A stretch of DNA of 64,000 bases. Origin: Macrosoma leucophasiata (lineage: Eukaryota > Arthropoda > Insecta > Lepidoptera > Hedylidae). Location: positions 12,733,001 through 12,797,000 of the forward strand of contig JAWQUS010000016.1 of the NCBI GenBank assembly GCA_036365455.1. The letters run 5' to 3'. Shown one piece after another: positions 1-64,000 of this stretch; within the stretch, counting starts at the first letter, position 1, and every line of letters starts with the position of its first letter. A program made the position numbers and the translations under genes. The notes under the pieces are model-generated. The model did not search any database and was not told the DNA's origin. It was given only the letters and a program-made list of their open reading frames with translations.

Positions 1-1105
1 AGATCCATCCATGTCTCAAGACGACTTTCACCTATTTTCTTCATTAGTTCCTCGCCAAGCGCCATTGTATTAGTTGAAAAGGGGTCTTTTTCGTACTCAG
101 TTTCGTAGGCTGACAGGAGGACTAAATGAAAACTGTTCCAACAGTTTTGATTTTGTCCAGGGATACGGCATGTTTGGATATGTTGTACGGCAGCCGCGGG
201 GTATTGTCCGACGTGATATCAGTTGGATGGTTTTAACAAACTGGTCGTAATTTTCATGGACAGGTTCTAGATTTAGTAGACTCGAATCAACTCCTTTCGA
301 AAAACTCTCCCAATTAGCTTTTTTATTTAATTAGCAATATTAAACCTGCGTCGGAACGGGATGTTTGTTGTTTTCACGGCCGCATAGACTCTGCAGCTCA
401 ATTGGTCTATGTTGAGTCCGAGGAATGGGTCGTTCGATACTTTTTTTACTCAACGGACTGATGTTTTCACTGACAAAAAGCAGGTCAGGGTTATAACCAC
501 GATTCCAACTCGCACTGTTAAAAGATGCAGGAAGTTTGGCATCATGTATAAGAACCAATCGTTCCGCGTCAGCCCACTCCTCAACCGCATCCCCATCGGA
601 ATTAATGGTGTTATAGCTCCATATAGTGTTATGGCTATTGAAGTCTCCTACTACTATTTTTACTGGTTGATCTATAAAGTTTTGTGGCGGAGTGAATTCA
701 AAAGGTTGATTTGGTGGTTTATATACTGAGGATATTGTACTGTTGCCGATGTGAATGGTGATAATCTAAATGTTGTTACTTGTAGTACACGATGTAGACT
801 TTACGGGTAGGGTAGGCTTTGTAAATACTGCACTGCCATACTTTTCGTGGGGAGTCTCTGCTACTAGTGTCATTCCATTAATTGACGGTCTCTGCTGAAG
901 TAGGCGTCTATGCGTCCTGAAGACAGAGGACATCACACTGAGTATCATGGCACAAACTTTCAAGGATGGATGCTTTAATGCTAGAAAAACCTTCAATATT
1001 TATAGAAACCACCTGTAAAGTCGGTCTGTTGTGATGGCTCAGAAAATAACCGTTTTGTCCCTGAAAAGAGCCGTTTTGGGCCATTGTGGCGGAAGGATTA
1101 GTCAC
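1..1105 (-). mobile_element. Decayed non-LTR retrotransposon (LINE), endonuclease region of ORF2
   Basis: The minus strand encodes a recognisable APE-type endonuclease: the N-terminal strand 'LQVVSINIEGFSS' near 1020, a catalytic-glutamate region reading 'CLQDTH' near 905, and the core 'KIVVGDFNSHNTIWSYN' near 640, followed by 'ASWNRGYNPDLLFVSE' near 490. Downstream, a linker with 'RFVK..ISRRTIPRGCR'-like residues (270-170) resembles the stretch between endonuclease and reverse transcriptase in many insect LINEs. The copy is dead: there is a frameshift near 905 and in-frame stops at 766-768 and near 340. It runs off the left edge, where the reverse transcriptase would lie. The clade is uncertain because no RT is visible. 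Confidence 0.8.
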
Positions 1106-1655
1106 GTCACTCCAATATCGACTTCTTTGAGCCGAGCTTGGAGCAGCGTGTCCGGGGTGCGCCGGACGCTTTTATGCATGGTTACTTGCTGTACGTTTCG
1201 CAATATTCGTCGCTCGTGGAGGCTCCTTCCTTGCACCCCTAGTTTGCACTAAAAACATTAAACATGATGATGTTTCGCAACTCGTCGCATAAAGCATGTA
1301 TTGCGATAAATGTCTTGTTGGTGCTAGCGTTCGCACTGCTGTCAAACCTATTTTAACATGTTTATAAGTGAATATTTCATCAATGCAAACTCACGGTTAG
1401 ACATGCTGTGCGCGAAACATATTCTAATGTAGAGCTTTGAAAATTCAGGCACAGATACATAAATAAGATCTTATTTATATTGGTCCCAGAACGAGCAATG
1501 CGTAGGCATGGCTCGAGTTTCCATGTAGATGTTTCTATGCTGTAGACGCTATAGTATTTACCACTTGAACTGTTTGCTTTTTTGCCACATGAATGATGTA
1601 GCACATTTTTATGTGTTTTATATTTCGGTAATTTGTAGCCAGGCTCGTAGTAACC
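1106..1655. other. Non-coding stretch, nothing recognised
   Basis: This region lies between the LINE endonuclease fragment and the next repeat. The part next to 1105 could be the ORF1 or 5' region of the same decayed LINE, but I see no ORF1 motif. There is no RNA gene or convincing exon. Confidence 0.4.
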
Positions 1656-1656
1656 A

Positions 1657-2035
1657 TGTTAATAATAATCATAATACCCATTATACGTCCCACTGCTGGG
1701 CACGAGTCTCTCCCCTTTTTGGGGGGAGGCCTGGAGCTTACTCCACCACGCTGCTCCAATGCGGATTGGTGGAGGTGGGTGGGTTAGTGGCCAACCCGCT
1801 GTCGGATGTTTTCGAACCGCCCATAAGGCCTCCGACTAGGTTTAACGACTGCTATCCATCGATAGCGACCGGGACCGACGGTTTAACGTGCCCTCCGAAG
1901 CACGGAAACGCGCATTTAATTTTCCACTAGCGGTCACCCATCACACTATCCGACCGCGCCCGTAGTGCTTAACCGAGTAGATCGCTTACGATCTACACCA
2001 GCCGCTGGGCCATGCGCGCTTCGTAACCATGTTAC
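1657..2035 (-). repeat. Lepidopteran interspersed repeat ('cgtcccactgctgggcacgag' family), copy 1
   Basis: This high-copy unit has a (taa/att)n microsatellite at 1657-1680 at its 3' end, then the signature 'cgtcccactgctgggcac' (1688 onward) and the segment 'ccaccacgctgctccaatgc'. A second copy in the opposite orientation sits at 20106-20260 and also ends in an (att)n tail. The tail and orientation fit the 3' end of a LINE or a LINE-mobilised element. I recognise the signature from moth genomes but cannot name the family with certainty. Confidence 0.75.
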
Positions 2036-2075
2036 ACTTGATCTATTTTTGTAAGCCGTCAACTCTTTGTTCCAG

Positions 2076-3257
2076 GAACTCAACTAACTGCACTTCAAGA
2101 GCAAAGTACAATTGTCAAACGATTCTTGGATGTTATGAAAATGTTACAAGCCGGTGATATTAATTCAGGTTAAGGAATTACTTACGAATAATTATATTAT
2201 AATGTTATTTGACAAAGGAAAATAGAGAAAATCTGTCAACTCACAATGTTTATTCCTCAGTTATAATAAAGTGTAGGTGATGGACGGTACTATCTGTAAT
2301 TATAGTTTTATGATCAGGTATGACCAGCGGACAGCAACTTATCCGAGCAATCAGCGGCCGGCCTGGATTGATCGCAGAGGAAAAGATTATCACGATGATG
2401 CTGCAATATGCCCCTAATCATCCCGATGCTGAACGTAACTAACAAATAATACCTAATTACTTGCTTTAAGTTTCGTTGAATTCGTAATATATCCACTTTC
2501 TATCCCCTATTGCATAATTTAGGGCTTTAGGTGGATGAATACCGCTTTCCCATTGTATATAATACTAGATTGTCATTATGATAATTTGGGTGCTCTTTTA
2601 CCTGAGGTATGTACTTATAGGAACGCTTGGAAGATTAACTTTAACCAATCTACGAGACTCGAACTAGTGCTGCCTGAATCGTAGTATTTGAATACTCTTT
2701 GACCTGAATGTTAATGTCAATTCATCTGTCAGATGTATTTCACTTGTAACCCTGATAACTTAAAAATTCACTGGTACGCATTTCGCGCAAATTTTTATAG
2801 TCAATTATATTTATTTTTGACAAAACCATAACTTTAATCATTGCTGTGGAGCAACCGTAACTTCCGGCACAGAGGCACAACACCTAAGACCTCAGGAGTC
2901 TGCATTTTGACCTTGGTCTTTGTGTGGGTGTCTCTAGGCTGCAGTCATCACTTAACATCAATGTGAACTGCACGCTTGTTTGCCACTTCCATTACATTAA
3001 AAAAAAACCGTAACTTAATCTTCGGTCAAGGTGTGGTGGTGTGTGCATAAATTTAGAGATTAATTCATCTCTACACTAAATTTTATAATCACCTGATTTT
3101 CATATTCTATTGGTTTATTATGCATGTAATATGATATTGCAAAGTATGTTGTTTCTTTTCAGGCTTGGAGCATCAGCTGAAGTCCTTACAGCAAGTACCT
3201 CACGAAGAGCAACATTCAACAGACTCTCCCGATCAAAGCATTGAAGAAGTTATTTAG
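2076..3257 (+). CDS. Last two exons of an unrecognised host gene
   Basis: Exon A is 2076-2168, with acceptor 'tgttccag' and donor 'CAG|gttaag'. Exon B is 3163-3257, with acceptor 'tttcttttcag', and ends in TAG. The two join in frame (phase 1 at the junction) to give about 61 C-terminal residues, starting TQLTALQEQSTIVKRFLDVM and ending in ...DSPDQSIEEVI. The first part looks helical and the end is acidic and polar. The upstream exons lie left of the window. The intron carries a copy of repeat family A at 2865-3005. I do not recognise the protein. Splice sites and frame support a real gene, but a short tail like this could belong to many proteins. Confidence 0.6.
2865..3008 (+). repeat. Interspersed repeat family A (putative SINE), copy A1
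   Basis: The consensus core reads 'tccggcacagaggcataaca', then 'ctgcattttgaccttggtct', then 'cacttaacatcaatgtgaac', then 'tgcttgtttgcc', and ends 'cattacat' plus an A run. At least seven further copies occur in the window: 28255-28537, 28545-28735, 31885-32125 (-), 37197-37345, 56905-57165 (-), 59738-60003 and a partial at 61395-61475 (-). This copy is truncated at its 5' end. Confidence 0.8.
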
Positions 3258-3835
3258 AAAACAAGTTTTTCAAACGTTTAGTCATTGTTTATAATGATTT
3301 TTTAAGTTATAAAAAATAATATATACTTTTAAGAAATTAAGTGTCTACGTAGAAAATCCATTAAACATATTCCGTCCGTCAAAGCTTTACAGAAGATATA
3401 AGTTTATATAATGCTAAAAAATGCTAAAAAAATTACACATAATATGATCTCTATAAGTATATTTATTTTCCATCCTATGTTGGAGTACCTACCTAAGAGA
3501 GAAGTGTTTTACCGTTTATACCACACCCCGGACATTCGGCTAAATTCCATACAAATGCATATTCTGGTTACCTATTACACGGACGTCAATCAGTACATGC
3601 GCACTTAGAAATTGTTGCACGTAGGGTTATGACCTTAAACTGGCTTAAACAATCGTGAAATAAGTCGTCGCACTGACTACGTGACGAAATTAACTAAAAA
3701 TAGACCGCTCGCAAAAGATAAACCTCCCTGTTGAAATTTATTCAACTGCCTCTCGAAAGGGGGGGAGGAGGGGTGGATTCGACTCGATGGACGTCGAAGT
3801 GTCCATTCTGTACGTAATATTGCGAACTGTTCAGA
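3258..3835. repeat. 3' flank of the unknown gene with a fragment of a dispersed repeat
   Basis: Bases 3520-3830 share blocks with 37350-37520, for example 'attccatacaaa' and 'gacgtcgaagtgtccattct'. They are therefore a dispersed repeat, here interrupted by other sequence. No coding region is supported. Confidence 0.5.
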
Positions 3836-3839
3836 TTCC

Positions 3840-4870
3840 ACCCACATGAACCGTGCATGGAAAATGAAAACAAGGAACAGTCTCCAGTCTCTGTATTGAG
3901 AAAATGTCCACCAAAGCCCACTGAGACTGCTGTGGTTCGGCGGACTGCACCTTCTTTTCCCCCAACATGGCTTGACAGGGAGGTGGTTGGGGTAGAGGCG
4001 CGGGAACTTGAACCATCTTTTGCCCAATCTTCTAACACAAGTAAAATTGTATAAACACTTGTTTTCCTATTAAAGCATTTTTGATTTGTTTATCGTCCAG
4101 CACCTGTTGGTCTTCCATTAGGTCTGTGGTGATTGAGGGTACCGGAACCTTCCCCCTCGTTTTCCTTGGCTCCCTGATGGAGGTTGAACGTCGTTGGCTG
4201 TATGGGGGCCCGCGATTGGCACATGTTGGAGGGTCCTCCCCTTGGCCGCGCATCTCACGCAGCGCAGGGATCTAAGGCAGTGGGCACTTAAGTGTCCAAA
4301 TGCCTAACAGCGATGACATTGGGGAGGTCCCTCTCTGTCCCTTCTCTATGCCTTGAGGCATAGGCGTTCGCTCTTTGTTGCTAATATGGTCCAGTTGCAT
4401 GAAGAATACAACTCCAGGGGGCTCGTCCTCGTTTATAGACGACTGTCGCGTTCGTTGCCTTGGTGATATCCTTACTCTGAGGGCTGCCGCTACCTTGGTC
4501 TCTCTTCGTGTTGTGTGTAACAGTATCACTCGACGGAGGGATATTGCGCGGTCGCTTTTGTGGGGTAGGCCTGCACGATATTCTGCCGGCGACTTGGGTG
4601 TAAACCTAACGCTCATGGCGGCCAAGTGGACATTGGGGCTATACCCCATTTTTTGGAGATGGCCGCTAGATGCTTTGCCAAGTTGGGCATCTTTTCCACA
4701 ACTAGCGACAGGTACGACATAGTTCCCTCATAGGCTTCCCTCTCTGTTGTGAAGTTGCAGGACACACAGCACAGGCAGGATGAGGGCACAGTTCTTTCGG
4801 AGGGGAGGGGGTGGCCACCATGGATACGATGCCCGACTCAACTCGAAATGTAACTTGGAGAGGGGCTCAC
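3840..4870 (-). pseudogene. Decayed Jockey-clade LINE ORF1 (gag-like)
   Basis: On the minus strand I can follow, across several frames, an ORF1 homologous to that of the intact element at 47250-49562. It has 'LVVEKMPNLAKHLAAISKKW' near 4690 (intact copy: PLVVEHMPDWTQHLKALRER), 'VRFTPKSPAEYR' near 4600, and a zinc knuckle 'QCHRC-x-FGHLSAHC' at about 4330-4290 with a stop codon inside it. It then has 'RCVRC' and 'PPTCAN' (intact: PATCANCGGPH) near 4230. Frameshifts and stops show that it is long dead. It belongs to the same clade as the intact Jockey element but is much diverged from it. Confidence 0.75.
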
Positions 4871-5848
4871 ACTCAATTTAGTTCCCGTGCGCGTCCTCCA
4901 AATGAAGATGGACACGATAGTCGTAGATCGGAGAGCCAAATGGGAGCTCTTTTAGCTGGATTGGGATGAGCGACTCATCACTTGCCTTATGCCAGTTTCA
5001 CGCCTTTTTTATTTGTGAAAAAAAAATCCTAGCGTACGCTAGACCAACGCTGGACAGGACACTTTTACATGTTAGCCTTCAACATTAGAGGTACTTTTTA
5101 TCTTTAACACTCCATACAACAAATTCACGCAATCTCGATACGAATCTTTCCGAAAAAGATCGATTTTGTAATCGATTCAAATCGATTTGTGATAAATCAA
5201 TATTACTATTCAATAGAAAATAAAAAGTAATACAAACGTGTGCGTCTCGGGCGGCCGATAAAAGTGATAACTTAACTAACCTAAGTTAAAATATTTTAAT
5301 AATTTAAAACTGCGTGGGTTGGAGTGCAAATAGAAAATGTGTTGTATTTTCACAAATAGAACACATTTTCTATTTGCCTTTTGCTCTTGTGTATTAATAC
5401 AAAAAGGATAAAAAAAGAACTATTTTATTTTATTCAATTTGGTAATCACTTTGTCATTTTTTTCACTTGGGATAAATATTAAAGTAACCAACATTTAATC
5501 AATTGTTTAAAAAATATATTGTGAACTGTATGTAGTTGTTGTGAAACAGAAAAGAACTAATCTTAATTTTCTAGAGTGAAATACCGATTTCGATTCAGTA
5601 CAAGACGATTAACAGAATCATTTTTCATCCCTAAAATCCCATGTGGTCGTTTTGTCACTCACTTGTCATTGTGACCACAGAACAGGAACATACTACTCTC
5701 TGATTGTGACGTTTTAAAATAATAATTGAGGTTATATTAGAGCGAAAAATATGGAAAATAAAACCATAAGTAAGATTACAATCTAAATAGAAGTGGATAA
5801 AAACATCTTGCAACGTGAAGATTATTTTTATACATCAGCTGTACCAAA
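4871..5848. other. Upstream region of SDAD1
   Basis: This is AT-rich, non-coding sequence holding the presumed SDAD1 promoter. The one clear structure is an 18-bp perfect inverted repeat (arms 5326-5343 and 5360-5377, 16-nt loop). I found no convincing TATA or initiator element. Confidence 0.4.
5326..5377. repeat. Perfect 18-bp hairpin upstream of SDAD1
   Basis: The left arm 'gcaaatagaaaatgtgtt' (5326-5343) is the exact reverse complement of the right arm 'aacacattttctatttgc' (5360-5377). The 16-nt loop is 5344-5359. It lies about 470 bp upstream of the SDAD1 start codon. It could be a small foldback-element relic or a transcribed hairpin. Confidence 0.85.
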
Positions 5849-8020
5849 ATGGTGCGACATAATAATCAATTACCCAATAATTTAACGCAGCTACAAAATT
5901 TAATCAAAAGGGACCCTGAATCCTATAGAGATGAATTCCGTCAGCAATTGGCTCATTTTGACACCACATTAGAGATTTTCAACTTAAATCCTACACAGTA
6001 CAACAAGAAACTGGACGAACAAGCTATGTTCTTGGCCCAAGTGACTCAGTGCTTCCAAAATGAGATGAAGCCATTTCCGCAGAAGATAGTGGACATTTTG
6101 AAGACTCACAACACTACTTTACACAATGAAATGAGACTCGCTTTATGTAAATGCCTTATTTTGTTGAGAAACAAAAATTTTATCACAGCTTTTGATTTAT
6201 TGGAATTATTTTTCAATTTAATAAAATGTCAAGATAAAAATCTTAGAGGATATCTCAAAACTCATATAATAACAGATATTAAAAATATGAATATGAAACA
6301 TAAGGATATTAAATTCAATTCTACTTTGCAGAATTTTATTTGCTCAATGTTGCAGGATTCAAACACTAAAACAGCCAAATTAGCTGTAGATATTTTAATT
6401 GAATTGTACAACAAGAATATTTGGAATGATCAAAAAACTGTGAATATAATAGCAGATATTGGATGTTTCACCAAATTTTCTAAAGTCCGTGTAGCTTCTT
6501 TGAAATTTTTTTTGAGCAAAGATGAAGAGAAGCAAGAAAATTCAGACAGTGAGGATGAAATTGACCCAAAAGATACCATGATATCGAACAAATTTAATAA
6601 AAAAACCCGAAAAAGAGAAAAAATGGTAGAAAAGGTAAAAAAGATAGCAAAAAAAATTAAGAAGAGAAAAGCAAAAGCACCCGCTTTCAATTTCTCTGCT
6701 TTGCATTTAATTAATAACCCACAAGGATTTGCAGAAAAACTATTCAAGCACATGGAATCATCAAATGACAGATTTGAAGTAAAGTTGATGTCATTAGATG
6801 TTATTTCCAGATTAATAGGACTGCATAACCTTTTCTTATTCAACTATTATCCGTTTATTGCCAGATTATTGATGCCGCATCAGAGAGAAGTAACCAGAAT
6901 ATTACAGTTTGCAGCTCAAGCATCTCACGAATTAATACCTCCTGAAGTTTTAGAACCAGTAATGAAAGCAATTGCAAATAATTTTATTACAGAAAGAAAT
7001 TCTACTGATGTTATGGCAGTGGGTCTAAATGCTGTAAGAGAAATTTGTGCTCGCTGTCCACTTGCTATAACTGAAGATTTGTTGAGAGATTTAGTGCAAT
7101 ATAAATCATATAAAGAAAAGTCAGTTATGATGGGAGCTAGATCTCTTATACAGCTATACAGACAGTCAATGCCAAACCTTTTACACAAAAGGGACCGAGG
7201 AAGGCCTACAGAAGCTAGTCTTGAACTTAAAACTAAAAAGTATGGTGAAATGGAAATCAAAGATTATATACCGGGATCAGAAGTGTTATTGGAAAAAGAA
7301 GAAATAAAAGATAGCGATACAAAGAAAGGGTACAAGAAGGAAAAACGCAATAAGAATACAGAATCAGACGATGATGAATGGATTGATGTTGCATCATCAG
7401 ATTCTGAAATTAATATATCAACTGATAATGAAAGTAGTGATGATGATGCTGCAATAAAAGATGATGAAGCTGAGGAAGATATTGAAACAGGAGACTTAGA
7501 AAACAAAAAAGAATCTGTTCTAGAGGAAGGTAATGAAAAGAGAAAAATATTAACAGCTAAACGACAGAATAAAGTGCAAGATAATGTAGAAAAAATTAAA
7601 ACAGCTCGTGCTATTGCAATGGAAAAAATATTCACTGATGAAGATTTTAAACGTATTGAAGCTGCACAAATAAAAAAAAATATAAGTGGTGTAAAAAGGA
7701 ACCGTAGTGTTGTAGAAGAAGAAGAAAATGAATCCACTGAACTTGTGCAACTTTCAGCTATAGAAAATATACATAAAAAAAGAAAACATGATAAAAGTGC
7801 AAGATTGGAGTCAGTTATGAAAGGACGAGAAGAGCGAGATAAATTTGGATATAAAGATCGTAGGAAAAATATCCACTGTTCCAAAACAAACAGAGAAAAA
7901 AGGAAAACAAAGAACTATCAAATGGTGAAACATAAGGCCAAGGGAAAAGTAAAACGATCATTTAAAGACAAACAAATAGCATTTCGTAACTATTTAATTA
8001 AACAAAAGAAAATGCGTTAA
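5849..8020 (+). CDS. SDAD1: SDA1 homolog, 60S ribosomal subunit biogenesis factor (SDAD1/Mys45A)
   Basis: A single-exon gene of 723 residues, close to the usual length of animal SDA1 proteins. The N-terminal ~300 residues form the helical-repeat NUC130/3NT region (start MVRHNNQLPNNLTQLQNLIK; 'RDPESYRDEFRQQLAHF'). A basic KRKAK stretch near residue 270 precedes the conserved block 'SALHLINNPQGFAEKLFKHM'. The middle (about 500-570) is very acidic (DDDEWIDVASSDSE). The C-terminus is very basic, with family motifs 'KFGYKDRRKNIHCSKTNREK' and 'RSFKDKQIAFRNYLIKQKK'. In yeast Sda1 acts in nucleolar pre-60S maturation and export. The start is the first in-frame ATG with an A at -3 (ccaaaATGg). A variant poly(A) signal ATTAAA is at 8074-8079. 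No introns, and no stop or frameshift within the frame. Confidence 0.96.
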   Translation: MVRHNNQLPNNLTQLQNLIKRDPESYRDEFRQQLAHFDTTLEIFNLNPTQYNKKLDEQAMFLAQVTQCFQNEMKPFPQKIVDILKTHNTTLHNEMRLALCKCLILLRNKNFITAFDLLELFFNLIKCQDKNLRGYLKTHIITDIKNMNMKHKDIKFNSTLQNFICSMLQDSNTKTAKLAVDILIELYNKNIWNDQKTVNIIADIGCFTKFSKVRVASLKFFLSKDEEKQENSDSEDEIDPKDTMISNKFNKKTRKREKMVEKVKKIAKKIKKRKAKAPAFNFSALHLINNPQGFAEKLFKHMESSNDRFEVKLMSLDVISRLIGLHNLFLFNYYPFIARLLMPHQREVTRILQFAAQASHELIPPEVLEPVMKAIANNFITERNSTDVMAVGLNAVREICARCPLAITEDLLRDLVQYKSYKEKSVMMGARSLIQLYRQSMPNLLHKRDRGRPTEASLELKTKKYGEMEIKDYIPGSEVLLEKEEIKDSDTKKGYKKEKRNKNTESDDDEWIDVASSDSEINISTDNESSDDDAAIKDDEAEEDIETGDLENKKESVLEEGNEKRKILTAKRQNKVQDNVEKIKTARAIAMEKIFTDEDFKRIEAAQIKKNISGVKRNRSVVEEEENESTELVQLSAIENIHKKRKHDKSARLESVMKGREERDKFGYKDRRKNIHCSKTNREKRKTKNYQMVKHKAKGKVKRSFKDKQIAFRNYLIKQKKMR

Positions 8021-8159
8021 TATATACCTATCAAAATGTTACAGCAGTATTGCTATATGTCTTATTTCAGAATATTAAAGAAAAATATTTTATCTACTTT
8101 TTATTATTGTATAAAATGTGATCTTCAATTTATGATGAGAATTATGAATGTAGAAGCAC

Positions 8160-8255
8160 CAAAGGTGTGTTAGGACTGGGATATCTGGCGCTTCGAACTC
8201 TCTGCCTACCCCCTAAGGAACTATGCGTGAAGATACATAATTACACAATCCTCAA
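8160..8255 (+). repeat. Interspersed repeat family B (LINE 3'-end-like), copy 1
   Basis: The core 'gggatatctggcgcttc...ctctctgcctacccc...gcgtgaagatacata' recurs at 27368-27470 and 63338-63405. It looks like the 3' end of a LINE or SINE and carries no coding sequence. Confidence 0.6.
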
Positions 8256-8465
8256 TTCCACAGCCCACCTGGCCCTTCCCTTTCCAATGCCCATCAGAAT
8301 CAGAATTTTATTTATTCATGTAGGATGACAAGTACTGAAGTCTTCAGTAGTAATTCTAGACTTCAGTTGCCAGTCATCCAAAAAAAGGAGATGGACATGA
8401 AACAAAATAAATATACTAATGTAGGTAAGTATGTACATCAGTAGATTAATTTCTCCATATTATAT

Positions 8466-8545
8466 GTAGGTACTATCAGGGAACTGGCCACTTGACTACA
8501 TGGGTGCCTTTAGATGTGGTAATAAAAGCTATATTTGATTTATGT
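8466..8545 (-). mobile_element. Half copy of the TA-flanked MITE family C
   Basis: The sequence 'tactatcagggaactggcc' through 'gtggtaataaaagctatatt' matches one half of the complete MITE at 18264-18384, in the opposite orientation. Only one terminal repeat is present. Confidence 0.65.
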
Positions 8546-8873
8546 TTCAGATATGTACTGAGAGTTCACAAAAAAAATTATTAAGATACTAAATTGCTGT
8601 AGACATGGTTTAGTTTTACATACTTATTATAAAATTATTGGAATTCACTGTATTTTTACGAGGGAATCTATGAAAAAAAAACATGAAATAAATATGTAAT
8701 ATATTACATTTGGCTGTACTAATTAATATACATAACATTTTATTTTATAACAATCAAATAATCCGGCAGAAGTAAACAAGTTAAAAGCCTTATAGAATTT
8801 ATTATCACATTACTGACTTGTGGTGGTTGTAATTAGCTTCTTTAACATAATATAGAAAGCTTTTTTCTCTTTT

Positions 8874-9265
8874 AGGGTGAGATTGGACAGACCACACTAC
8901 AACTTCAATTTCAGCAGTGTGCTTAGAACTGTCAAAACTCACCCTGAGATTCACAGACCACACTACCACTTTACTTTGAGCAAAGTATGCTTAGAACTGT
9001 CAGTACAGTATGGGTTTTAACAATTCTAAGTATACTTTGCTCAAAGTAGTTGTAGAGTGGTCTGTGAATCTAACCCTAATACTTTACTGACAGTTCTCAA
9101 CATACTTTGCTGAAAGCAAAGTCAGGGTGAGATTCACAGACTGCACTACGACTTGACTTTGAGCAAAGTATGCTTAAAACTGTCAGTAAAGTATGAGTTT
9201 TGCCAGTTCTAAGCATACTTTGTTCAACGTAAAACCGTAGTGCGATCTGCAAATCTCACACTATG
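8874..9265. mobile_element. Tandem array of foldback MITEs
   Basis: One partial unit (about 8874-8944) and two complete foldback units (about 8938-9078 and 9120-9263) share the terminal sequence 'gggtgagattcacagac' and the inner arm 'actttgagcaaagtatgc' with 'cttagaactgtcagta'. Each complete unit is a near-palindrome of about 140 bp: the arm is repeated in reverse complement as 'agtatactttgctcaaagta' with 'gtctgtgaatct'. The array sits in the 3' intergenic region between the convergent SDAD1 and LAMTOR2 genes. It is non-coding. Confidence 0.85.
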
Positions 9266-9430
9266 ATTATTATAATAATTTATGACAGAAAGGAATAAAC
9301 CTGTTTATTTTAAATATCATGCTAAATAGATGGATAAAGTAGAATGAAATAAAAATGAGGATCAGAAAATCAAACAGGTACTTAACAGAATATAAAAATA
9401 TAATACAGGTACTCAAAACATCAATGTACA

Positions 9431-9891
9431 CTACGATCCAGCAACTTGCTTCAATGGCCCTTCTAAATATTGGGCTATTGCATTTATTTTCTCTTTTAAT
9501 ATACCAAAACCAACAGTTTCTTTAGCATAAAGACACAAAAGTAGATTAGCCACTTGAGTTACAGCTATTTTACCATTCAAACAGTCAACTAATATTAAAT
9601 GTAATTTATCTTCTTTAAAAACATTTCTCCCATGTTTCTCATAAGCAGACCACACATTGCTAGCAATTGCAGCAGTAACCCTTGCATCTTTGTCATTGTA
9701 TCCAGAATATGCTAACAAAGCTCCTTGGTGATTCAATAACCTGAAAATGATTATTTTTATCTAAATAAGTTTACACAAAAGAATATTTAAGAATATTAAT
9801 GTAAATATTAAATGAATAGTTACAGGGTATTCTCTACTCCTCCTGTGTTTGCTTGACTCAGTACTTGTGTTAAAGCTTTTGGTTTCAACAT
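9431..9891 (-). CDS. LAMTOR2: LAMTOR2, Ragulator subunit (roadblock/LC7 domain)
   Basis: Exon 1 is 9824-9891 and exon 2 is 9431-9740 (stop 9431-9433). The join is in frame and gives 125 residues, the same length as human LAMTOR2. The protein starts [20 protein letters not shown]. The roadblock domain contains the highly conserved blocks '[20 protein letters not shown]' and '[20 protein letters not shown]'. In animals LAMTOR2 pairs with LAMTOR3 in the lysosomal Ragulator complex, which anchors Rag GTPases and lets amino acids activate mTORC1. The splice sites are canonical (ACCCT|gtaact; ttttcag|GTTATTG). A minus-strand AATAAA lies at 9304-9309, 122 nt after the stop. It is convergent with SDAD1 and divergent from WDR45B. 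Confidence 0.97.
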
Positions 9892-12800
9892 TTTACGAAG
9901 TTATAATGAATTCCGAATGGGTACTTGTTGAAGTGTTGATAAATTTAATTTGACGTGTTGCACGACTTGGCAGGTTAACGTTAATTCACTTAGTGTTCAG
10001 GTCTGAAATATTTTACTAATTATTTATTTCTGCTATTTTTATGAATTGGTTGTTTTGTCATGACTGTCATCAACTGTCATGTCAAATCAAAAACAATGAC
10101 AGATTGACAGAAAGTTGAGTTTAAGGAAGAATGGCCAAATCTCCATAGAGACTGGACTTTCCAGAGTACAGAATCAAATTAAACTGATTTGTGTTTGTTT
10201 TTATTACCCAAACTTATTTCCATTAAAAAAATATATCCTTAGAGCCAAGATCTAATAATATTACAAGAAAATAATTTGTTGCCTCGTATAGTTCATAAGT
10301 TCGTAAAATCTCCTAGTAAAGTCCCCATCACTTTACTGGGGCCATCTCATCATATTCCACATGGAAGCATCCAATCATCGCCATCTTCCATATGGATATT
10401 TATTATCATGAGAAATGAAGATAAAAATTACTCAAGATTGGCTGTTAAGGACTTGAATCCGTAGCCGTAAAACCATTATAAACGGTAATGGTTTTTTACA
10501 TATACATGGCTTATCTGTTGCAATCAACGATTACGGTACGATTTGACCAATGTTATTTAGTCTTACAAGCATTGAGCTATATACATGGAGGAGAAATACC
10601 TACAGAATTGGCGTGATTGCCTATAATTTGGGCGATTACAATGGCCGCCTTTCATAGGGTTGTTTTCGATAAATATCGATATCATCTTCTAATACATGAG
10701 CGGTTAATATCGATATTTTATCAACACGAATTCTTATTCTTTTAAAGTATGTATACTTAGTCTTAGTAAAATCCACTAAATTAGAGTTGAGTATAATTGT
10801 AATAATTATGATGTAGTAATAAAATGTATCCTGTAATTTACATGCAAATTATATGGTAAAATATAAAAGAAAGCTATATTATACGAGTATACTGAAGATC
10901 TTATGTACCTACTATACTTTTAGCAAATAAATAAATTCATTCATTCAAATGATCTCATTGATTCCCAGCAGCTTGCGAAAGGTTCTCAACCTAGCTAAAA
11001 ATTTCAAATTGTGGTAATGTTGAATTTCAGTAGGATTATCTATATCAGCCTTCAAATGTGAGTCTTATGCTGACCAGCTCCTTGGAATGCATCTCTGTAA
11101 ATATTGTTGCTATGTATTCCAAATTTTAATCATTATGTTAAGGTAATTTGAGTAGCACGATGACGCTTCGGTCAAGTTACAGGCCAATAAACACATTTTA
11201 TTTTTGTGCATTCTCGAAAGATCTTCTAGTTACGTGTTGGACGTGAGTGCAACAGGATTTTTTTTTATTTTTTCATTATTACTCTACCTTAAACAATATT
11301 ATAAAAGTAGCAGGAACGGTTCTAGGTGTGTTAATGATATGAGTAATTGAAAAGAAATGGAACCTGCTTCAATTTTCAGATGATACGCATGTAGAAGTTA
11401 GTGACACAGATCTGTACGGCATGAATTGGAAAAAAAAAACTGTGTTATGTTGTGCTTATACTTATATTACACTCTAACAATCTCTGAAAAAATTCCATGC
11501 TATATCGGGTGCAAAAAAGGAGAAAACAAAAATGATTTCGAATCGAATCTAGTATAATGCTAATACAATATAATATTACATACTCTAAATTGATATGAAA
11601 ATAATTTTATATCGATACTTTGATATATCAGGTTAGTATTCGTACATCACTATATAAAAATGCTATTTTTAGAAAAGAATGAATATCATTAAAAGTCGTA
11701 TAAGTCATACTAAACTTACACAGGTCTTCAAAACTCTTAATAAAACATATCACTGTATATCACTGCATTTCAAAATCCCACCGAATACGACACAATCCGT
11801 GAAAATTTGTACATAACCTCACAAAGTTCAATCCATGATGATGAGAAACAGTACGGGAGCATAATCAGTCAACATAAAGCAAAACCTAGAATAGCACATT
11901 ATCTAGTTAAAACATTTAGTTTTCAATAAAACAGCAAAAATATTACGAGCACCTGTTTGTTTGACAACAGATGTACCACTACCACAAATCGGTCACGCGA
12001 AGGCTTGTATGACGTCACATCAAATCATTTTCAAAATTGATACTCTGCATACATCTTGTCTCTTTTTACATAGGGAGCTGCTGGTTAGTTAGAAGGAGTC
12101 AAAACTGTTTTTGTCAGACATGTGTCGATTTTACCCATTATTGTGTAACTACTGTTTCTATAGTAGAATGCGCCTTCTCCATGTATATTAACTCTATGCT
12201 TACAAAACATAGTACGCTAATCAGCATTCTCTCAACTTTCATCTTAGTCCGGTCAATTTAACCCAAAAATAAGGTTAACCTTACATTAATTCCCAGAAAG
12301 CTGAAACTTAACATAGATACGTACACGTTTTTACCTATGAGGTAGTGTACCTAGCCCGTTTTTTTATTTTTTTTTCTTCGGTAGGCAGGTCTATTCCACG
12401 GTCTATTACAGTAAAATTTGATGAATGTTTGGTTATACTTCTTTTCAGTCGTTGCCCTCTTCTCAGAGTGCTCGGTGTCGATCAGGTACAGCTCGAGTGA
12501 CAAGTTCCGTTATACTTGGTTATAAACATACTTTAGTCATCATCATCGTCATTAATTATTTCTTCTTCTTCCCCTCCATCTACTTCTCTCTCTCTCCATT
12601 TTCTTCTTCTGTCCCATCTTCTTGAGTTGAAGTAAATTGTACTAACAGCGATACATCAGTTGTTACTGTTGTTTCGTCGTTGATGTGCAAATCTTCTTCT
12701 GTTGGAGATTCAACATTTGAATATGATTGGCCCGCTAGTGAACAAAATAAGCCTACCTCGTAGGTGTGTGGAAACGTGTACATAATATAAACAATACCTA

Positions 12801-14004
12801 CAGCGTAAGAAAATTTTGTAATTATTTTTTTCAAAAATGGTTAGTGCTATGAAAAAACGTGTAAGGACAATTTTTGTAGACAATTGCATTATCTCCAATT
12901 TTTGTATAACATATTTTATCATAAAATTAACTGATTCGCTGAAAAATTCAAAATACCTGTTTTTTCAACTTTGGACCTTGAATAAAAATGTTTGCAGACA
13001 TAGGATCGATGGGGAAAGAAAGAAAAGAAAAATATATTTATTTGGTACATAATAGAAAACAAAACAGAAAAAAAAGATAGGAAACCTTTCACAATTTTAT
13101 AACAATGGTGTACTTAACATCTATGCAAAAGTGTTCTGGGAATGTTTGCAAGGGTCAATGTCCAAAATTGACTGGACTATCTGAATAAAATAACTCCGAT
13201 ACGCTGTCATGATCATAAATAATCTGCTGATTTAGCTGTCTAAATAGGCAAAGCGTTTCAATCGCGTTTTATCATGTAAGTGTACGCGAAGTGTATATCG
13301 AACGAGATTTGAATACCAAAGATCAAGAAAATAATTTAGCTGTTTGAAAAAAAAAGTTCGTGTCTACATGTCATGTGGCCATTCTGTGGAGAAAACTCCA
13401 CCAAAAGGTTGTATACTCTTTCCAAAAGGTAAAAACGCGGGAAAAAGCTTATTATAAAACATTTTAAAACTTGTGCATAATGCTTCTAGGTATTTCTGAA
13501 TTTTCTGATTTACCTTTGTGTAGAAATGGTGGGGATTTTATCATAAAGCGTTCTGGCCGAACGCACGTGTTTAAATATGATATACTGTAGTAAAAAGAAC
13601 GAACATGCACGCGGGTGTAAAAATGATTCAGTGTAGTAAAAAGTCACTTAATTTTTTTTGTCAAAGTGAATTCAAAAATTAAAAGTTCTTATCATTTTTT
13701 TGGATTAATCTTATCCATGTTCCATTTGGATATTCAATACAAAAAGAACAAATGAAATATAGAATGTGATAAAGATTGATTATAAGAAACTTGAATCCAC
13801 GGCCGTAAAACTAATTTTAATTAAAAAATTAATCGGTCTGTCAACTGTCATTCACTCTATTTTGCTGTCAACTGTCAATTGTGTTTTTGGATTAATTTGG
13901 ATTTCTTTTTCTCGTGTCACTTGATAAAATTGCCGCAAAGTTAAAGTATGTTATTTTAAGAAATTGTTTATAATAAGTGTGAAATATCTTATCAAGTTAT
14001 TAAT
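9892..14004. other. 4.1-kb intergenic region between divergent LAMTOR2 and WDR45B
   Basis: It must hold both promoters. Recognisable content is repeat D at 10290-10475 and a short relic of the same repeat near 13785-13810 ('acttgaatccacggccgtaaaac'). The rest is AT-rich with no exon or RNA gene I can support. A minus-strand acidic open frame at 12580-12834 has no recognisable domain. Confidence 0.5.
10290..10475. repeat. Dispersed repeat family D, short copy
   Basis: The blocks 'cgtaaaatctcc', 'aaagtccccatcactttact', 'aagcatccaatcatcg' and 'aaggacttgaatccg' also occur, in the same order, at 55165-55260 and 55762-55810. There they are separated by an inserted element. This shorter copy shows the uninterrupted state. 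Confidence 0.8.
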
Positions 14005-16248
14005 ATGAACTTATCGGAGGACAACAGTTTTTCAAATGGTTTGCTGTATGTTGGGTTTAACCAGGATCAAGGTACTCTCAATACTTCTCATCTTGTTTTT
14101 CTTGTGTAACTAGCAATTACTGTTATTTATCTAACTTTTTGTGTGGTTCTTTCTTTAGGATGTTTCGCTTGCGGAACAGAGAATGGATTTCGTGTATTCA
14201 ATAGTGACCCACTTAAGGAAAAAGAACGACAAAATTTTGCGGAAGGTGGTCTGTCATACGTCGAAATGTTGTTCAGATGTAATTATATGGCTTTAGTTGG
14301 AGGTGGAAAAACGCCAGTGTATCCTCCAAACAGTGTTATTATATGGGATGACTTGAAAAAGGATTCGGCTATCACTCTTGATTTCAACAATCCTGTGAAG
14401 GCTGTCAAATTGAGAAGAGATCGTATTGTTGTTGTTTTGGGTAATTAGTTATTTTTATAATTACACACATATTCTAAGATGTTACTTAAAACATTGCTTG
14501 ACTCACATTCAGCTTAAGAAACTTTATGAGGATGCCTCGAAATTCATGTTCTTAGTTGTATTTTCACAATGTCTTAGAAATCCATTTTTATAGAAAAATA
14601 TGGTATTTAATTATATTTCCAGACAGTTCCGACACGAACAACTTACTAGCGACTTATGAGTGCAAGAATATGGGATAAATGTTAATACTCCTAGAAACTT
14701 CAAGGTCGGTTGTGACGTACCTTGGAGTTTGACAATTGCTTTCTCACCTCAAACGGAGGCAGAATGTTGAGTTGACGTTATTAGTTACAACTAAGAATAC
14801 CAATTTCATTGAGTAAGGTTGAGTTAAAGTCGAGATTATGACTTAGAATATGGTGTATAAACGAGTTATTAAACTTCCTCAAGCTACCAGAAAAATATGA
14901 CAATAGATTTCTTATTGGCATATTTTCTGCTGCTTCAGAGCTTAAATCAACATAAATATTCAGTTTTATGAGTACTATATAAATTGGTAATTAATGTATG
15001 TTTCAGAAAATCTGATAAAAGTTTACACATTTACGGCTCAACCACAACTGCTCCATGTGTTTGAAACATGTCAGAATACTCGGGGACTGTGCGTTGTATG
15101 CCCAAACAGTAACAATGCACTATTAGCTTATCCTAGCCGTAAAACAGGTCATGTTCAGGTACATACTAAGTCTTATGTTATTTATTTTGTTATTGTATTA
15201 CAAAAGATGGTGTATTTTTTTTATTATCATTGAGCAAAATTATTTAAGTTTATAACTTCTATGCACACAAATAAAACTGTAATGCAGACTTAATGCTACT
15301 ACAGGGCATTAACTATTATTAACCTTTAGATATGAAGTCTATACAATCTCTATATAATAATTTGCAGCTAGTGGAACTCAGTAGTCATGCTGGTACGAGT
15401 ACAGCCCCAGAAGGACATTTGATTGTAGCCCATGAAGCTCCTCTCAGCTGCTTGGCACTGAATGTTGGAGGCACAAGACTGGCAACAGCTTCAACCAAAG
15501 GCACTCTCATCAGAGTTTTTGATACCAGTACTGGCCAAAAATTGGCAGAACTTAGACGAGGCGCACATCAGGTACATAAGGAATTGTATTCTAAGAACAA
15601 TCATGATAGTAATATTAACCTGAGGTGTCATTTTATCAATTTCAAAATTAGTTTTAATACATATTTATGCAAAAGATATAAGTAATAAATATAGTAAAAA
15701 TTTGCTTCCCTTTTTATTATTTTTTTTTCTAATTATACAAAAGTACTTGTTTATAGATAATAACATATTTAAATTTAATTATTAAATTTAATCTTTTTCT
15801 TGTTTATAAAGTAATTTTCATATTTGTAGGCCACCATTTACTGCATAAATTTCAATCACACAAGCACCAATTTGTGTGTTACATCAGATCATGGAACTGT
15901 TCACGTATTTAGCCTTGAAGATGAGAAATTGAATAAGCAATCGACATTGGCAACTGTCAACTTTTTGCCTAAATATTTTTCTAGTAACTGGAGCTTTTGT
16001 AAATTTACAATACCAAATGGACCTCCATGCATTTGTGCATTTGGTGTGGACAAAAGTTCTATAATTGGTTAGTAAAGTTTGTCCATTTCCTGTTATACTG
16101 CTATTCATTTAAATGAATTGTTAACTTAATTATTTATGTTTCAGTAATTTGTGCTGATGGTTCATACTATAAATATAAGTTCAACGAGAAAGGAGAATGC
16201 AACAGAGATGTATATGCTCAATTCCTGGAAACATCAGAAGATAGATAA
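14005..16248 (+). CDS. WDR45B: WDR45B (WIPI3), PROPPIN-family autophagy protein
   Basis: Six exons: 14005-14071, 14159-14440, 15007-15158, 15368-15571, 15830-16067 and 16145-16248. They total 1047 bases and encode 348 residues (human about 344). All junctions are GT-AG and in frame. The whole protein matches the WIPI3/WIPI4 family: '[17 protein letters not shown]', '[14 protein letters not shown]', '[17 protein letters not shown]', '[18 protein letters not shown]', '[12 protein letters not shown]' and 'CADGSYYKY'. It folds as a seven-bladed beta-propeller. The LRRG phosphoinositide-binding motif (in [11 protein letters not shown]) is intact, so binding to PI3P membranes is expected. In mammals WIPI3 acts in autophagosome formation and links to TSC/AMPK signalling. 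AATAAA at 16781-16786 is a plausible poly(A) signal. Confidence 0.97.
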
Positions 16249-18263
16249 ATATAGTATAGCAATATCTTATTCGGAAGGTTTCAAATTTAAGAAATTAGAG
16301 ATGTGACATGAGCTAATTTCTATGATGAAATTGATTTTATGGTACTATATTAGATGGAATTCACAATTTTTTAGTCAAAAAACTCCACCTCTCTTTACTG
16401 AGAAATTAGTAGATTTATTCTTGGTCCTGTTCAAATAATCTGTTGATATGGTACTTCACTTAAATTCACAATATTTAAATTTTATGATTATTTCAAATAA
16501 TTTTCGTGTAATTAAATTACCAAGTAAAAGAATATGTATGGGACCAAGGTTTATTAAATACATATAATTTTATGGAAAATACGACTGGAGGACTATATTG
16601 TGTGAGTTTTGTTAATATGGTGCCAATGTTTCTATTTTTATGAGCACACAAAGGTGCATTAGTTGGATAACATGCAGAATGTTTTTAATGGACAGCCTTG
16701 ACTAGATGCAGACACATCATTTGTATCTTTATAAATCTATATGATATAAATGAATATATCTGTTATTCATAAAGAAATCAAATAAATTTTATATCTTTAA
16801 CATGTATATGTATTTGATAGTGTAATGCAGCTAGAATATAATTTTCAGGCCTTGGTGTAGATCTCATATTGTCATGGAGTAAATAAATTGTAATGACAAT
16901 TTAATACTACGGCCTTTACTTATCCATCGGAAAAGAATGTTTCAAACATATCTATTTCAATATTAATTGAATGAATGAATTAAAAATTATTAGTTCTGTA
17001 GTATTTAGAAAAATATCTTATTACCTACCAAATTCTCAGGAATAGACATAAGTACCTGTTTGATTGTCCATTTTTGGGACATCTACCTGATATTTTGGTA
17101 CAAAATATAAATTTCGTCTGCTAGATATTAAGCAGCATGTACATGATTTTCAATCATTTTTTAAAATTATTTTCCATATATGTCCTCAATTAATGAAGCA
17201 AACAGTTATGTACTCTTTTCGTTTAACATTTAACAAAGAGGGTCTTTATAATAAGATGTCAAATTTGTTTGTTGTTTGTATCAGTTGGACGTGATAAACA
17301 AAATAAGGACAAATAAGTCTGCACGTAGAATTCTTTGAAGACGCTCAGATAAAGGACTGTACCTATTATCTTGTCAACAATTGAAGAACACATGGTGTAT
17401 CGTTAGATGCAAAGATATAAGAGGAGTCAGATTCCCAATACGCACCGGCCGCTGGGCGTTCGATTAGACTCGTGGACGGTCAGGCGACCGTTCCAAATCA
17501 TTCCGAATCATCCATTCATTGTGCTTTCGCCCGCCGAGCGCAAACTTAGTGAGAAAAATTAAGTTATAAACGATATCACATCGTCAGTTATCAAATATAT
17601 CAAAACAGGGAGTACTGCCAGCTAACTCAATTATACGGAAAACGACGGACATCTGGATTTTGTAGTATAATCACGTCTTTTTACTCGCGTGTACGTCTGT
17701 CTGTAGGCCATTTTTGTGACGCGAGCAAACACTAATTAGGTAAGGTCAGGTGTGTTTGCCTCGCGCCTAATTGGTGTAAATTTTCCCGCCAAGATAAGCT
17801 CCTCTCACTTACAATGGTTGAAGCAGTTTTCATAGAAAAGCGTGTGTATTGTCAATCTTCTCTTATAATATTATTATATTTACTATAAAAATACAATACT
17901 TAGTTATTAAAATATTTTAGTATATTCAACCTAAACTCAACATTTATATTATATATTATTCCTTTGTACATTTTATACATTGAACCCGTATTTTCACGAA
18001 TTTTGTTAGACATGAAATTATAATTAAATGCTACTTTTGTTACTTACCAAATCCTTTTTATTCTGTTTCGGCGGACACTAAAAACCAAATATGTTGTAGG
18101 TACATCCATATTTTGCGGACTACTGAGGTAGTTAGTATTTTATTATTGCACGATTTCATGAATCAGTAAAAGTTACCCATACACCAAGCGCTTTGACATA
18201 TTGAAATCTCTAAACCTTGCTTAAATACTCATTTTAATTTCACAATTTCATGCAATGCATGTA

Positions 18264-18384
18264 CTATCAGAGAACTGACCGCTTGATCATCGACTACCTG
18301 ACGCGGTGCTCTCCGCTTATCCAAAATCAATTATAGCTTTTATTACCACCACATAAGGTGCTATGTGGTCAAGTACCCTGATAG
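18264..18384. mobile_element. Complete MITE of family C (TA target site)
   Basis: It is bounded by TA on both sides (18262-18263 and 18385-18386), with imperfect terminal inverted repeats 'CTATCAGAGAACTGACCGCT' and, on the other strand, 'CTATCAGGGTACTTGACCAC'. The body is about 121 bp and non-coding. The TA target fits mobilisation by a Tc1/mariner-type transposase. A half copy lies at 8466-8545. Confidence 0.8.
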
Positions 18385-19780
18385 TATATAAAAACCTTAT
18401 ACAACTGAAAGTGAACTTTATTAAATACACACCAAATCAATATCACAATCAAAATAAAAATTATAACTATTTCATAATCAAATCTAAAATACTTGACTCA
18501 ATATTTGCAACATTTTATATTTATTATGTACCTAATTTAAAAAATACTTCTAATGTAAATCTTTGAAAAATGAGATTGAATAATAGGTGTGCCGATGTGT
18601 TACGACCATTATTTTAAAAAATAATTGGAATCGAGGTAGGATTTTTTTGATCTAGGTTTTTCTGGATAAGATTTTAATCAGCTAAACAACATCATAAAAT
18701 GAGACGTCTTTGGCTGTTAAAACAAACTTATACGTACTAACTGCATACGACGCCTTATTCGTGCTGCTTATAGCTTATGTAGTTGTATGATAATCATAAA
18801 TGTAGTAGGTATATACAGACAGTGTGTAGACCCACACCCACAGTACTACATTTATGATTTTAATATAACTATAAGTAATTTTCACGGTACAGGTACTATT
18901 ACCGTGACTCTATGGTTAATGCAAAATTTATTAATGCCCTATTTGTTTTTTACTTTTAAATTAATACAAGCCAGTCAAGCCAATCCAAAAAAATTGTAAA
19001 TGATTGATAGATAACTTCACAGTGCCCTAAATTTTTATGTTTGCAAATTTATATGGCTAAGGCCACCAACCACAGTTACCTTATTATTTAATTACAATTT
19101 ATTGAGCATAAAAAATAGGTACTAAAATTATAGTAAAAACATTGAAAAATAAATAGAAGGTAGTGTACGCGCAGAACTTAAATGCCACCGAGTGAAGTTG
19201 CCTCCAAAAACTTTGCCCCAGTTTGTTTCTTGGTTATTGGTGGTCTATGGTTTCATACCTCGCGACGACCACATACAAAAAAGCTAGTTTCAATGTTGGC
19301 CTGATGCATAGATAATTTCCTTAGGCGGGTTATCTGTAATCTGATGAAAGCTAACTTCTGCCATATTTTACTTCTCGCGTATCCCGTAAGACTTCGCAGT
19401 GATTTGTAACTAACTTCGCAGACGCATTTAAGTTTTGCACGAAGTGCAATATGTTTAAAAAGATCCTAAGTTGTACGTGTACCCCGCCTATGAAACGCCA
19501 TGATCTGAATGATCATTCGCCAGTGTGCTTTGTGTTTAATAATAATTTTAGACAGATACAGCTTGTCGCAGAGATCAGCTATATCTACTTACGTGATGTC
19601 ATTTATTAGTAAAGGTTGATTGTATCGATACAGTTAACACACATGATTACAAGGTACACTGTTAAACTATGGTCAACAGTCAATTGTAGGTTCTCGATGA
19701 ACAAATTAAAGTAGGTCTGGTTTGTATTGTTTTAAAAAACTGCACGCTTTTAATAGAATTGAGTTAGAGTAACATATTTC

Positions 19781-19786
19781 TTTATT
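19781..19786 (-). promoter_or_regulatory. Probable GUF1 poly(A) signal
   Basis: AATAAA on the minus strand, 164 nt after the GUF1 stop. A second AATAAA at 19943-19948 is almost on top of the stop codon (19950-19952), so it is less likely to be the main one. Confidence 0.5.
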
Positions 19787-19949
19787 CACATTGTATTATA
19801 ATCATGTTATTTTTTATTTTGTTAACCATGCAACGCCCATTGTAATCACCATTTCTTAATAAATGATAATAATTATTTTAATTCTGTGACGATTATTTCA
19901 ATTCTGTAAAAAGAAAACCCATTTGATTTCTCATTTCTTGAGTTTATTT

Positions 19950-22900
19950 TCATCTTTTGAGTACATCAATGAATGTATCTCTAGGTATTTTGATATTAGC
20001 TACACTTCGCATTTTCTTCTTGCCTTCTGCCTGCTGCTTGAGTAATTTTTTTCTTCGCGTGACGTCACCGCCGTACTGAAAATGAGTTGATCGAATTTAA
20101 TTCAGGTATAAAGCTCAGCGGGTTGTCCACTAACCCGTATCTCCACCAACCCGCATTGGAGCAGCGTGGTGGAGTAAGCTCCAGGCCTCGCCCCAAAAAG
20201 GGGAGAGACTCGTGCCCAGCAGTGGGACGTATAATGGGTTGCCATTATTATTATATAAAGGTCAAAACATATTGCGTACGTGTTTTGAGCTTTATATCTG
20301 AAATAAATATAGTGCCATAGAGAAAATGTACTAGTTTATGGTCTTCAGCCACGGCTAATGGACGCGTCCGACAATATGTTTTAAGATTAAGTAGTATCGC
20401 ACGGATCTTGAGCGCTGAACGACTGTGGGGATCATTGCCCGTCGTACACTTATGGCAAAATAGAATGTTAGAACCAATTGGTCGAGATACATGTATAGCG
20501 AGAGCAAAGCACAAATCACGACTGGTGTCTATGTAATGCATCGCGCGGTGAGCCAATAATTCTCAAACTTCATACCATCAAAGAGTAATATTTACTTCTG
20601 CGCAGGTGATGGTCAGGATATCTTACTAGTTCGAAAAACTTGCTTATTTTCTAGCAATTTTTTAAGCTCCGCACTTATTTAATGGTAGCCCGATTGCTCG
20701 TTATTTGCTCTGCTAAACTTAGAAAGGCGCTGCAAACCCACGCGGAACGCCCTACAAACGCAAACATTTCTATAAGGCGTCTAAAGATGTAAAAAAGGTA
20801 AATTATTATGTTATATTACCAATTTTGCTGTCACATCTTTTCTGTATGCCTTGATAGTTTCTCTGGAAAAAACTTTCCCACCAACAACAGCTTGAATAGC
20901 AACCTAGAAAAAAAAACCTCAGTTTTATTGTAGTAGTAGGTCAAGATCCCACTGCAGAATTATTTCGTTCATCCAGACATGCTGCAAACCTAATTGTTAC
21001 GCATATTTATAATCTAGAGAAAATATTTCCACTAAGTTGCCTAACAAAATTTGGCCGCAAGTATTTTTTTAATTCAAAATATTTTATCTTTAACAGCCCG
21101 CAACTCTTATTTGCGGCCGATTCAATTTGGCTCCCGTATATCATCATATAGAGAAAAAAAATAGCTTCAATTTGATATACAGGGTTAAATATATCTAGCG
21201 CATAAATCGTCAAAGGTGAGTTAGGTACGTTAAGACTAACTATTTTTTTTGTATGACCTTTGCCAAAACGCAGTACATCACATGATAAGAAATAAAATCG
21301 TTTCAAATGGGACTTCTACCAATTGTTAGCGATACGCTTCATTCATTCGCGTCAGCTGTTTACGTAACGACCGGAGCGGGAGGGGGGCACACGCAAAGCG
21401 CGGTCAAGCGCCCCGTCTAATCTAAGCATTTAGGTATTATAAAGACAGTACAACAAAGAGATTACAACTTATCATTAGATAAACCAAGATATGTGTTTTT
21501 AATGTAAATGTAAATGTAATCCATACTTATTTATTCGATCGCGTCACACGAGAAGCACACCACGAGCGCTCGAGCGGCGTGCGCACACGTCGTGTCTAAT
21601 TACCTACTGATTTCGTCATTTCGTCTAACCAAAGCTGGCATCGACCCCTATAGGTACCAGCATGAGAAGTATTAGAACTGCAAATTCTATTTATTATTTT
21701 TTGTATGGAAAAAAAAATTGAACTAGAAAATGTTGTACAACAAGAGTGTTAGTCTTGATGAGCCAAAGCCTCCCTTTAAGAATTATGCGCTAGATACAAG
21801 TAACCCTGTATAAATAATACATGTAGGTACGTTATGGATGTAAAAAGTTATCGGAGCGGAACGAAAATATGTAAGGGCGGCCAAGTGCGCAACGGTAGCC
21901 TTGATTTTTCAGTCTTTATACATATTGCCGTAAAATGGATTATATTTTATTAAAAAAAAAAAAATCCCAAAAAAATAAATATTTGTGGCCATTTTTTGAT
22001 AGGCAACCTAGTAGATATATATTCTCTAGATTATAAATATGCTTAAAAATTGGTTTGCAGCATTTCTGGATGAACGAAATGATTCTGCAGTGGGATCTTA
22101 ACCTATAAGTATTTATAGGGCATATGAGACTATGTTATCCCATACATTTCTCATGATTAATACATACCTGCACCATTTGACGCGGTATCATTTCTTTGAG
22201 TTTTGATGTTAACCTCCGTGCGGTGTATTCTAATCGGCTGACGTGCACTATAGTAGACAATTCGTCTACTAAAGTCCCATTGAGTAAAATGTCCATCTGA
22301 AATGAGAAATATTTATTTATAAAAATTTTATTGTCATAATTTTTGGGAATGAACAAACTCGTCGGCTAAACATCTATTTTAAGCTTTGTATATATATAAT
22401 GTCACAACCTCATAACAGGCAAGGCAACATAGTTTACTAAGATCCAAAAAAATATATTTAAATTAATTTTCTCAATTCAAGTCCTTACATAGTAATATTA
22501 TAAATGCGAAAGTAACTCTGTCTATCTGTTACATTTTCACGTCCAAACGACAGAACCGATTTTAATGAAATTTGGTTTAGAGATAGAGTTAACTTTGAGA
22601 AATAACATAGGCTACTTTTTAAACGACATCCACGCAGGCGAAGTCGCGGGCAACAGCTAGTCTTCTTTAATATAAAAGTGAATCGCAAAATGTGTTGGGA
22701 AGCGCATAACTCAACATCTGGACCAATCTGGCCAATTCTTTCTGGCGAAAAAAATTCGAATGATTGCCGAAAAAACCCTAAAAACAGCCCTTTTCTTTTT
22801 CCCATACAAATGTTTTCTAACTAAACCGTAGAGTCAATTTGAGCTTTATTGCTATTGTATACAGTTTATATTAAATTACAAGCACTCACTGTTGTCTAAG

Positions 22901-25900
22901 CAATGTAGGTGTGTTCCTAACGTCAAAGAGTCAATTTGCACTTTATTACCGCTATACAAAGTTCATACTAAAGAAAACAAGGTTAAGGGTTCTTAAGATT
23001 TTATTTTTTTGGAAATGTGCGCTCAACCCCCTAAGACAGGAGGTGATAGTTTGTAGGGGGTATTTTGTCAGTTTTTAATGCCAGAAAATTGGTTTACAGA
23101 CTCTTTTGGCGCATCAATATTTTTTTTTATCTTCCCCCAAACCCTTAAAAATGGGTAGGGAAATTGGTATGGAACTTTTCGCAATTTTCAAGGTGGAATA
23201 TAATGAACAGGCTCTTTCAATAAAACAAATATTAATACTTTCGGGCAAAGATAAGTACTCCACAAAGAGGTACGCGACGAGAAACTCGATTAGGACATTT
23301 CCACAGGATCGTAAAATTTAAATAATTTATAAAACGACATCCACGCGGGCGAAGCCGCAAGCAACAGCTAGTTCTTAATAAAATTAACCCAAAAGAAATT
23401 ATATTAGTATACCTACTACGTAACTTCACGCCTGTAATCTCCGAAGGGGTAGGCAGAGGTAAATGCATGCATTCAATCATACATGCAAACACCCACGACT
23501 CGCCGGTTACGTTTTGGCCCATGTAACAGGTGGCGAACCTGTTGCCATCTTCGGGCACATTACCACACTCCGGGGTACTGGGAAACTTCCAGAAATGGAT
23601 AAATCCCAATAGAAGCAGAGATAAAGGATTTTAAACCGTTATCTCTAATAACCACCGACCCGGGAATCGAACCCAGGACCTCGAGCGTAATAGTAGTGGC
23701 CTGCTACCACTACGCTACTGAGGCAGTTTAGTATACCTACTACTAACTTAAATCTAATCTAAGCAAAACTAGTAAGCTTATACTTTATAGAGTGGCCTGT
23801 CCTTTCCCTACAGCCTAGCTGAAGCCTCTCAGAATATTTAGGCCGGCATTATTGGGCGACCCGTCAAAAGTAAGTACAATATCCACAAAAATTAATATCA
23901 CTGAGTGAAATTGCCTGCGTAAACTTTACGCCAGTCTCTTAGCTCGTAACGACAACACAGACGAGAAAGAAAGCGAAAGTTTCAATGTGGGCCTGTTGCA
24001 ACTACCTCACATTTTTAGGATTCCGTACCTTAAAAGGAAAAAAGGAACCCTTATAGGATCACTCGTGCGTCTGTCTGTCTGTCCGACTGTCACAGCCAAT
24101 TTGCTCCGAAACTACTCGACCGATTGAGTTGAAATTTGATGAATATATGTAAATTGGTGACCCAAGATGAACACGTCAAGTAAAATAGTAAATTTTAAAC
24201 AGGGGGCCTCTTTCGGGGGGTAAATCAGAAAATTAAAGAAAAATAATTCGTAAACTGTGTCGTGTGACATATCAAATGAAAGAGGTCGTTGTCAGCATTT
24301 CAGATATATTTTTTTAATATTTTTTGCATAAACAAATTTGAAGTTATTTAAGAAAAACGACGAAAATGTACCATTCCCATTTTGCTCCGAAACTACTGAA
24401 CTTAAAATTTGCCTATAGATTACTGGAAAACCTATAGAAGTTTGAGTATTCAAATTAAATCGAAAATTCATAATAATATAACCCGGTACCACTGTAACCG
24501 CTATATCCCTGCATTTTATATCTGTAATATTTTCCAAAATATTTATTTAAATTACGGAACCCTCACCACGCGAGTCGAATTCGCACTTGTCCGGTTTTTT
24601 TTGTCCTCGAGTATCCCTTTTATACCATAAAATCGAATTCTTCGCAGCCACTTGTATCCAACTTCAAGGACGTATTTAAAAGGGTCGTACTTCATAAATA
24701 ACTTTTTCCGTCACCGTCATTTATGCAAAAGATCTAATGTGTTAATACGGCAGGCGATAATTTCGTTGTTCGGACCAATTCTAGAAACGTATAAATACAA
24801 AGAAACTCACTCTTACTAACGCACTCGGATGAAATCCGTGATCTTGATAGTCGAAGCTAGCAAATCCAGAAGTTAAACTTTTCAATGTATCATGGAAGTC
24901 TATAACTACTTCTGATAACGGTAAAATGAACTGCATCATGGTCATTTTATTGTCTACCGCGCTGGAGGGGAGTGGTGTGCCTCGACGGTCCACACACAAA
25001 GTTGTAACTGCTCCTATGTATTCAACAGGTGTAATGACTGTACCTGAAAATAAATGTTGATAAGTTATTATTTTCTTGCGAGAAACAATGATATTTTGTT
25101 CTATATTTTCGTTTTTGGTGTGTGTAAAACATGAAGTAGAAATATAAAAAATAGAATTTAAATTGAACCCATTATTGACCCAGTTCAATTTATCATCACT
25201 ACTAAAAGTATGAGTGATTCAGATGAATTATTGACGAACGGATTCTTAAAGGTATTCCTAAATGATTAGAGAATTGCTTCATCAATACACCAATTTGACC
25301 CTTTTTAAATCAAATAAATTATTAGAAAAGCATAGGTACCCACCAATCTGTTTATTTATTTATTTATTTATTCTTTATTGCATCAATAAAATATCGGTAC
25401 AAATGGCGGACTTAACGCTTAAAGCGCTCTCTGCCAGTCAACCATTGGTAGTTAAAAAAAAATTGTTGGCGGTGCTTACAAAAAAAATAAACTAATAAAT
25501 CGAGATATTCAGTTGGAATGGTACAATTAAATACAAAAATAAATATATTACAGAAACCAAAATAAATATTTAAATTATTTCTATACATACGTAATACACA
25601 AATAAATAGCTATCATATAAATATATAATAAATAAATATATATATATATACACATATGTATACATAAATAGCATTATACCTTAAACAGAAATTAAATTAA
25701 CACAGTGATATAATACATGATAAAAGTAATGATGATGATATTGCGGATTTAAGGTTTAAGAAAGTGTTCTTTGATTCTTTTCTTAAAAGCCTGTTTTGTA
25801 GTAAGTCTACGGATATCTTCTGGAAGAGCATTCCACAAACGGATCACTTGGATGACGAAAGAGCTGGATATGAAGCCGGAACGGTGAAGAGGTATGGAAA

Positions 25901-28900
25901 GAATATTAGAATCAATGGAGCGTAATTGAAACGAATGCGAAGAAGAAAGATAATTAAATTTACTTTTTAAATATGAAGGAGTAGTGGGGTCAGAAAGAAT
26001 AGAAAAAAGTTGGCTAAGAAGCCGTGCTTGTCTTCGCTGTCGAACAGGAAGCCAATTTAGCTTTGTTCGAAAGGCAGAAACATGGTCAAACTTGCGAATA
26101 CAAAATATGAAACGGAGAGAGTTATTAATGAGTCTATCAAGTTTATCAAGAAGAGTCTCATTCAGGTCCAGATAACACACATCAGCATAATCAATAAGGG
26201 GAAAAATTAGTGCCTGAACGAGTCGCGTCTTAATTACAGTTGGAAGAAAGTTTTTTAGTCGGTTAAGGGAATGAAGTGTTGCGTAGACAGCTCGACTCAC
26301 TTCATTGACATGGACCCTCCAGCTAAGAGTCGTATCGATGTGCAGTCCTAAATCCTTCACAGCAGAACAAAATGGTATAATCCGACCTTCAAACATGACA
26401 GGTGCAACAGAACTACCACTTAATTTACCTAACTGTCTTGAGCTACCAACTATAATGGCCTGACACTTATCCGGATTGACTTGGATGCCATATTTGTGAG
26501 ACCAAGAACTAATTTTATTGAGATTGGAGTTAATCTTACGAACAGCAATATTAATATTTTCGACTTCCGATTGACTATATAATTGTAAGTCATCTGCATA
26601 GAGATGGTAAGAGCAGTCCAAAACAGCCGAAATAATGTTTATAAAGATAGAGAAAAGAAGAGGGGAAAGAATGCCACCTTGTGGTACACCTGCACTGAGG
26701 TGACACCAGTTCGAAAGAACTCCCTTAACTCGAACTGCCTGTTGTCTGTTCTCGAGATATGACGAAAACCACTCCACTGCTGAAGAGGAAAAATTTAGAT
26801 GTCTCATAATAGCAAGGAGGATATCATGGTCAACCATGTTGAATGCGTTTGAGAAGTCAATTAAAACCAAGACAGTGACCATTCTATCCTCCATGCCACT
26901 CCTAATATCATCGGTTACTTTGAGAAGTGCAGTAGTAGTGCTGTGGCCAGGACGAAAGCCGGATTGGTAGGGAGATACAAGATTATTGCCGAATATGAAA
27001 GCTGAAACCTGTTTATGCACAACTGCTTCGAGAGTTTTAGAGAGAAACGGCAATATAGAGATAGGCCTATACTCCTTTAATTCACAGGGATTATTAACTT
27101 TGGGAAGTGGAATTACAAAAGCCTTTTGCCAGATCAAAGGAAAAATCCCTGTCGTTAAACTGTTTCGATAGAATTATCTATTAAAATTGATAATTTTAAC
27201 TTTACAGTGGTGTTACGCGTGGGGTCGTGACGACCCACAAGATGAGGATTCTTTCGCTAGGGCAGTTTAATCGAACAATGATGGTCAAACCTGATGGCGG
27301 GGTCAAAAGTCTTAGGAATCGGCGTGCATGTTTAAAGAGAATGATGAAAGCATGTAGATGATGCACGGGAGGTGTGTCAGGACCGGGATATCTGGCTCTT
27401 CACACTCTCTGCCTAACCCGTTAGGAACCTGGCGTGAAGATACATAGGTACATACATACGGTCAAACCATTCGAATAGGGTGGTTGTAAATGCTATAACG
27501 GGATAGGCAGCAGCGACACGAGATTAAACTTAAAAATCGTGGTGATAAGACATACCTATAACGAAATTAAAAGTAAAACTATCACACAGATTAGTACACT
27601 TTACAAGTTTATGAGTAATAGTTGATCTACTTTTAAAATGTAATTGGAAAACGAAACCCTACATTGCGCGTGGCCCGACGCGCACTAGTTTCATTTTTAT
27701 AAAAAAAACTTACCTTGTCAACAACAAAAAAAAGAAATAGAAAATACTTTTAGTATCAGATATCATCTTTTTTTAAAGGTTGTTTAGGTTATCTTACTCA
27801 AGTTTATTTATAAACCTAGGTTCCAAAGTTAAAAATCTAGATCCATCTACGAGTATCTTGATTGAAAATAGAGAATTTGAATTTTCGTCATCTCAAGTTT
27901 TTTTATGCGTTACAGTAACAGCCTGGTTAGTTTGAAAAAAAAAATGTACCTACTTACATTTTTTTACTTTGAACATGATACATTTACATTTTACAGGAAT
28001 CAGCAGGTTTTTGTAAGCATAATATATTTACCTATCACAAATGGTTCAAAGTATTCTTCTATATTATTTGGGTCTGGCAACAACAGAGGATTAGTGATAA
28101 TTACTTCATTTCCCTTGTACTGTTTTATGTTCTTGGCTCCTCTAACTCTGCAATGAAATATTACTTGAAATTACAAGAACTGCATGCTTGTTTGCCGCAT
28201 AATAAGTACAGACAGCAACCAAGCAGCATTGTAAAATTATTTACCACATGGTATTCACTGGTGGTAGAGCTCCAGTGACTGAGCTCGCGGGCGTAGGCAC
28301 CACCGCATTACCTAATATACTTGCCGCTAAATGGTAGTGTTAAGCACTATCGTGTTCCGGTCAAGTGGTAATGTACGGCCCTGTAATTTCCGGCACAGAG
28401 GCATAACACCTTAGGCCACAGGAGTGGTAACGCATCTGCATTTTGACCTTGGTCTTTGTGTGGGAGTCTATAGGCTGGAGTCATCACTTAACATCAATGT
28501 GAACTGCGTGCCTGTTTGCCACTTACATTACATAAAAAAAAAATTGGTGGTAGAGTTCCAGTGTCGGAGCTCGAGAGAGTAGGTAGCATCGCATTATCTA
28601 ATCTGTCTACCGCCGAATGATAGCGTTCAGCGCTATAGTGTTCCAGTTAGATAACCCTCTAATAGCCAATACAGAGGCACAACAACTCATCAGGGGTGGC
28701 AACGTATCTGCATTTTGGGCTCTGGTTTTTGTGTATATATTTATGATAACATAATGTTTACTTGACTTTGTATGGTACTGAAGGCGCTGTGAGTATGGCT
28801 TCAGCTTTGTGTTCTTGTAGTAGGCGCTGAGTGAACACGTCCAAATGTAGTAAACCCAAGAAACCAATACGCCAACCTTGTCCCAATGCTGGACTGGAAA

Positions 28901-31900
28901 CAGATGTAGGTTCGGGGTAAATATGTATTTTGGTGAGCCAAAAGGTTTTAGACACATTTCAACAGTTCCTAAATACAGGAATTTGGTTTGGGAATTGACA
29001 AACATTTTAAATGTATTTTACATTTAAAATGTTTGTCAACTTTTGGCCAAATTCCCAACAAGTGAAAAAATATAAATTCAAATAGGTAGGATAGGGATAG
29101 GCAATCCGAAGTTGACTTTTTCGTTTGCTTGAATCTTTAAATTTATGGACGATTGACATTATGTTAGTTACATAAACTTGCAAGCTTTAAACTGGAATCT
29201 GTAAACAATTAAAGGAGATGTTGCAAAAATGTATGGACCTCCGGCCATGTATTGTACACAATATCATTGAACAGGCAAAATCAATATAAAAACGTTTTTT
29301 ACTGCATAATTTCACTTATTTAGCTTGGTTTGCAGTTACAAAACATTATTTGCAGATAGAATTGCAACTCAAAACCAACATGGCGAATATGGCGGGCGAT
29401 GTCATTTTGACATTTTCATTTTCTAAATTGTATTTTGATTATAAAGTAGTTGGAGATAAAAGTAATGTTTTCTAAATACTATCGAAATCGATTGATCCCA
29501 AGTGTCACATAGTTGAAAATGATAAAATCGTTTGAATTAAATGTGGTTGAATATATTCTTGAATAAATTAATTGTAATTTTTACGGATTCTTCTTTAAAT
29601 TACCCATTTTTTGAGGACGTGTACGAACCAGAGCCGAGCTCGCAACGTCTCCTTTAACAACATTATTATTATTTTAAACAACCCCAGTTTATGTCATTCC
29701 AGTTTATAGGTCGCAAGTGTATATTATATTACTATATAAATATGTATATAAATTTGAATTATTAATACGAATTACTAGTATCCTATAAAATAAGTAATTT
29801 AAATGTAATCAAAACAAAGTCGTCGAGTGTATCTGTCTACCTGTAAGGGACAAATTTAGTAACTACCGAATGTCAACTACATAAGCCACCTAGTGGAAAA
29901 TATATAAAATGCACATATATATTTATGTATAATAGAACCTATTTAAGTATATAAAATGAACCACAAGTACGAGCTTGAATGACGAACGACGCGTTGAATA
30001 ACGGCACTTAAAGCTTTCATATGAGTGAGCCTACATGTTTAAATATAACTTCTCAGCTATAATCCTTAGCCAGCTATCCCACAGGCACCCTCATCTTGCC
30101 TAGTTGGAGGTCCTCTCTTTTGCTATCACTACCCCATTGAAGCAGCTAAATAAGATTAGTTCACCACACTCTTCAGACAAACCCCACAACTTTTTAAGCA
30201 CATGGGATTATAAAGTTGGTTCAAACTTTTTAATCTCGTCTTGTGCACCAAAGTAAAAAAAGTGTATATTACCTGGAATCCACATGAACACTAACAGCTG
30301 AGTCATTTAGAGCCAATTTTTTAATAGCGTCGCTAAGCTGTGTATGTTGGGACTGGTCTGCAGGAAATATACCAGCATATACCATGTGCCTGACGGGGGG
30401 GACTGTCACTGTTTGTGTATTATTAGCAGAGTCTATGGAGAGCAGCTGATCGCCGACATTGCCTCCGCTTTTAGGCCCACAACCTAAAAAAAATTAAGTG
30501 ATATGGTGTATTATGTTATTGTCAATCTCCAATAAAAAGACACATTACATAATTAATACCCAAGTATTTAAGTAACTTATCTGTTTGACAGAAAAAAATA
30601 TGAATTAAAAATCTATATAGTAATATATGTAAAGGTAATATAAGTTTTAATTTCTTTAATTTTAGTATAGAGTTATAATTTAAAATATTTCATCACTTAC
30701 CTACCATCACAACCTGACCAGCAGCAGCTTTATCGATAGGCTCTTCATTTGGACGTAAAAGTGCTAAGTATTTCACTACATGTTGCTTTTGATCAGTCAT
30801 CCACCTCACTGGTTGACCAACTTGTAGAGTTCCAGAGTGAATGTAAGCTAAGCATAGTACACCTCTGTATTTATCATGCCATGTATCTATTATATGTGCT
30901 CTGAAGGGTAGTTTTTCATCTGCATTAGGGGGTGGTATTCTTGTTATCACTGCTTCTAATAGCTCATTGACACCCCAACCTTTTTTTGCAGATATACTTA
31001 AAACAGTATCAGGGTCTATATTAAACAGAGACTTCATTTGACCTTTAACCTTATCTGGATCTGCTCTAGGAAGGTCAACTTTATTAAGAGTAGGTATAAT
31101 GACTAAGTTATTCCTTTTGGCTAATGCATGAACTGCAACTGTTTGAGCTTGAACTCCCTCATTTGCATCAACTAAAAGTATCACACCCTGACATGCAGTG
31201 ACACTCCGTACAACCTAGTAATCAAAATGCAATTATGTTAGTATGTATATTATCAAAATCCAATACAGGGTAGGCAGAAGGTGTAGTGTGCAATAATATT
31301 GGTGCTCCACTTTTTCTATTTTTTTTATTATGTGCAATAATAAAAAAATATGATAATACAAGGTGATACAATTATGTTATATCATTAATTGTATTATAAC
31401 ACAATTACCTATATTGCATAATAAAATTTTAAGTTGTGATTATCATGTTGTAGCTTTTCTTCTTTAACCCATTGACTGCCGAAGGTTAGCGTCAAATCGA
31501 AATCGGTGGCCACCATACAAATGCTAATACTACGCAATATTACGGATCTGGCACCAACATCAAAAAATACCCATGCTTTTTGGCATGCATTGCATGGTTG
31601 GCACCCATGGGGTATTTATTGATTTTTTGATGACCTTCGCAATACTAAGTATTCGTAATATTGCGTAGTCCGGTACCAACTACAACCCTTTCATCAAATG
31701 ATGCCGTTCCACGCAATACTGCGTACACGTAATATTGCGTTTATTGGCATCTGTGTCTATTTTTTTATTTGATCAATTTTATATTTCTGAATGATAACAA
31801 TACCTCTGCGCTCGCGCTACACTTTCCACCAAATTATGCAAATTATGGTCGCCTATCGACTAACGGAGCTTTTTTTATGCAGTGAAGGTGGCAAACAAGC

Positions 31901-33895
31901 GTGCAGTTCACATTGATCTTAAGTGATGACTGCAGCCTACCCACACAAAGACCAGGTCAAAATGCAGATAGGTTGCTACCCCTGAGGCCTAGGTTGTTAT
32001 ATCTCTGTGATATGGGGCCATACATTGCCACTATCTAGCATTGATAGTGCTGAACACTACCATTTAGCGGCAGATAGATTAGGTAATGCGGTGGTGCCTA
32101 CGCCCTCGATGGAACTATATTCGTGGCATGTTGTACTCGACTTCCTTCAAAAGAGCCGAAAATGCTCTTTGAATTTCCATCGGCTGTCGAGAACCCTGAA
32201 AAACCTACCCTATGTTTATTGTATTTATTTCTTTTTTAAATTAAAAAAAGGTCATTAAGATTTACCATACAGAGTTTTGTTTTACAAAGCATATTTATGT
32301 TATGATTCATTTTTTTTCATAAGAAGTAAAATATGATGTTATTTTTATTATTGTGTTGATTTCATGAGAAATGGTTATTATTTTCATTAAGAATAGTTAA
32401 TTGTGAGTGAATAGATCTCATTGGAAAACTAATCTTTTTTTCTCAACATTTTCTAAGAAAATGTGCTGTTTGAGTCATTTAAAAATAATAAAGTTACTAC
32501 TGTTTTTTTTCTACGTTTTATTTAGTAGGCCAAAGAACATAAAAATTATCAATACAAGGTGCCAAATAGCAGCGATTACCATTTACGCCCTTTGGAAGTT
32601 CTACGCAATATTTCGTAGTTGGCTTCCGGCTATATTTACCACCTATGCAATATTACGTATTGGCACTCAATGGATTAAAGTGCAAACTCTCAACCTCACT
32701 TTACCGTATTTGGAGTAAGGTTTGAATATTAATTACTTATTAAGCCGTCAAGGCACGAGATGCCACCAGCAGCATGTTAATAATTGAAATTGTCAAACTT
32801 TTTCTCGTGAGCTGATGGGTTAATTAAACAACCTATCTACAAAATGTGAACATTCCTAGGCCAGCACTTGCTACGTACTCAGATTGCAGTTTTTATAGAT
32901 TCTGGATTATGTTAGATTAGATACTTAATTATACCAACCTCATTAGAGAAATCAACATGTCCAGGTGTATCAATCAGATTAAGAAGATATGTTGTGTTAT
33001 TGTGTGTATAGTTTAGAGATGCTGTAACAGCTTTAACTGTAATTCCTCTTTCTCTCTCCACCTGTAACCAAAAAACAGGCAATACTGCATGAATCAAACT
33101 TATTAAAGTGTCATGTCAAAGTCAATACCTAAATAATTTGTGTTTGCACCTGATATGAAAAACTTTAATAGTTTTCATTTTTGTGACCTTTCAAAGATAG
33201 GATGTCTACTTCACCCCATGCCTCATGCAAGCAATTAATCTATAAAGGTGTATACAATAAACCTACTGATTAAAATTATATTGCTTAATTTTTAGAATGG
33301 AGAGCACCCTTCTCTATCAATCTACACAAATATTTCTAAAATTAAACAACTGGTGAATGAAATTATGATAGTGTTAAGAATTTCCATGTAATTTTAGATG
33401 CAAAAGAACAACACATTTTCATTGATGATAACTGATTCAATATTTTAATAATACTTATAAAAAGGGAAATAAAATTATGGTGATAAATCTTGGTAACTAA
33501 CCTGAAGTTGATCTAAAACCTGAGCATTTTCACTGCCCGGTTTTATAACTCCAGTTATTTCCAATAGCCGATCAGCCAGAGTACTTTTGCCATGATCTAC
33601 GTGGGCCACTATACTAAAGTTTCTAATTTTCTTTATATCTACTTCAGAACTGTACAGTCGTTTCACAAAGCTGAAAATATATAATTGATGTTAGCACTTA
33701 AATATGAATATATATTGCTGTAAGTTATTCCAAACTATTATATTATTTGAATTCAATTAAATTTTACGAATAAATACTTACTCACTGTAATATTTACAGA
33801 AACATAGGCTCTTTACCAAATAGAACAATTACATACCTTTTACAGGGGCAAACATAATTACACAATTTTTGTGAAATATATAGAAGTCTAACCAT
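19950..33895 (-). CDS. GUF1: GUF1, mitochondrial elongation factor 4 (LepA) GTPase
   Basis: Eleven exons on the minus strand: 33837-33895, 33502-33670, 32939-33061, 30701-31214, 30273-30483, 28762-28893, 28032-28147, 24811-25043, 22168-22296, 20820-20903 and 19950-20075. They total 1896 bases and encode 631 residues, with every junction in frame. The N-terminus ([20 protein letters not shown]) is a plausible mitochondrial presequence. GTPase motifs are all present: AHVDHGKS (G1), RERGIT (G2), DTPGH (G3), NKVD (G4) and SAKKGWG (G5). C-terminal LepA hallmarks follow: [17 protein letters not shown], '[13 protein letters not shown]', and the basic tail '[19 protein letters not shown]'. EF4 remobilises stalled mitochondrial ribosomes at the inner membrane. 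Exon 3 ends at an unusual donor (GAG|gttggt), so the usual 'EVSRS' reads EVVRS. Introns 3, 5, 7, 8, 9 and 10 are filled with transposons. Confidence 0.96.
20106..20260 (+). repeat. Lepidopteran interspersed repeat, copy 2 (GUF1 intron 10)
   Basis: Inverted relative to copy 1 at 1657-2035: '...gcattggagcagcgtggtgg...gtgcccagcagtgggacg' ending in an (att)n tail at about 20240-20255. It lies in the last intron of GUF1, only 30 bp from the exon 11 acceptor. Confidence 0.8.
20939..22103. mobile_element. 1165-bp foldback DNA element with long terminal inverted repeats (GUF1 intron 9)
   Basis: The two ends are inverted copies over about 140 bp. Left: 'GGTCAAGATCCCACTGCAGA', then 'tttcgttcatccagacatgc', and so on. 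The right end, read on the other strand, begins GGTTAAGATCCCACTGCAGA and continues with 'tttcgttcatccagaaatgc'. Inner matches extend to 'ctagagaatat', 'ggttgcct' and 'atggcc'. TA flanks both ends (20937-20938 and 22104-22105). The centre has no coherent ORF, so this is a non-autonomous element. It occupies almost all of the intron between exons 10 and 9: 35 bp remain on one side and 64 bp on the other. Confidence 0.85.
22490..22675. repeat. Repeat family G ('cgcgggcaacagctagt'), copy 1
   Basis: It ends 'cgacatccacgcaggcgaag' then 'tcgcgggcaacagctagt', preceded by 'accgattttaatgaaatttgg'. The same end occurs at 23330-23372, with decayed versions at 41212-41300 and 61605-61720. This is a widespread insect interspersed repeat, probably the 3' end of a LINE. 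It is non-coding here and lies in GUF1 intron 8. Confidence 0.65.
23417..23727 (-). mobile_element. tRNA-derived SINE (family 1), nearly full length, GUF1 intron 8
   Basis: Read on the minus strand, it starts with a tRNA-like head 'ctgcctcagtagcgtagtgg' (box A-like) and 'gtcctgggttcgattcccgg' (box B). The body follows, with 'ggatttatccatttctggaa' and 'gatggcaacagg', and the 3' end is 'ctctgcctaccccttcggag'. Other copies are 41770-42002 (-), 42568-42868 (+) and the copy split by the mariner at 39647-40943. Confidence 0.85.
23905..24620. repeat. Repeats E and F in GUF1 intron 8
   Basis: 23905-24005 matches repeat E at 19185-19310. 24010-24600 is the widespread unit beginning 'ttaggattccgtacctta', with 'gtctgtctgtctgtccg' in the middle, and ending 'ttcgcacttgtccggttttt'. 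Partial copies of F occur at 27530-27700, 43738-43870, 50340-50590 and, inverted, at 50850-50905. There is no coding potential I trust. Confidence 0.6.
25345..27167 (-). mobile_element. 5'-truncated CR1/L2-like LINE in GUF1 intron 7
   Basis: The minus strand runs from a truncation near 27167, through the reverse transcriptase ORF (25749-27137), to a 3' UTR ending in a (TAAA)n run at about 25345-25378. The 3' end ('ccaatggttgactggcagag' ... 'cgatattttattgatgcaat') is also present as a very short copy at 42988-43077. The endonuclease domain is missing, as expected for incomplete reverse transcription. The element is in the same orientation as GUF1. Confidence 0.88.
25749..27137 (-). CDS. LINE reverse transcriptase, partial (CR1/L2-like)
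   Basis: An uninterrupted frame of about 462 residues, extending a few codons further upstream ([15 protein letters not shown]). Reverse transcriptase motifs in order: '[20 protein letters not shown]', '[15 protein letters not shown]', '[17 protein letters not shown]', '[18 protein letters not shown]', the catalytic '[11 protein letters not shown]', and the thumb/C-terminal '[11 protein letters not shown]'. The F-x-A-F-x-x-V-D-H pattern and the microsatellite tail favour the CR1/L2 group over Jockey. The intact frame suggests a fairly recent insertion, but the truncation means it cannot move by itself. Confidence 0.88.
   Translation of the reverse strand: MIWQKAFVIPLPKVNNPCELKEYRPISILPFLSKTLEAVVHKQVSAFIFGNNLVSPYQSGFRPGHSTTTALLKVTDDIRSGMEDRMVTVLVLIDFSNAFNMVDHDILLAIMRHLNFSSSAVEWFSSYLENRQQAVRVKGVLSNWCHLSAGVPQGGILSPLLFSIFINIISAVLDCSYHLYADDLQLYSQSEVENINIAVRKINSNLNKISSWSHKYGIQVNPDKCQAIIVGSSRQLGKLSGSSVAPVMFEGRIIPFCSAVKDLGLHIDTTLSWRVHVNEVSRAVYATLHSLNRLKNFLPTVIKTRLVQALIFPLIDYADVCYLDLNETLLDKLDRLINNSLRFIFCIRKFDHVSAFRTKLNWLPVRQRRQARLLSQLFSILSDPTTPSYLKSKFNYLSSSHSFQLRSIDSNILSIPLHRSGFISSSFVIQVIRLWNALPEDIRRLTTKQAFKKRIKEHFLKP
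27368..27475 (+). repeat. Repeat family B, copy 2
   Basis: 'gtgtgtcaggaccgggat' then 'ctctctgcctaacccg' and 'gcgtgaagatacatagg', matching 8160-8255 and 63338-63405. It lies in GUF1 intron 7. Confidence 0.6.
28255..28735 (+). repeat. Two repeat A copies head to tail in GUF1 intron 6
   Basis: 28255-28537 is close to full length: it starts 'ggtggtagagctccagtgac', has 'gcgggcgtaggcaccaccgc', and ends 'cattacat' plus an A run. A second, more decayed copy starts directly after it at 28547 ('ggtggtagagttccagtg') and runs to about 28735, where it abuts exon 6. Confidence 0.8.
28979..29056. repeat. Long perfect hairpin in GUF1 intron 5
   Basis: The arms 28995-29015 ('ttgacaaacattttaaatgt' + a) and 29019-29039 are exact reverse complements with a 3-nt loop. 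An outer pairing of 'ggaatttgg' (28980-28988) with 'ccaaattcc' (29047-29055) extends the stem imperfectly. The predicted structure is a single hairpin of about 78 nt. Confidence 0.85.
31464..32678. mobile_element. TTAA-bounded non-autonomous element (piggyBac-like) in GUF1 intron 3
   Basis: The left end is TTAACCCATTGACTGCCGAA (31464 onward). The right end on the other strand is TTAATCCATTGAGTGCCAAT. The 17-bp terminal repeats have two mismatches and include TTAA, the piggyBac target sequence. The interior carries repeated palindromic motifs of the type 'acgcaatattacg' (about 31532, 31646, 31662, 31707, 31725, 32602 and 32646). A repeat A copy is inserted at 31885-32125. No transposase is visible. 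Confidence 0.6.
31885..32125 (-). repeat. Repeat family A, copy A4
   Basis: Reverse orientation: 'ggcaaacaagcgtgcagttc' ... 'ccacacaaagaccaggtc' ... 'tagtgctgaacactaccatt' ... 'cggtggtgcctacgccctcg'. It lies inside the TTAA-bounded element of GUF1 intron 3. Confidence 0.8.
32740..32823. mobile_element. Diverged copy of the 87-bp TTAA mini-element (GUF1 intron 3)
   Basis: 84 bp bounded by TTAA (32740-32743 and 32820-32823). It shares with the identical copies at 36240-36326 and 54000-54086 the order 'tcaaggc.cgag', 'gccacc.gc.gc', 'aattgaaattgtca' and 'tttttctcgtg'. It is clearly older than the other two. Confidence 0.6.
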
Positions 33896-34404
33896 TTTAT
33901 TTTAATGATAACTAATCAAGTTATTCTCAAAATTTGATTAAATCAAATCATTACATAGTTTATTCAAATTCACTTCATTTTATTCATTTCCATTTTTATA
34001 CACAGACCATTTTTTAAAGGTTAAAACGTCAGCGTCATAGAGTAATATAAGTATAAGTCAGCGTCATGTTATTTTATTTTTCTTGTCAAAGATTAATATA
34101 CTCTTTGTGTCAAAGTCAGCTGATGCTGATAAATTCAGCTGGCTGCTACGTTCCACTTATCATCCGCAACGCAACCAACAACAGACCAATAACGAAAACG
34201 CAACGCTCTTGACTTAACGAATGTTCCCGAAGGGGTGAGGACTAGAAGAATACCTATTGAAGACGAAAACACGCATATCAACAACACAGCAACACTGCCT
34301 ACCTTCTCATCGAGTTACTAGTGTACAACCAAATACAACTATGAGGTTGAACTATATTAATTATAGTCAATCTCTCAACTTCGATTTTGAATGCGTATTC
34401 TACT

Positions 34405-34779
34405 CGGTGTTTCCAACCTGAAGGCAGTCAGCTATCGTACCGGGCCCGTAAAATTATTGTACATCGACCAAAATTATCGTATCCATAAACGTTATGCCCC
34501 CTAAACCAAGTTATAACCATAAAACAGGACATATTTTGTACCTTATTTATCCATTTTTGTAACTTTTAAGTCAATAGATAATATAATTGTGAGAACAGAA
34601 TGCACAAAATATTGCTTGTAATTTATAAATTATCAAATTTTTCATGAAGGAAATTAACGTACAATCTGCGTACGATAGTAGTGTATCATCGTACATCGTA
34701 TGCAGCCATGAAATTATTGTACATGTACGATAATTATCGTACGGTTGGAAACTGTACTATAGCTAAATGAGAAACACTG
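34405..34779. mobile_element. Non-autonomous hAT element with 8-bp target duplication
   Basis: The 375-bp element is flanked by the exact 8-bp repeat 'attctact' (34397-34404 and 34780-34787), the target-duplication length of hAT transposons. The ends are CGGTGTTTCC on the left and CAGTGTTTCT on the other strand of the right, of the hAT 'CAGTG' type. The subterminal regions repeat GTAC/TATCGTAC motifs in both orientations. No transposase is encoded. It sits between the divergently transcribed GUF1 and KDEL receptor genes, about 220 bp upstream of the KDEL receptor start codon. Confidence 0.85.
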
Positions 34780-34997
34780 ATTCTACTCAAGTTACAACAC
34801 TAGAATAAAATCGATGTTTTTAAACGATTTTCGATTACATATATCTACTTCGATCCGAGATTGACGTTTAGAAACAGGAAACACCACAGCCACAATTAAT
34901 TTGTCAAATTGTCAGACAGCCACGTCATTTTTGCTTGAATGAGAAGATTGTTAGCTGTTAGTTTACGCGGCGTCTGCCTTATTTTGATCTAGTAAAC

Positions 34998-37665
34998 ATG
35001 AATATATTTCGTTTATTCGCCGATTTGTCTCACCTATTAGCTATTATAATACTGCTGCTCAAAATCTGGAAAACAAGATCATGTGCAGGTGATGTTCCGC
35101 AGCCGGCATGTTGTCGTTTGTTTAAGTGCCAGGTGGTGTGTTCTTGAATAATAGGATACTTAAATTTGTGTTTCAGGTATATCGGGCAAGTCGCAGATAC
35201 TATTTTCGATTGTTTACACGGCGCGATACCTCGACTTATTGACGACATACGTGTCTGCATATAACACTGTCATGAAAGTGGTGTTCATTGCTGCTTCATA
35301 CGCTACTGTTTACTTGATGTACATAAAATTCAAGGCAACATATGACCACAACCACGACACGTTTAGGATTGAGTTCCTGTTGATACCATCTGTGATCCTA
35401 GCGTTACTGATTAATCGCGAGTTTACTGTGCTCGAGGTTTGTATGCTTCGTTTGATGCTAATCAGTCGTAATCTATAACGACCGTACGACACCTTTAGTT
35501 ATTATTTAAATTTAATTTAATTTTGCTAAACTTGTCATGTATTAGATAATAAGTTAACTTTTTCAACCTTAAACTGTAACATCTTTGTATTATATTTTTC
35601 ATGGTAACTTCACATGGCATAGTGTAATGATATTTTTTTTTTCTGTAACTTCATACCTAACATGTGCGTAATTCCTACTGTAGGAATTTTAGGAAATCCT
35701 CTCTTAAGTGCTCTGTTACTATCCCCAAGGCGCCTACTTGCATAACATCTTTCTGTAACCAATACTTTTGGCTGTACATTGTCTTCAGGATTTATATATA
35801 ATATAAAATATATTTCTTTTCAGGTGTTGTGGACTTTCTCTATTTATCTGGAATCTGTTGCTATTCTACCACAACTGTTTCTGGTTTCAAAGACTGGAGA
35901 AGCTGAGAGTATCACATCACATTATTTGTTTGCATTGGGTTCTTACAGAGGCCTCTACCTTTTGAATTGGGTAAGTTCATTTTCCATAATTCAGATTCTC
36001 ATTTATTTTAAGTTGTTTAATATGAGTGTGTACTCTTATTTCTGTTGCTTATTATTGTATCTCCTTAATAGTTGCTCAAGGTATTTAGTAGTAATAATTA
36101 GTTTTTTAAATTTTAAACACTACCTTATCAGACTAACAGCCAAATACTAAAACGTCACTCAAAGCTTAGTGGGACTTAAAAGTCTTCTGTCTCTATGTTC
36201 AAACGACAAAAAAAGCATATATTTGAGGGTTACTTAACATTAATCCTTCAAGGATCGTACGGCCACCGGCGGCGAGACACAATTGAATTTCAATTGTCAT
36301 ATTTTTCTCGTGTCTGGAGAGATTAAGTGATGCTTATGTATTTGGCAATTAGCATAGTGTAAGTGTAATATTTAATAAAGACATGCATGGCATTTTTTCA
36401 ATTATCTTTTTAATTATGTTAATTTGATGACTTGTAATTTTCTTGTGTTTAATTATACAAGTTTAACTGGATTGATTGCAGATATATCGTTACATAGTAG
36501 AGGACCATTATGAGCTGATTGCCATTGTTGCTGGAGTTGTACAAACTGTTTTGTACTGTGATTTCTTCTATCTCTATATAACTAAAGGTAATCCTTCTTG
36601 TTACATCACTTTTCTGATATGTACTATTTAAAAAGTATTATAACATTTGTTCAAAAAGTCATTCCAAAATGTATGGGAGCTTGGGCCTGCACCTTGAATG
36701 CTATATTATTTGACGACCCGGTTAGTCCAGTGGTGTGAGATGACCGTTTGATTCAAAGGGTCGCGGGTTCGATCCCCGCACCGGGTCAAATATTTGTATG
36801 ACCTACAGGTATTTGTTTCGGGTCTGGATGTTTGTGTATGTGTTGTATGTGTACAACGGCACCCACAACACAGGTTTATACCTACTGTGGGGCTGTGAGT
36901 GTAAGCGTATTTTATTATTTTTTATTTATTTGTATTGTGAGAAGAAGCATAAAAAACTAAAAAAAGAACCTGGGACCTCAGGATCACCAGTTGCTTTACT
37001 ATTAAGCTACTGAAGCCCTACACCAAGTCAAATCTTTCTTTAATTTCTCATCATTTCAATTTATAATGCTGCTTGGGTTTGTGCATTTCAATAATTTCGT
37101 TTTTTTTTGGGTGGATTTTACCTGAAACTGGAACAAGAGTTACTGAATGAACTTGATATTTAACTAAAGATTCTATTCTATTAAATGTCAAAAGCTCCAA
37201 TGATGGAGATCACAGGCTTAGGCATCACCCATAGATCTACTTTGCTCCCAAATGGTAGTGTTCAGCACTGTTGTGTTTAGGTCAGGTAGTAATGTATGGC
37301 CCTATAATTTCTGGCACAGAGGCATAACACCTTAGGAGACCTCAGGCACACTGTGGACACTCCGCCAAAATTCCATACAAACGCGTAATTAGGTTTCTAT
37401 TACACAGACATCAATCAGTGACGTGTATTTACACGGGCACCAACCGTCGCCCAAAAGAGGGGAAGGGATTGAGTGATGCGGGTAAATCAGGCGGGACATC
37501 GAAGTGTCCATTCTATATGTAGTATTATTACATATTTTCCTCCTCAGGAGTGGCAACGCATCTACATTTATGTCTCTGGTCTTTTTAACTGCAGTATTTT
37601 CATATTTAATAATTTGTATTTTTGTTTCAGTTCTGAAAGGGAAGAAGCTACAGTTGCCTGCTTAA
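34998..37665 (+). CDS. KdelR: KDEL receptor (ER lumen protein-retaining receptor)
   Basis: Five exons: 34998-35088, 35177-35436, 35824-35970, 36482-36587 and 37631-37665. They total 639 bases and encode 212 residues, exactly the family length, with all junctions GT-AG and in frame. The protein starts [20 protein letters not shown] and contains the family blocks [16 protein letters not shown], '[20 protein letters not shown]', '[20 protein letters not shown]' and '[17 protein letters not shown]'. It ends [14 protein letters not shown]. Seven hydrophobic segments are evident. The receptor binds K/HDEL-tailed ER chaperones in the cis-Golgi at low pH and returns them in COPI vesicles; the lysine-rich tail fits COPI retrieval. 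The last coding exon is only 35 bases and lies beyond a 1-kb repeat-filled intron. AATAAA is at 37731-37736. Confidence 0.97.
36240..36326 (+). mobile_element. 87-bp TTAA-bounded mini-element, copy 1 (KDEL receptor intron 3)
   Basis: Bounded by TTAA (36240-36243 and 36323-36326). The internal sequence includes 'ccttcaaggatcgtacggcc' and 'caattgaatttcaattg', and it can fold ('agacac' with 'gtgtct', TTAATC with GATTAA). By eye it is identical over all 87 bases, in reverse complement, to 54000-54086. Confidence 0.85.
36711..36945 (+). mobile_element. tRNA-derived SINE (family 2) in KDEL receptor intron 4
   Basis: The head resembles a tRNA: a 7-bp acceptor stem GACCCGG/CCGGGTC, box A-like 'ttagtccagtgg', and a perfect T arm 'gcgggttcgatccccgc'. 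The D and anticodon arms do not fold properly, so it is not a functional tRNA gene. The body ('gtttcgggtctggatgtttg' ... 'cacccacaacacaggttta' ... 'gtgagtgtaagcgtat') recurs as tail fragments at 60757-60815 and 62930-62990. Confidence 0.8.
37197..37520 (+). repeat. Repeat A copy A5 joined to a second dispersed repeat
   Basis: 37197-37345 is repeat A (starts 'agctccaatgatggagatca', contains 'tggcacagaggcataacacc'). 37350-37520 matches parts of 3520-3830 ('attccatacaaacgcg', 'gacatcgaagtgtccattct'). The A copy appears split: its 'aggagtggcaacgcatct' part resumes at about 37545. Confidence 0.6.
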
Positions 37666-39640
37666 AATTACAAGCATGTAGATGCAATTATTGAATAGAC
37701 ATTATGTTCGTCAAGTAATTTTTATAAGTCAATAAATACTACCTAAGAACTAGTTATTAAACAACTGCAATCTGTAAAGTTGTGAAAAATCTTTTGTAAT
37801 TAATCATCTTTTGTGATGTACCTACTAGGTTCTGCATATATATTATATATTATTATCCTCAGATTTACTAATTCTTAACTAACTCCTAAATGATTCTCCA
37901 GTTTATCAAACATACTTTGCCTATGTGGATATATTTTACCCAACTTGTATATAAATAAAAAAATTGTTTTGAGCATGTTATTGAGTCAATGAGTCAATAC
38001 ATTTGCTACAGAGCAGAGATAGGTACTTATTTTGTGAATTTGTAACTTGCTTCTCCATATTTAATCATTGTATGTGAAACAAAACCAAACTTAGTATTAT
38101 AAATGAAATGGAATGGATTTAATCATTTGACATGTCCACGAAGCTTTGTGGCCATGCCTTATCATCTCCCCAAGGTGTGCATTTATGTAGGAAACATAAT
38201 AGATGTGACGCAACTAATATAAGTATGTAACTATATTAATATATACTGTGAAACAAAATTACTTATAATAATGACTAAAGTAATGAACTTAAGCCATTGT
38301 AGGCCAAGTATTACATTCTAGACGATTGTAATATAACTTACTTATGTATGTCTGAGACAGATTTCACTAACAAGATTACCTTGTTTATGACATCTCGCTA
38401 AATAAATTTACATTAGAAAGAAAATAATCTTCCGTCATCGAATAGGAATATTTTCAAGAATGGGTGGATTCTATGCAAGACTAATTTGTTTTTGAATAAA
38501 TTAAGATTTTGAAAATAATTTAGCAAAAAATTTTGTAATGATATATAATTTGTAATCTTTTAAGTAGATCAAAAATAGATTTTTACATTAAGGTTTTAAT
38601 GTAATGTTTTGCAATAAGAATTGGTGAATAAATTTAATTTGGAAGAATATAGTACATTATATTGATTTAAATTTCATAGTGATTGAAAACTGAGATAGCT
38701 ATATATGTTTGCCTACTGTTTTACTACCTACTGTTTTGAGGAGTGCAACTTTTACCGCAATGTCTTTGTACATTGTACATCCAACACCTTATATTTTTCC
38801 TTGTATAGGGCATCGCATGGGCTTATAAGCCCCTAGAATTTGGTGAAATGTTACACTAACTTTAACAAATATCTTGGTGCAACCCAGGCTTAATCTACTT
38901 CAGTTTAGCGTTATCCTTTTCAGTTCAGGTGGCTTTGACCCAAATTAACAACACATTATAGGTTTCAGGTGCAGGTTAGGCAATTAAAAATCGCTGGCGT
39001 GTAAGTCATTTAATTTATAGCACAAAAGAGGCAAAAGATCTTACTTAGGTCTAGGAGTGGCAGGCAACGTATCTGCATCAAGACCTTTGGGCTTCGTGAA
39101 GATGTCTATAGAGAGCGGTACTAGCTATAGCTATACAATACCCCCTTATACATAAACGTTAACATTGCATAGTGTTTTAGCTATAGTATACTTTCCCCCT
39201 TATTCATAAACGCACATTAGATACGTTTTAGCTATAGAATGCTTTGTCTTTGTCAGTTGCATTGTCAAATGTGCAGGTTAGAAAAAGACAAAGGAGAGAT
39301 TAGCAACACTTTAGCTAAAATACGTTTATGAATAAGGGGATTTGTCTTTGTCAGTAATATTATCAATTTCGTTAGGTAGGAAAGAGTACGAGAGATTAGC
39401 AACACTAGCTAAAATGTGTTTATGAATAGGCGGCTTTAACTAAATACTATAATCTTATTTAGCCAATGTATGTGCAGTGCTAGAATTAATTAGATATCGT
39501 TACTGCCACCCCGGTTGAGGTAACAACAACAACAACAACAAAGAATTATGTAACTTCAAGCCAGTAGGTAGGGGTTGTGTTAACTCCATTAAGCCAATAG
39601 TTGGCGAGCTTATTGATCTCCGATTTCCGGGCACATTACC
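37666..39640. other. KDEL receptor 3' UTR and flanking non-coding DNA
   Basis: Poly(A) signal AATAAA at 37731-37736. The rest is AT-rich, with a MITE cluster at 39141-39434 and a short (caa)n run at about 39525-39542. No gene is supported. Confidence 0.5.
39141..39434. mobile_element. Overlapping tandem copies of MITE family H
   Basis: The terminal sequence 'cccccttattcataaacg' appears forward at about 39141 and 39194, and inverted ('cgtttatgaataagggg') at about 39323 and 39416. Between them lies the body 'gctttgtctttgtcag...cattgtcaaatgtgcagg...gagagattagcaacact'. A clean single copy is at 51930-52076. The array is best read as two or three nested or tandem insertions. Confidence 0.75.
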
Positions 39641-39646
39641 AACTTA

Positions 39647-40943
39647 CGAGGGTGGATCCAATAGTTCGAAACCCGACCAAGAAAATTAAAGAAAAGTGGG
39701 TCTAATTTTATTTTTATTTTTCGACATAGTCTCCATCTAGCTTAACACACTTCTTCCACCTGAACTGCAACTTGTTTATCCCCTCGAAAAAAAAAAAGAT
39801 TCTGGAAGGTCGGCGAAATACTCGTTTACTGCGACTATCACCTCATCTTTGGTCGAAAATTTCGAGCCACCCAAATGTTTTTTTAAATTTGGAAATAAAT
39901 GATAATCTGGGGGGGCGAAATCCGGCGAATAAGGTGGGTGGGGCAGCAATTCGTAGCCACAATCATGGATTACAGACATTGTTTCAACCGAAGTGTGAAC
40001 ACGTGCATTGTCTTGATGGAACAAAACTTTCTTACGCAACATTCCCGGCCTTTTTTCTTTTATTTCTTCTCGTAGTCTTCGTAAAAGGTTACAATAATAA
40101 CTAGAATTAATAGTTTCACCTTTCGGTAAATAATCTACAAAAATAATGCCCTTCGCATCCCAAAAAACAGAAGCCATGACTTTGTTAGTCGACAAAACGA
40201 CTTTAGCCTTTTTCGGTGTAGGTGAGTCAGATCTTTTCCACTGTTTGGATTGTTGCTTTGATTCAGGAATATGGTGGTGAACCCAGCTTTCATCCATGGT
40301 AACAAATCTAAACAAAAAGTCCTCGGGATCAGTCTCAAAAAGTTCCAAACAGTCTCGCGAAATTATGAATCGAACTCGTTTTTGTTCAGCTGAAAGCAAC
40401 CTCGGGACCCAGCGAGCAGAAACCTTATGGAATCCCAATTCTTTCGTTATTATGTGTTGCACCCGGCCATAACTAATGTCTGTTGTCTCAGCTATCTTAC
40501 TGATGGTCAAACGTCCATCACCCAGTACGAGATCACAAATTTTATCGATGTTTTCTTTCGTGGTAGAGGTTGTAGGCCGTCCACTCCTAGGATTATCTTC
40601 AATGCTCTCACGACCGAGCTTAAACTCAGCTACCCACTTCTTGACACTGGAATACGATGGAGCAGACTCCCCAAAGTGCCCACCATATCTTGATGGATGT
40701 CTTTTGGTGACAGGCCTTTTTTATTGAGGTACTTAAGGACTGCACGATGTTCAATTTGCTCCATTATTGAAAATCGCGTCAGAATGCTTCAAACAAATAA
40801 TCACAGAAAATGTATATTGTGCAGTATCGGAATGAAACTGCGCACAATAAATCAATAGAAGACATACTAACAAATGACGGTAAATTTAAAAAGATGTCAT
40901 GTCTCCTTGTAGTTTGGGCCACGAACTTTTGGATCCACCCTCG
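39647..40943 (-). mobile_element. Mariner transposon, 1297 bp, TA target duplication
   Basis: Flanking TA dinucleotides are at 39645-39646 and 40944-40945. The terminal inverted repeats start CGAGGGTGGATCCAATAGTT on the left and CGAGGGTGGATCCAAAAGTT on the other strand of the right. The length (1.3 kb) and single transposase ORF are typical of mariner. It lies within the SINE described at 39600-41060. Confidence 0.93.
39714..40764 (-). pseudogene. Mariner transposase, inactivated by two frameshifts
   Basis: The start codon is at 40764 (MEQIEHRAVLKYLNKKGLSP). Helix-turn-helix domains come first, then 'KFKLGRESIEDNPRSGRPT'-type residues. The catalytic DD34D triad is present: TMDESWVHHH, FHQDNARVHT, and APPDYHLFPNLKKHL 34 residues later. 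WVPRLLSAEQK corresponds to the WVPHxL linker. Two lesions break it: a one-base loss near 40670 (in 'tttggggagtctg') and a one-base loss in the 11-base homopolymer at 39787-39797. The second lesion ends the open frame at 39776, after residues ESFFFSRG. The homopolymer shift could also be a sequencing error. Confidence 0.88.
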
Positions 40944-41521
40944 TAGGAGGGTTACTTTTAGAATGTTTCGAACAATGGAAAAATCCCAACAGCATAAAAG
41001 AAATTATCTTCCGATCCGAGGATCGAACTTAAGGCCTCATCTAGATTATTGAGCTATTACAATGTGAGAAAAATATCGGATGAGGGACTCCCGATGCTTA
41101 GTGGTAGAGCTATTAGGCTACTGTTCCAGACATCGTGTTTCTAGTTCCGCCGCTCGAAATAATTTCATTTTCTCTTAATATGTTGAATATAGGTACGATT
41201 AATTTTATTTTTTACTAGCTGCCCCGACTAACTTCGTATCGCCTTCAACGTACATAAAAAAAATAATGTCCAAAGATTTTGAAAAAAAAAAAAACTGGTT
41301 AATCATTACCCTTACCATTAAGGGATATAAGACTACAACCGATTCTCATACCTACCAAATATACACACAAACATAATGATCAGTCCAGCTGTTTCGGAGC
41401 AGTATTGTTACAAACGCTGTAACACGACAAATGTATATGTATGTACCTATAGATTATCACTGTGTATCGTTAAATGGATAGATTGCGAATAATTAAAACA
41501 AACGCGTTCTCTAGCTAACAA

Positions 41522-41527
41522 TTTAAT
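41522..41527 (-). promoter_or_regulatory. Possible POLG2 poly(A) signal (ATTAAA)
   Basis: The minus-strand ATTAAA lies about 29 nt after the POLG2 stop (41556-41558). It is the nearest signal-like hexamer. Not tested further. Confidence 0.35.
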
Positions 41528-41555
41528 AAATAGATTAACTGTTTACAATTAGCTC

Positions 41556-44500
41556 CTATTTTCCGCACAATAAAGCTGCATAATTTTCGAAATCCGCAAT
41601 GTGAATTTGCTCCTGAAAAGAAACAAAAATGTAAGTTAGGTAGTTTCTATTCATAGTAAGCATGAACTGGGTCAATCAACCAACTTTGCAATTCAAAACA
41701 TTGGCTGGACTATTAATTTTGTAACCATTCAAGATATCATCTATGTGTATAAAAACCAATTGCTGTTCGCTGTAATCCTGACCCTGTTGACATCTGCGGG
41801 CACATTACCAAACTTCGAGGTACCTACTGGGAAATTTCCAGAAAATGGAAAAATCCCAATAGAACCAGAGATAAAGGTTATTTTATCCACCATTATCTCT
41901 GATAACTGATGCAAATAAATTATTGAATATTGAATAACCCCAACCCGGGAATCGAACCCAGGACCTCAGCGTAGTAGTAGTGGCCTGCTACCACTAGGCT
42001 GTTATTTTTTTTTTAAATACTTATTAAATTTATAATTTTGTAGTTTTTGGTTGCATAATCAAAATTATGGGGATATGTATTTTTTATGTACTGCAAACAA
42101 AAGTCTGCGGTGTGTTTGAGCTTCGATAAATACATTTTGTTTGTTAATAATAATCTCTATCCAATTAGGTACTTAGTGGTAACAAGACCAGTGAGATAAG
42201 GAAGCCTAAATTGTTTAATGTTATCTTAAGTACCTACTCAAAGTCAATTGCATTAACACATCCGTTCGTAGCCATTGTATGTATAATTATGTATTTGTGA
42301 TTAATCATATAATTGCTTACTTTTAGGGCTCTGGAAATATTATTGTAATTAATATTTATATACCTACTGTTATTATCTGAAAGCTTAGCTTAACTTTTGA
42401 CAGCTGGCTGCGCTTCATCACGATTTCCCATTAGTTTCACGCATTTATTTCCCCCAAAGGCGCCAGTAGTGGTATAGGTGTATACACACTGTCACACACC
42501 CAATTATTAATAGCAAATAATGTTTTTTTTTTCTAATATCCTTAATATTGTCGTATACATATGTATGTAACTGCCTCAGTAGCGTAGTGGTAGCAGGCCA
42601 CTACTATTGCGCTAGAGGTCCTGGGTTCGATTCCCGGGTCGGGGACTATCAGAAATAACGGTTTAAAATCCTTTATCTCTGCTTCTATTGGGATTTTTCA
42701 ATTTTCTGGAAGTTTCCCAGTACCCCGGAGTTTGGTAATGTGCCCGGAGATGGCAACAGGTACGCCACCTGTTGCCATCTCCGGGCATGAATGAATGAAA
42801 TTGAATGCATGCATTTACCTCTGCCTACCCCTTCGGGTATTACAGGCGTGAAGTTACGTTACGTTACATATGTATATATCTCGTTATATTCGCATCACCG
42901 AGGCTCTTTTTACAGCACTACACATGCCTATTTTACCGCGACGTAATACAAACAAAGTTAACATGACAGTTAAATTTTTTTAACTACCAATGGTTGACTG
43001 GCAGAGAGCGCTTAAGTCCGCCATTTGTACCGATGTTTTATTGATACAATAAAGAATAAATAAATAAATAAATAAATTTTAAGAATTAGTTTAAACTGAA
43101 ATTTGACATTGTCTAATACATACATCTCGTTTAACAAGTAGTGAACAGCAAAAATGATTAAACTTGGAGTGTAAGCTAAAGTTCACTTTTAAACCTCGTT
43201 AAAAACCACAGAAAACATTAGTGAAATCCAGCCTTATGGTAACTAAGAGGCGGGTGAGACTCATTGTCAGTGCGATGCATGGGCCAAGGGCCACATAGCT
43301 AAAGCGAGAGTTTACAGAGCAGTGGTCTATGATCATTATTGTAGTTTTAAACAATGGTTTTAGGTAACAAACCTGTAGCATAGTACTGCTATTCAATAAA
43401 TTAAATATTCCATTGGCAAGCGTATTCTCACTTAATATTGCTGTGTATGTTACACCCATGTGAAGGTTTTCTTTGATCTGTCAATTAAACAAAATAAATA
43501 TGCATAGGTATTACTAACATACTGAAATCTTTTGCAATTTGATTCCATGTATGTACTATAAATGAAGTTTCTGGTTATTAAAAAACATTGCAAATTAGAC
43601 TTTACAGACATTCATTCAAATAAGCCATGTGACCAACTGGACATTTCTTCAGTAGTACATATATGAATAATTTATATACAATGTTAAAGTAAAGCTGGCA
43701 ACTTGTATGAATAATAATAACTTATTTTTCTTTGTTTTTAGGATTCCGTAGTAAACAAGGAACCCTTACAGTTTCGCCACGTTAGTCTGTCTGTCTGTCT
43801 CTCCGTCCGCGGTTTAGCGCAAATACTATTGATACTAGAGACTTGAAATTTGGCACAAGTATGTAAGAGGAGGGGTTGCTTTTACGAGGCAGGAGGCCTC
43901 TTCAGTTCGGATATCTAGGTAGTGTTGTGGGCGTGTCTTTCCATAAGCCGATATGTTACTCGTGTTTGTGGGCATCTGTAGGTGGGTACTCGAGCGGATG
44001 ATGAAATAAAGCACAGGTTGGCAGAAGAAAGTCGTATATTGCCAAAGATCCGCCCATTCGATTACTTCCGGCAGGGAAGAACGGGCAAGAAACCCTTCGG
44101 ACCGGGAAACCATATTTATCAGGATACGATACTACTACTATCATTAGTCTTCTGCCCATTTGGTTCAGAACTACCCGCGTTATATCACTTTAATATCACT
44201 GACGTTCACTGTTCTAACTGGCAGCATAACTGCCCTACAATAATTCGATTCAACTGTGTGACTGTGACTGAATGATCGTTACTCTATGACTGACCGTCAT
44301 GAGCAGGTTACTATCATCTCATACCCCCTTGGGGTATGGGGAACCAAGGTCGGGGCGATTGCCCCCTGCGTGGGGTTGTCTACGCCAATCGTTACTACGA
44401 TTGGGTCCTTGGGGTTGCCAGTCATGGCTTTAGTTGTCCGGGTGTGTGACCCACTTGTGTGGGTCAAGGTCAGTCCAGGGTGCGGGTTTAACACAGCGCG

Positions 44501-47500
44501 CGGTCTACCATCAGGTGTCCTGCAGCAGCTGTGTTTCCTCTTGAGTCAATCCGTGTATTTCCAATTTTCAATGGCCGCACGTCACTCCTCCGCCTGGTTG
44601 ACGAGGAGTTCGCGCGGTAGTTTTTTGCCCTCCGGTGGGCGAGCGTGCAGGGGTGCGAGGTTACGGATGTGCGTAAGATCTGACACATCGGCCCGCGCGA
44701 ACATCGATGTGGTTAGGCGTCGTATAAACTGTTCAATAGTTTCTATGTCCAGGTCCCTCTGGATCGTGGAATTCCTCACGTAGCGGGGGGCGTTCACGAT
44801 TTTTCGGATGGTTGCCATCTGGGTTGCTTCGATGTTTTTTCTGGTTGTCTCTGAGGTCAACGCATACCATGCCGGCGCCGCATACGTGAGGCGGGGCCTG
44901 ATGTAGCATTTGTAGACCCCTATCTTCACCCTCAGAGGGAGCCTGGAGGTCAGTATTGGGCGGAGGAGGAATCTACTGGTCTTCACCTGTCTTAGGATAT
45001 TCTTGACGTGCGGGCACATTGTGAGTCTCGAGTCAAGTGTGACTCCGAGGTATTTCGCTCGGGTCCCCCACTTGATCTCTTCTCCGTGTAGTTTGAGTGG
45101 TGGCGTTTTGTGGGTATTTCCTGTTGCGACGGTCTGCGTTTTCCCGACGTTCACTGAGAGGCGCCACTTGGAGAGCCATTCTGGCAGGAGGTCCAGGGAA
45201 TTTTGGATTTTTTGGCCCGCTCGCTTCATGTTCATGGATGTGGCTGTATATGCGGCGTCGTCCGCATACAAATACAGCTCACATCCGTCGGCCACTGGGA
45301 TGTCATTTGTGAACGTCGAGTAGCAGGCCGGTGAGAGGCAGCTTCCCTGTGGCACGCCGGCCATCACTGGGCGTGCGCTGGATGTTGCTCTCTCCACCAC
45401 CACTCGTATTTTCCGATCGGCTAAAAAGGATCGTACCACACGAACGATTCGACGGGGCGCATCTGTGAGGGATAGCTTGTACAGCAGACCATCGTGCCAT
45501 ACTCTGTCGAATGCCTTTTCCATGTCTAACAGCACGACGGCAGCTTTCTCTTTTTTATTCTTCGCGACTGTCAGGTTGTGTATAATCCGCGTGAGTTGCT
45601 GCGTCGTGCTGTGTTCCGCTCGGAAGCCGAACTGCTCCGCTCTCACTGGCAAGCACGGTCGCAGGTGTCTCAGCAGGAGCCCTTCGAACACCTTAGAGAT
45701 TGTGGGCAGCAGGGTTATGGGCCGGTAGGATGCAGCTTTCCTTTTGTCCTTCCCCGGTTTTGGTAGCATGATGACGTTTCCCGTCTTCCAGATGGTTGGG
45801 AAATGCCCCGTGCGCAGTATGCCGTTATATAATCTGGCTATTGCCGCGGTGGTCTTGAGTGGCAGGCGTCTCAGTGTGGCATTTGTTATGCCATCTGCGC
45901 CCGGGGCCTTCCTGGGTTTGGTCTGCTTGATCGCTCTAGCTACCATTGCCGGGGAGAAAACGATGGGGTCCTCTTGTGCGTCCGTATTCGCGTCGAAGTA
46001 ATCTCTTAGGTGTTGCTCGACTGCCGAGACGTGCTCTGCCTCAGAGGTGGCGTTCGGTTGGAACTGTTTCTCCAGATGGTCTGCGTACAGCTCGGCGCGG
46101 TCCTCCGCTCGGTATCTGAGCGTCCCGTCCTCGTGAAGCAGAGGTCTAACTGGGGCTGGGGTGTTCGTGTAGCGTCTGCACAATTTGTGCAGCGCGTTTG
46201 TGTCGTCTGAGGCCTCGTCTATAGTGTGCTCCCAGTCCTCCGTACTGTGAGCCTCTACTTCCGCCTTGACCCGTTCCGTGATCCTATTCAGACTGTTCTT
46301 AAGGACTGGGCATCTGGTTGACTGCCACTGCCTTCGCAGTGCCCTTTTTTCCTCCAGCATGCGTCGAATTTTCGGAGGGAGAGGGGGGATGGATCCTGTT
46401 TCCGGTTTCTCCGTTGTGGCATAGTCTTTGGCTTCCTGGATGGCAGTGGTCAGTCCAGCCGCAAGTCTGTCCACCTCCTCTGGCGTTTCAACAGGCCAAG
46501 ACGTCGTTGTGGTCGTCAGCCGATCGGCGAAGAGTGTCCAATCCGTGGTATGACGTGGCGCTCTCTGCGGTGTGCGTACCGGTATATCCGCCAGGACTGC
46601 TAGTATGATTTGGTGATCCGATCCGAAGCTCTCCGCTAAAACTTCCAGCGAGGGCGGGCATGGAAGTCGGCGGTGGACCACCAAATCGATCACATCCGGT
46701 ATTCCATGTGACCCGTCTGGGTAATGCGTGGGCGCGTCTGGGCCCGTGACCGTGTAGTTGAATTTGTCTGCGTCCGTGAAGAGTCGTGCACCGCTGGGAT
46801 TCATACTGTTGGAGTTCCACGCCGGGTGTTTCGAGTTCCAATCGCCGGCGACTAGTACTGCTTTGTCCTCTCCCAAATCCAGTAGTTTGTGGGTGTCCGG
46901 TATAAACTGTAATAGTCCTGGTGGTTTGTAGGTAGCAAATATCTGAAGTGGTCGACCGGCGATTTCCACCTCTACTCCTAGGGCTTTCAGCTCATCCAGT
47001 GCTGGTGTTGATATTGGCTGGTGGACGACTCCTCTCCTGACTAACACGACCAGGCCCCTGCAGGCCCTAATGCGTCCGATTTCGTCCTGGCGGTAGGTAT
47101 GGTAACCTGAGATTCGTAATTTGTCCGCTGGCGTGAGTAGAGTCTCGCAGATTAGCGCCACGTCAATGTCTTGGTCTCGTAGGACGATCCGGAGGAGCGC
47201 GGCCTTGCCCCTCAGGCCGCGGGCGTTCCAGTATATAAGCCGGAAGGGCTTACCCGTGCTGGGTGAGGAGGTCCGCCATCCCCCTCAGCACCACGGGGAC
47301 GGGGTTTTCTCCCGCCCGCAGCGCGTTGAGCACCGCTTGCAGGACCTCCACTGCAGCGGTGAGCACGGCTCTCGTGCCTTCATTCTGGGCCCCAAAGTTT
47401 GCCATCTCTCCCTGGCCCTCGTGATGCGCGGTGTGCGCAGACACAGGTGTGGCGGATGGGGCTCCTGTAATTCTAGTTGGCGGCCGTGCTAACACGGGTC

Positions 47501-50500
47501 CGGGCTTCGGTGGTGGTATTGCCACTGTTGGCGCCACCATTGGTATGATGTTCGCTGCAGGTACTGGGTCCTGGGCCGCGGGCGGTGGGCGTTGGCTCTT
47601 CTTGCCTTTTGGCCTCGATTTCCTTTTCCCCTTCCGCGTGGTTCCTCCGGCTCCGCGCTCATGGGGGTTATTGGCTGCAGCCATCAGGGAAGATGATGCC
47701 TGTTCTGGCTGCGGCCGTTCAGGACCGGCTGGGGCATCGGCGGTGGTGGGTGCGGTGGTTGAAGATATGGCTGCGGTTGAGCGGGCCACGGTGCCAGCTT
47801 TCTTGTTTCTTGCCTCGGCTTTAAATACCGGGCAAGAGGTGTTGTTTGCCGGGTGCGGTCCCCCGCAGTTGGCACAGGTGGCGGGTTCTTCTTTGGGCCG
47901 CTCGCATTCGTAGGCGTGGTGCGGCCCTCCGCACCGGACGCAGGCTAGGGGTCTGTGGCAGCCGTGCGAGGAGTGACGGAATTGCTGGCACCGGTGACAT
48001 TGTGCCGGTCCTTTTTTCCCCCTCCAGGCCTCAATCTTCACTCCGGGCATGAAGAGGATCTCCGTTACATTGTAGATGCCCGGGGTGAGGCCTGGCGTGG
48101 CCTTCAGCAGGGCATGGAAGATGCATCCGGGCCGGCCTTGCCTGGCCCGGACTGGGCGTACGAATTCTGCTTCGTAGCCCTTAGCGCGGAGGTCGTCCTT
48201 GATTTCTTCGGCCGGTGTGTCCGCGGGCAGTCCCCTGATGGCTACCTTAAGTAGTCTGTCTGCCGGGAGGCTGTAGGAGAACCACGATATTCCCGTGTCC
48301 CTCTCCATCTCTCCTAGGTACCGCTGGATGGTACGGTATTCCTCCTCGGAGCCTGGGGTGAACCTTATCCCCTTCCCGAAGGGCCTCGCATTGGGAGGGT
48401 GGCCGAGCCGTTCTCTTAAGGCTTTCAAGTGTTGGGTCCAATCCGGCATATGCTCTACCACCAGCGGGGGATATCGTGGCTTTCTGGTCGTGTCCTTCGC
48501 GCCGACTCCCTGTGCGGCGGGTGTTACATCCTCCGAGGTTCCCGGTACAGGGGCTGCGGCGGTTTCGGCGGTCCTTATTTGTGGTCCGGCTTTCGCGGCG
48601 TCAGCAAACGAGACGGCGGGCGAGATGGCAATGGCGAGCGCGGGGGGCGCGGCGCGGTGCGGGGGAGGCGGCGGCGGTGCGGCGAACGCGGGGGTCCGTA
48701 GGGTCGGTGCGGCTGGCTGCGGTGAGGGCGGGGGGGTATCCTTCCCTCTCAGGCGGGGGTCTCGGGGGGGGAGGGGGGCGATGCATGACCGCTTGGGTGT
48801 CTCCTCTATGCATCCCTCTCCCTCGGGGCTGCGGGGGCGCTTCTCGCCCGGTAGGTATTGGGCCAGTTCGCCCAGTCCCTCAGCTTCCAGTTCCTGCAGC
48901 GACGGCAGCTCCTTTCCTTCCAGTGCCGCCTCCTTGTCCCTCAGGTACATCGCCATCCGTTGCATGACGCCAGGCGAAAACATTCCCGAGTTTTTCATGG
49001 CCGCCAGTGCCACAAAATCCAAGTTCAACTTGGATCTCGGCGTCATGGCGGCTTCCGACAAATCCGGCATGTCCGGCAAGTGCGTCTTGCGGGCCGACGA
49101 TGACCGCATGTAGGGCGGTAATGCAAGGTTTTCGGCCGGGGGGGCGGGGGGAGCGCGCGGGGGTGCGGTGCGGCCGGTCGGGGGGCCGGCGGCTTGGGTC
49201 TTCACAGCGGTTGGTATAATCGGCGGGGAGGGGGGGGGCCTCTCGGTGAGTGAGTGCGATCGAGCTAGTTGCTGTCTCACTCGGCTACTCCCCTCTCTCC
49301 CGGAATTCCCGGTAGGTGTCGGCTTCTGGAGCGGGGGGGGCCTCTCGGTGAGAGGGCGAGACTGCATCTTGCTGTCTCCCTCTCGGCGCTCCCCCTCACT
49401 CCCGGATCTCCTGGTTTCGGTCTCCTTGGTCCCGATTGGCTTTCCCCTTGGCGTGCGCTCCTGCCCGGAATCTTGACGCTCCCTGCTTGGACCGGCTTGG
49501 GAGGTGGCTGCATCCTTGGGTGATGGTGTTGGTGTTCCCCTCTTCATGGTTGAATCTGGCACCGTATACTAATTATACGGGCCAGATTCCTTAAGCGTCC
49601 AGAATGATTCCCGAGGGCGGTGTATTCGTGATGAGAAATACGGATCGTGTTGACGGATGGTGTGTGATCTTGGTTACAGCAGATGGATTTGGTAACAACA
49701 GATATTGACGTACTGTCGTAGGATGTGGTTACACAGACACGCCACCATTCAGTCCGCACGATCGCCGAACACTGAGTTGTATACGCGAGTGAAGGCACTT
49801 TTATACACTGGTATGAGCGAGATGGATATACGAGTGTGAAAGAGAGCGAAAGCGTACGCACGGGCGATCCTCTGACCGTCATGAACCATTTGCTAGCCTT
49901 TATAAACCCGATATCGGCAAGTCACTATCCCCTCTAAGGTAACAAATCCAAGTACCTAAGCCGACCGTGGCGCCACCTAGAATTCTCTATTAAACAATCT
50001 ACCCCAGTCATAATTAGGTTACGTCTCCGACAAACTAGATGGCGCTTGTAGTCACATTTAGGTTCCACTCCGATAAGTATACACCTTAATCAAGCCGATA
50101 AAATGGTAGAATAAAAACATGAAAAATAAAATTATTATTTAGGGTACCTCCCCTATATGTAACGCATAGTTTTTTTTTTTTTTTCATTTTCTATATAGTG
50201 TAGTATATCATTGGATAGGTCTTTTAAAAATGTTAGAGGTGTGCTAACACCATTTTTGGATTTAGTTAACTGTTCGTCACCTATTAAGTTTTAAAGTGCC
50301 AATTTTCGTTAGAGTCAAGTGTTTCCCCCATCTACCAACAAAACGGTTGTTGTTAGAAATTTAAACGTTACGGTAATAGTAGCTACATATAACGAAATTA
50401 AAAGGAAAACTATCACACCTAAGTTAGCTTTATAAATTTGAGTAATAGTCGACCAAATGTAATACTCGAAATTTTTGAACAACTCCATAGAAAATATTTA

Positions 50501-53500
50501 TAATTTTTTTTCATTACATTAATTAAACCTAAAAACTACGGAACCCTACACTGCGCGTGGCCGGACACGCGCTTGACCGGTTTTTTCTTATTTTTATTAT
50601 AAAAGTGTAAATTTACCTGTGGTTCAATGGGCAATAGAAAACTAGGCAGCCATGTTGATATTTTTTTCAATTCAAGTCTATAAAATAGAAGTGAAGCTAA
50701 ATCTTTCAGTATACTTTCCTTTTCTGGATCTGAAAATAAAATGGAATAACTTTATCAATTTTAACCACAGAATAATATAAAAGATGTTCTTACACTCCTA
50801 CTAAAAATATAACCCCCTTATTCATAAGAGTACATAGACAAGACTTTGTTTAAACCTGCCAAGTGTGTGTCGGGCCACGTGCAATGTAGGGTTCCGATTA
50901 TTACATTTTATAAGCCCAATGATGGACAAGCGCCGACCTTCCCCAAAGACGCCCAAAAAGAAGTGTTGCACAACACTATGAGAGAATATGCCATAATGAC
51001 CACAATTGTGAGGCGGATTTACAATTGCAGTGGCGGTGGATAAAAATCGCGCGGGACACTGTTGCCCATCTCAAGTTATTACATTTACTACCGCCCTGTT
51101 CTGATTGTTTGCTCCCCATTATTCGGTTGACTCACTGAACTAAAGGAAGACCCGTCCACTATAGGGCGATGAGGTCGTCATGTCACAATGCCTTCAAGAT
51201 TCAGAATATTGTCTACTTATTTATTTATATTAGCTTCATGGCGGCATCACCGGACATAACATATGTTGACCTCTGTGCTACCACTATTTTTTTCAGCTGT
51301 CCAAATATCACCGTTTAGGGGCGTCAAAGGGGAATACACGACTCTAAGACACTGTTAAAAGCTAATAATTCATGAACAAATCTCTAAGTCGAAAATGATG
51401 TTCCTAAACTTTTGAAAGATCTATCCAATGACACCCTACATATGGGGTGCTTGAAAAAAAAACATCCCAACTCCATTTTTTTATAACATAATGTATTTTT
51501 ACCACTTGCTGGATAGTTGGTAGTACCATGACAAATTATAGCTTTCTAGTACAAAATGTTTCATACTGGTGGACGGACATGTCGAAACTATAAGACTTGA
51601 GCCTACAGAACTTTAACCATAATGTTCTTTGTCTTTTTACCGAAGTCAATTGAGTAAAATAGAAAAACACTAGAGTTTGCTTATATACATCTATGAATAA
51701 AGGGGTCAAAGGCGTACCTTCATATTTCAATGCAAATGAGAATTTATATGGTGCCATTTGATTGTGTAAACGAAGATAGCCCTCTTTGGTGCTGTTACAT
51801 AAACCATCCAATAAAAGAGTGAATAATGCCTTCTCTATAGGCATTGAACAACTTAGACTTGATGTATCTGAATTCTAAAATGAAATCATAAAACAGCACA
51901 TATTAATGAAAGTCACATTTAAAGACATACCTCCTTATTCATAAACATATTTTAGCTAAAGTGTTGCTAATGTCCCCTTTGTCTCTTTCTATCGTACACA
52001 TTTGACAATGAAACTGACAAAAACAAAGCATTCTATAGCTAAAACATATCTAATGTACGTTTATGAATAAGGGGGTTAATACATAACAATGGTTTAATTT
52101 GCATAATCTTGGAAAAACTAATATTTCTTACAATTTCATGATTATTATTGATTGTTATTGTCTCTACAACTTGAGGACCGCAGTCAAAATTGGCCAATAT
52201 ATTAACTTCAGCACCATCATCTCCATATTTAATATCATTTACAGCAAATAAACTTGGTGTTGTGGTTACCTGTAATATTTAAAACGAATTGTTTCTTTAA
52301 TTCAAATAATCTGTAATGGTAAAATAGTTAACATTGAAATCAATTCATGAGGAAAAATATTAATCATATAAGAATCACAATATTTTGGTAAGTGAATTTA
52401 GAAATAAAGAAAAAAAAATGCGGTAAAGTAGCAGGACTGGTTATCCTGCCCTAAGTTATTTTCAGAACTTTTTAAATTTAGTTATTTATAAAAGGAAAAC
52501 CAAGAGTTTGTACAATCATAATAACATAAAATCAATTTAAAAACAGAGAGCTAGGCTAATAAGACGCGAAAACCCAATTGGATAAAGATTGGCAGAAGGA
52601 GTGGGATTGGTCGAAACTAGTAAAAGGAAAGCATTATGCTGATATTCAGCCCCTTATAAAAACCATGGTCTGCTAATACAGACCGTGGTTTTTTAAATTC
52701 TGTTCACAAGATAAGTGATCTTGCTCGGTGCTATGCCGTTTTGGTCATGTGTGTACTCCGTTTTTTTTTTTGCAGAAAATTAGGATTAGGGTCAGTTCTC
52801 TATATGAATGCGGTTTAGATGAAGGTTCCGTAGATCATATATTTTTTAATTGTTCTTTCATTTCAACAAACACCCTAATTTTAAATCTAAACTTATAAAA
52901 TGTGACGCACCTAATTTTTAGTATACTGAATATGTCTTAAATATGTAGCAGTTGAAAAATGTCTTATCTAATTTTATCTACCTATTATCATTTTTTTTTG
53001 TTTCAATATTTTGTAACATATAGCATGTTGTGGTTACCTATAAGTGCAGGAACAGTTAAATAAGTTAATATTTATGCAGTGTATAATTTTTAGATGCACC
53101 CACTGTAACTTGTGTTGGTAATCCGTAAATAAATAAATAAATAAAAATCTTTCCTACCATCTTATATATTATTTCAAATAATATAAAATCACCATCTATA
53201 TTAATTGTAATAATCATATTAGGTTTGATCTAATTTAACTAATATTCTATTTATTTATTATAATTATTATGAAGAACATTCAACTAATTCTTATATTATA
53301 TAGATCAATAATTAAACAATGTGTGTGACATCATGATGACTAGTTGTTACCAGTACTAACAGACGTTTGAGTATTCGGCCATATATGAACCATTTTTAAT
53401 AATAAGAAAACACTTACAGAACTCCACCAATATTTCCTATACCTTTGCCATTGTAAGAAATACTGCATCACATCTTGTTGTGGGATACTAAGACTTAACA

Positions 53501-53807
53501 TTAATTTCGAGTTCATGGGTTTAATTTCATCCTTATCATTTTCTACAACTATTTCACTAATTGGAGCATAGTATGGTGTAATGCAGCCCTGGAATATGTT
53601 TTTCCCATAAGTAGATTCATTCTCACTAAGATATATAGTAAACTGTTGACTTGTTTTTGCATATGAAAATTGTAACCAACTGTTGCACAAGTTCTGCAAT
53701 AACATTTTACTTGGCTTTTCCAAGATGTAAGTACTGTTGTGGTTACTTGAACAACTCAGTTTGAAAAACTCTTTGAGATTAAGAACTCTTCTAAGATTAG
53801 TTTTCAT
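41556..53807 (-). CDS. POLG2: POLG2, accessory subunit of mitochondrial DNA polymerase gamma
   Basis: Six exons on the minus strand: 53418-53807, 52132-52269, 51718-51874, 50617-50729, 43373-43477 and 41556-41612. They total 960 bases and encode 319 residues, all in frame with GT-AG introns. The C-terminal half is the anticodon-binding-like domain of the family: 'LHNQMAPYKFSFALKYE' (family: hxAPYKxSFA), 'DLASLLFYRLELKKISTW', 'GVTYTAILSENTLANGI' (family: PYTxVLxExTLxxG) and 'MLQEQIHIADF' (family: xxKEQVHIxDL). The 'QRYRKYWWSS' block fits the insect N-terminal part. The RSRDTT-type sequence before the last exon reads NLLNSSTMLQ here, a divergence. The protein is the processivity factor of mtDNA polymerase. 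Its ATG overlaps the end of GatC by 11 nt, implying a dicistronic mRNA. Intron 4 (7.1 kb) contains an intact Jockey element in sense orientation. Confidence 0.9.
41770..42002 (-). mobile_element. SINE family 1 copy (POLG2 intron 5)
   Basis: Minus strand: tRNA-like head near 42002-41940 ('ggtcctgggttcgattcccg'), then the body down to 'aatgtgcccgcagatgtc' near 41790. It lacks the 3' end. Confidence 0.8.
42568..42868 (+). mobile_element. SINE family 1, full-length copy with internal perfect hairpin (POLG2 intron 5)
   Basis: The tRNA-like head 'ctgcctcagtagcgtagtgg' (42571 onward) with box B 'gggttcgattcc' is followed by the body and the 3' end 'ctctgcctaccccttcgggt' ... 'gcgtgaagttacgt'. At about 42739-42786 the sequence 'gcccggagatggcaacaggt' is followed, after 'acgcc', by its exact reverse complement. 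The copy at 23417-23727 lacks this extra arm. Confidence 0.88.
42988..43077 (+). mobile_element. Very short 3' fragment of the CR1/L2-like LINE
   Basis: 'ccaatggttgactggcagag' ... 'ccgatgttttattgatacaa' and then a (aaat)n run ending near 43077. This matches the 3' end of the element at 25345-27167. It is a typical dead-on-arrival LINE insertion of about 90 bp. Confidence 0.85.
43738..43880 (+). repeat. Repeat family F fragment
   Basis: Starts 'ttaggattccgtagtaaa' with 'gtctgtctgtctgtctctcc', as in the copy at 24010. It lies in POLG2 intron 4. Confidence 0.6.
44582..47284 (-). CDS. Jockey-type LINE ORF2: APE endonuclease and reverse transcriptase
   Basis: The open frame runs from 47284 to the TGA at 44582-44584, about 900 codons. 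The endonuclease comes first: 'LIYWNARGLRGKAALL' (just before 47161), 'VALICETLL' with the catalytic Glu, 'LVAGDWNSKHPAWNS', and 'SFGSDHQIILAVL' with the SDH motif. Reverse transcriptase follows: 'KTGNVIMLPKPGKDKRKAAS', 'EQFGFRAEHSTTQQL', 'VLLDMEKAFDRVWHDGL', 'GVPQGSCLSPACYSTFTND' and the catalytic 'YLYADDAAY'. The residues around 'LPLKTTAAIARLYNGILRTG' are typical of the Jockey clade. The first ATG (47161) lies inside the endonuclease, after its first conserved block. No ATG precedes that block in this frame, so translation probably starts by coupling to, or frameshifting from, ORF1. Confidence 0.93.
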   Translation of the reverse strand, partial: GGWRTSSPSTGKPFRLIYWNARGLRGKAALLRIVLRDQDIDVALICETLLTPADKLRISGYHTYRQDEIGRIRACRGLVVLVRRGVVHQPISTPALDELKALGVEVEIAGRPLQIFATYKPPGLLQFIPDTHKLLDLGEDKAVLVAGDWNSKHPAWNSNSMNPSGARLFTDADKFNYTVTGPDAPTHYPDGSHGIPDVIDLVVHRRLPCPPSLEVLAESFGSDHQIILAVLADIPVRTPQRAPRHTTDWTLFADRLTTTTTSWPVETPEEVDRLAAGLTTAIQEAKDYATTEKPETGSIPPLPPKIRRMLEEKRALRRQWQSTRCPVLKNSLNRITERVKAEVEAHSTEDWEHTIDEASDDTNALHKLCRRYTNTPAPVRPLLHEDGTLRYRAEDRAELYADHLEKQFQPNATSEAEHVSAVEQHLRDYFDANTDAQEDPIVFSPAMVARAIKQTKPRKAPGADGITNATLRRLPLKTTAAIARLYNGILRTGHFPTIWKTGNVIMLPKPGKDKRKAASYRPITLLPTISKVFEGLLLRHLRPCLPVRAEQFGFRAEHSTTQQLTRIIHNLTVAKNKKEKAAVVLLDMEKAFDRVWHDGLLYKLSLTDAPRRIVRVVRSFLADRKIRVVVERATSSARPVMAGVPQGSCLSPACYSTFTNDIPVADGCELYLYADDAAYTATSMNMKRAGQKIQNSLDLLPEWLSKWRLSVNVGKTQTVATGNTHKTPPLKLHGEEIKWGTRAKYLGVTLDSRLTMCPHVKNILRQVKTSRFLLRPILTSRLPLRVKIGVYKCYIRPRLTYAAPAWYALTSETTRKNIEATQMATIRKIVNAPRYVRNSTIQRDLDIETIEQFIRRLTTSMFARADVSDLTHIRNLAPLHARPPEGKKLPRELLVNQAEE
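47250..49562 (-). CDS. Jockey-type LINE ORF1 (gag-like, PRE_C2HC and zinc knuckles)
   Basis: 770 residues from MPDSTMKRGTPTPSPKDAAT to the TAA at 47250-47252. The first ~330 residues are disordered, rich in Pro, Arg and Ser. 'RPRSPEGEGCIEETPKRSC' is near residue 245. The region around residues 380-520 contains 'LKVAIRGLPADTPAEEIKDD', matching the PRE_C2HC domain of Jockey and related ORF1 proteins. Zinc knuckles follow: QCHRCQQFRHSSHGC, ACVRCGGPHHAYEC and TCANCGGPHPANNTSC. The first knuckle has Arg in place of the usual Gly before His. The tail (about 560-690) is low-complexity Ala/Pro/Lys. ORF1 proteins bind and chaperone the element's RNA. The end overlaps the ORF2 frame by 35 nt. Confidence 0.92.
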   Translation of the reverse strand: MPDSTMKRGTPTPSPKDAATSQAGPSRERQDSGQERTPRGKPIGTKETETRRSGSEGERREGDSKMQSRPLTERPPPLQKPTPTGNSGREGSSRVRQQLARSHSLTERPPPSPPIIPTAVKTQAAGPPTGRTAPPRAPPAPPAENLALPPYMRSSSARKTHLPDMPDLSEAAMTPRSKLNLDFVALAAMKNSGMFSPGVMQRMAMYLRDKEAALEGKELPSLQELEAEGLGELAQYLPGEKRPRSPEGEGCIEETPKRSCIAPLPPRDPRLRGKDTPPPSPQPAAPTLRTPAFAAPPPPPPHRAAPPALAIAISPAVSFADAAKAGPQIRTAETAAAPVPGTSEDVTPAAQGVGAKDTTRKPRYPPLVVEHMPDWTQHLKALRERLGHPPNARPFGKGIRFTPGSEEEYRTIQRYLGEMERDTGISWFSYSLPADRLLKVAIRGLPADTPAEEIKDDLRAKGYEAEFVRPVRARQGRPGCIFHALLKATPGLTPGIYNVTEILFMPGVKIEAWRGKKGPAQCHRCQQFRHSSHGCHRPLACVRCGGPHHAYECERPKEEPATCANCGGPHPANNTSCPVFKAEARNKKAGTVARSTAAISSTTAPTTADAPAGPERPQPEQASSSLMAAANNPHERGAGGTTRKGKRKSRPKGKKSQRPPPAAQDPVPAANIIPMVAPTVAIPPPKPGPVLARPPTRITGAPSATPVSAHTAHHEGQGEMANFGAQNEGTRAVLTAAVEVLQAVLNALRAGENPVPVVLRGMADLLTQHG
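49885..50616. repeat. POLG2 intron 4 remainder with repeat F fragment
   Basis: Right of the Jockey insertion: unique AT-rich DNA, then about 50340-50590 matches repeat F ('ggaaccctacactgcgcgtg', 'cgcgcttgaccggttttttc'), which ends only a few tens of bases before the exon 4 donor. Confidence 0.55.
51930..52076. mobile_element. MITE family H, complete copy (POLG2 intron 2)
   Basis: 147 bp flanked by TA on both sides. Terminal inverted repeats: 'CCTCCTTATTCATAAACATA' and, on the other strand, 'ACCCCCTTATTCATAAACGT'. The inner sequence also mirrors ('ttttagctaaa' against 'tagctaaaaca'). It fills more than half of a 257-bp intron. A related cluster is at 39141-39434, and half copies lie near 50812 and 51690. 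Confidence 0.82.
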
Positions 53808-54566
53808 TTTTATTAATGTTCACTTTCTTTGATGCAGTTTCATAATCATCAGTTATTTCATGTAGGGGTATGTTGCCAGGTGGAGCTATGAAATAGTCAT
53901 CTTCTTTTAGAGCTGCATTTTTTAATATATCTGCTTGACAGTTCCCTTGAGTCACCTTATCTGGACGAAGGCTTAAATTTCTGTAATGTAAAAAGGTAAT
54001 TAATCTCTCCAGACACGAGAAAAATATGACAATTGAAATTCAATTGTGTCTCGCCGCCGGTGGCCGTACGATCCTTGAAGGATTAAGAAGCTTGTAATGT
54101 AATCTTCTTCATTTATTACAAGCATTGGATCACAAGATCCACCCACCCATACTGCCATTACTATCTGGTACTTTATGTAATAAGGGGATGGCAAGTTATA
54201 AGCATATAAGATTAGATTTTGCATGCGATTCGAGCATAGTCAGAAAAATGACGTGAAACATACTTACTCGTTTTCTAAAACAGAGTACAAAGGCAATACG
54301 TTATCCGTGTTTATGTGAAGTATTCTGTCAGCAAATGCAATAGAATCTTCTAACACTTGAACACTATCTGCAGTGTCGCATTTCACTAAAGTAAGTCTTT
54401 CTAAAAGATTTAAGGTGTGAGCATCAACTTTCGTTGTTTTTATTTTCTTTTTTTCTAATGTGACAACAGGGGCTGTCGGCACTTTAGAATTAAATCGCTT
54501 CCAAGCAATGGGAATTACTTTACTCTTCCTTGCAAAATTAAGCATGTATTTCATATTCGAATTCAC
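53797..54566 (-). CDS. gatC: GatC, subunit C of mitochondrial glutamyl-tRNA(Gln) amidotransferase
   Basis: Exon 1 is 54268-54566 and exon 2 is 53797-53980. They total 483 bases and encode 160 residues, joined in frame (AACGA|gtaagt; ttacag|AAATTT). The N-terminus (MNSNMKYMLNFARKSKVIPI) is basic and presequence-like; the second Met (codon 5) is also possible. The GatC fold is clear: VDAHTLNLLERLTLV, 'LEDSIAFADRILHINTDNV', LPLYSVLENENLSLRPDKV, 'QGNCQADILKNAALKEDDYF' and IAPPGNIPL. GatCAB converts Glu-tRNA(Gln) to Gln-tRNA(Gln) in mitochondria; GatC links subunits A and B. The final 11 bases, ATGAAAACTAA, contain the POLG2 start codon in another frame, so both proteins must come from one transcript. 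The intron contains an 87-bp TTAA mini-element. Confidence 0.95.
54000..54086 (-). mobile_element. 87-bp TTAA-bounded mini-element, copy 2 (GatC intron)
   Basis: Bounded by TTAA (54000-54003 and 54083-54086). By eye its reverse complement is identical base for base to 36240-36326. It occupies almost a third of the 287-bp GatC intron. Confidence 0.85.
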
Positions 54567-56179
54567 GTTGAGTGTAAACGTTGTTTAGTTCAAACTAATA
54601 ATACAAGTAAAATTGTTTGTTTAAGAATATGTTGACAGTAGTAGAATAGTAAACTACTATTTAAATAAGCAAACAAAATAAAATGAAACGAGAAAATATA
54701 ACCTGAAACTAAAACAAACTGACATTTGTATTTTTTTTTAATGGCAATTAAGGATGGCAATGGCATGGTAACATGGCAACCACCAGTAGGGAGGTAAGGA
54801 GTAGGTAGGATCTGCCAGCATCACTTATGATTATAGATTTGGTTATTGCATAGATTTATTATCTACTTCGATGAATGGTCTAAAAAATTAAGAAAATGAA
54901 GCATAGATTTAAAGTAATATAATAAATCTATGAAATGAAGACTGTGAATATAAATGACGATTGGCTGCAAAAAACTTCAATCAAGACCGTAAAACAAAAA
55001 AAAGACATCTTGGGATTTAATTTATTTTTGACATATTAAACATATAGGTCTTGGTTATTGGTCTGTGGGTACAACACTGGTTTTGAATAAAGTTTTGCGT
55101 TCACGGGTGTAGGAAAGTAATTATGAAGTGAAAAGTGATTTTTCATGTTGTCTCCAACACATCGTAAAATCTCCTTGTAAAGTCCCCATCACTTTACTGG
55201 AGCTATCTCATCATATTTCACATAGAAGCATCCAATCATCGTCATCTTCCTTAGGAAAAAAAAAATCGACATGTGGCACTCGGGGACTGCCGCGATAAAG
55301 CTATTGCATAGCATTTTGTATCAACTTATGCAATTATAATTATTTATTTATTTTATTTATGCAGTATTTCTTTTTTTCTTTGATATTAATTCAAGTTACA
55401 TTTTTTGAGCGTGGTGACCGATAAAAATACATTTTTTTTTCTTATATTAAATAAAAAAGTTAATATTGTTTGAAATATTTTTATTATTTTACAATACATA
55501 TAAACAGCTGCTTATGTATTCGTCCGATTTCGGAGCAGCTCGTCTCGATTCGTGCGAGCTTCGTACAATACGTCTAGTTGCACGCACACAAACACCGTGT
55601 CGAAGACTGCCGAAAAGAAACGACGTTAGACAATGCACGGCCTTCAAGCCACACCTCCGTGCCCATCGGAGTGGGTGGAGCGTGAGGTTTTTTCGTTACG
55701 GAATTTCTGGATTCGGTCCCCGCGCTCAAGGCCCTCGATAGAAGCTATGCAATAGCTTAAAAATTACTGAATATTGGCTGTTAAGGACTTGAATCCGTGG
55801 CCGTAAAACAATTAAGAAAAATAAATTTTGTTTTCCGTTTTCTAATTCTGACATAAATTGAGGTTAGGAAATTGCAAATGTTTATCTATTTCTGTTTTTT
55901 ATTTGTACATTGAGTAAGTGTATTTATTATCAGTTGTTTTTCAAATACTGTGCAGTTTATATTATATTATTAATAATCACTCGCATTTATTGATTTATTT
56001 AACCTATAAATTGCTTCACTTAATGCTACACTGAATAAGTTGTAATGAATTGAACTACACTATTTATTTATATAATTTGATTTCAAGAGAATGATTAATT
56101 AACACGTATTTCGCATAATTTGATAGCAGTTTTAAATGTAAGTATGTATTTTTCTATTTTTTTGGTTATTTGCAGAAGA
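54567..56179. other. Intergenic region between divergent GatC/POLG2 and the COX14-like gene
   Basis: It holds both promoters and a repeat D copy split by another element (55165-55810). A possible non-coding first exon of the COX14-like gene could end near 55914 ('cattga|gtaagtg'). This is a guess from the donor sequence only. Confidence 0.45.
55165..55810. repeat. Repeat D copy interrupted by a second repeat with short inverted ends
   Basis: Repeat D blocks at 55165-55251 and 55762-55810 match 10290-10475. Between them, about 55252-55760, lies a different element containing 'cgacatgtggcactcgggga', with 'aagctattgcatagc' near 55299 and its reverse complement 'gctatgcaatagctt' near 55744. The open frame at 55466-55741 inside it has no recognisable domain. 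Confidence 0.65.
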
Positions 56180-56386
56180 ATGAGGAAACAGGCGCGAAAT
56201 ATCTTGTACGATAAGTTACATAAAGGATTTGTTGTGTGTTGTATTGGTATGACACTTTATGGATCAATTATTTTAGGGGATCATGTGTATAAATATTTCA
56301 AATATGTGCGACCCCGAATTGAAGAGTCAAAGGCGGCAGCAGAACAGGAACTTCTGTCTGAAGGATCATCAGAAAAAATGGTTTAG
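56180..56386 (+). CDS. COX14-like small single-pass (mitochondrial) membrane protein
   Basis: 68 residues: MRKQARNILYDKLHKGFVVC, then one membrane span (about residues 15-37, ending GMTLYGSIILGDHVY), then 'KYFKYVRPRIEESKAAAEQE' and a short polar tail. The acceptor 'ttatttgcag' at 56175 lies five bases upstream of this ATG, so the upstream open codons are probably intronic and the 5' UTR is spliced. The T-x-Y-G...VYxYF pattern and topology resemble COX14 (human 57 residues), a cytochrome c oxidase assembly factor. Similarity is short, so another small inner-membrane protein is possible. An AATAAA occurs at about 56477. Confidence 0.6.
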   Translation: MRKQARNILYDKLHKGFVVCCIGMTLYGSIILGDHVYKYFKYVRPRIEESKAAAEQELLSEGSSEKMV

Positions 56387-58185
56387 TGTTTGATAATGTA
56401 TTTGTTAATATTTTAAATTACACCTTCATAGTTTTTAAGGAAACAGCATTATGCTTTATTAATTTTACTAGTATGTGAATAAAGTAATTTATAATTAATA
56501 AAAGTTTATTTGTTTGTGCAATTTGTGTATTATTGTGATGTGAACATAATTAATTTTCTCCTTCATAACAATGGGATATATCAGATGTTAAATGTTTATA
56601 GACTGGATAATAATAGGTATGTGCTTTGCCAGCCCACACAAGTTACCATCTGTTCGGGAGAGACACCTGACCATGAATACAATTCTTATAATTGCTTATA
56701 GGTATGCATGGGATAAAAAGTATCCGTAAAATATCTCCAGAGGGTCATCTCTTTAAATCAAAAAATAATAAATATGGAAAAAAATATATATCTCTCAAAG
56801 TAACAAACTCACTTTTGCATTTTATAATTAGAAATAAGACAAAAAAAATTGGAGCGAGTGCTCATTCTGGTTCTAGCTATGCCACTATTTGTATATGTAA
56901 TGAAAAAACAAGCATGCAGTTCACATTGATGTTAAGTGATGACTGCAGCCTATAGACACCCACACAAAGACCAAGGTCAAAATGCAGATGCGTTACCACT
57001 CCCGAGGCCTAAGGTGTTATGCCTTAATTACAGGGCCGTACATACATCTGACCGGAACACGGTAGTGCTGAACACTACCATTTAGCGGCAAGTAGGTATA
57101 TTAGGTAATGCGGTGGTTCCTACGCCCGCGAGCTCCGTCACTGAAGCTCTACCACCAGTAAAATAAAAAAATTGTACATGTTTTTAATATAATTGTTTGT
57201 TTGTATATGCAAAGTTGCATTTCCCTTACCTTGGGGTTTGCATTATACCATTGGAAGTCAGCTCTCAACACAGTCAGCCTCTAGATATAATAACTTATTC
57301 TAGGAAGAGTAAATGTGATGTAATTTACTATGGATCATGGCTTTTATGGATCACATAATAAATTACATAACATTTAAACAGGGAGAGCGGATTGGAGGAT
57401 AAAATGACAGGGAGCACGAGCTCCATAATATCACAGTTTAGTGTAATAATATTAGGAAACCCTTTTGAAGAATTCAAGAAGCATTCAAGGAATTCAGATC
57501 GCTCTTGGAGACTGAAATAACAGGTCATTTCCGGTCAAATGCTAGATAACTATTTGTTAAAACAATAGACATAATGTATCGTCTGATGGATAAAAGATTG
57601 AGCAGACAACTGTACAGGTATGTTACACCTAGGGTATTTGTCCTAGAAACATATAGCTTAATTTGACTTTAACGGCAATTAGTTATCAGTTTCTATGGAT
57701 CTTTACCCTACCCTAAGTCAGCTGCGCACCTCTACCACTATCTTATGTGTATTTCCTATAGGTACATAAATCAACAATCAACCTTCCTCCCAGATTGTCA
57801 ACTAGCCTCGTACAACTTTATTTCTAATGCATGCAAGGTTCGTGCATGCAAGGTGCACGACAACATAGCATATATGTATAGGTATGCATGTGCAAAATGT
57901 TATATAGGTACTTGGTATACGGTAGGTACCTAATAATTAAGATATTAAAAAGATTGTGATATTATCAGATGTTTTACGTAACAACTACATAAAGATACCT
58001 TAAGGTTACAGTTGAGACAAACACTGATAATACCACTTGAAATATGTTTAGGTACGCGTGACATATGAAAATATTTTTTGTGGGATTTGTCAACAAGAAC
58101 AGTCGAGCAGTCGTGTGTCTGGTGACCAGTGGGTAATACACAATCATAGGTATAATCAAAGAGTATACAAATACTACGTGGTATA
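56387..58185. other. Intergenic region between the COX14-like and AKR genes
   Basis: Non-coding. Contains repeat A copy A6 (about 56905-57165, minus). The rest is AT-rich, with no exon I can support. Confidence 0.5.
56905..57165 (-). repeat. Repeat family A, copy A6
   Basis: Reverse orientation, nearly full length: 'aacaagcatgcagttcacat' ... 'ccacacaaagaccaaggtca' ... 'tagtgctgaacactaccatt' ... 'gcggtggttcctacgcccgc' ... 'agctctaccaccag'. Confidence 0.85.
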
Positions 58186-61100
58186 ATGACTTCCAAAGTG
58201 CCAAGGGTGAAGTTTTCTAACGGACAATCATGCCCAATTATAGGACTGGGAACATGGCAGATCAGTATAATTCTTCAGTACTCAAACTTGCTAAAACTAC
58301 GCAAGTATGTAGGTAAGTAACCCAAAAGCAGATAGATAATATATTCTGCATATTTTTATAATGCATGCATCCATTTTTATGATATGGTAGGTATCTAATA
58401 GGTTGGGGAAAAAAGTCTTTTCGCATTATAGTATGTATGAACTTGTAATAAAATCTCTTTGGCTGTAGTATTTGAATATGGCTGGTTTTGGTATCATTGA
58501 AAGTTAAAATTTTAAAGAACATAATTCCAAATTCAAATTAGGCAAATGTGTGATTTTCATTTGTTTTTCGTACTGTCAAGATGAGTGAATCTAATGAAGA
58601 AATTCGATACATTTTAAAATTTTATTACAAAAAAGGTAAAAATGCAACGCAAGCCGCGAAAAAAATTTGCGATGTTTATGGACCTAGTGCAGTGTCTGTG
58701 AGAGTAGCACAAATTTGGTTTAAGCGTTTTCAATCCGGAAATTTTGATGTCAAAGATGCACCTCGCTCTGGTCGCCCTATTACGGATAAAATGGATGCCA
58801 TTTTTGAAAAAGTGGAGCAAGATCGACATATCAGTAGTTACGACGTAGCTGAAGAACTGAGAATTGATCACAAAACAGTTTTGGCGCATTTGAAAAAAGC
58901 TGGGTACAAAAAAAAGCTCGATATTTGGGTACCTCACGAGCTCACTGAAAGTAACCTAATGAACCGTGTACTCATTTGTGATTCTTTATTACGACGTAAT
59001 GAAACCGAATCATTTTTGAAGAAGCTGATAACTGGTGATGGAAAGTTGATCACGTACGATTAGAACGTGCGAAAAAGGTCGTGGTCAAAGGCCGGTCAGG
59101 CTTCACAGACTGGCGAAACCCGGGTTAACTCGCAATAAGGTGTGGTGGGATTGGAAGGGCATTATTCATTATGAGCTATTACCACCAGGCAGGACTATCG
59201 ATTCTGAACTCTACTGCGAACAACTGATGAGATTAAAGCAAGAAGTTGAGAGAAAGCGGCCGGAATTGATCAACAGAAGGGGTGTGGTGTTTCATCATGA
59301 TAACGCTAGACCTCACACATCTACAGTCACTCAGCAAATATTAAGAGAGTTTGGCTGGGAGGTGTTAATGCATCCGCCTCCGTTAATGCATAGTCCTGAC
59401 CTTGCACCTTCAGATTTCCACCTGTTTCGTTCTCTTCAGAATTCTTTATGCAATGTTAGGTTAACATCACGAGAGGACTGCCAAATCCACTTGTCGCGGT
59501 ATTTTGATGAGTCCCATAATGTTTATAGCAACAAATTAAAAAATGTTTTGAATTATCTTAAAAAATGCGAAGAAACATTTTCCCCAATTATATTCTAATA
59601 AGGTATTCGCGATACAGCAACGCGACTGTTACCGAATGCCCACCACCTACAGCAATTTTGTCTTGAGAAATAGCATGTCGTCATAGTTTGGACATGTCTC
59701 TGACTGACCTACCGGACAAGACCAATACCGGACTATCAGACTGAGCTCGCGTGCGTAGGCACCACCGCATTACTTAAGTTACTCGCCGCTAAATGGTAGT
59801 GTTCAGCACTATCGTGTTCCGGTCAGTTGGTAATGTACGGCTCTGTAATTTCCGGTACAGAGGCATAACACCTTAGGCCTCAGGGGTGGTAATGCATCTG
59901 CACTTCGACCTTGGTCTTTGTGTGGGTGTCTGTCTATAGGCTCCAGTCATCACTTAACATCAATGTGAACTGCATGCTTGTTTGCCATTACATAAAAAAA
60001 AGTAGAATAATTGTCAACAACTTTGAGCATAATGCCCTCAACTATAATGGGTGTGGGTGTAATGGGCATGTGACATGATCTTTGTCTTGTCCATGTTCAA
60101 CGAGTGCGTTGACTTAGTACTGAAATATGATTAAGTATAATATTATTTAGACTTCTGTGTACCGCCAACCTTTTATAAAAAAAACATCTAGCCATTCATT
60201 TATTAATTTTCACAGTAACAGATAACACTGCTACTAAATCTGAAATTTGGGCTCGTTTCACGATTCGGAGAGTAGATAAGTGTAATCGAGATTTAGATTT
60301 GAAATTGTTACCAATAAATGTTAAGAGTTTCAGTCGGTATAACACAGAATTCCAAAAACAAAAATAACGATTCGTCGGTAGGTAACTTTAAAGCAGGTAC
60401 CTAATAGGTATTCCATGTTTGCATGCGTATACCCAATCTTACTTTCCTTTGAAGAAATGCAGAGAGAAAGATAAAGACAGAAACGCTCTATCAACAGATG
60501 TGGAGTTACAATAATAAATTATGTGATATTATATTTTTGATACAGTCCAAAAAAGGTGAAGTTGGTGAAGCAGTGAAGTATGCCATTGACATCGGTTATC
60601 GCCACATAGACTGCGCATACCTCTATGGAAATGAAAAAGAGGTCGGCGAAGCGATAAGAGAGAAAATAGAGCAAGGTGTGGTTAAAAGGTATTGTAAATA
60701 GTGCAGTCTTCAGCCGACAATTTAAGAAGGAAGGGACTATTTCACCTTCTAGCTATCTAGGTACCCACAACAACACACATAGAGGGGCTGTGGGAGTAAG
60801 AGTATTCGCTTTTTCAGTTTGCTAAGAGCTGCTGCAATTATTAATCTACCTTCGATGTGAACTGCAAGTCCGTCCGCTTGTATCACATCAAAGTATCCGC
60901 ATTAACTAAAAAAAATATGTCGTAGTTAGGAGAAACTTCAGTAAAAATATTTCAGTAGGTAGACCTTTGCACCTAATTTCATTTGTCTGTATTTTTATCC
61001 AGTCTGTATAAAAATACAGACAAACTTACTTTGTGACATTATAAAAAGAACGAAGAAAGTATAACTAATAAGATGTATCTGACTAGGCAAACTTCGTATT

Positions 61101-64000
61101 GCCTCACAATGAAATAATGTGTCAAAGGTTTGATAGATACGGACTATATAGAGGGAAAAATGAAATTGTGATTTTTACTATTTCCCCCCATATTTTCTTA
61201 CCTTTTAAACCTTCCCTGGACTTCTAAAAATCATTCAAAATCAAAATTAGCCAAATCGGTAAAGCCGTTCTCGAATTTTAGCGAGACTAACGAACAGCAA
61301 TTGATTTTTATATATATAAATATAAATTAAGATAAGATATTTGAGATATACAGTAATATACACACATTACCATCTCACCAAAACACGATATTACGAACAC
61401 CATCAGTTGGCGGCAGATAGAGAAATCCGGTGGCGCCTACGCCATCGAGTAACGATACTCGAACTCCACCACCAGTATTAATTATATTATAGAATTATTA
61501 ATACAATGCTCTTTTCCTTAGAAAAACTACTTTGGAACTCACTAAAAAGTAAATCATGTATTTACGAAATCATCATTTATTTTTCTGTTCACGATTTATT
61601 TTATAACTAGCTGTTACTCGCGTGGATTCCGATTGAAGAGACTTACCTATAGGTATTTAACAGTTTTGGAGAAAAAGTAGAACATACAGACACACAGACA
61701 AACATACACATTTTCGTTGTTATAATATAGGGAAAGTGGGGATAGTAGGGATTAAATAACTAGATTTAAAAACTTTTATTCATAAATATACATTATGTAT
61801 AATAGATAGGTACCTACCTTTCAGATATAATATCGTTGTCTCTAACAATTGTCAGTTGTGCAGGATAGAAAAAAACACAGGAGAGACTAGCACTTTAGGT
61901 AAAAATAAAATAAAATATTTTTCTTTCAGGGATGATCTCTTCATTACTTCGAAGATATGGAACACTTATCACAGACCGGACTTAGTGGAGAAAGCTGTAA
62001 AATTATCCTTAACAGCCTTGGGATTAGAATATTTGGATTTATATCTCATTCATTGGCCTATGGCGTACAAGGTAGGTAATTATTAAAACTATTAAAACAT
62101 ATTTTACAATGAAAGATCGCTGAAAACAATGAAAAATTAGGACAGCTTAGAATCGCTAACTTAACGCCTTCTTAAGTCAGGTTAATATTAGAAAGATTTT
62201 TTGAGGCACTCCTGAAGTTTGGAAATAATATGTCAAATGAATGTCAATATCCCAATTTTACGAAGAATTCATAGGTAGGCAGGCATAATGCCTCTCTTTT
62301 AGATATGACTTTGGTGCTCTCCCTCGGTGGCGCAGCGGGTGTACGTACTTACCACGTCTGCTACGATTTCGATTTCTTAGGGGTGCTAGCCCATTGGCTG
62401 TTCAGTTTAGCGGACGTACAACTGAGAACTTTTACTGGGAATCTAAACTGAATCGCTAATGCATAAAATGCATTGTAGATTGAAGCATTTCTTCATAAAC
62501 AAATGAAACAACATCTTGGCAGTTCCTAAATTGATCCGCAACGTCACGGTGCTCCATTGGAACCCCTCTAGTGAAACATATGCATACAATGCAAATATAT
62601 CTAAATGTTTTTTACATCCAGGAAGGTGATGATCCTTTCCCTTCGGGTGCTGATGGAAAAGTGATATATTCAGACGTAGATTACGTTGATACGTGGAAAG
62701 CTATGGAGAAATTGGTTCAGAAAGGATTAGTGAAGAGCATAGGACTCAGTAATTTCAATTCAAAACAGATCGACCGTGTTTTGAAGGCAGCAACAATCAA
62801 ACCCGTAACCAACCAGGTATTTAGATTGGATTTGTAGGGAAATGAATTGTCGAAACATAAACTGTCTCTGTCGTTTGCATGTGTTTTATAGAGACAAAAG
62901 ACTTTTAAGTTCCACTTGGTTGTGTGTTTGAAACGCCCACGACACAGTTTTATACTACTGTGAGTGTAAGCGTATCTATTCGTTTCTCTCTATTTTTGTT
63001 TGATATTACTATTAAAGGTATGTTTTTAAATATACTTAACTCCAGAAAGCATATCAATTTTGAGAACCTTAGGTTTATTTTAGGTTGAGTGTCATCCTTA
63101 TTTGTCGCAACAAAGACTTTTAGCTTTCTGCAAAGCAAGAGACATAACGCTGACAGCATATAGCCCACTGGGCAGCCCCGACAGGCCGTGGGCTAAGCCG
63201 GGTGATCCTCATCTGTTAGAAGATTCTAAGGTGAAGTCTGTCGCGCAGAAATACAAGAAATCTTCAGCCCAAATACTAATTAGGTAATATTTTGGAAATA
63301 CTAAATATAAAATACAAACACAAAATACAACTCTGTCTGGCGCTCCACGCTCTCTGTCTATCCTGTAAGGGACATGGCGTGAAGATACGTACATACGTAT
63401 ACAAAACTAAAACATATCTTCATTTGTAATTAGTTATTTCTGAAATAAGTAATAATTTTAAAAAATTCAGAAAAACAAACAGTGACGTTGTTGTATGAGT
63501 TGGTGCAAAATTTGTGCCAACACACATTTTACACGCGAAACTAAATTTTCGCAGTTAAAATGTACGTACTTGGCTACCATTTTTTAAAAGAATATTATTA
63601 AAAGGAAAAAGACGTACACTGTAATACTTAAAAATCAAAGATTTCGAAGGATTTCAAAGTAGATGCGTTGTCACTCTATTTCGATATTTTTTATTTTATT
63701 AAATTGATTTGATTTGATTTAATCAGGTACGAGATCGATCGCGGCATAATTGTAATTCCAAAGTCAGTGAATAAAGGGCGTATTTCGGAAAATTTCGACA
63801 TGTGGAACTTCCAGCTTTCAGCTGAAGATATTGCACTCATTAGTAGTCTCGAGTGTAACGGACGCCTCATACCCCAGGCCGAGTGAGTGACGCTTTATTT
63901 CAAACAGATTATATTAGTGAGGGATACGGTATAAGATTTATATTAACCTTCAACTGATTAATGTCCTATTCTCTTGACTACAGTTCGAAAACACAAACGT
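58186..64000 (+). CDS. Aldo-keto reductase, aldose-reductase-like (AKR1 type), 3' end outside the window
   Basis: Exons: 58186-58260, 60546-60688, 61930-62071, 62622-62816, 63084-63283, 63727-63882 and a seventh starting at 63984 that runs off the edge. The protein starts [20 protein letters not shown]. The catalytic tetrad is intact: Asp and Tyr in '[20 protein letters not shown]', Lys in '[20 protein letters not shown]', His in '[10 protein letters not shown]'. NADPH-binding segments follow: '[14 protein letters not shown]', '[19 protein letters not shown]' and '[17 protein letters not shown]'. It reduces aldehydes and sugars with NADPH in the cytosol. Exon 1 ends ...GLGTWQ at CAG|atcagt, without GT, although exon 2 (acag|TCCAAA) fits that point in frame; see findings. 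At exon 6 a GT donor (63883) is chosen over the in-frame TGA at 63884 because the family continues with a conserved tail. Confidence 0.9.
58401..59588 (+). mobile_element. Second mariner (degenerate), AKR intron 1
   Basis: Flanked by TA (58399-58400 and 59589-59590). Degenerate terminal repeats: 'GGTTGGGGAAAAAAGTCTTT' on the left and 'ATTGGGGAAAATGTTTCTTC' on the other strand of the right. About 1.19 kb, carrying one broken transposase gene of a different subfamily from the one at 39647. Confidence 0.88.
58581..59598 (+). pseudogene. Mariner transposase (cecropia/SETMAR-like), inactivated
   Basis: Starts [20 protein letters not shown]. The DNA-binding half is well kept: '[20 protein letters not shown]', '[20 protein letters not shown]' and [10 protein letters not shown]. 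The first catalytic block reads [10 protein letters not shown] where TGDEKWI is usual, directly followed by a TAG (59061-59063). A frameshift and a small deletion then separate it from the second half (from about 59105: [10 protein letters not shown], '[20 protein letters not shown]', [23 protein letters not shown]). A 9-base direct repeat 'ttaatgcat' (59365 and 59383) adds three residues (LMHPPPLMH), making the last catalytic spacing 37 instead of 34. Not functional. Confidence 0.88.
59738..60003 (+). repeat. Repeat family A, copy A7 (AKR intron 1)
   Basis: Nearly full length: 'gagctcgcgtgcgtaggcac' ... 'tagtgttcagcactatcgtg' ... 'tccggtacagaggcataaca' ... 'gtgaactgcatgcttgtttg' and an A-rich end. 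It lies between the dead mariner and AKR exon 2. Confidence 0.85.
60757..61475. repeat. Repeat fragments in AKR intron 2
   Basis: 60757-60815 is a tail fragment of SINE family 2 ('ggggctgtgggagtaagagt'). 61395-61475 is a decayed minus-strand piece of repeat A ('cggtggcgcctacgccatcg'). 61605-61720 resembles repeat G ('ctagctgttactcgcgtgg'). Confidence 0.5.
62320..62570 (+). repeat. Possible third SINE family in AKR intron 3
   Basis: 'ccctcggtggcgcagcggg' at about 62323 resembles a tRNA box A-containing head; the following ~240 bases show no coding potential. Single copy in the window, so the assignment is weak. Confidence 0.35.
62930..62990 (+). repeat. SINE family 2 tail fragment (AKR intron 4)
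   Basis: 'acgcccacgacacagtttta' ... 'gtgagtgtaagcgtatctat', matching the body of the SINE at 36711-36945. Confidence 0.6.
63338..63405 (+). repeat. Repeat family B, copy 3 (AKR intron 5)
   Basis: 'gtctggcgctccacgctctc' ... 'atggcgtgaagatacgtaca', matching the copies at 8160 and 27368. Confidence 0.6.

What the first reader, a model, noticed from the sequence alone, without database searches (positions are those of the whole stretch)
53797..53807. Overlapping GatC stop and POLG2 start: a dicistronic mitochondrial mRNA
The 11 bases ATGAAAACTAA on the minus strand are at once the end of GatC (..GAA AAC TAA) and the start of POLG2 (ATG AAA ACT ..). Both ORFs have strong family matches, and there is no room for a promoter or splice acceptor between them. 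A single mRNA must encode both, with POLG2 made by reinitiation, leaky scanning or coupling. From memory, Drosophila GatC and DNApol-gamma35 are also annotated as sharing a dicistronic locus; if so, the arrangement has been kept across insect orders. It would couple mtDNA replication to mitochondrial Gln-tRNA supply at the translational level.
Basis: partly seen in the sequence, partly recalled or inferred. Interest (0 to 1): 0.78.

Follow-up and report, generated by a model that had tools for sequence, protein, structure and literature searches.

The report
Overlapping GatC–POLG2 two-gene message
In this butterfly or moth genome two nuclear genes for mitochondrial proteins overlap by 11 bases and are very probably read from one shared messenger RNA, a pairing already known in fruit flies, and the stop-over-start junction looks conserved in many moths and butterflies, which suggests that making the second protein depends on finishing the first.

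Summary
On the minus strand ATGAAAACTAA (53807-53797) is both the end of a two-exon GatC (156 aa) and the start of a six-exon POLG2 (319 aa, 53807-41556). The locus is lepidopteran and nuclear. A shared mRNA is very likely but not a "must": no RNA could be read, and a promoter inside GatC is not excluded. Support: linked or fused gene models in many Lepidoptera, and one unnamed pair whose spliced GatC and POLG2 share a contig length of exactly 1500 bases. Drosophila GatC/DNApol-gamma35 is published as one dicistronic mRNA, so the arrangement is not new. Not met in my searches: conservation of the junction itself. All 15 protein pairs tested are codon-compatible with an overlap of 11 nt or more (1.25-1.75% of shuffled controls). 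GatC tails vary but mostly end [KQE]-N-E-N-stop, which would write POLG2's AUG, A at -3 and the stop; POLG2 residue 4, where the GatC stop is written, is oddly acidic. Out-of-frame AUGs in GatC are not depleted, against plain leaky scanning. Best mechanism: termination at the GatC stop, then reinitiation 8 nt upstream. That step is inferred.

The parts
53797..53807 (-). 11-nt overlap ATGAAAACTAA: GatC ..GAA AAC TAA and POLG2 ATG AAA ACT AA(T)
   Evidence: sequence
54268..54554 (-). GatC exon 1 (coding part)
   Evidence: donor GTAAGT at 54267
53981..54267 (-). GatC intron, 287 nt, GT..AG
53797..53980 (-). GatC exon 2 coding part, stop TAA at 53799-53797; the same exon continues into POLG2
53808..53811 (-). 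AAAA before the POLG2 AUG (A at -3), written by the GatC codons for K and N
   Evidence: the residue at this place is K, Q or E in 26 of 26 canonical tails
53418..53807 (-). POLG2 coding exon 1 (start codon 53807-53805)
52132..52269 (-). POLG2 coding exon 2
   Evidence: PDB Pol gamma B match
51718..51874 (-). POLG2 coding exon 3
50617..50729 (-). POLG2 coding exon 4
43373..43477 (-). POLG2 coding exon 5 (beyond a LINE in the intron)
41556..41612 (-). POLG2 coding exon 6 and stop TAG

Best explanation
A nuclear dicistronic gene. [quoted passage not shown] the two reading frames together cover 1420 nt. Ribosomes translate GatC and stop at the stop codon that lies inside the POLG2 start region; a minority of post-termination 40S subunits slip back 8 nt to the AUG, which sits in an A-rich context, and make POLG2. 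POLG2 output would then be a fixed small fraction of GatC output. Shown: both intact genes, the overlap, protein ends in relatives that fit the same overlap, and no depletion of out-of-frame AUGs. Inferred: the shared mRNA in this species (strongly) and termination-reinitiation (moderately).
For: Frames and identity. Linkage: in 16 of 17 species with a contig length listed for both proteins the lengths are equal (Chilo is the exception); Dendrolimus has locus tags 007175/007176; 11 species have gene models that join GatC to POLG2 exons. Transcript: a 151-aa GatC (P0062) and a 331-aa POLG2 (P0012), both without introns, each sit on a single contig whose length is 1500 bases, and their ends are overlap-compatible. 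Junction: 15 of 15 pairs compatible with an overlap of at least 11 nt; 7 of 7 further cross-species pairs, a weaker test. 25 of 36 lepidopteran or presumed lepidopteran GatC tails have the canonical end, against 2 of 74 other tails. In the 26 canonical tails (window included) the last three residues have entropy 0.24-0.70 bits, positions -6 to -14 have 2.5-3.3 bits. POLG2 residue 4, where the GatC stop is written, is acidic in 30 of 42 selected proteins; residues 5-21 have 0-5 of 42 each. Against leaky scanning: 7 out-of-frame AUGs, 5.8 +/- 1.4 expected. Precedent: Drosophila dicistronic mRNA; coupled reinitiation in the silkworm retrotransposon SART1 and in five human transcripts without a TURBS, as told by the review PMC5972666 (passages).
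Against: No RNA, ribosome profile or DNA of relatives was available; that the two 1500-base contigs are one is inferred from length. Two of the nine unnamed GatC clusters have longest contigs of 905 and 1067 bases, too short for both genes. No TURBS core UGGGA in the mRNA stretch scanned. No unusual RNA fold up- or downstream of the junction (z 0.28, 0.25, -0.56), although SART1 needs a downstream structure. Three tails (P0085, P0086, P0088) have no +1 AUG-capable dipeptide in their last 12 residues. Internal Met is absent from 33 of 36 of these GatC proteins, which leaky scanning would also predict. The review calls reinitiation after long ORFs presumably very rare. The pairs are related species, not independent tests, and the overlap could be an evolutionary trap.
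Confidence: 0.55

Rival explanations
1. Dicistronic mRNA, but POLG2 is reached by leaky scanning past the GatC AUG, helped by reinitiation after the tiny out-of-frame ORFs.
For: All seven out-of-frame AUG ORFs are only 2-9 codons, from which scanning could resume. 33 of 36 lepidopteran or presumed lepidopteran GatC proteins have no internal Met between residue 20 and GNIP (no control lineage). Leaky scanning is supported for Drosophila sloth1/sloth2, whose upstream start has a weak context (PMC9681215, passages).
Against: The GatC AUG has A at -3. Out-of-frame AUGs are not depleted: 7 against 5.8 +/- 1.4, P(<=7)=0.89; that the longest such ORF is only 9 codons has P=0.17. It gives no reason for the stop to stay on the POLG2 AUG.
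Confidence: 0.17
2. POLG2 also has, or mainly uses, its own transcript from a promoter inside GatC (intron or exon 2) or from an alternative first exon joined to the acceptor at 53981.
For: Acceptor and intron exist. [quoted passage not shown] A review speaks of a DRE-bearing promoter of fly PolG2 and, by text search, does not mention GatC (PMC7714529, passages).
Against: Exon 2 carries five AUGs upstream of the POLG2 AUG, the last 36 nt away, so such a transcript must still pass them unless it starts within 36 nt. FlyAtlas 2 gives the two fly genes one identical transcript. Does not explain why the stop stays put.
Confidence: 0.18
3. Internal ribosome entry at the end of GatC.
For: FlyBase authors think IRES use may be common among fly dicistronic genes (PMC4528330, passages).
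Against: No structure beyond shuffles; does not predict a fixed stop position.
Confidence: 0.05
4. The conserved overlap is a frozen accident: the pair became overlapped once, and constraint on the POLG2 presequence and start context keeps it so, with no functional coupling.
For: The stop position does move: fits of 17 nt in Pieris (two species) and 29 nt in Choristoneura.
Against: GatC tails vary in sequence and length (14-24 residues after GNIPL), so a stop could arise upstream, yet in all 15 tested pairs the ends are compatible with a GatC frame that runs through the POLG2 AUG.
Confidence: 0.2

Closest known systems
Drosophila melanogaster GatC / DNApol-gamma35 (pol gamma-beta) dicistronic locus
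   Same: The same two genes on one mRNA (PMC5753349, passage; PMC6926476, passages).
   Different: Whether the fly frames overlap could not be tested; Drosophila GatC proteins listed end at or soon after GNIPLEQ, without the lepidopteran NEN tail.
Termination-reinitiation at overlapping stop/start sites (caliciviruses, influenza B M1/BM2, silkworm SART1 retrotransposon)
   Same: Stop and start overlap or lie a few nt apart (PMC3035654, start of abstract in the listing; PMC5972666, passages).
   Different: No UGGGA core found; the AUG lies 8 nt before the stop codon, not in the UAAUG form; cellular gene; mechanism untested.
Human overlapping-ORF transcripts with coupled reinitiation (Gould et al. 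2014, through review PMC5972666)
   Same: Cellular, no TURBS (passage).
   Different: Here the downstream ORF is a conserved enzyme subunit and the junction looks conserved within an insect order.
Drosophila sloth1/sloth2 bicistronic gene
   Same: Bicistronic nuclear gene for proteins that act in mitochondria (PMC9681215, passages).
   Different: 5-nt spacer and leaky scanning from a weak start; here an overlap and A at -3 of the upstream start.

Membership tests
GatC (PF02686) | Family profile above curated cut-off | tested here: met
   38.3 bits against 23; PDB GatC chain 2df4_C E=5.6e-6. The bacterial NCBIfam equivalog TIGR00135 scores 39.6, below its cut-off of 47.1.
POLG2 | Similarity to Pol gamma B, including the C-terminal domain | tested here: met
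   E=4e-20 to 5c53_B, best stretch residues 209-312; lepidopteran POLG2. No Pfam match for the first-exon ORF and no NCBIfam match.
Dicistronic gene | Two complete, non-homologous ORFs on one processed mRNA | tested here: inconclusive
   ORFs met; common mRNA only inferred from the shared 1500-base contig length and joined gene models
Dicistronic gene | No obligate monocistronic transcript for the downstream ORF | not testable with these tools
   no RNA data
Termination-reinitiation system | Start codon overlapping or within a few nt of the upstream stop | tested here: met
   8 nt from AUG to stop codon; relatives' protein ends fit
Termination-reinitiation system | TURBS motif 1 (UGGGA) shortly upstream | tested here: not met
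   absent from the mRNA stretch scanned; the five human cases lack it too (review)
Termination-reinitiation system | Downstream translation depends on termination at the upstream stop | not testable with these tools
   needs reporters
Leaky-scanning bicistronic gene | Weak upstream start and depletion of AUGs in the upstream ORF | tested here: not met
   A at -3; 7 out-of-frame AUGs against 5.8 expected. In-frame Met is scarce, though, in 33 of 36 proteins.

The most novel reading that the evidence does not exclude
Across Lepidoptera the last codons of GatC are a translation-coupling signal for another protein: the GatC tail K/Q/E-N-E-N-stop is kept because it writes POLG2's start context, AUG and the stop on top of it, so the mtDNA polymerase accessory subunit is made only as a set fraction of terminating GatC ribosomes. 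It would be a TURBS-free, cellular termination-reinitiation device conserved within an insect order.
Probability: 0.4. Interest if true: 0.7.

Novelty: new member of a known kind. Interest (0 to 1): 0.52.

Why it matters
The review I saw calls reinitiation after long ORFs presumably very rare, and conserved cellular examples are few. This junction is easy to test: two nuclear genes for mitochondrial proteins, one overlap, natural variants across Lepidoptera (fits of 11, 17 and 29 nt; TAA, TGA or TAG stops by codon fit). If coupled, it fixes the ratio of a mitochondrial translation factor to an mtDNA replication factor. It also warns annotators: 11 gene models here join the two proteins, and several POLG2 models lack their N-terminus.

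Tried and rejected
Leaky scanning as sole mechanism: set aside as best reading after the synonymous-codon permutation. TURBS: not found. A special RNA fold at the junction: none. Low internal Met in GatC: 33 of 36 lepidopteran or presumed lepidopteran proteins and 65 of 75 others have none in the stretch counted; without a control lineage it decides nothing. IMG/VR search for DNA of relatives with the first POLG2 exon: nothing, so overlaps in relatives rest on protein ends, not on DNA. A regular-expression hunt for the last POLG2 exons failed; tblastn with homologues found them. Papers: in the listings, which show only the top part of what matched, I saw no paper on the overlap or on this pair in Lepidoptera; a search for both gene names (DNApol-gamma35, GatC) found one paper, FlyAtlas 2. 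The library is open-licence PMC only.

Rows dropped or assumed before counts; the 36 'lepidopteran' tails include 9 unnamed 'lgn' clusters that I take as lepidopteran from similarity; the 74 others are P0112-P0187 without P0115 and without one lacking GNIP, mostly Diptera by name where named; the 7 cross-species pairs include two that share one GatC and two across genera; 42 of 56 POLG2 entries kept; models joined to GatC and those not matching a pattern (P0012 among them) left out, three starts re-set by hand (P0008, P0026, P0036); 5 of the 42 (P0029, P0030, P0042, P0050, P0052) are truncated models that should not count; residue 22 is also often acidic (12 of 42); 597 hits, 120 listed, 7996 candidates scored.

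Full report
What is there. On the minus strand the bases ATGAAAACTAA at 53807-53797 are at once the last codons of GatC (GAA AAC TAA, preceded by AAA AAT) and the first of POLG2 (ATG AAA ACT AAT). GatC is two exons, 54554-54268 and 53980-53797, with a GT-AG intron of 287 nt; the splice gives 156 residues without a stop. It matches Pfam GatC at 38.3 bits against a cut-off of 23 and a GatC chain of the PDB. POLG2 is six coding exons (53807-53418, 52269-52132, 51874-51718, 50729-50617, 43477-43373, 41612-41556), 319 residues. It matches Pol gamma B with E=4e-20 and, exon by exon, the lepidopteran POLG2 proteins tried. The two coding regions together are 1420 nt. A LINE sits in the intron between POLG2 exons 4 and 5.

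Which organism. All hits that name an organism in the first two protein searches are, to my knowledge, Lepidoptera (55 hits, 49 hits). The top-scoring are Maniola for POLG2 (53%) and Bicyclus for GatC (63%). The species itself was not identified.

Is the pair kept together? Chilo differs, perhaps because its two proteins come from different assemblies. Dendrolimus kikuchii has consecutive locus tags 007175 and 007176. Eleven species carry gene models in which GatC is joined to POLG2 exons (P0027, P0028, P0044, P0046, P0049, P0053, P0105, P0106, P0107, P0110, P0115). Such joins can arise when a gene finder meets two frames on one apparent transcription unit; I do not take them as real proteins.

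Is there one mRNA? No RNA data could be read. The best indirect evidence is that P0062, a 151-residue GatC, and P0012, a 331-residue POLG2, both without introns, each come from one contig of 1500 bases of the source 'lgn'. Their joint coding length would be 1441 nt with an 11-nt overlap. Of nine 'lgn'-only GatC clusters with a tail, all taken as lepidopteran, six have longest contigs of 1461-1667 bases, the size of a two-gene message; the others have 905, 1067 and 2327, and the first two are too short for both genes. That 'lgn' means assembled public reads is my inference. In Drosophila the shared transcript is in print: FlyAtlas 2 calls the mRNA of DNApol-gamma35 and GatC dicistronic with two translation starts (PMC5753349, passage), and PMC6926476 calls the genes co-transcribed (passages). 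FlyBase counted 159 dicistronic pairs in release 6.04, some overlapping (PMC4528330, passages).

Is the overlap itself kept? DNA of relatives was out of reach, but the protein ends tell. For each pair I asked whether one nucleotide sequence can encode the GatC tail with its stop and, in another frame, the POLG2 start. All 15 pairs (window, 12 named species, 2 unnamed pairs) allow an overlap of 11 nt or more, the best fit always in the +1 frame; with shuffled GatC tails, random GatC stretches or shuffled POLG2 starts 1.75%, 1.25% and 1.75% of 400 do. Fourteen give 11 nt. Choristoneura gives 29 nt: its GatC tail NVNRITEDI-stop is POLG2's MLTELQRIFS read in the other frame. Plodia's odd tail NDK-stop fits its odd start MTNN. 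Seven of seven cross-species pairs also fit, Pieris with 17 nt; these are weaker tests. Of 36 lepidopteran or presumed lepidopteran tails, 25 have the canonical form and 20 end NEN; of 74 other tails 2 and 0 do. Of the remaining 11, eight have an AUG-capable dipeptide 5-9 residues before the stop; P0085, P0086 and P0088 have none in their last 12 residues.

The two frames shape each other. In the 26 canonical tails the last three residues are nearly fixed (entropy 0.70, 0.24, 0.70 bits) while positions -6 to -14 are free (2.5-3.3 bits). The residue before them is K, Q or E in 26 of 26; by the genetic code these put A at position -3 of the POLG2 AUG. In POLG2, residue 4 is acidic in 30 of 42 selected proteins, while residues 5-21 have 0 to 5 acidic residues each; residue 22 has 12 (5 of the 42 are truncated models). 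Residue 4 supplies the GA or AA of the GatC stop in the canonical fit. An acidic residue early in a mitochondrial presequence is unusual (established knowledge), so the overlap is its likely cause.

Mechanism. The GatC AUG has A at -3 and the POLG2 AUG sits in AAAAATGA. Between them lie one in-frame and seven out-of-frame AUGs, each of the latter opening 2-9 codons. Permuting synonymous codons gives 5.8 +/- 1.4 out-of-frame AUGs, so they are not depleted; a message relying on leaky scanning should avoid them. On the other side, 33 of 36 GatC proteins lack internal Met in the stretch counted, which leaky scanning would also favour; no control lineage was at hand. What is kept is the stop on the start, as in termination-reinitiation. 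No TURBS core and no special fold was found, but five human transcripts with coupled reinitiation also lack a TURBS, and the silkworm SART1 retrotransposon is reported to use such coupling, with a downstream structure that I do not see here (review PMC5972666, passages; the original paper was not held). I therefore favour reinitiation by back-stepping 8 nt, with leaky scanning, a separate POLG2 transcript and a frozen accident as live rivals.

'Must' is too strong, 'mitochondrial mRNA' should read nuclear mRNA, and coupling of replication to Gln-tRNA supply is untested. A search for both fly gene names found one paper, FlyAtlas 2, and I saw no paper on this pair in Lepidoptera among those listed.

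Noticed in passing
P0053, P0105, P0106, P0107, P0110: Five species from four butterfly families (families recalled) have gene models with the same junction GNIPLHE|(I/V)TTTP, joining GatC exon 2 to POLG2 exon 2 in frame. Many GatC tails read HEV, whose GAR-GTN codons could be a splice donor; the window reads HEI (GAA ATA) and lacks it. Either a gene-finder habit or a real joined isoform.
   Followed up: partly
window 44582-49568, minus strand: Non-LTR retrotransposon in the POLG2 intron, same strand: ORF1 frame 772 codons, ORF2 frame 900 codons with endonuclease and reverse transcriptase. The open ORF2 frame overlaps the end of ORF1 by about 35 nt and shows no ATG in that overlap.
   Followed up: partly
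window 56144-56386, plus strand: 80-residue ORF matching COX14, cytochrome oxidase assembly (53.9 bits): a third gene for a mitochondrial protein, divergent from GatC, about 1.6 kb from the GatC start.
   Followed up: partly
window 53814-53809, minus strand: AATAAA just upstream of the POLG2 AUG; could in principle give a GatC-only mRNA ending right after its stop, but the N-K that writes it is not general in the other GatC tails.
   Followed up: no
window 36715-36788, plus strand: ARAGORN reports a tRNA-like gene without a clear anticodon.
   Followed up: no
P0056-P0088, P0108, P0109, P0111 and P0112-P0187: GatC proteins with no Met between residue 20 and GNIP/GNIV: 33 of 36 lepidopteran or presumed lepidopteran, 65 of 75 others. 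No control lineage was available.
   Followed up: partly
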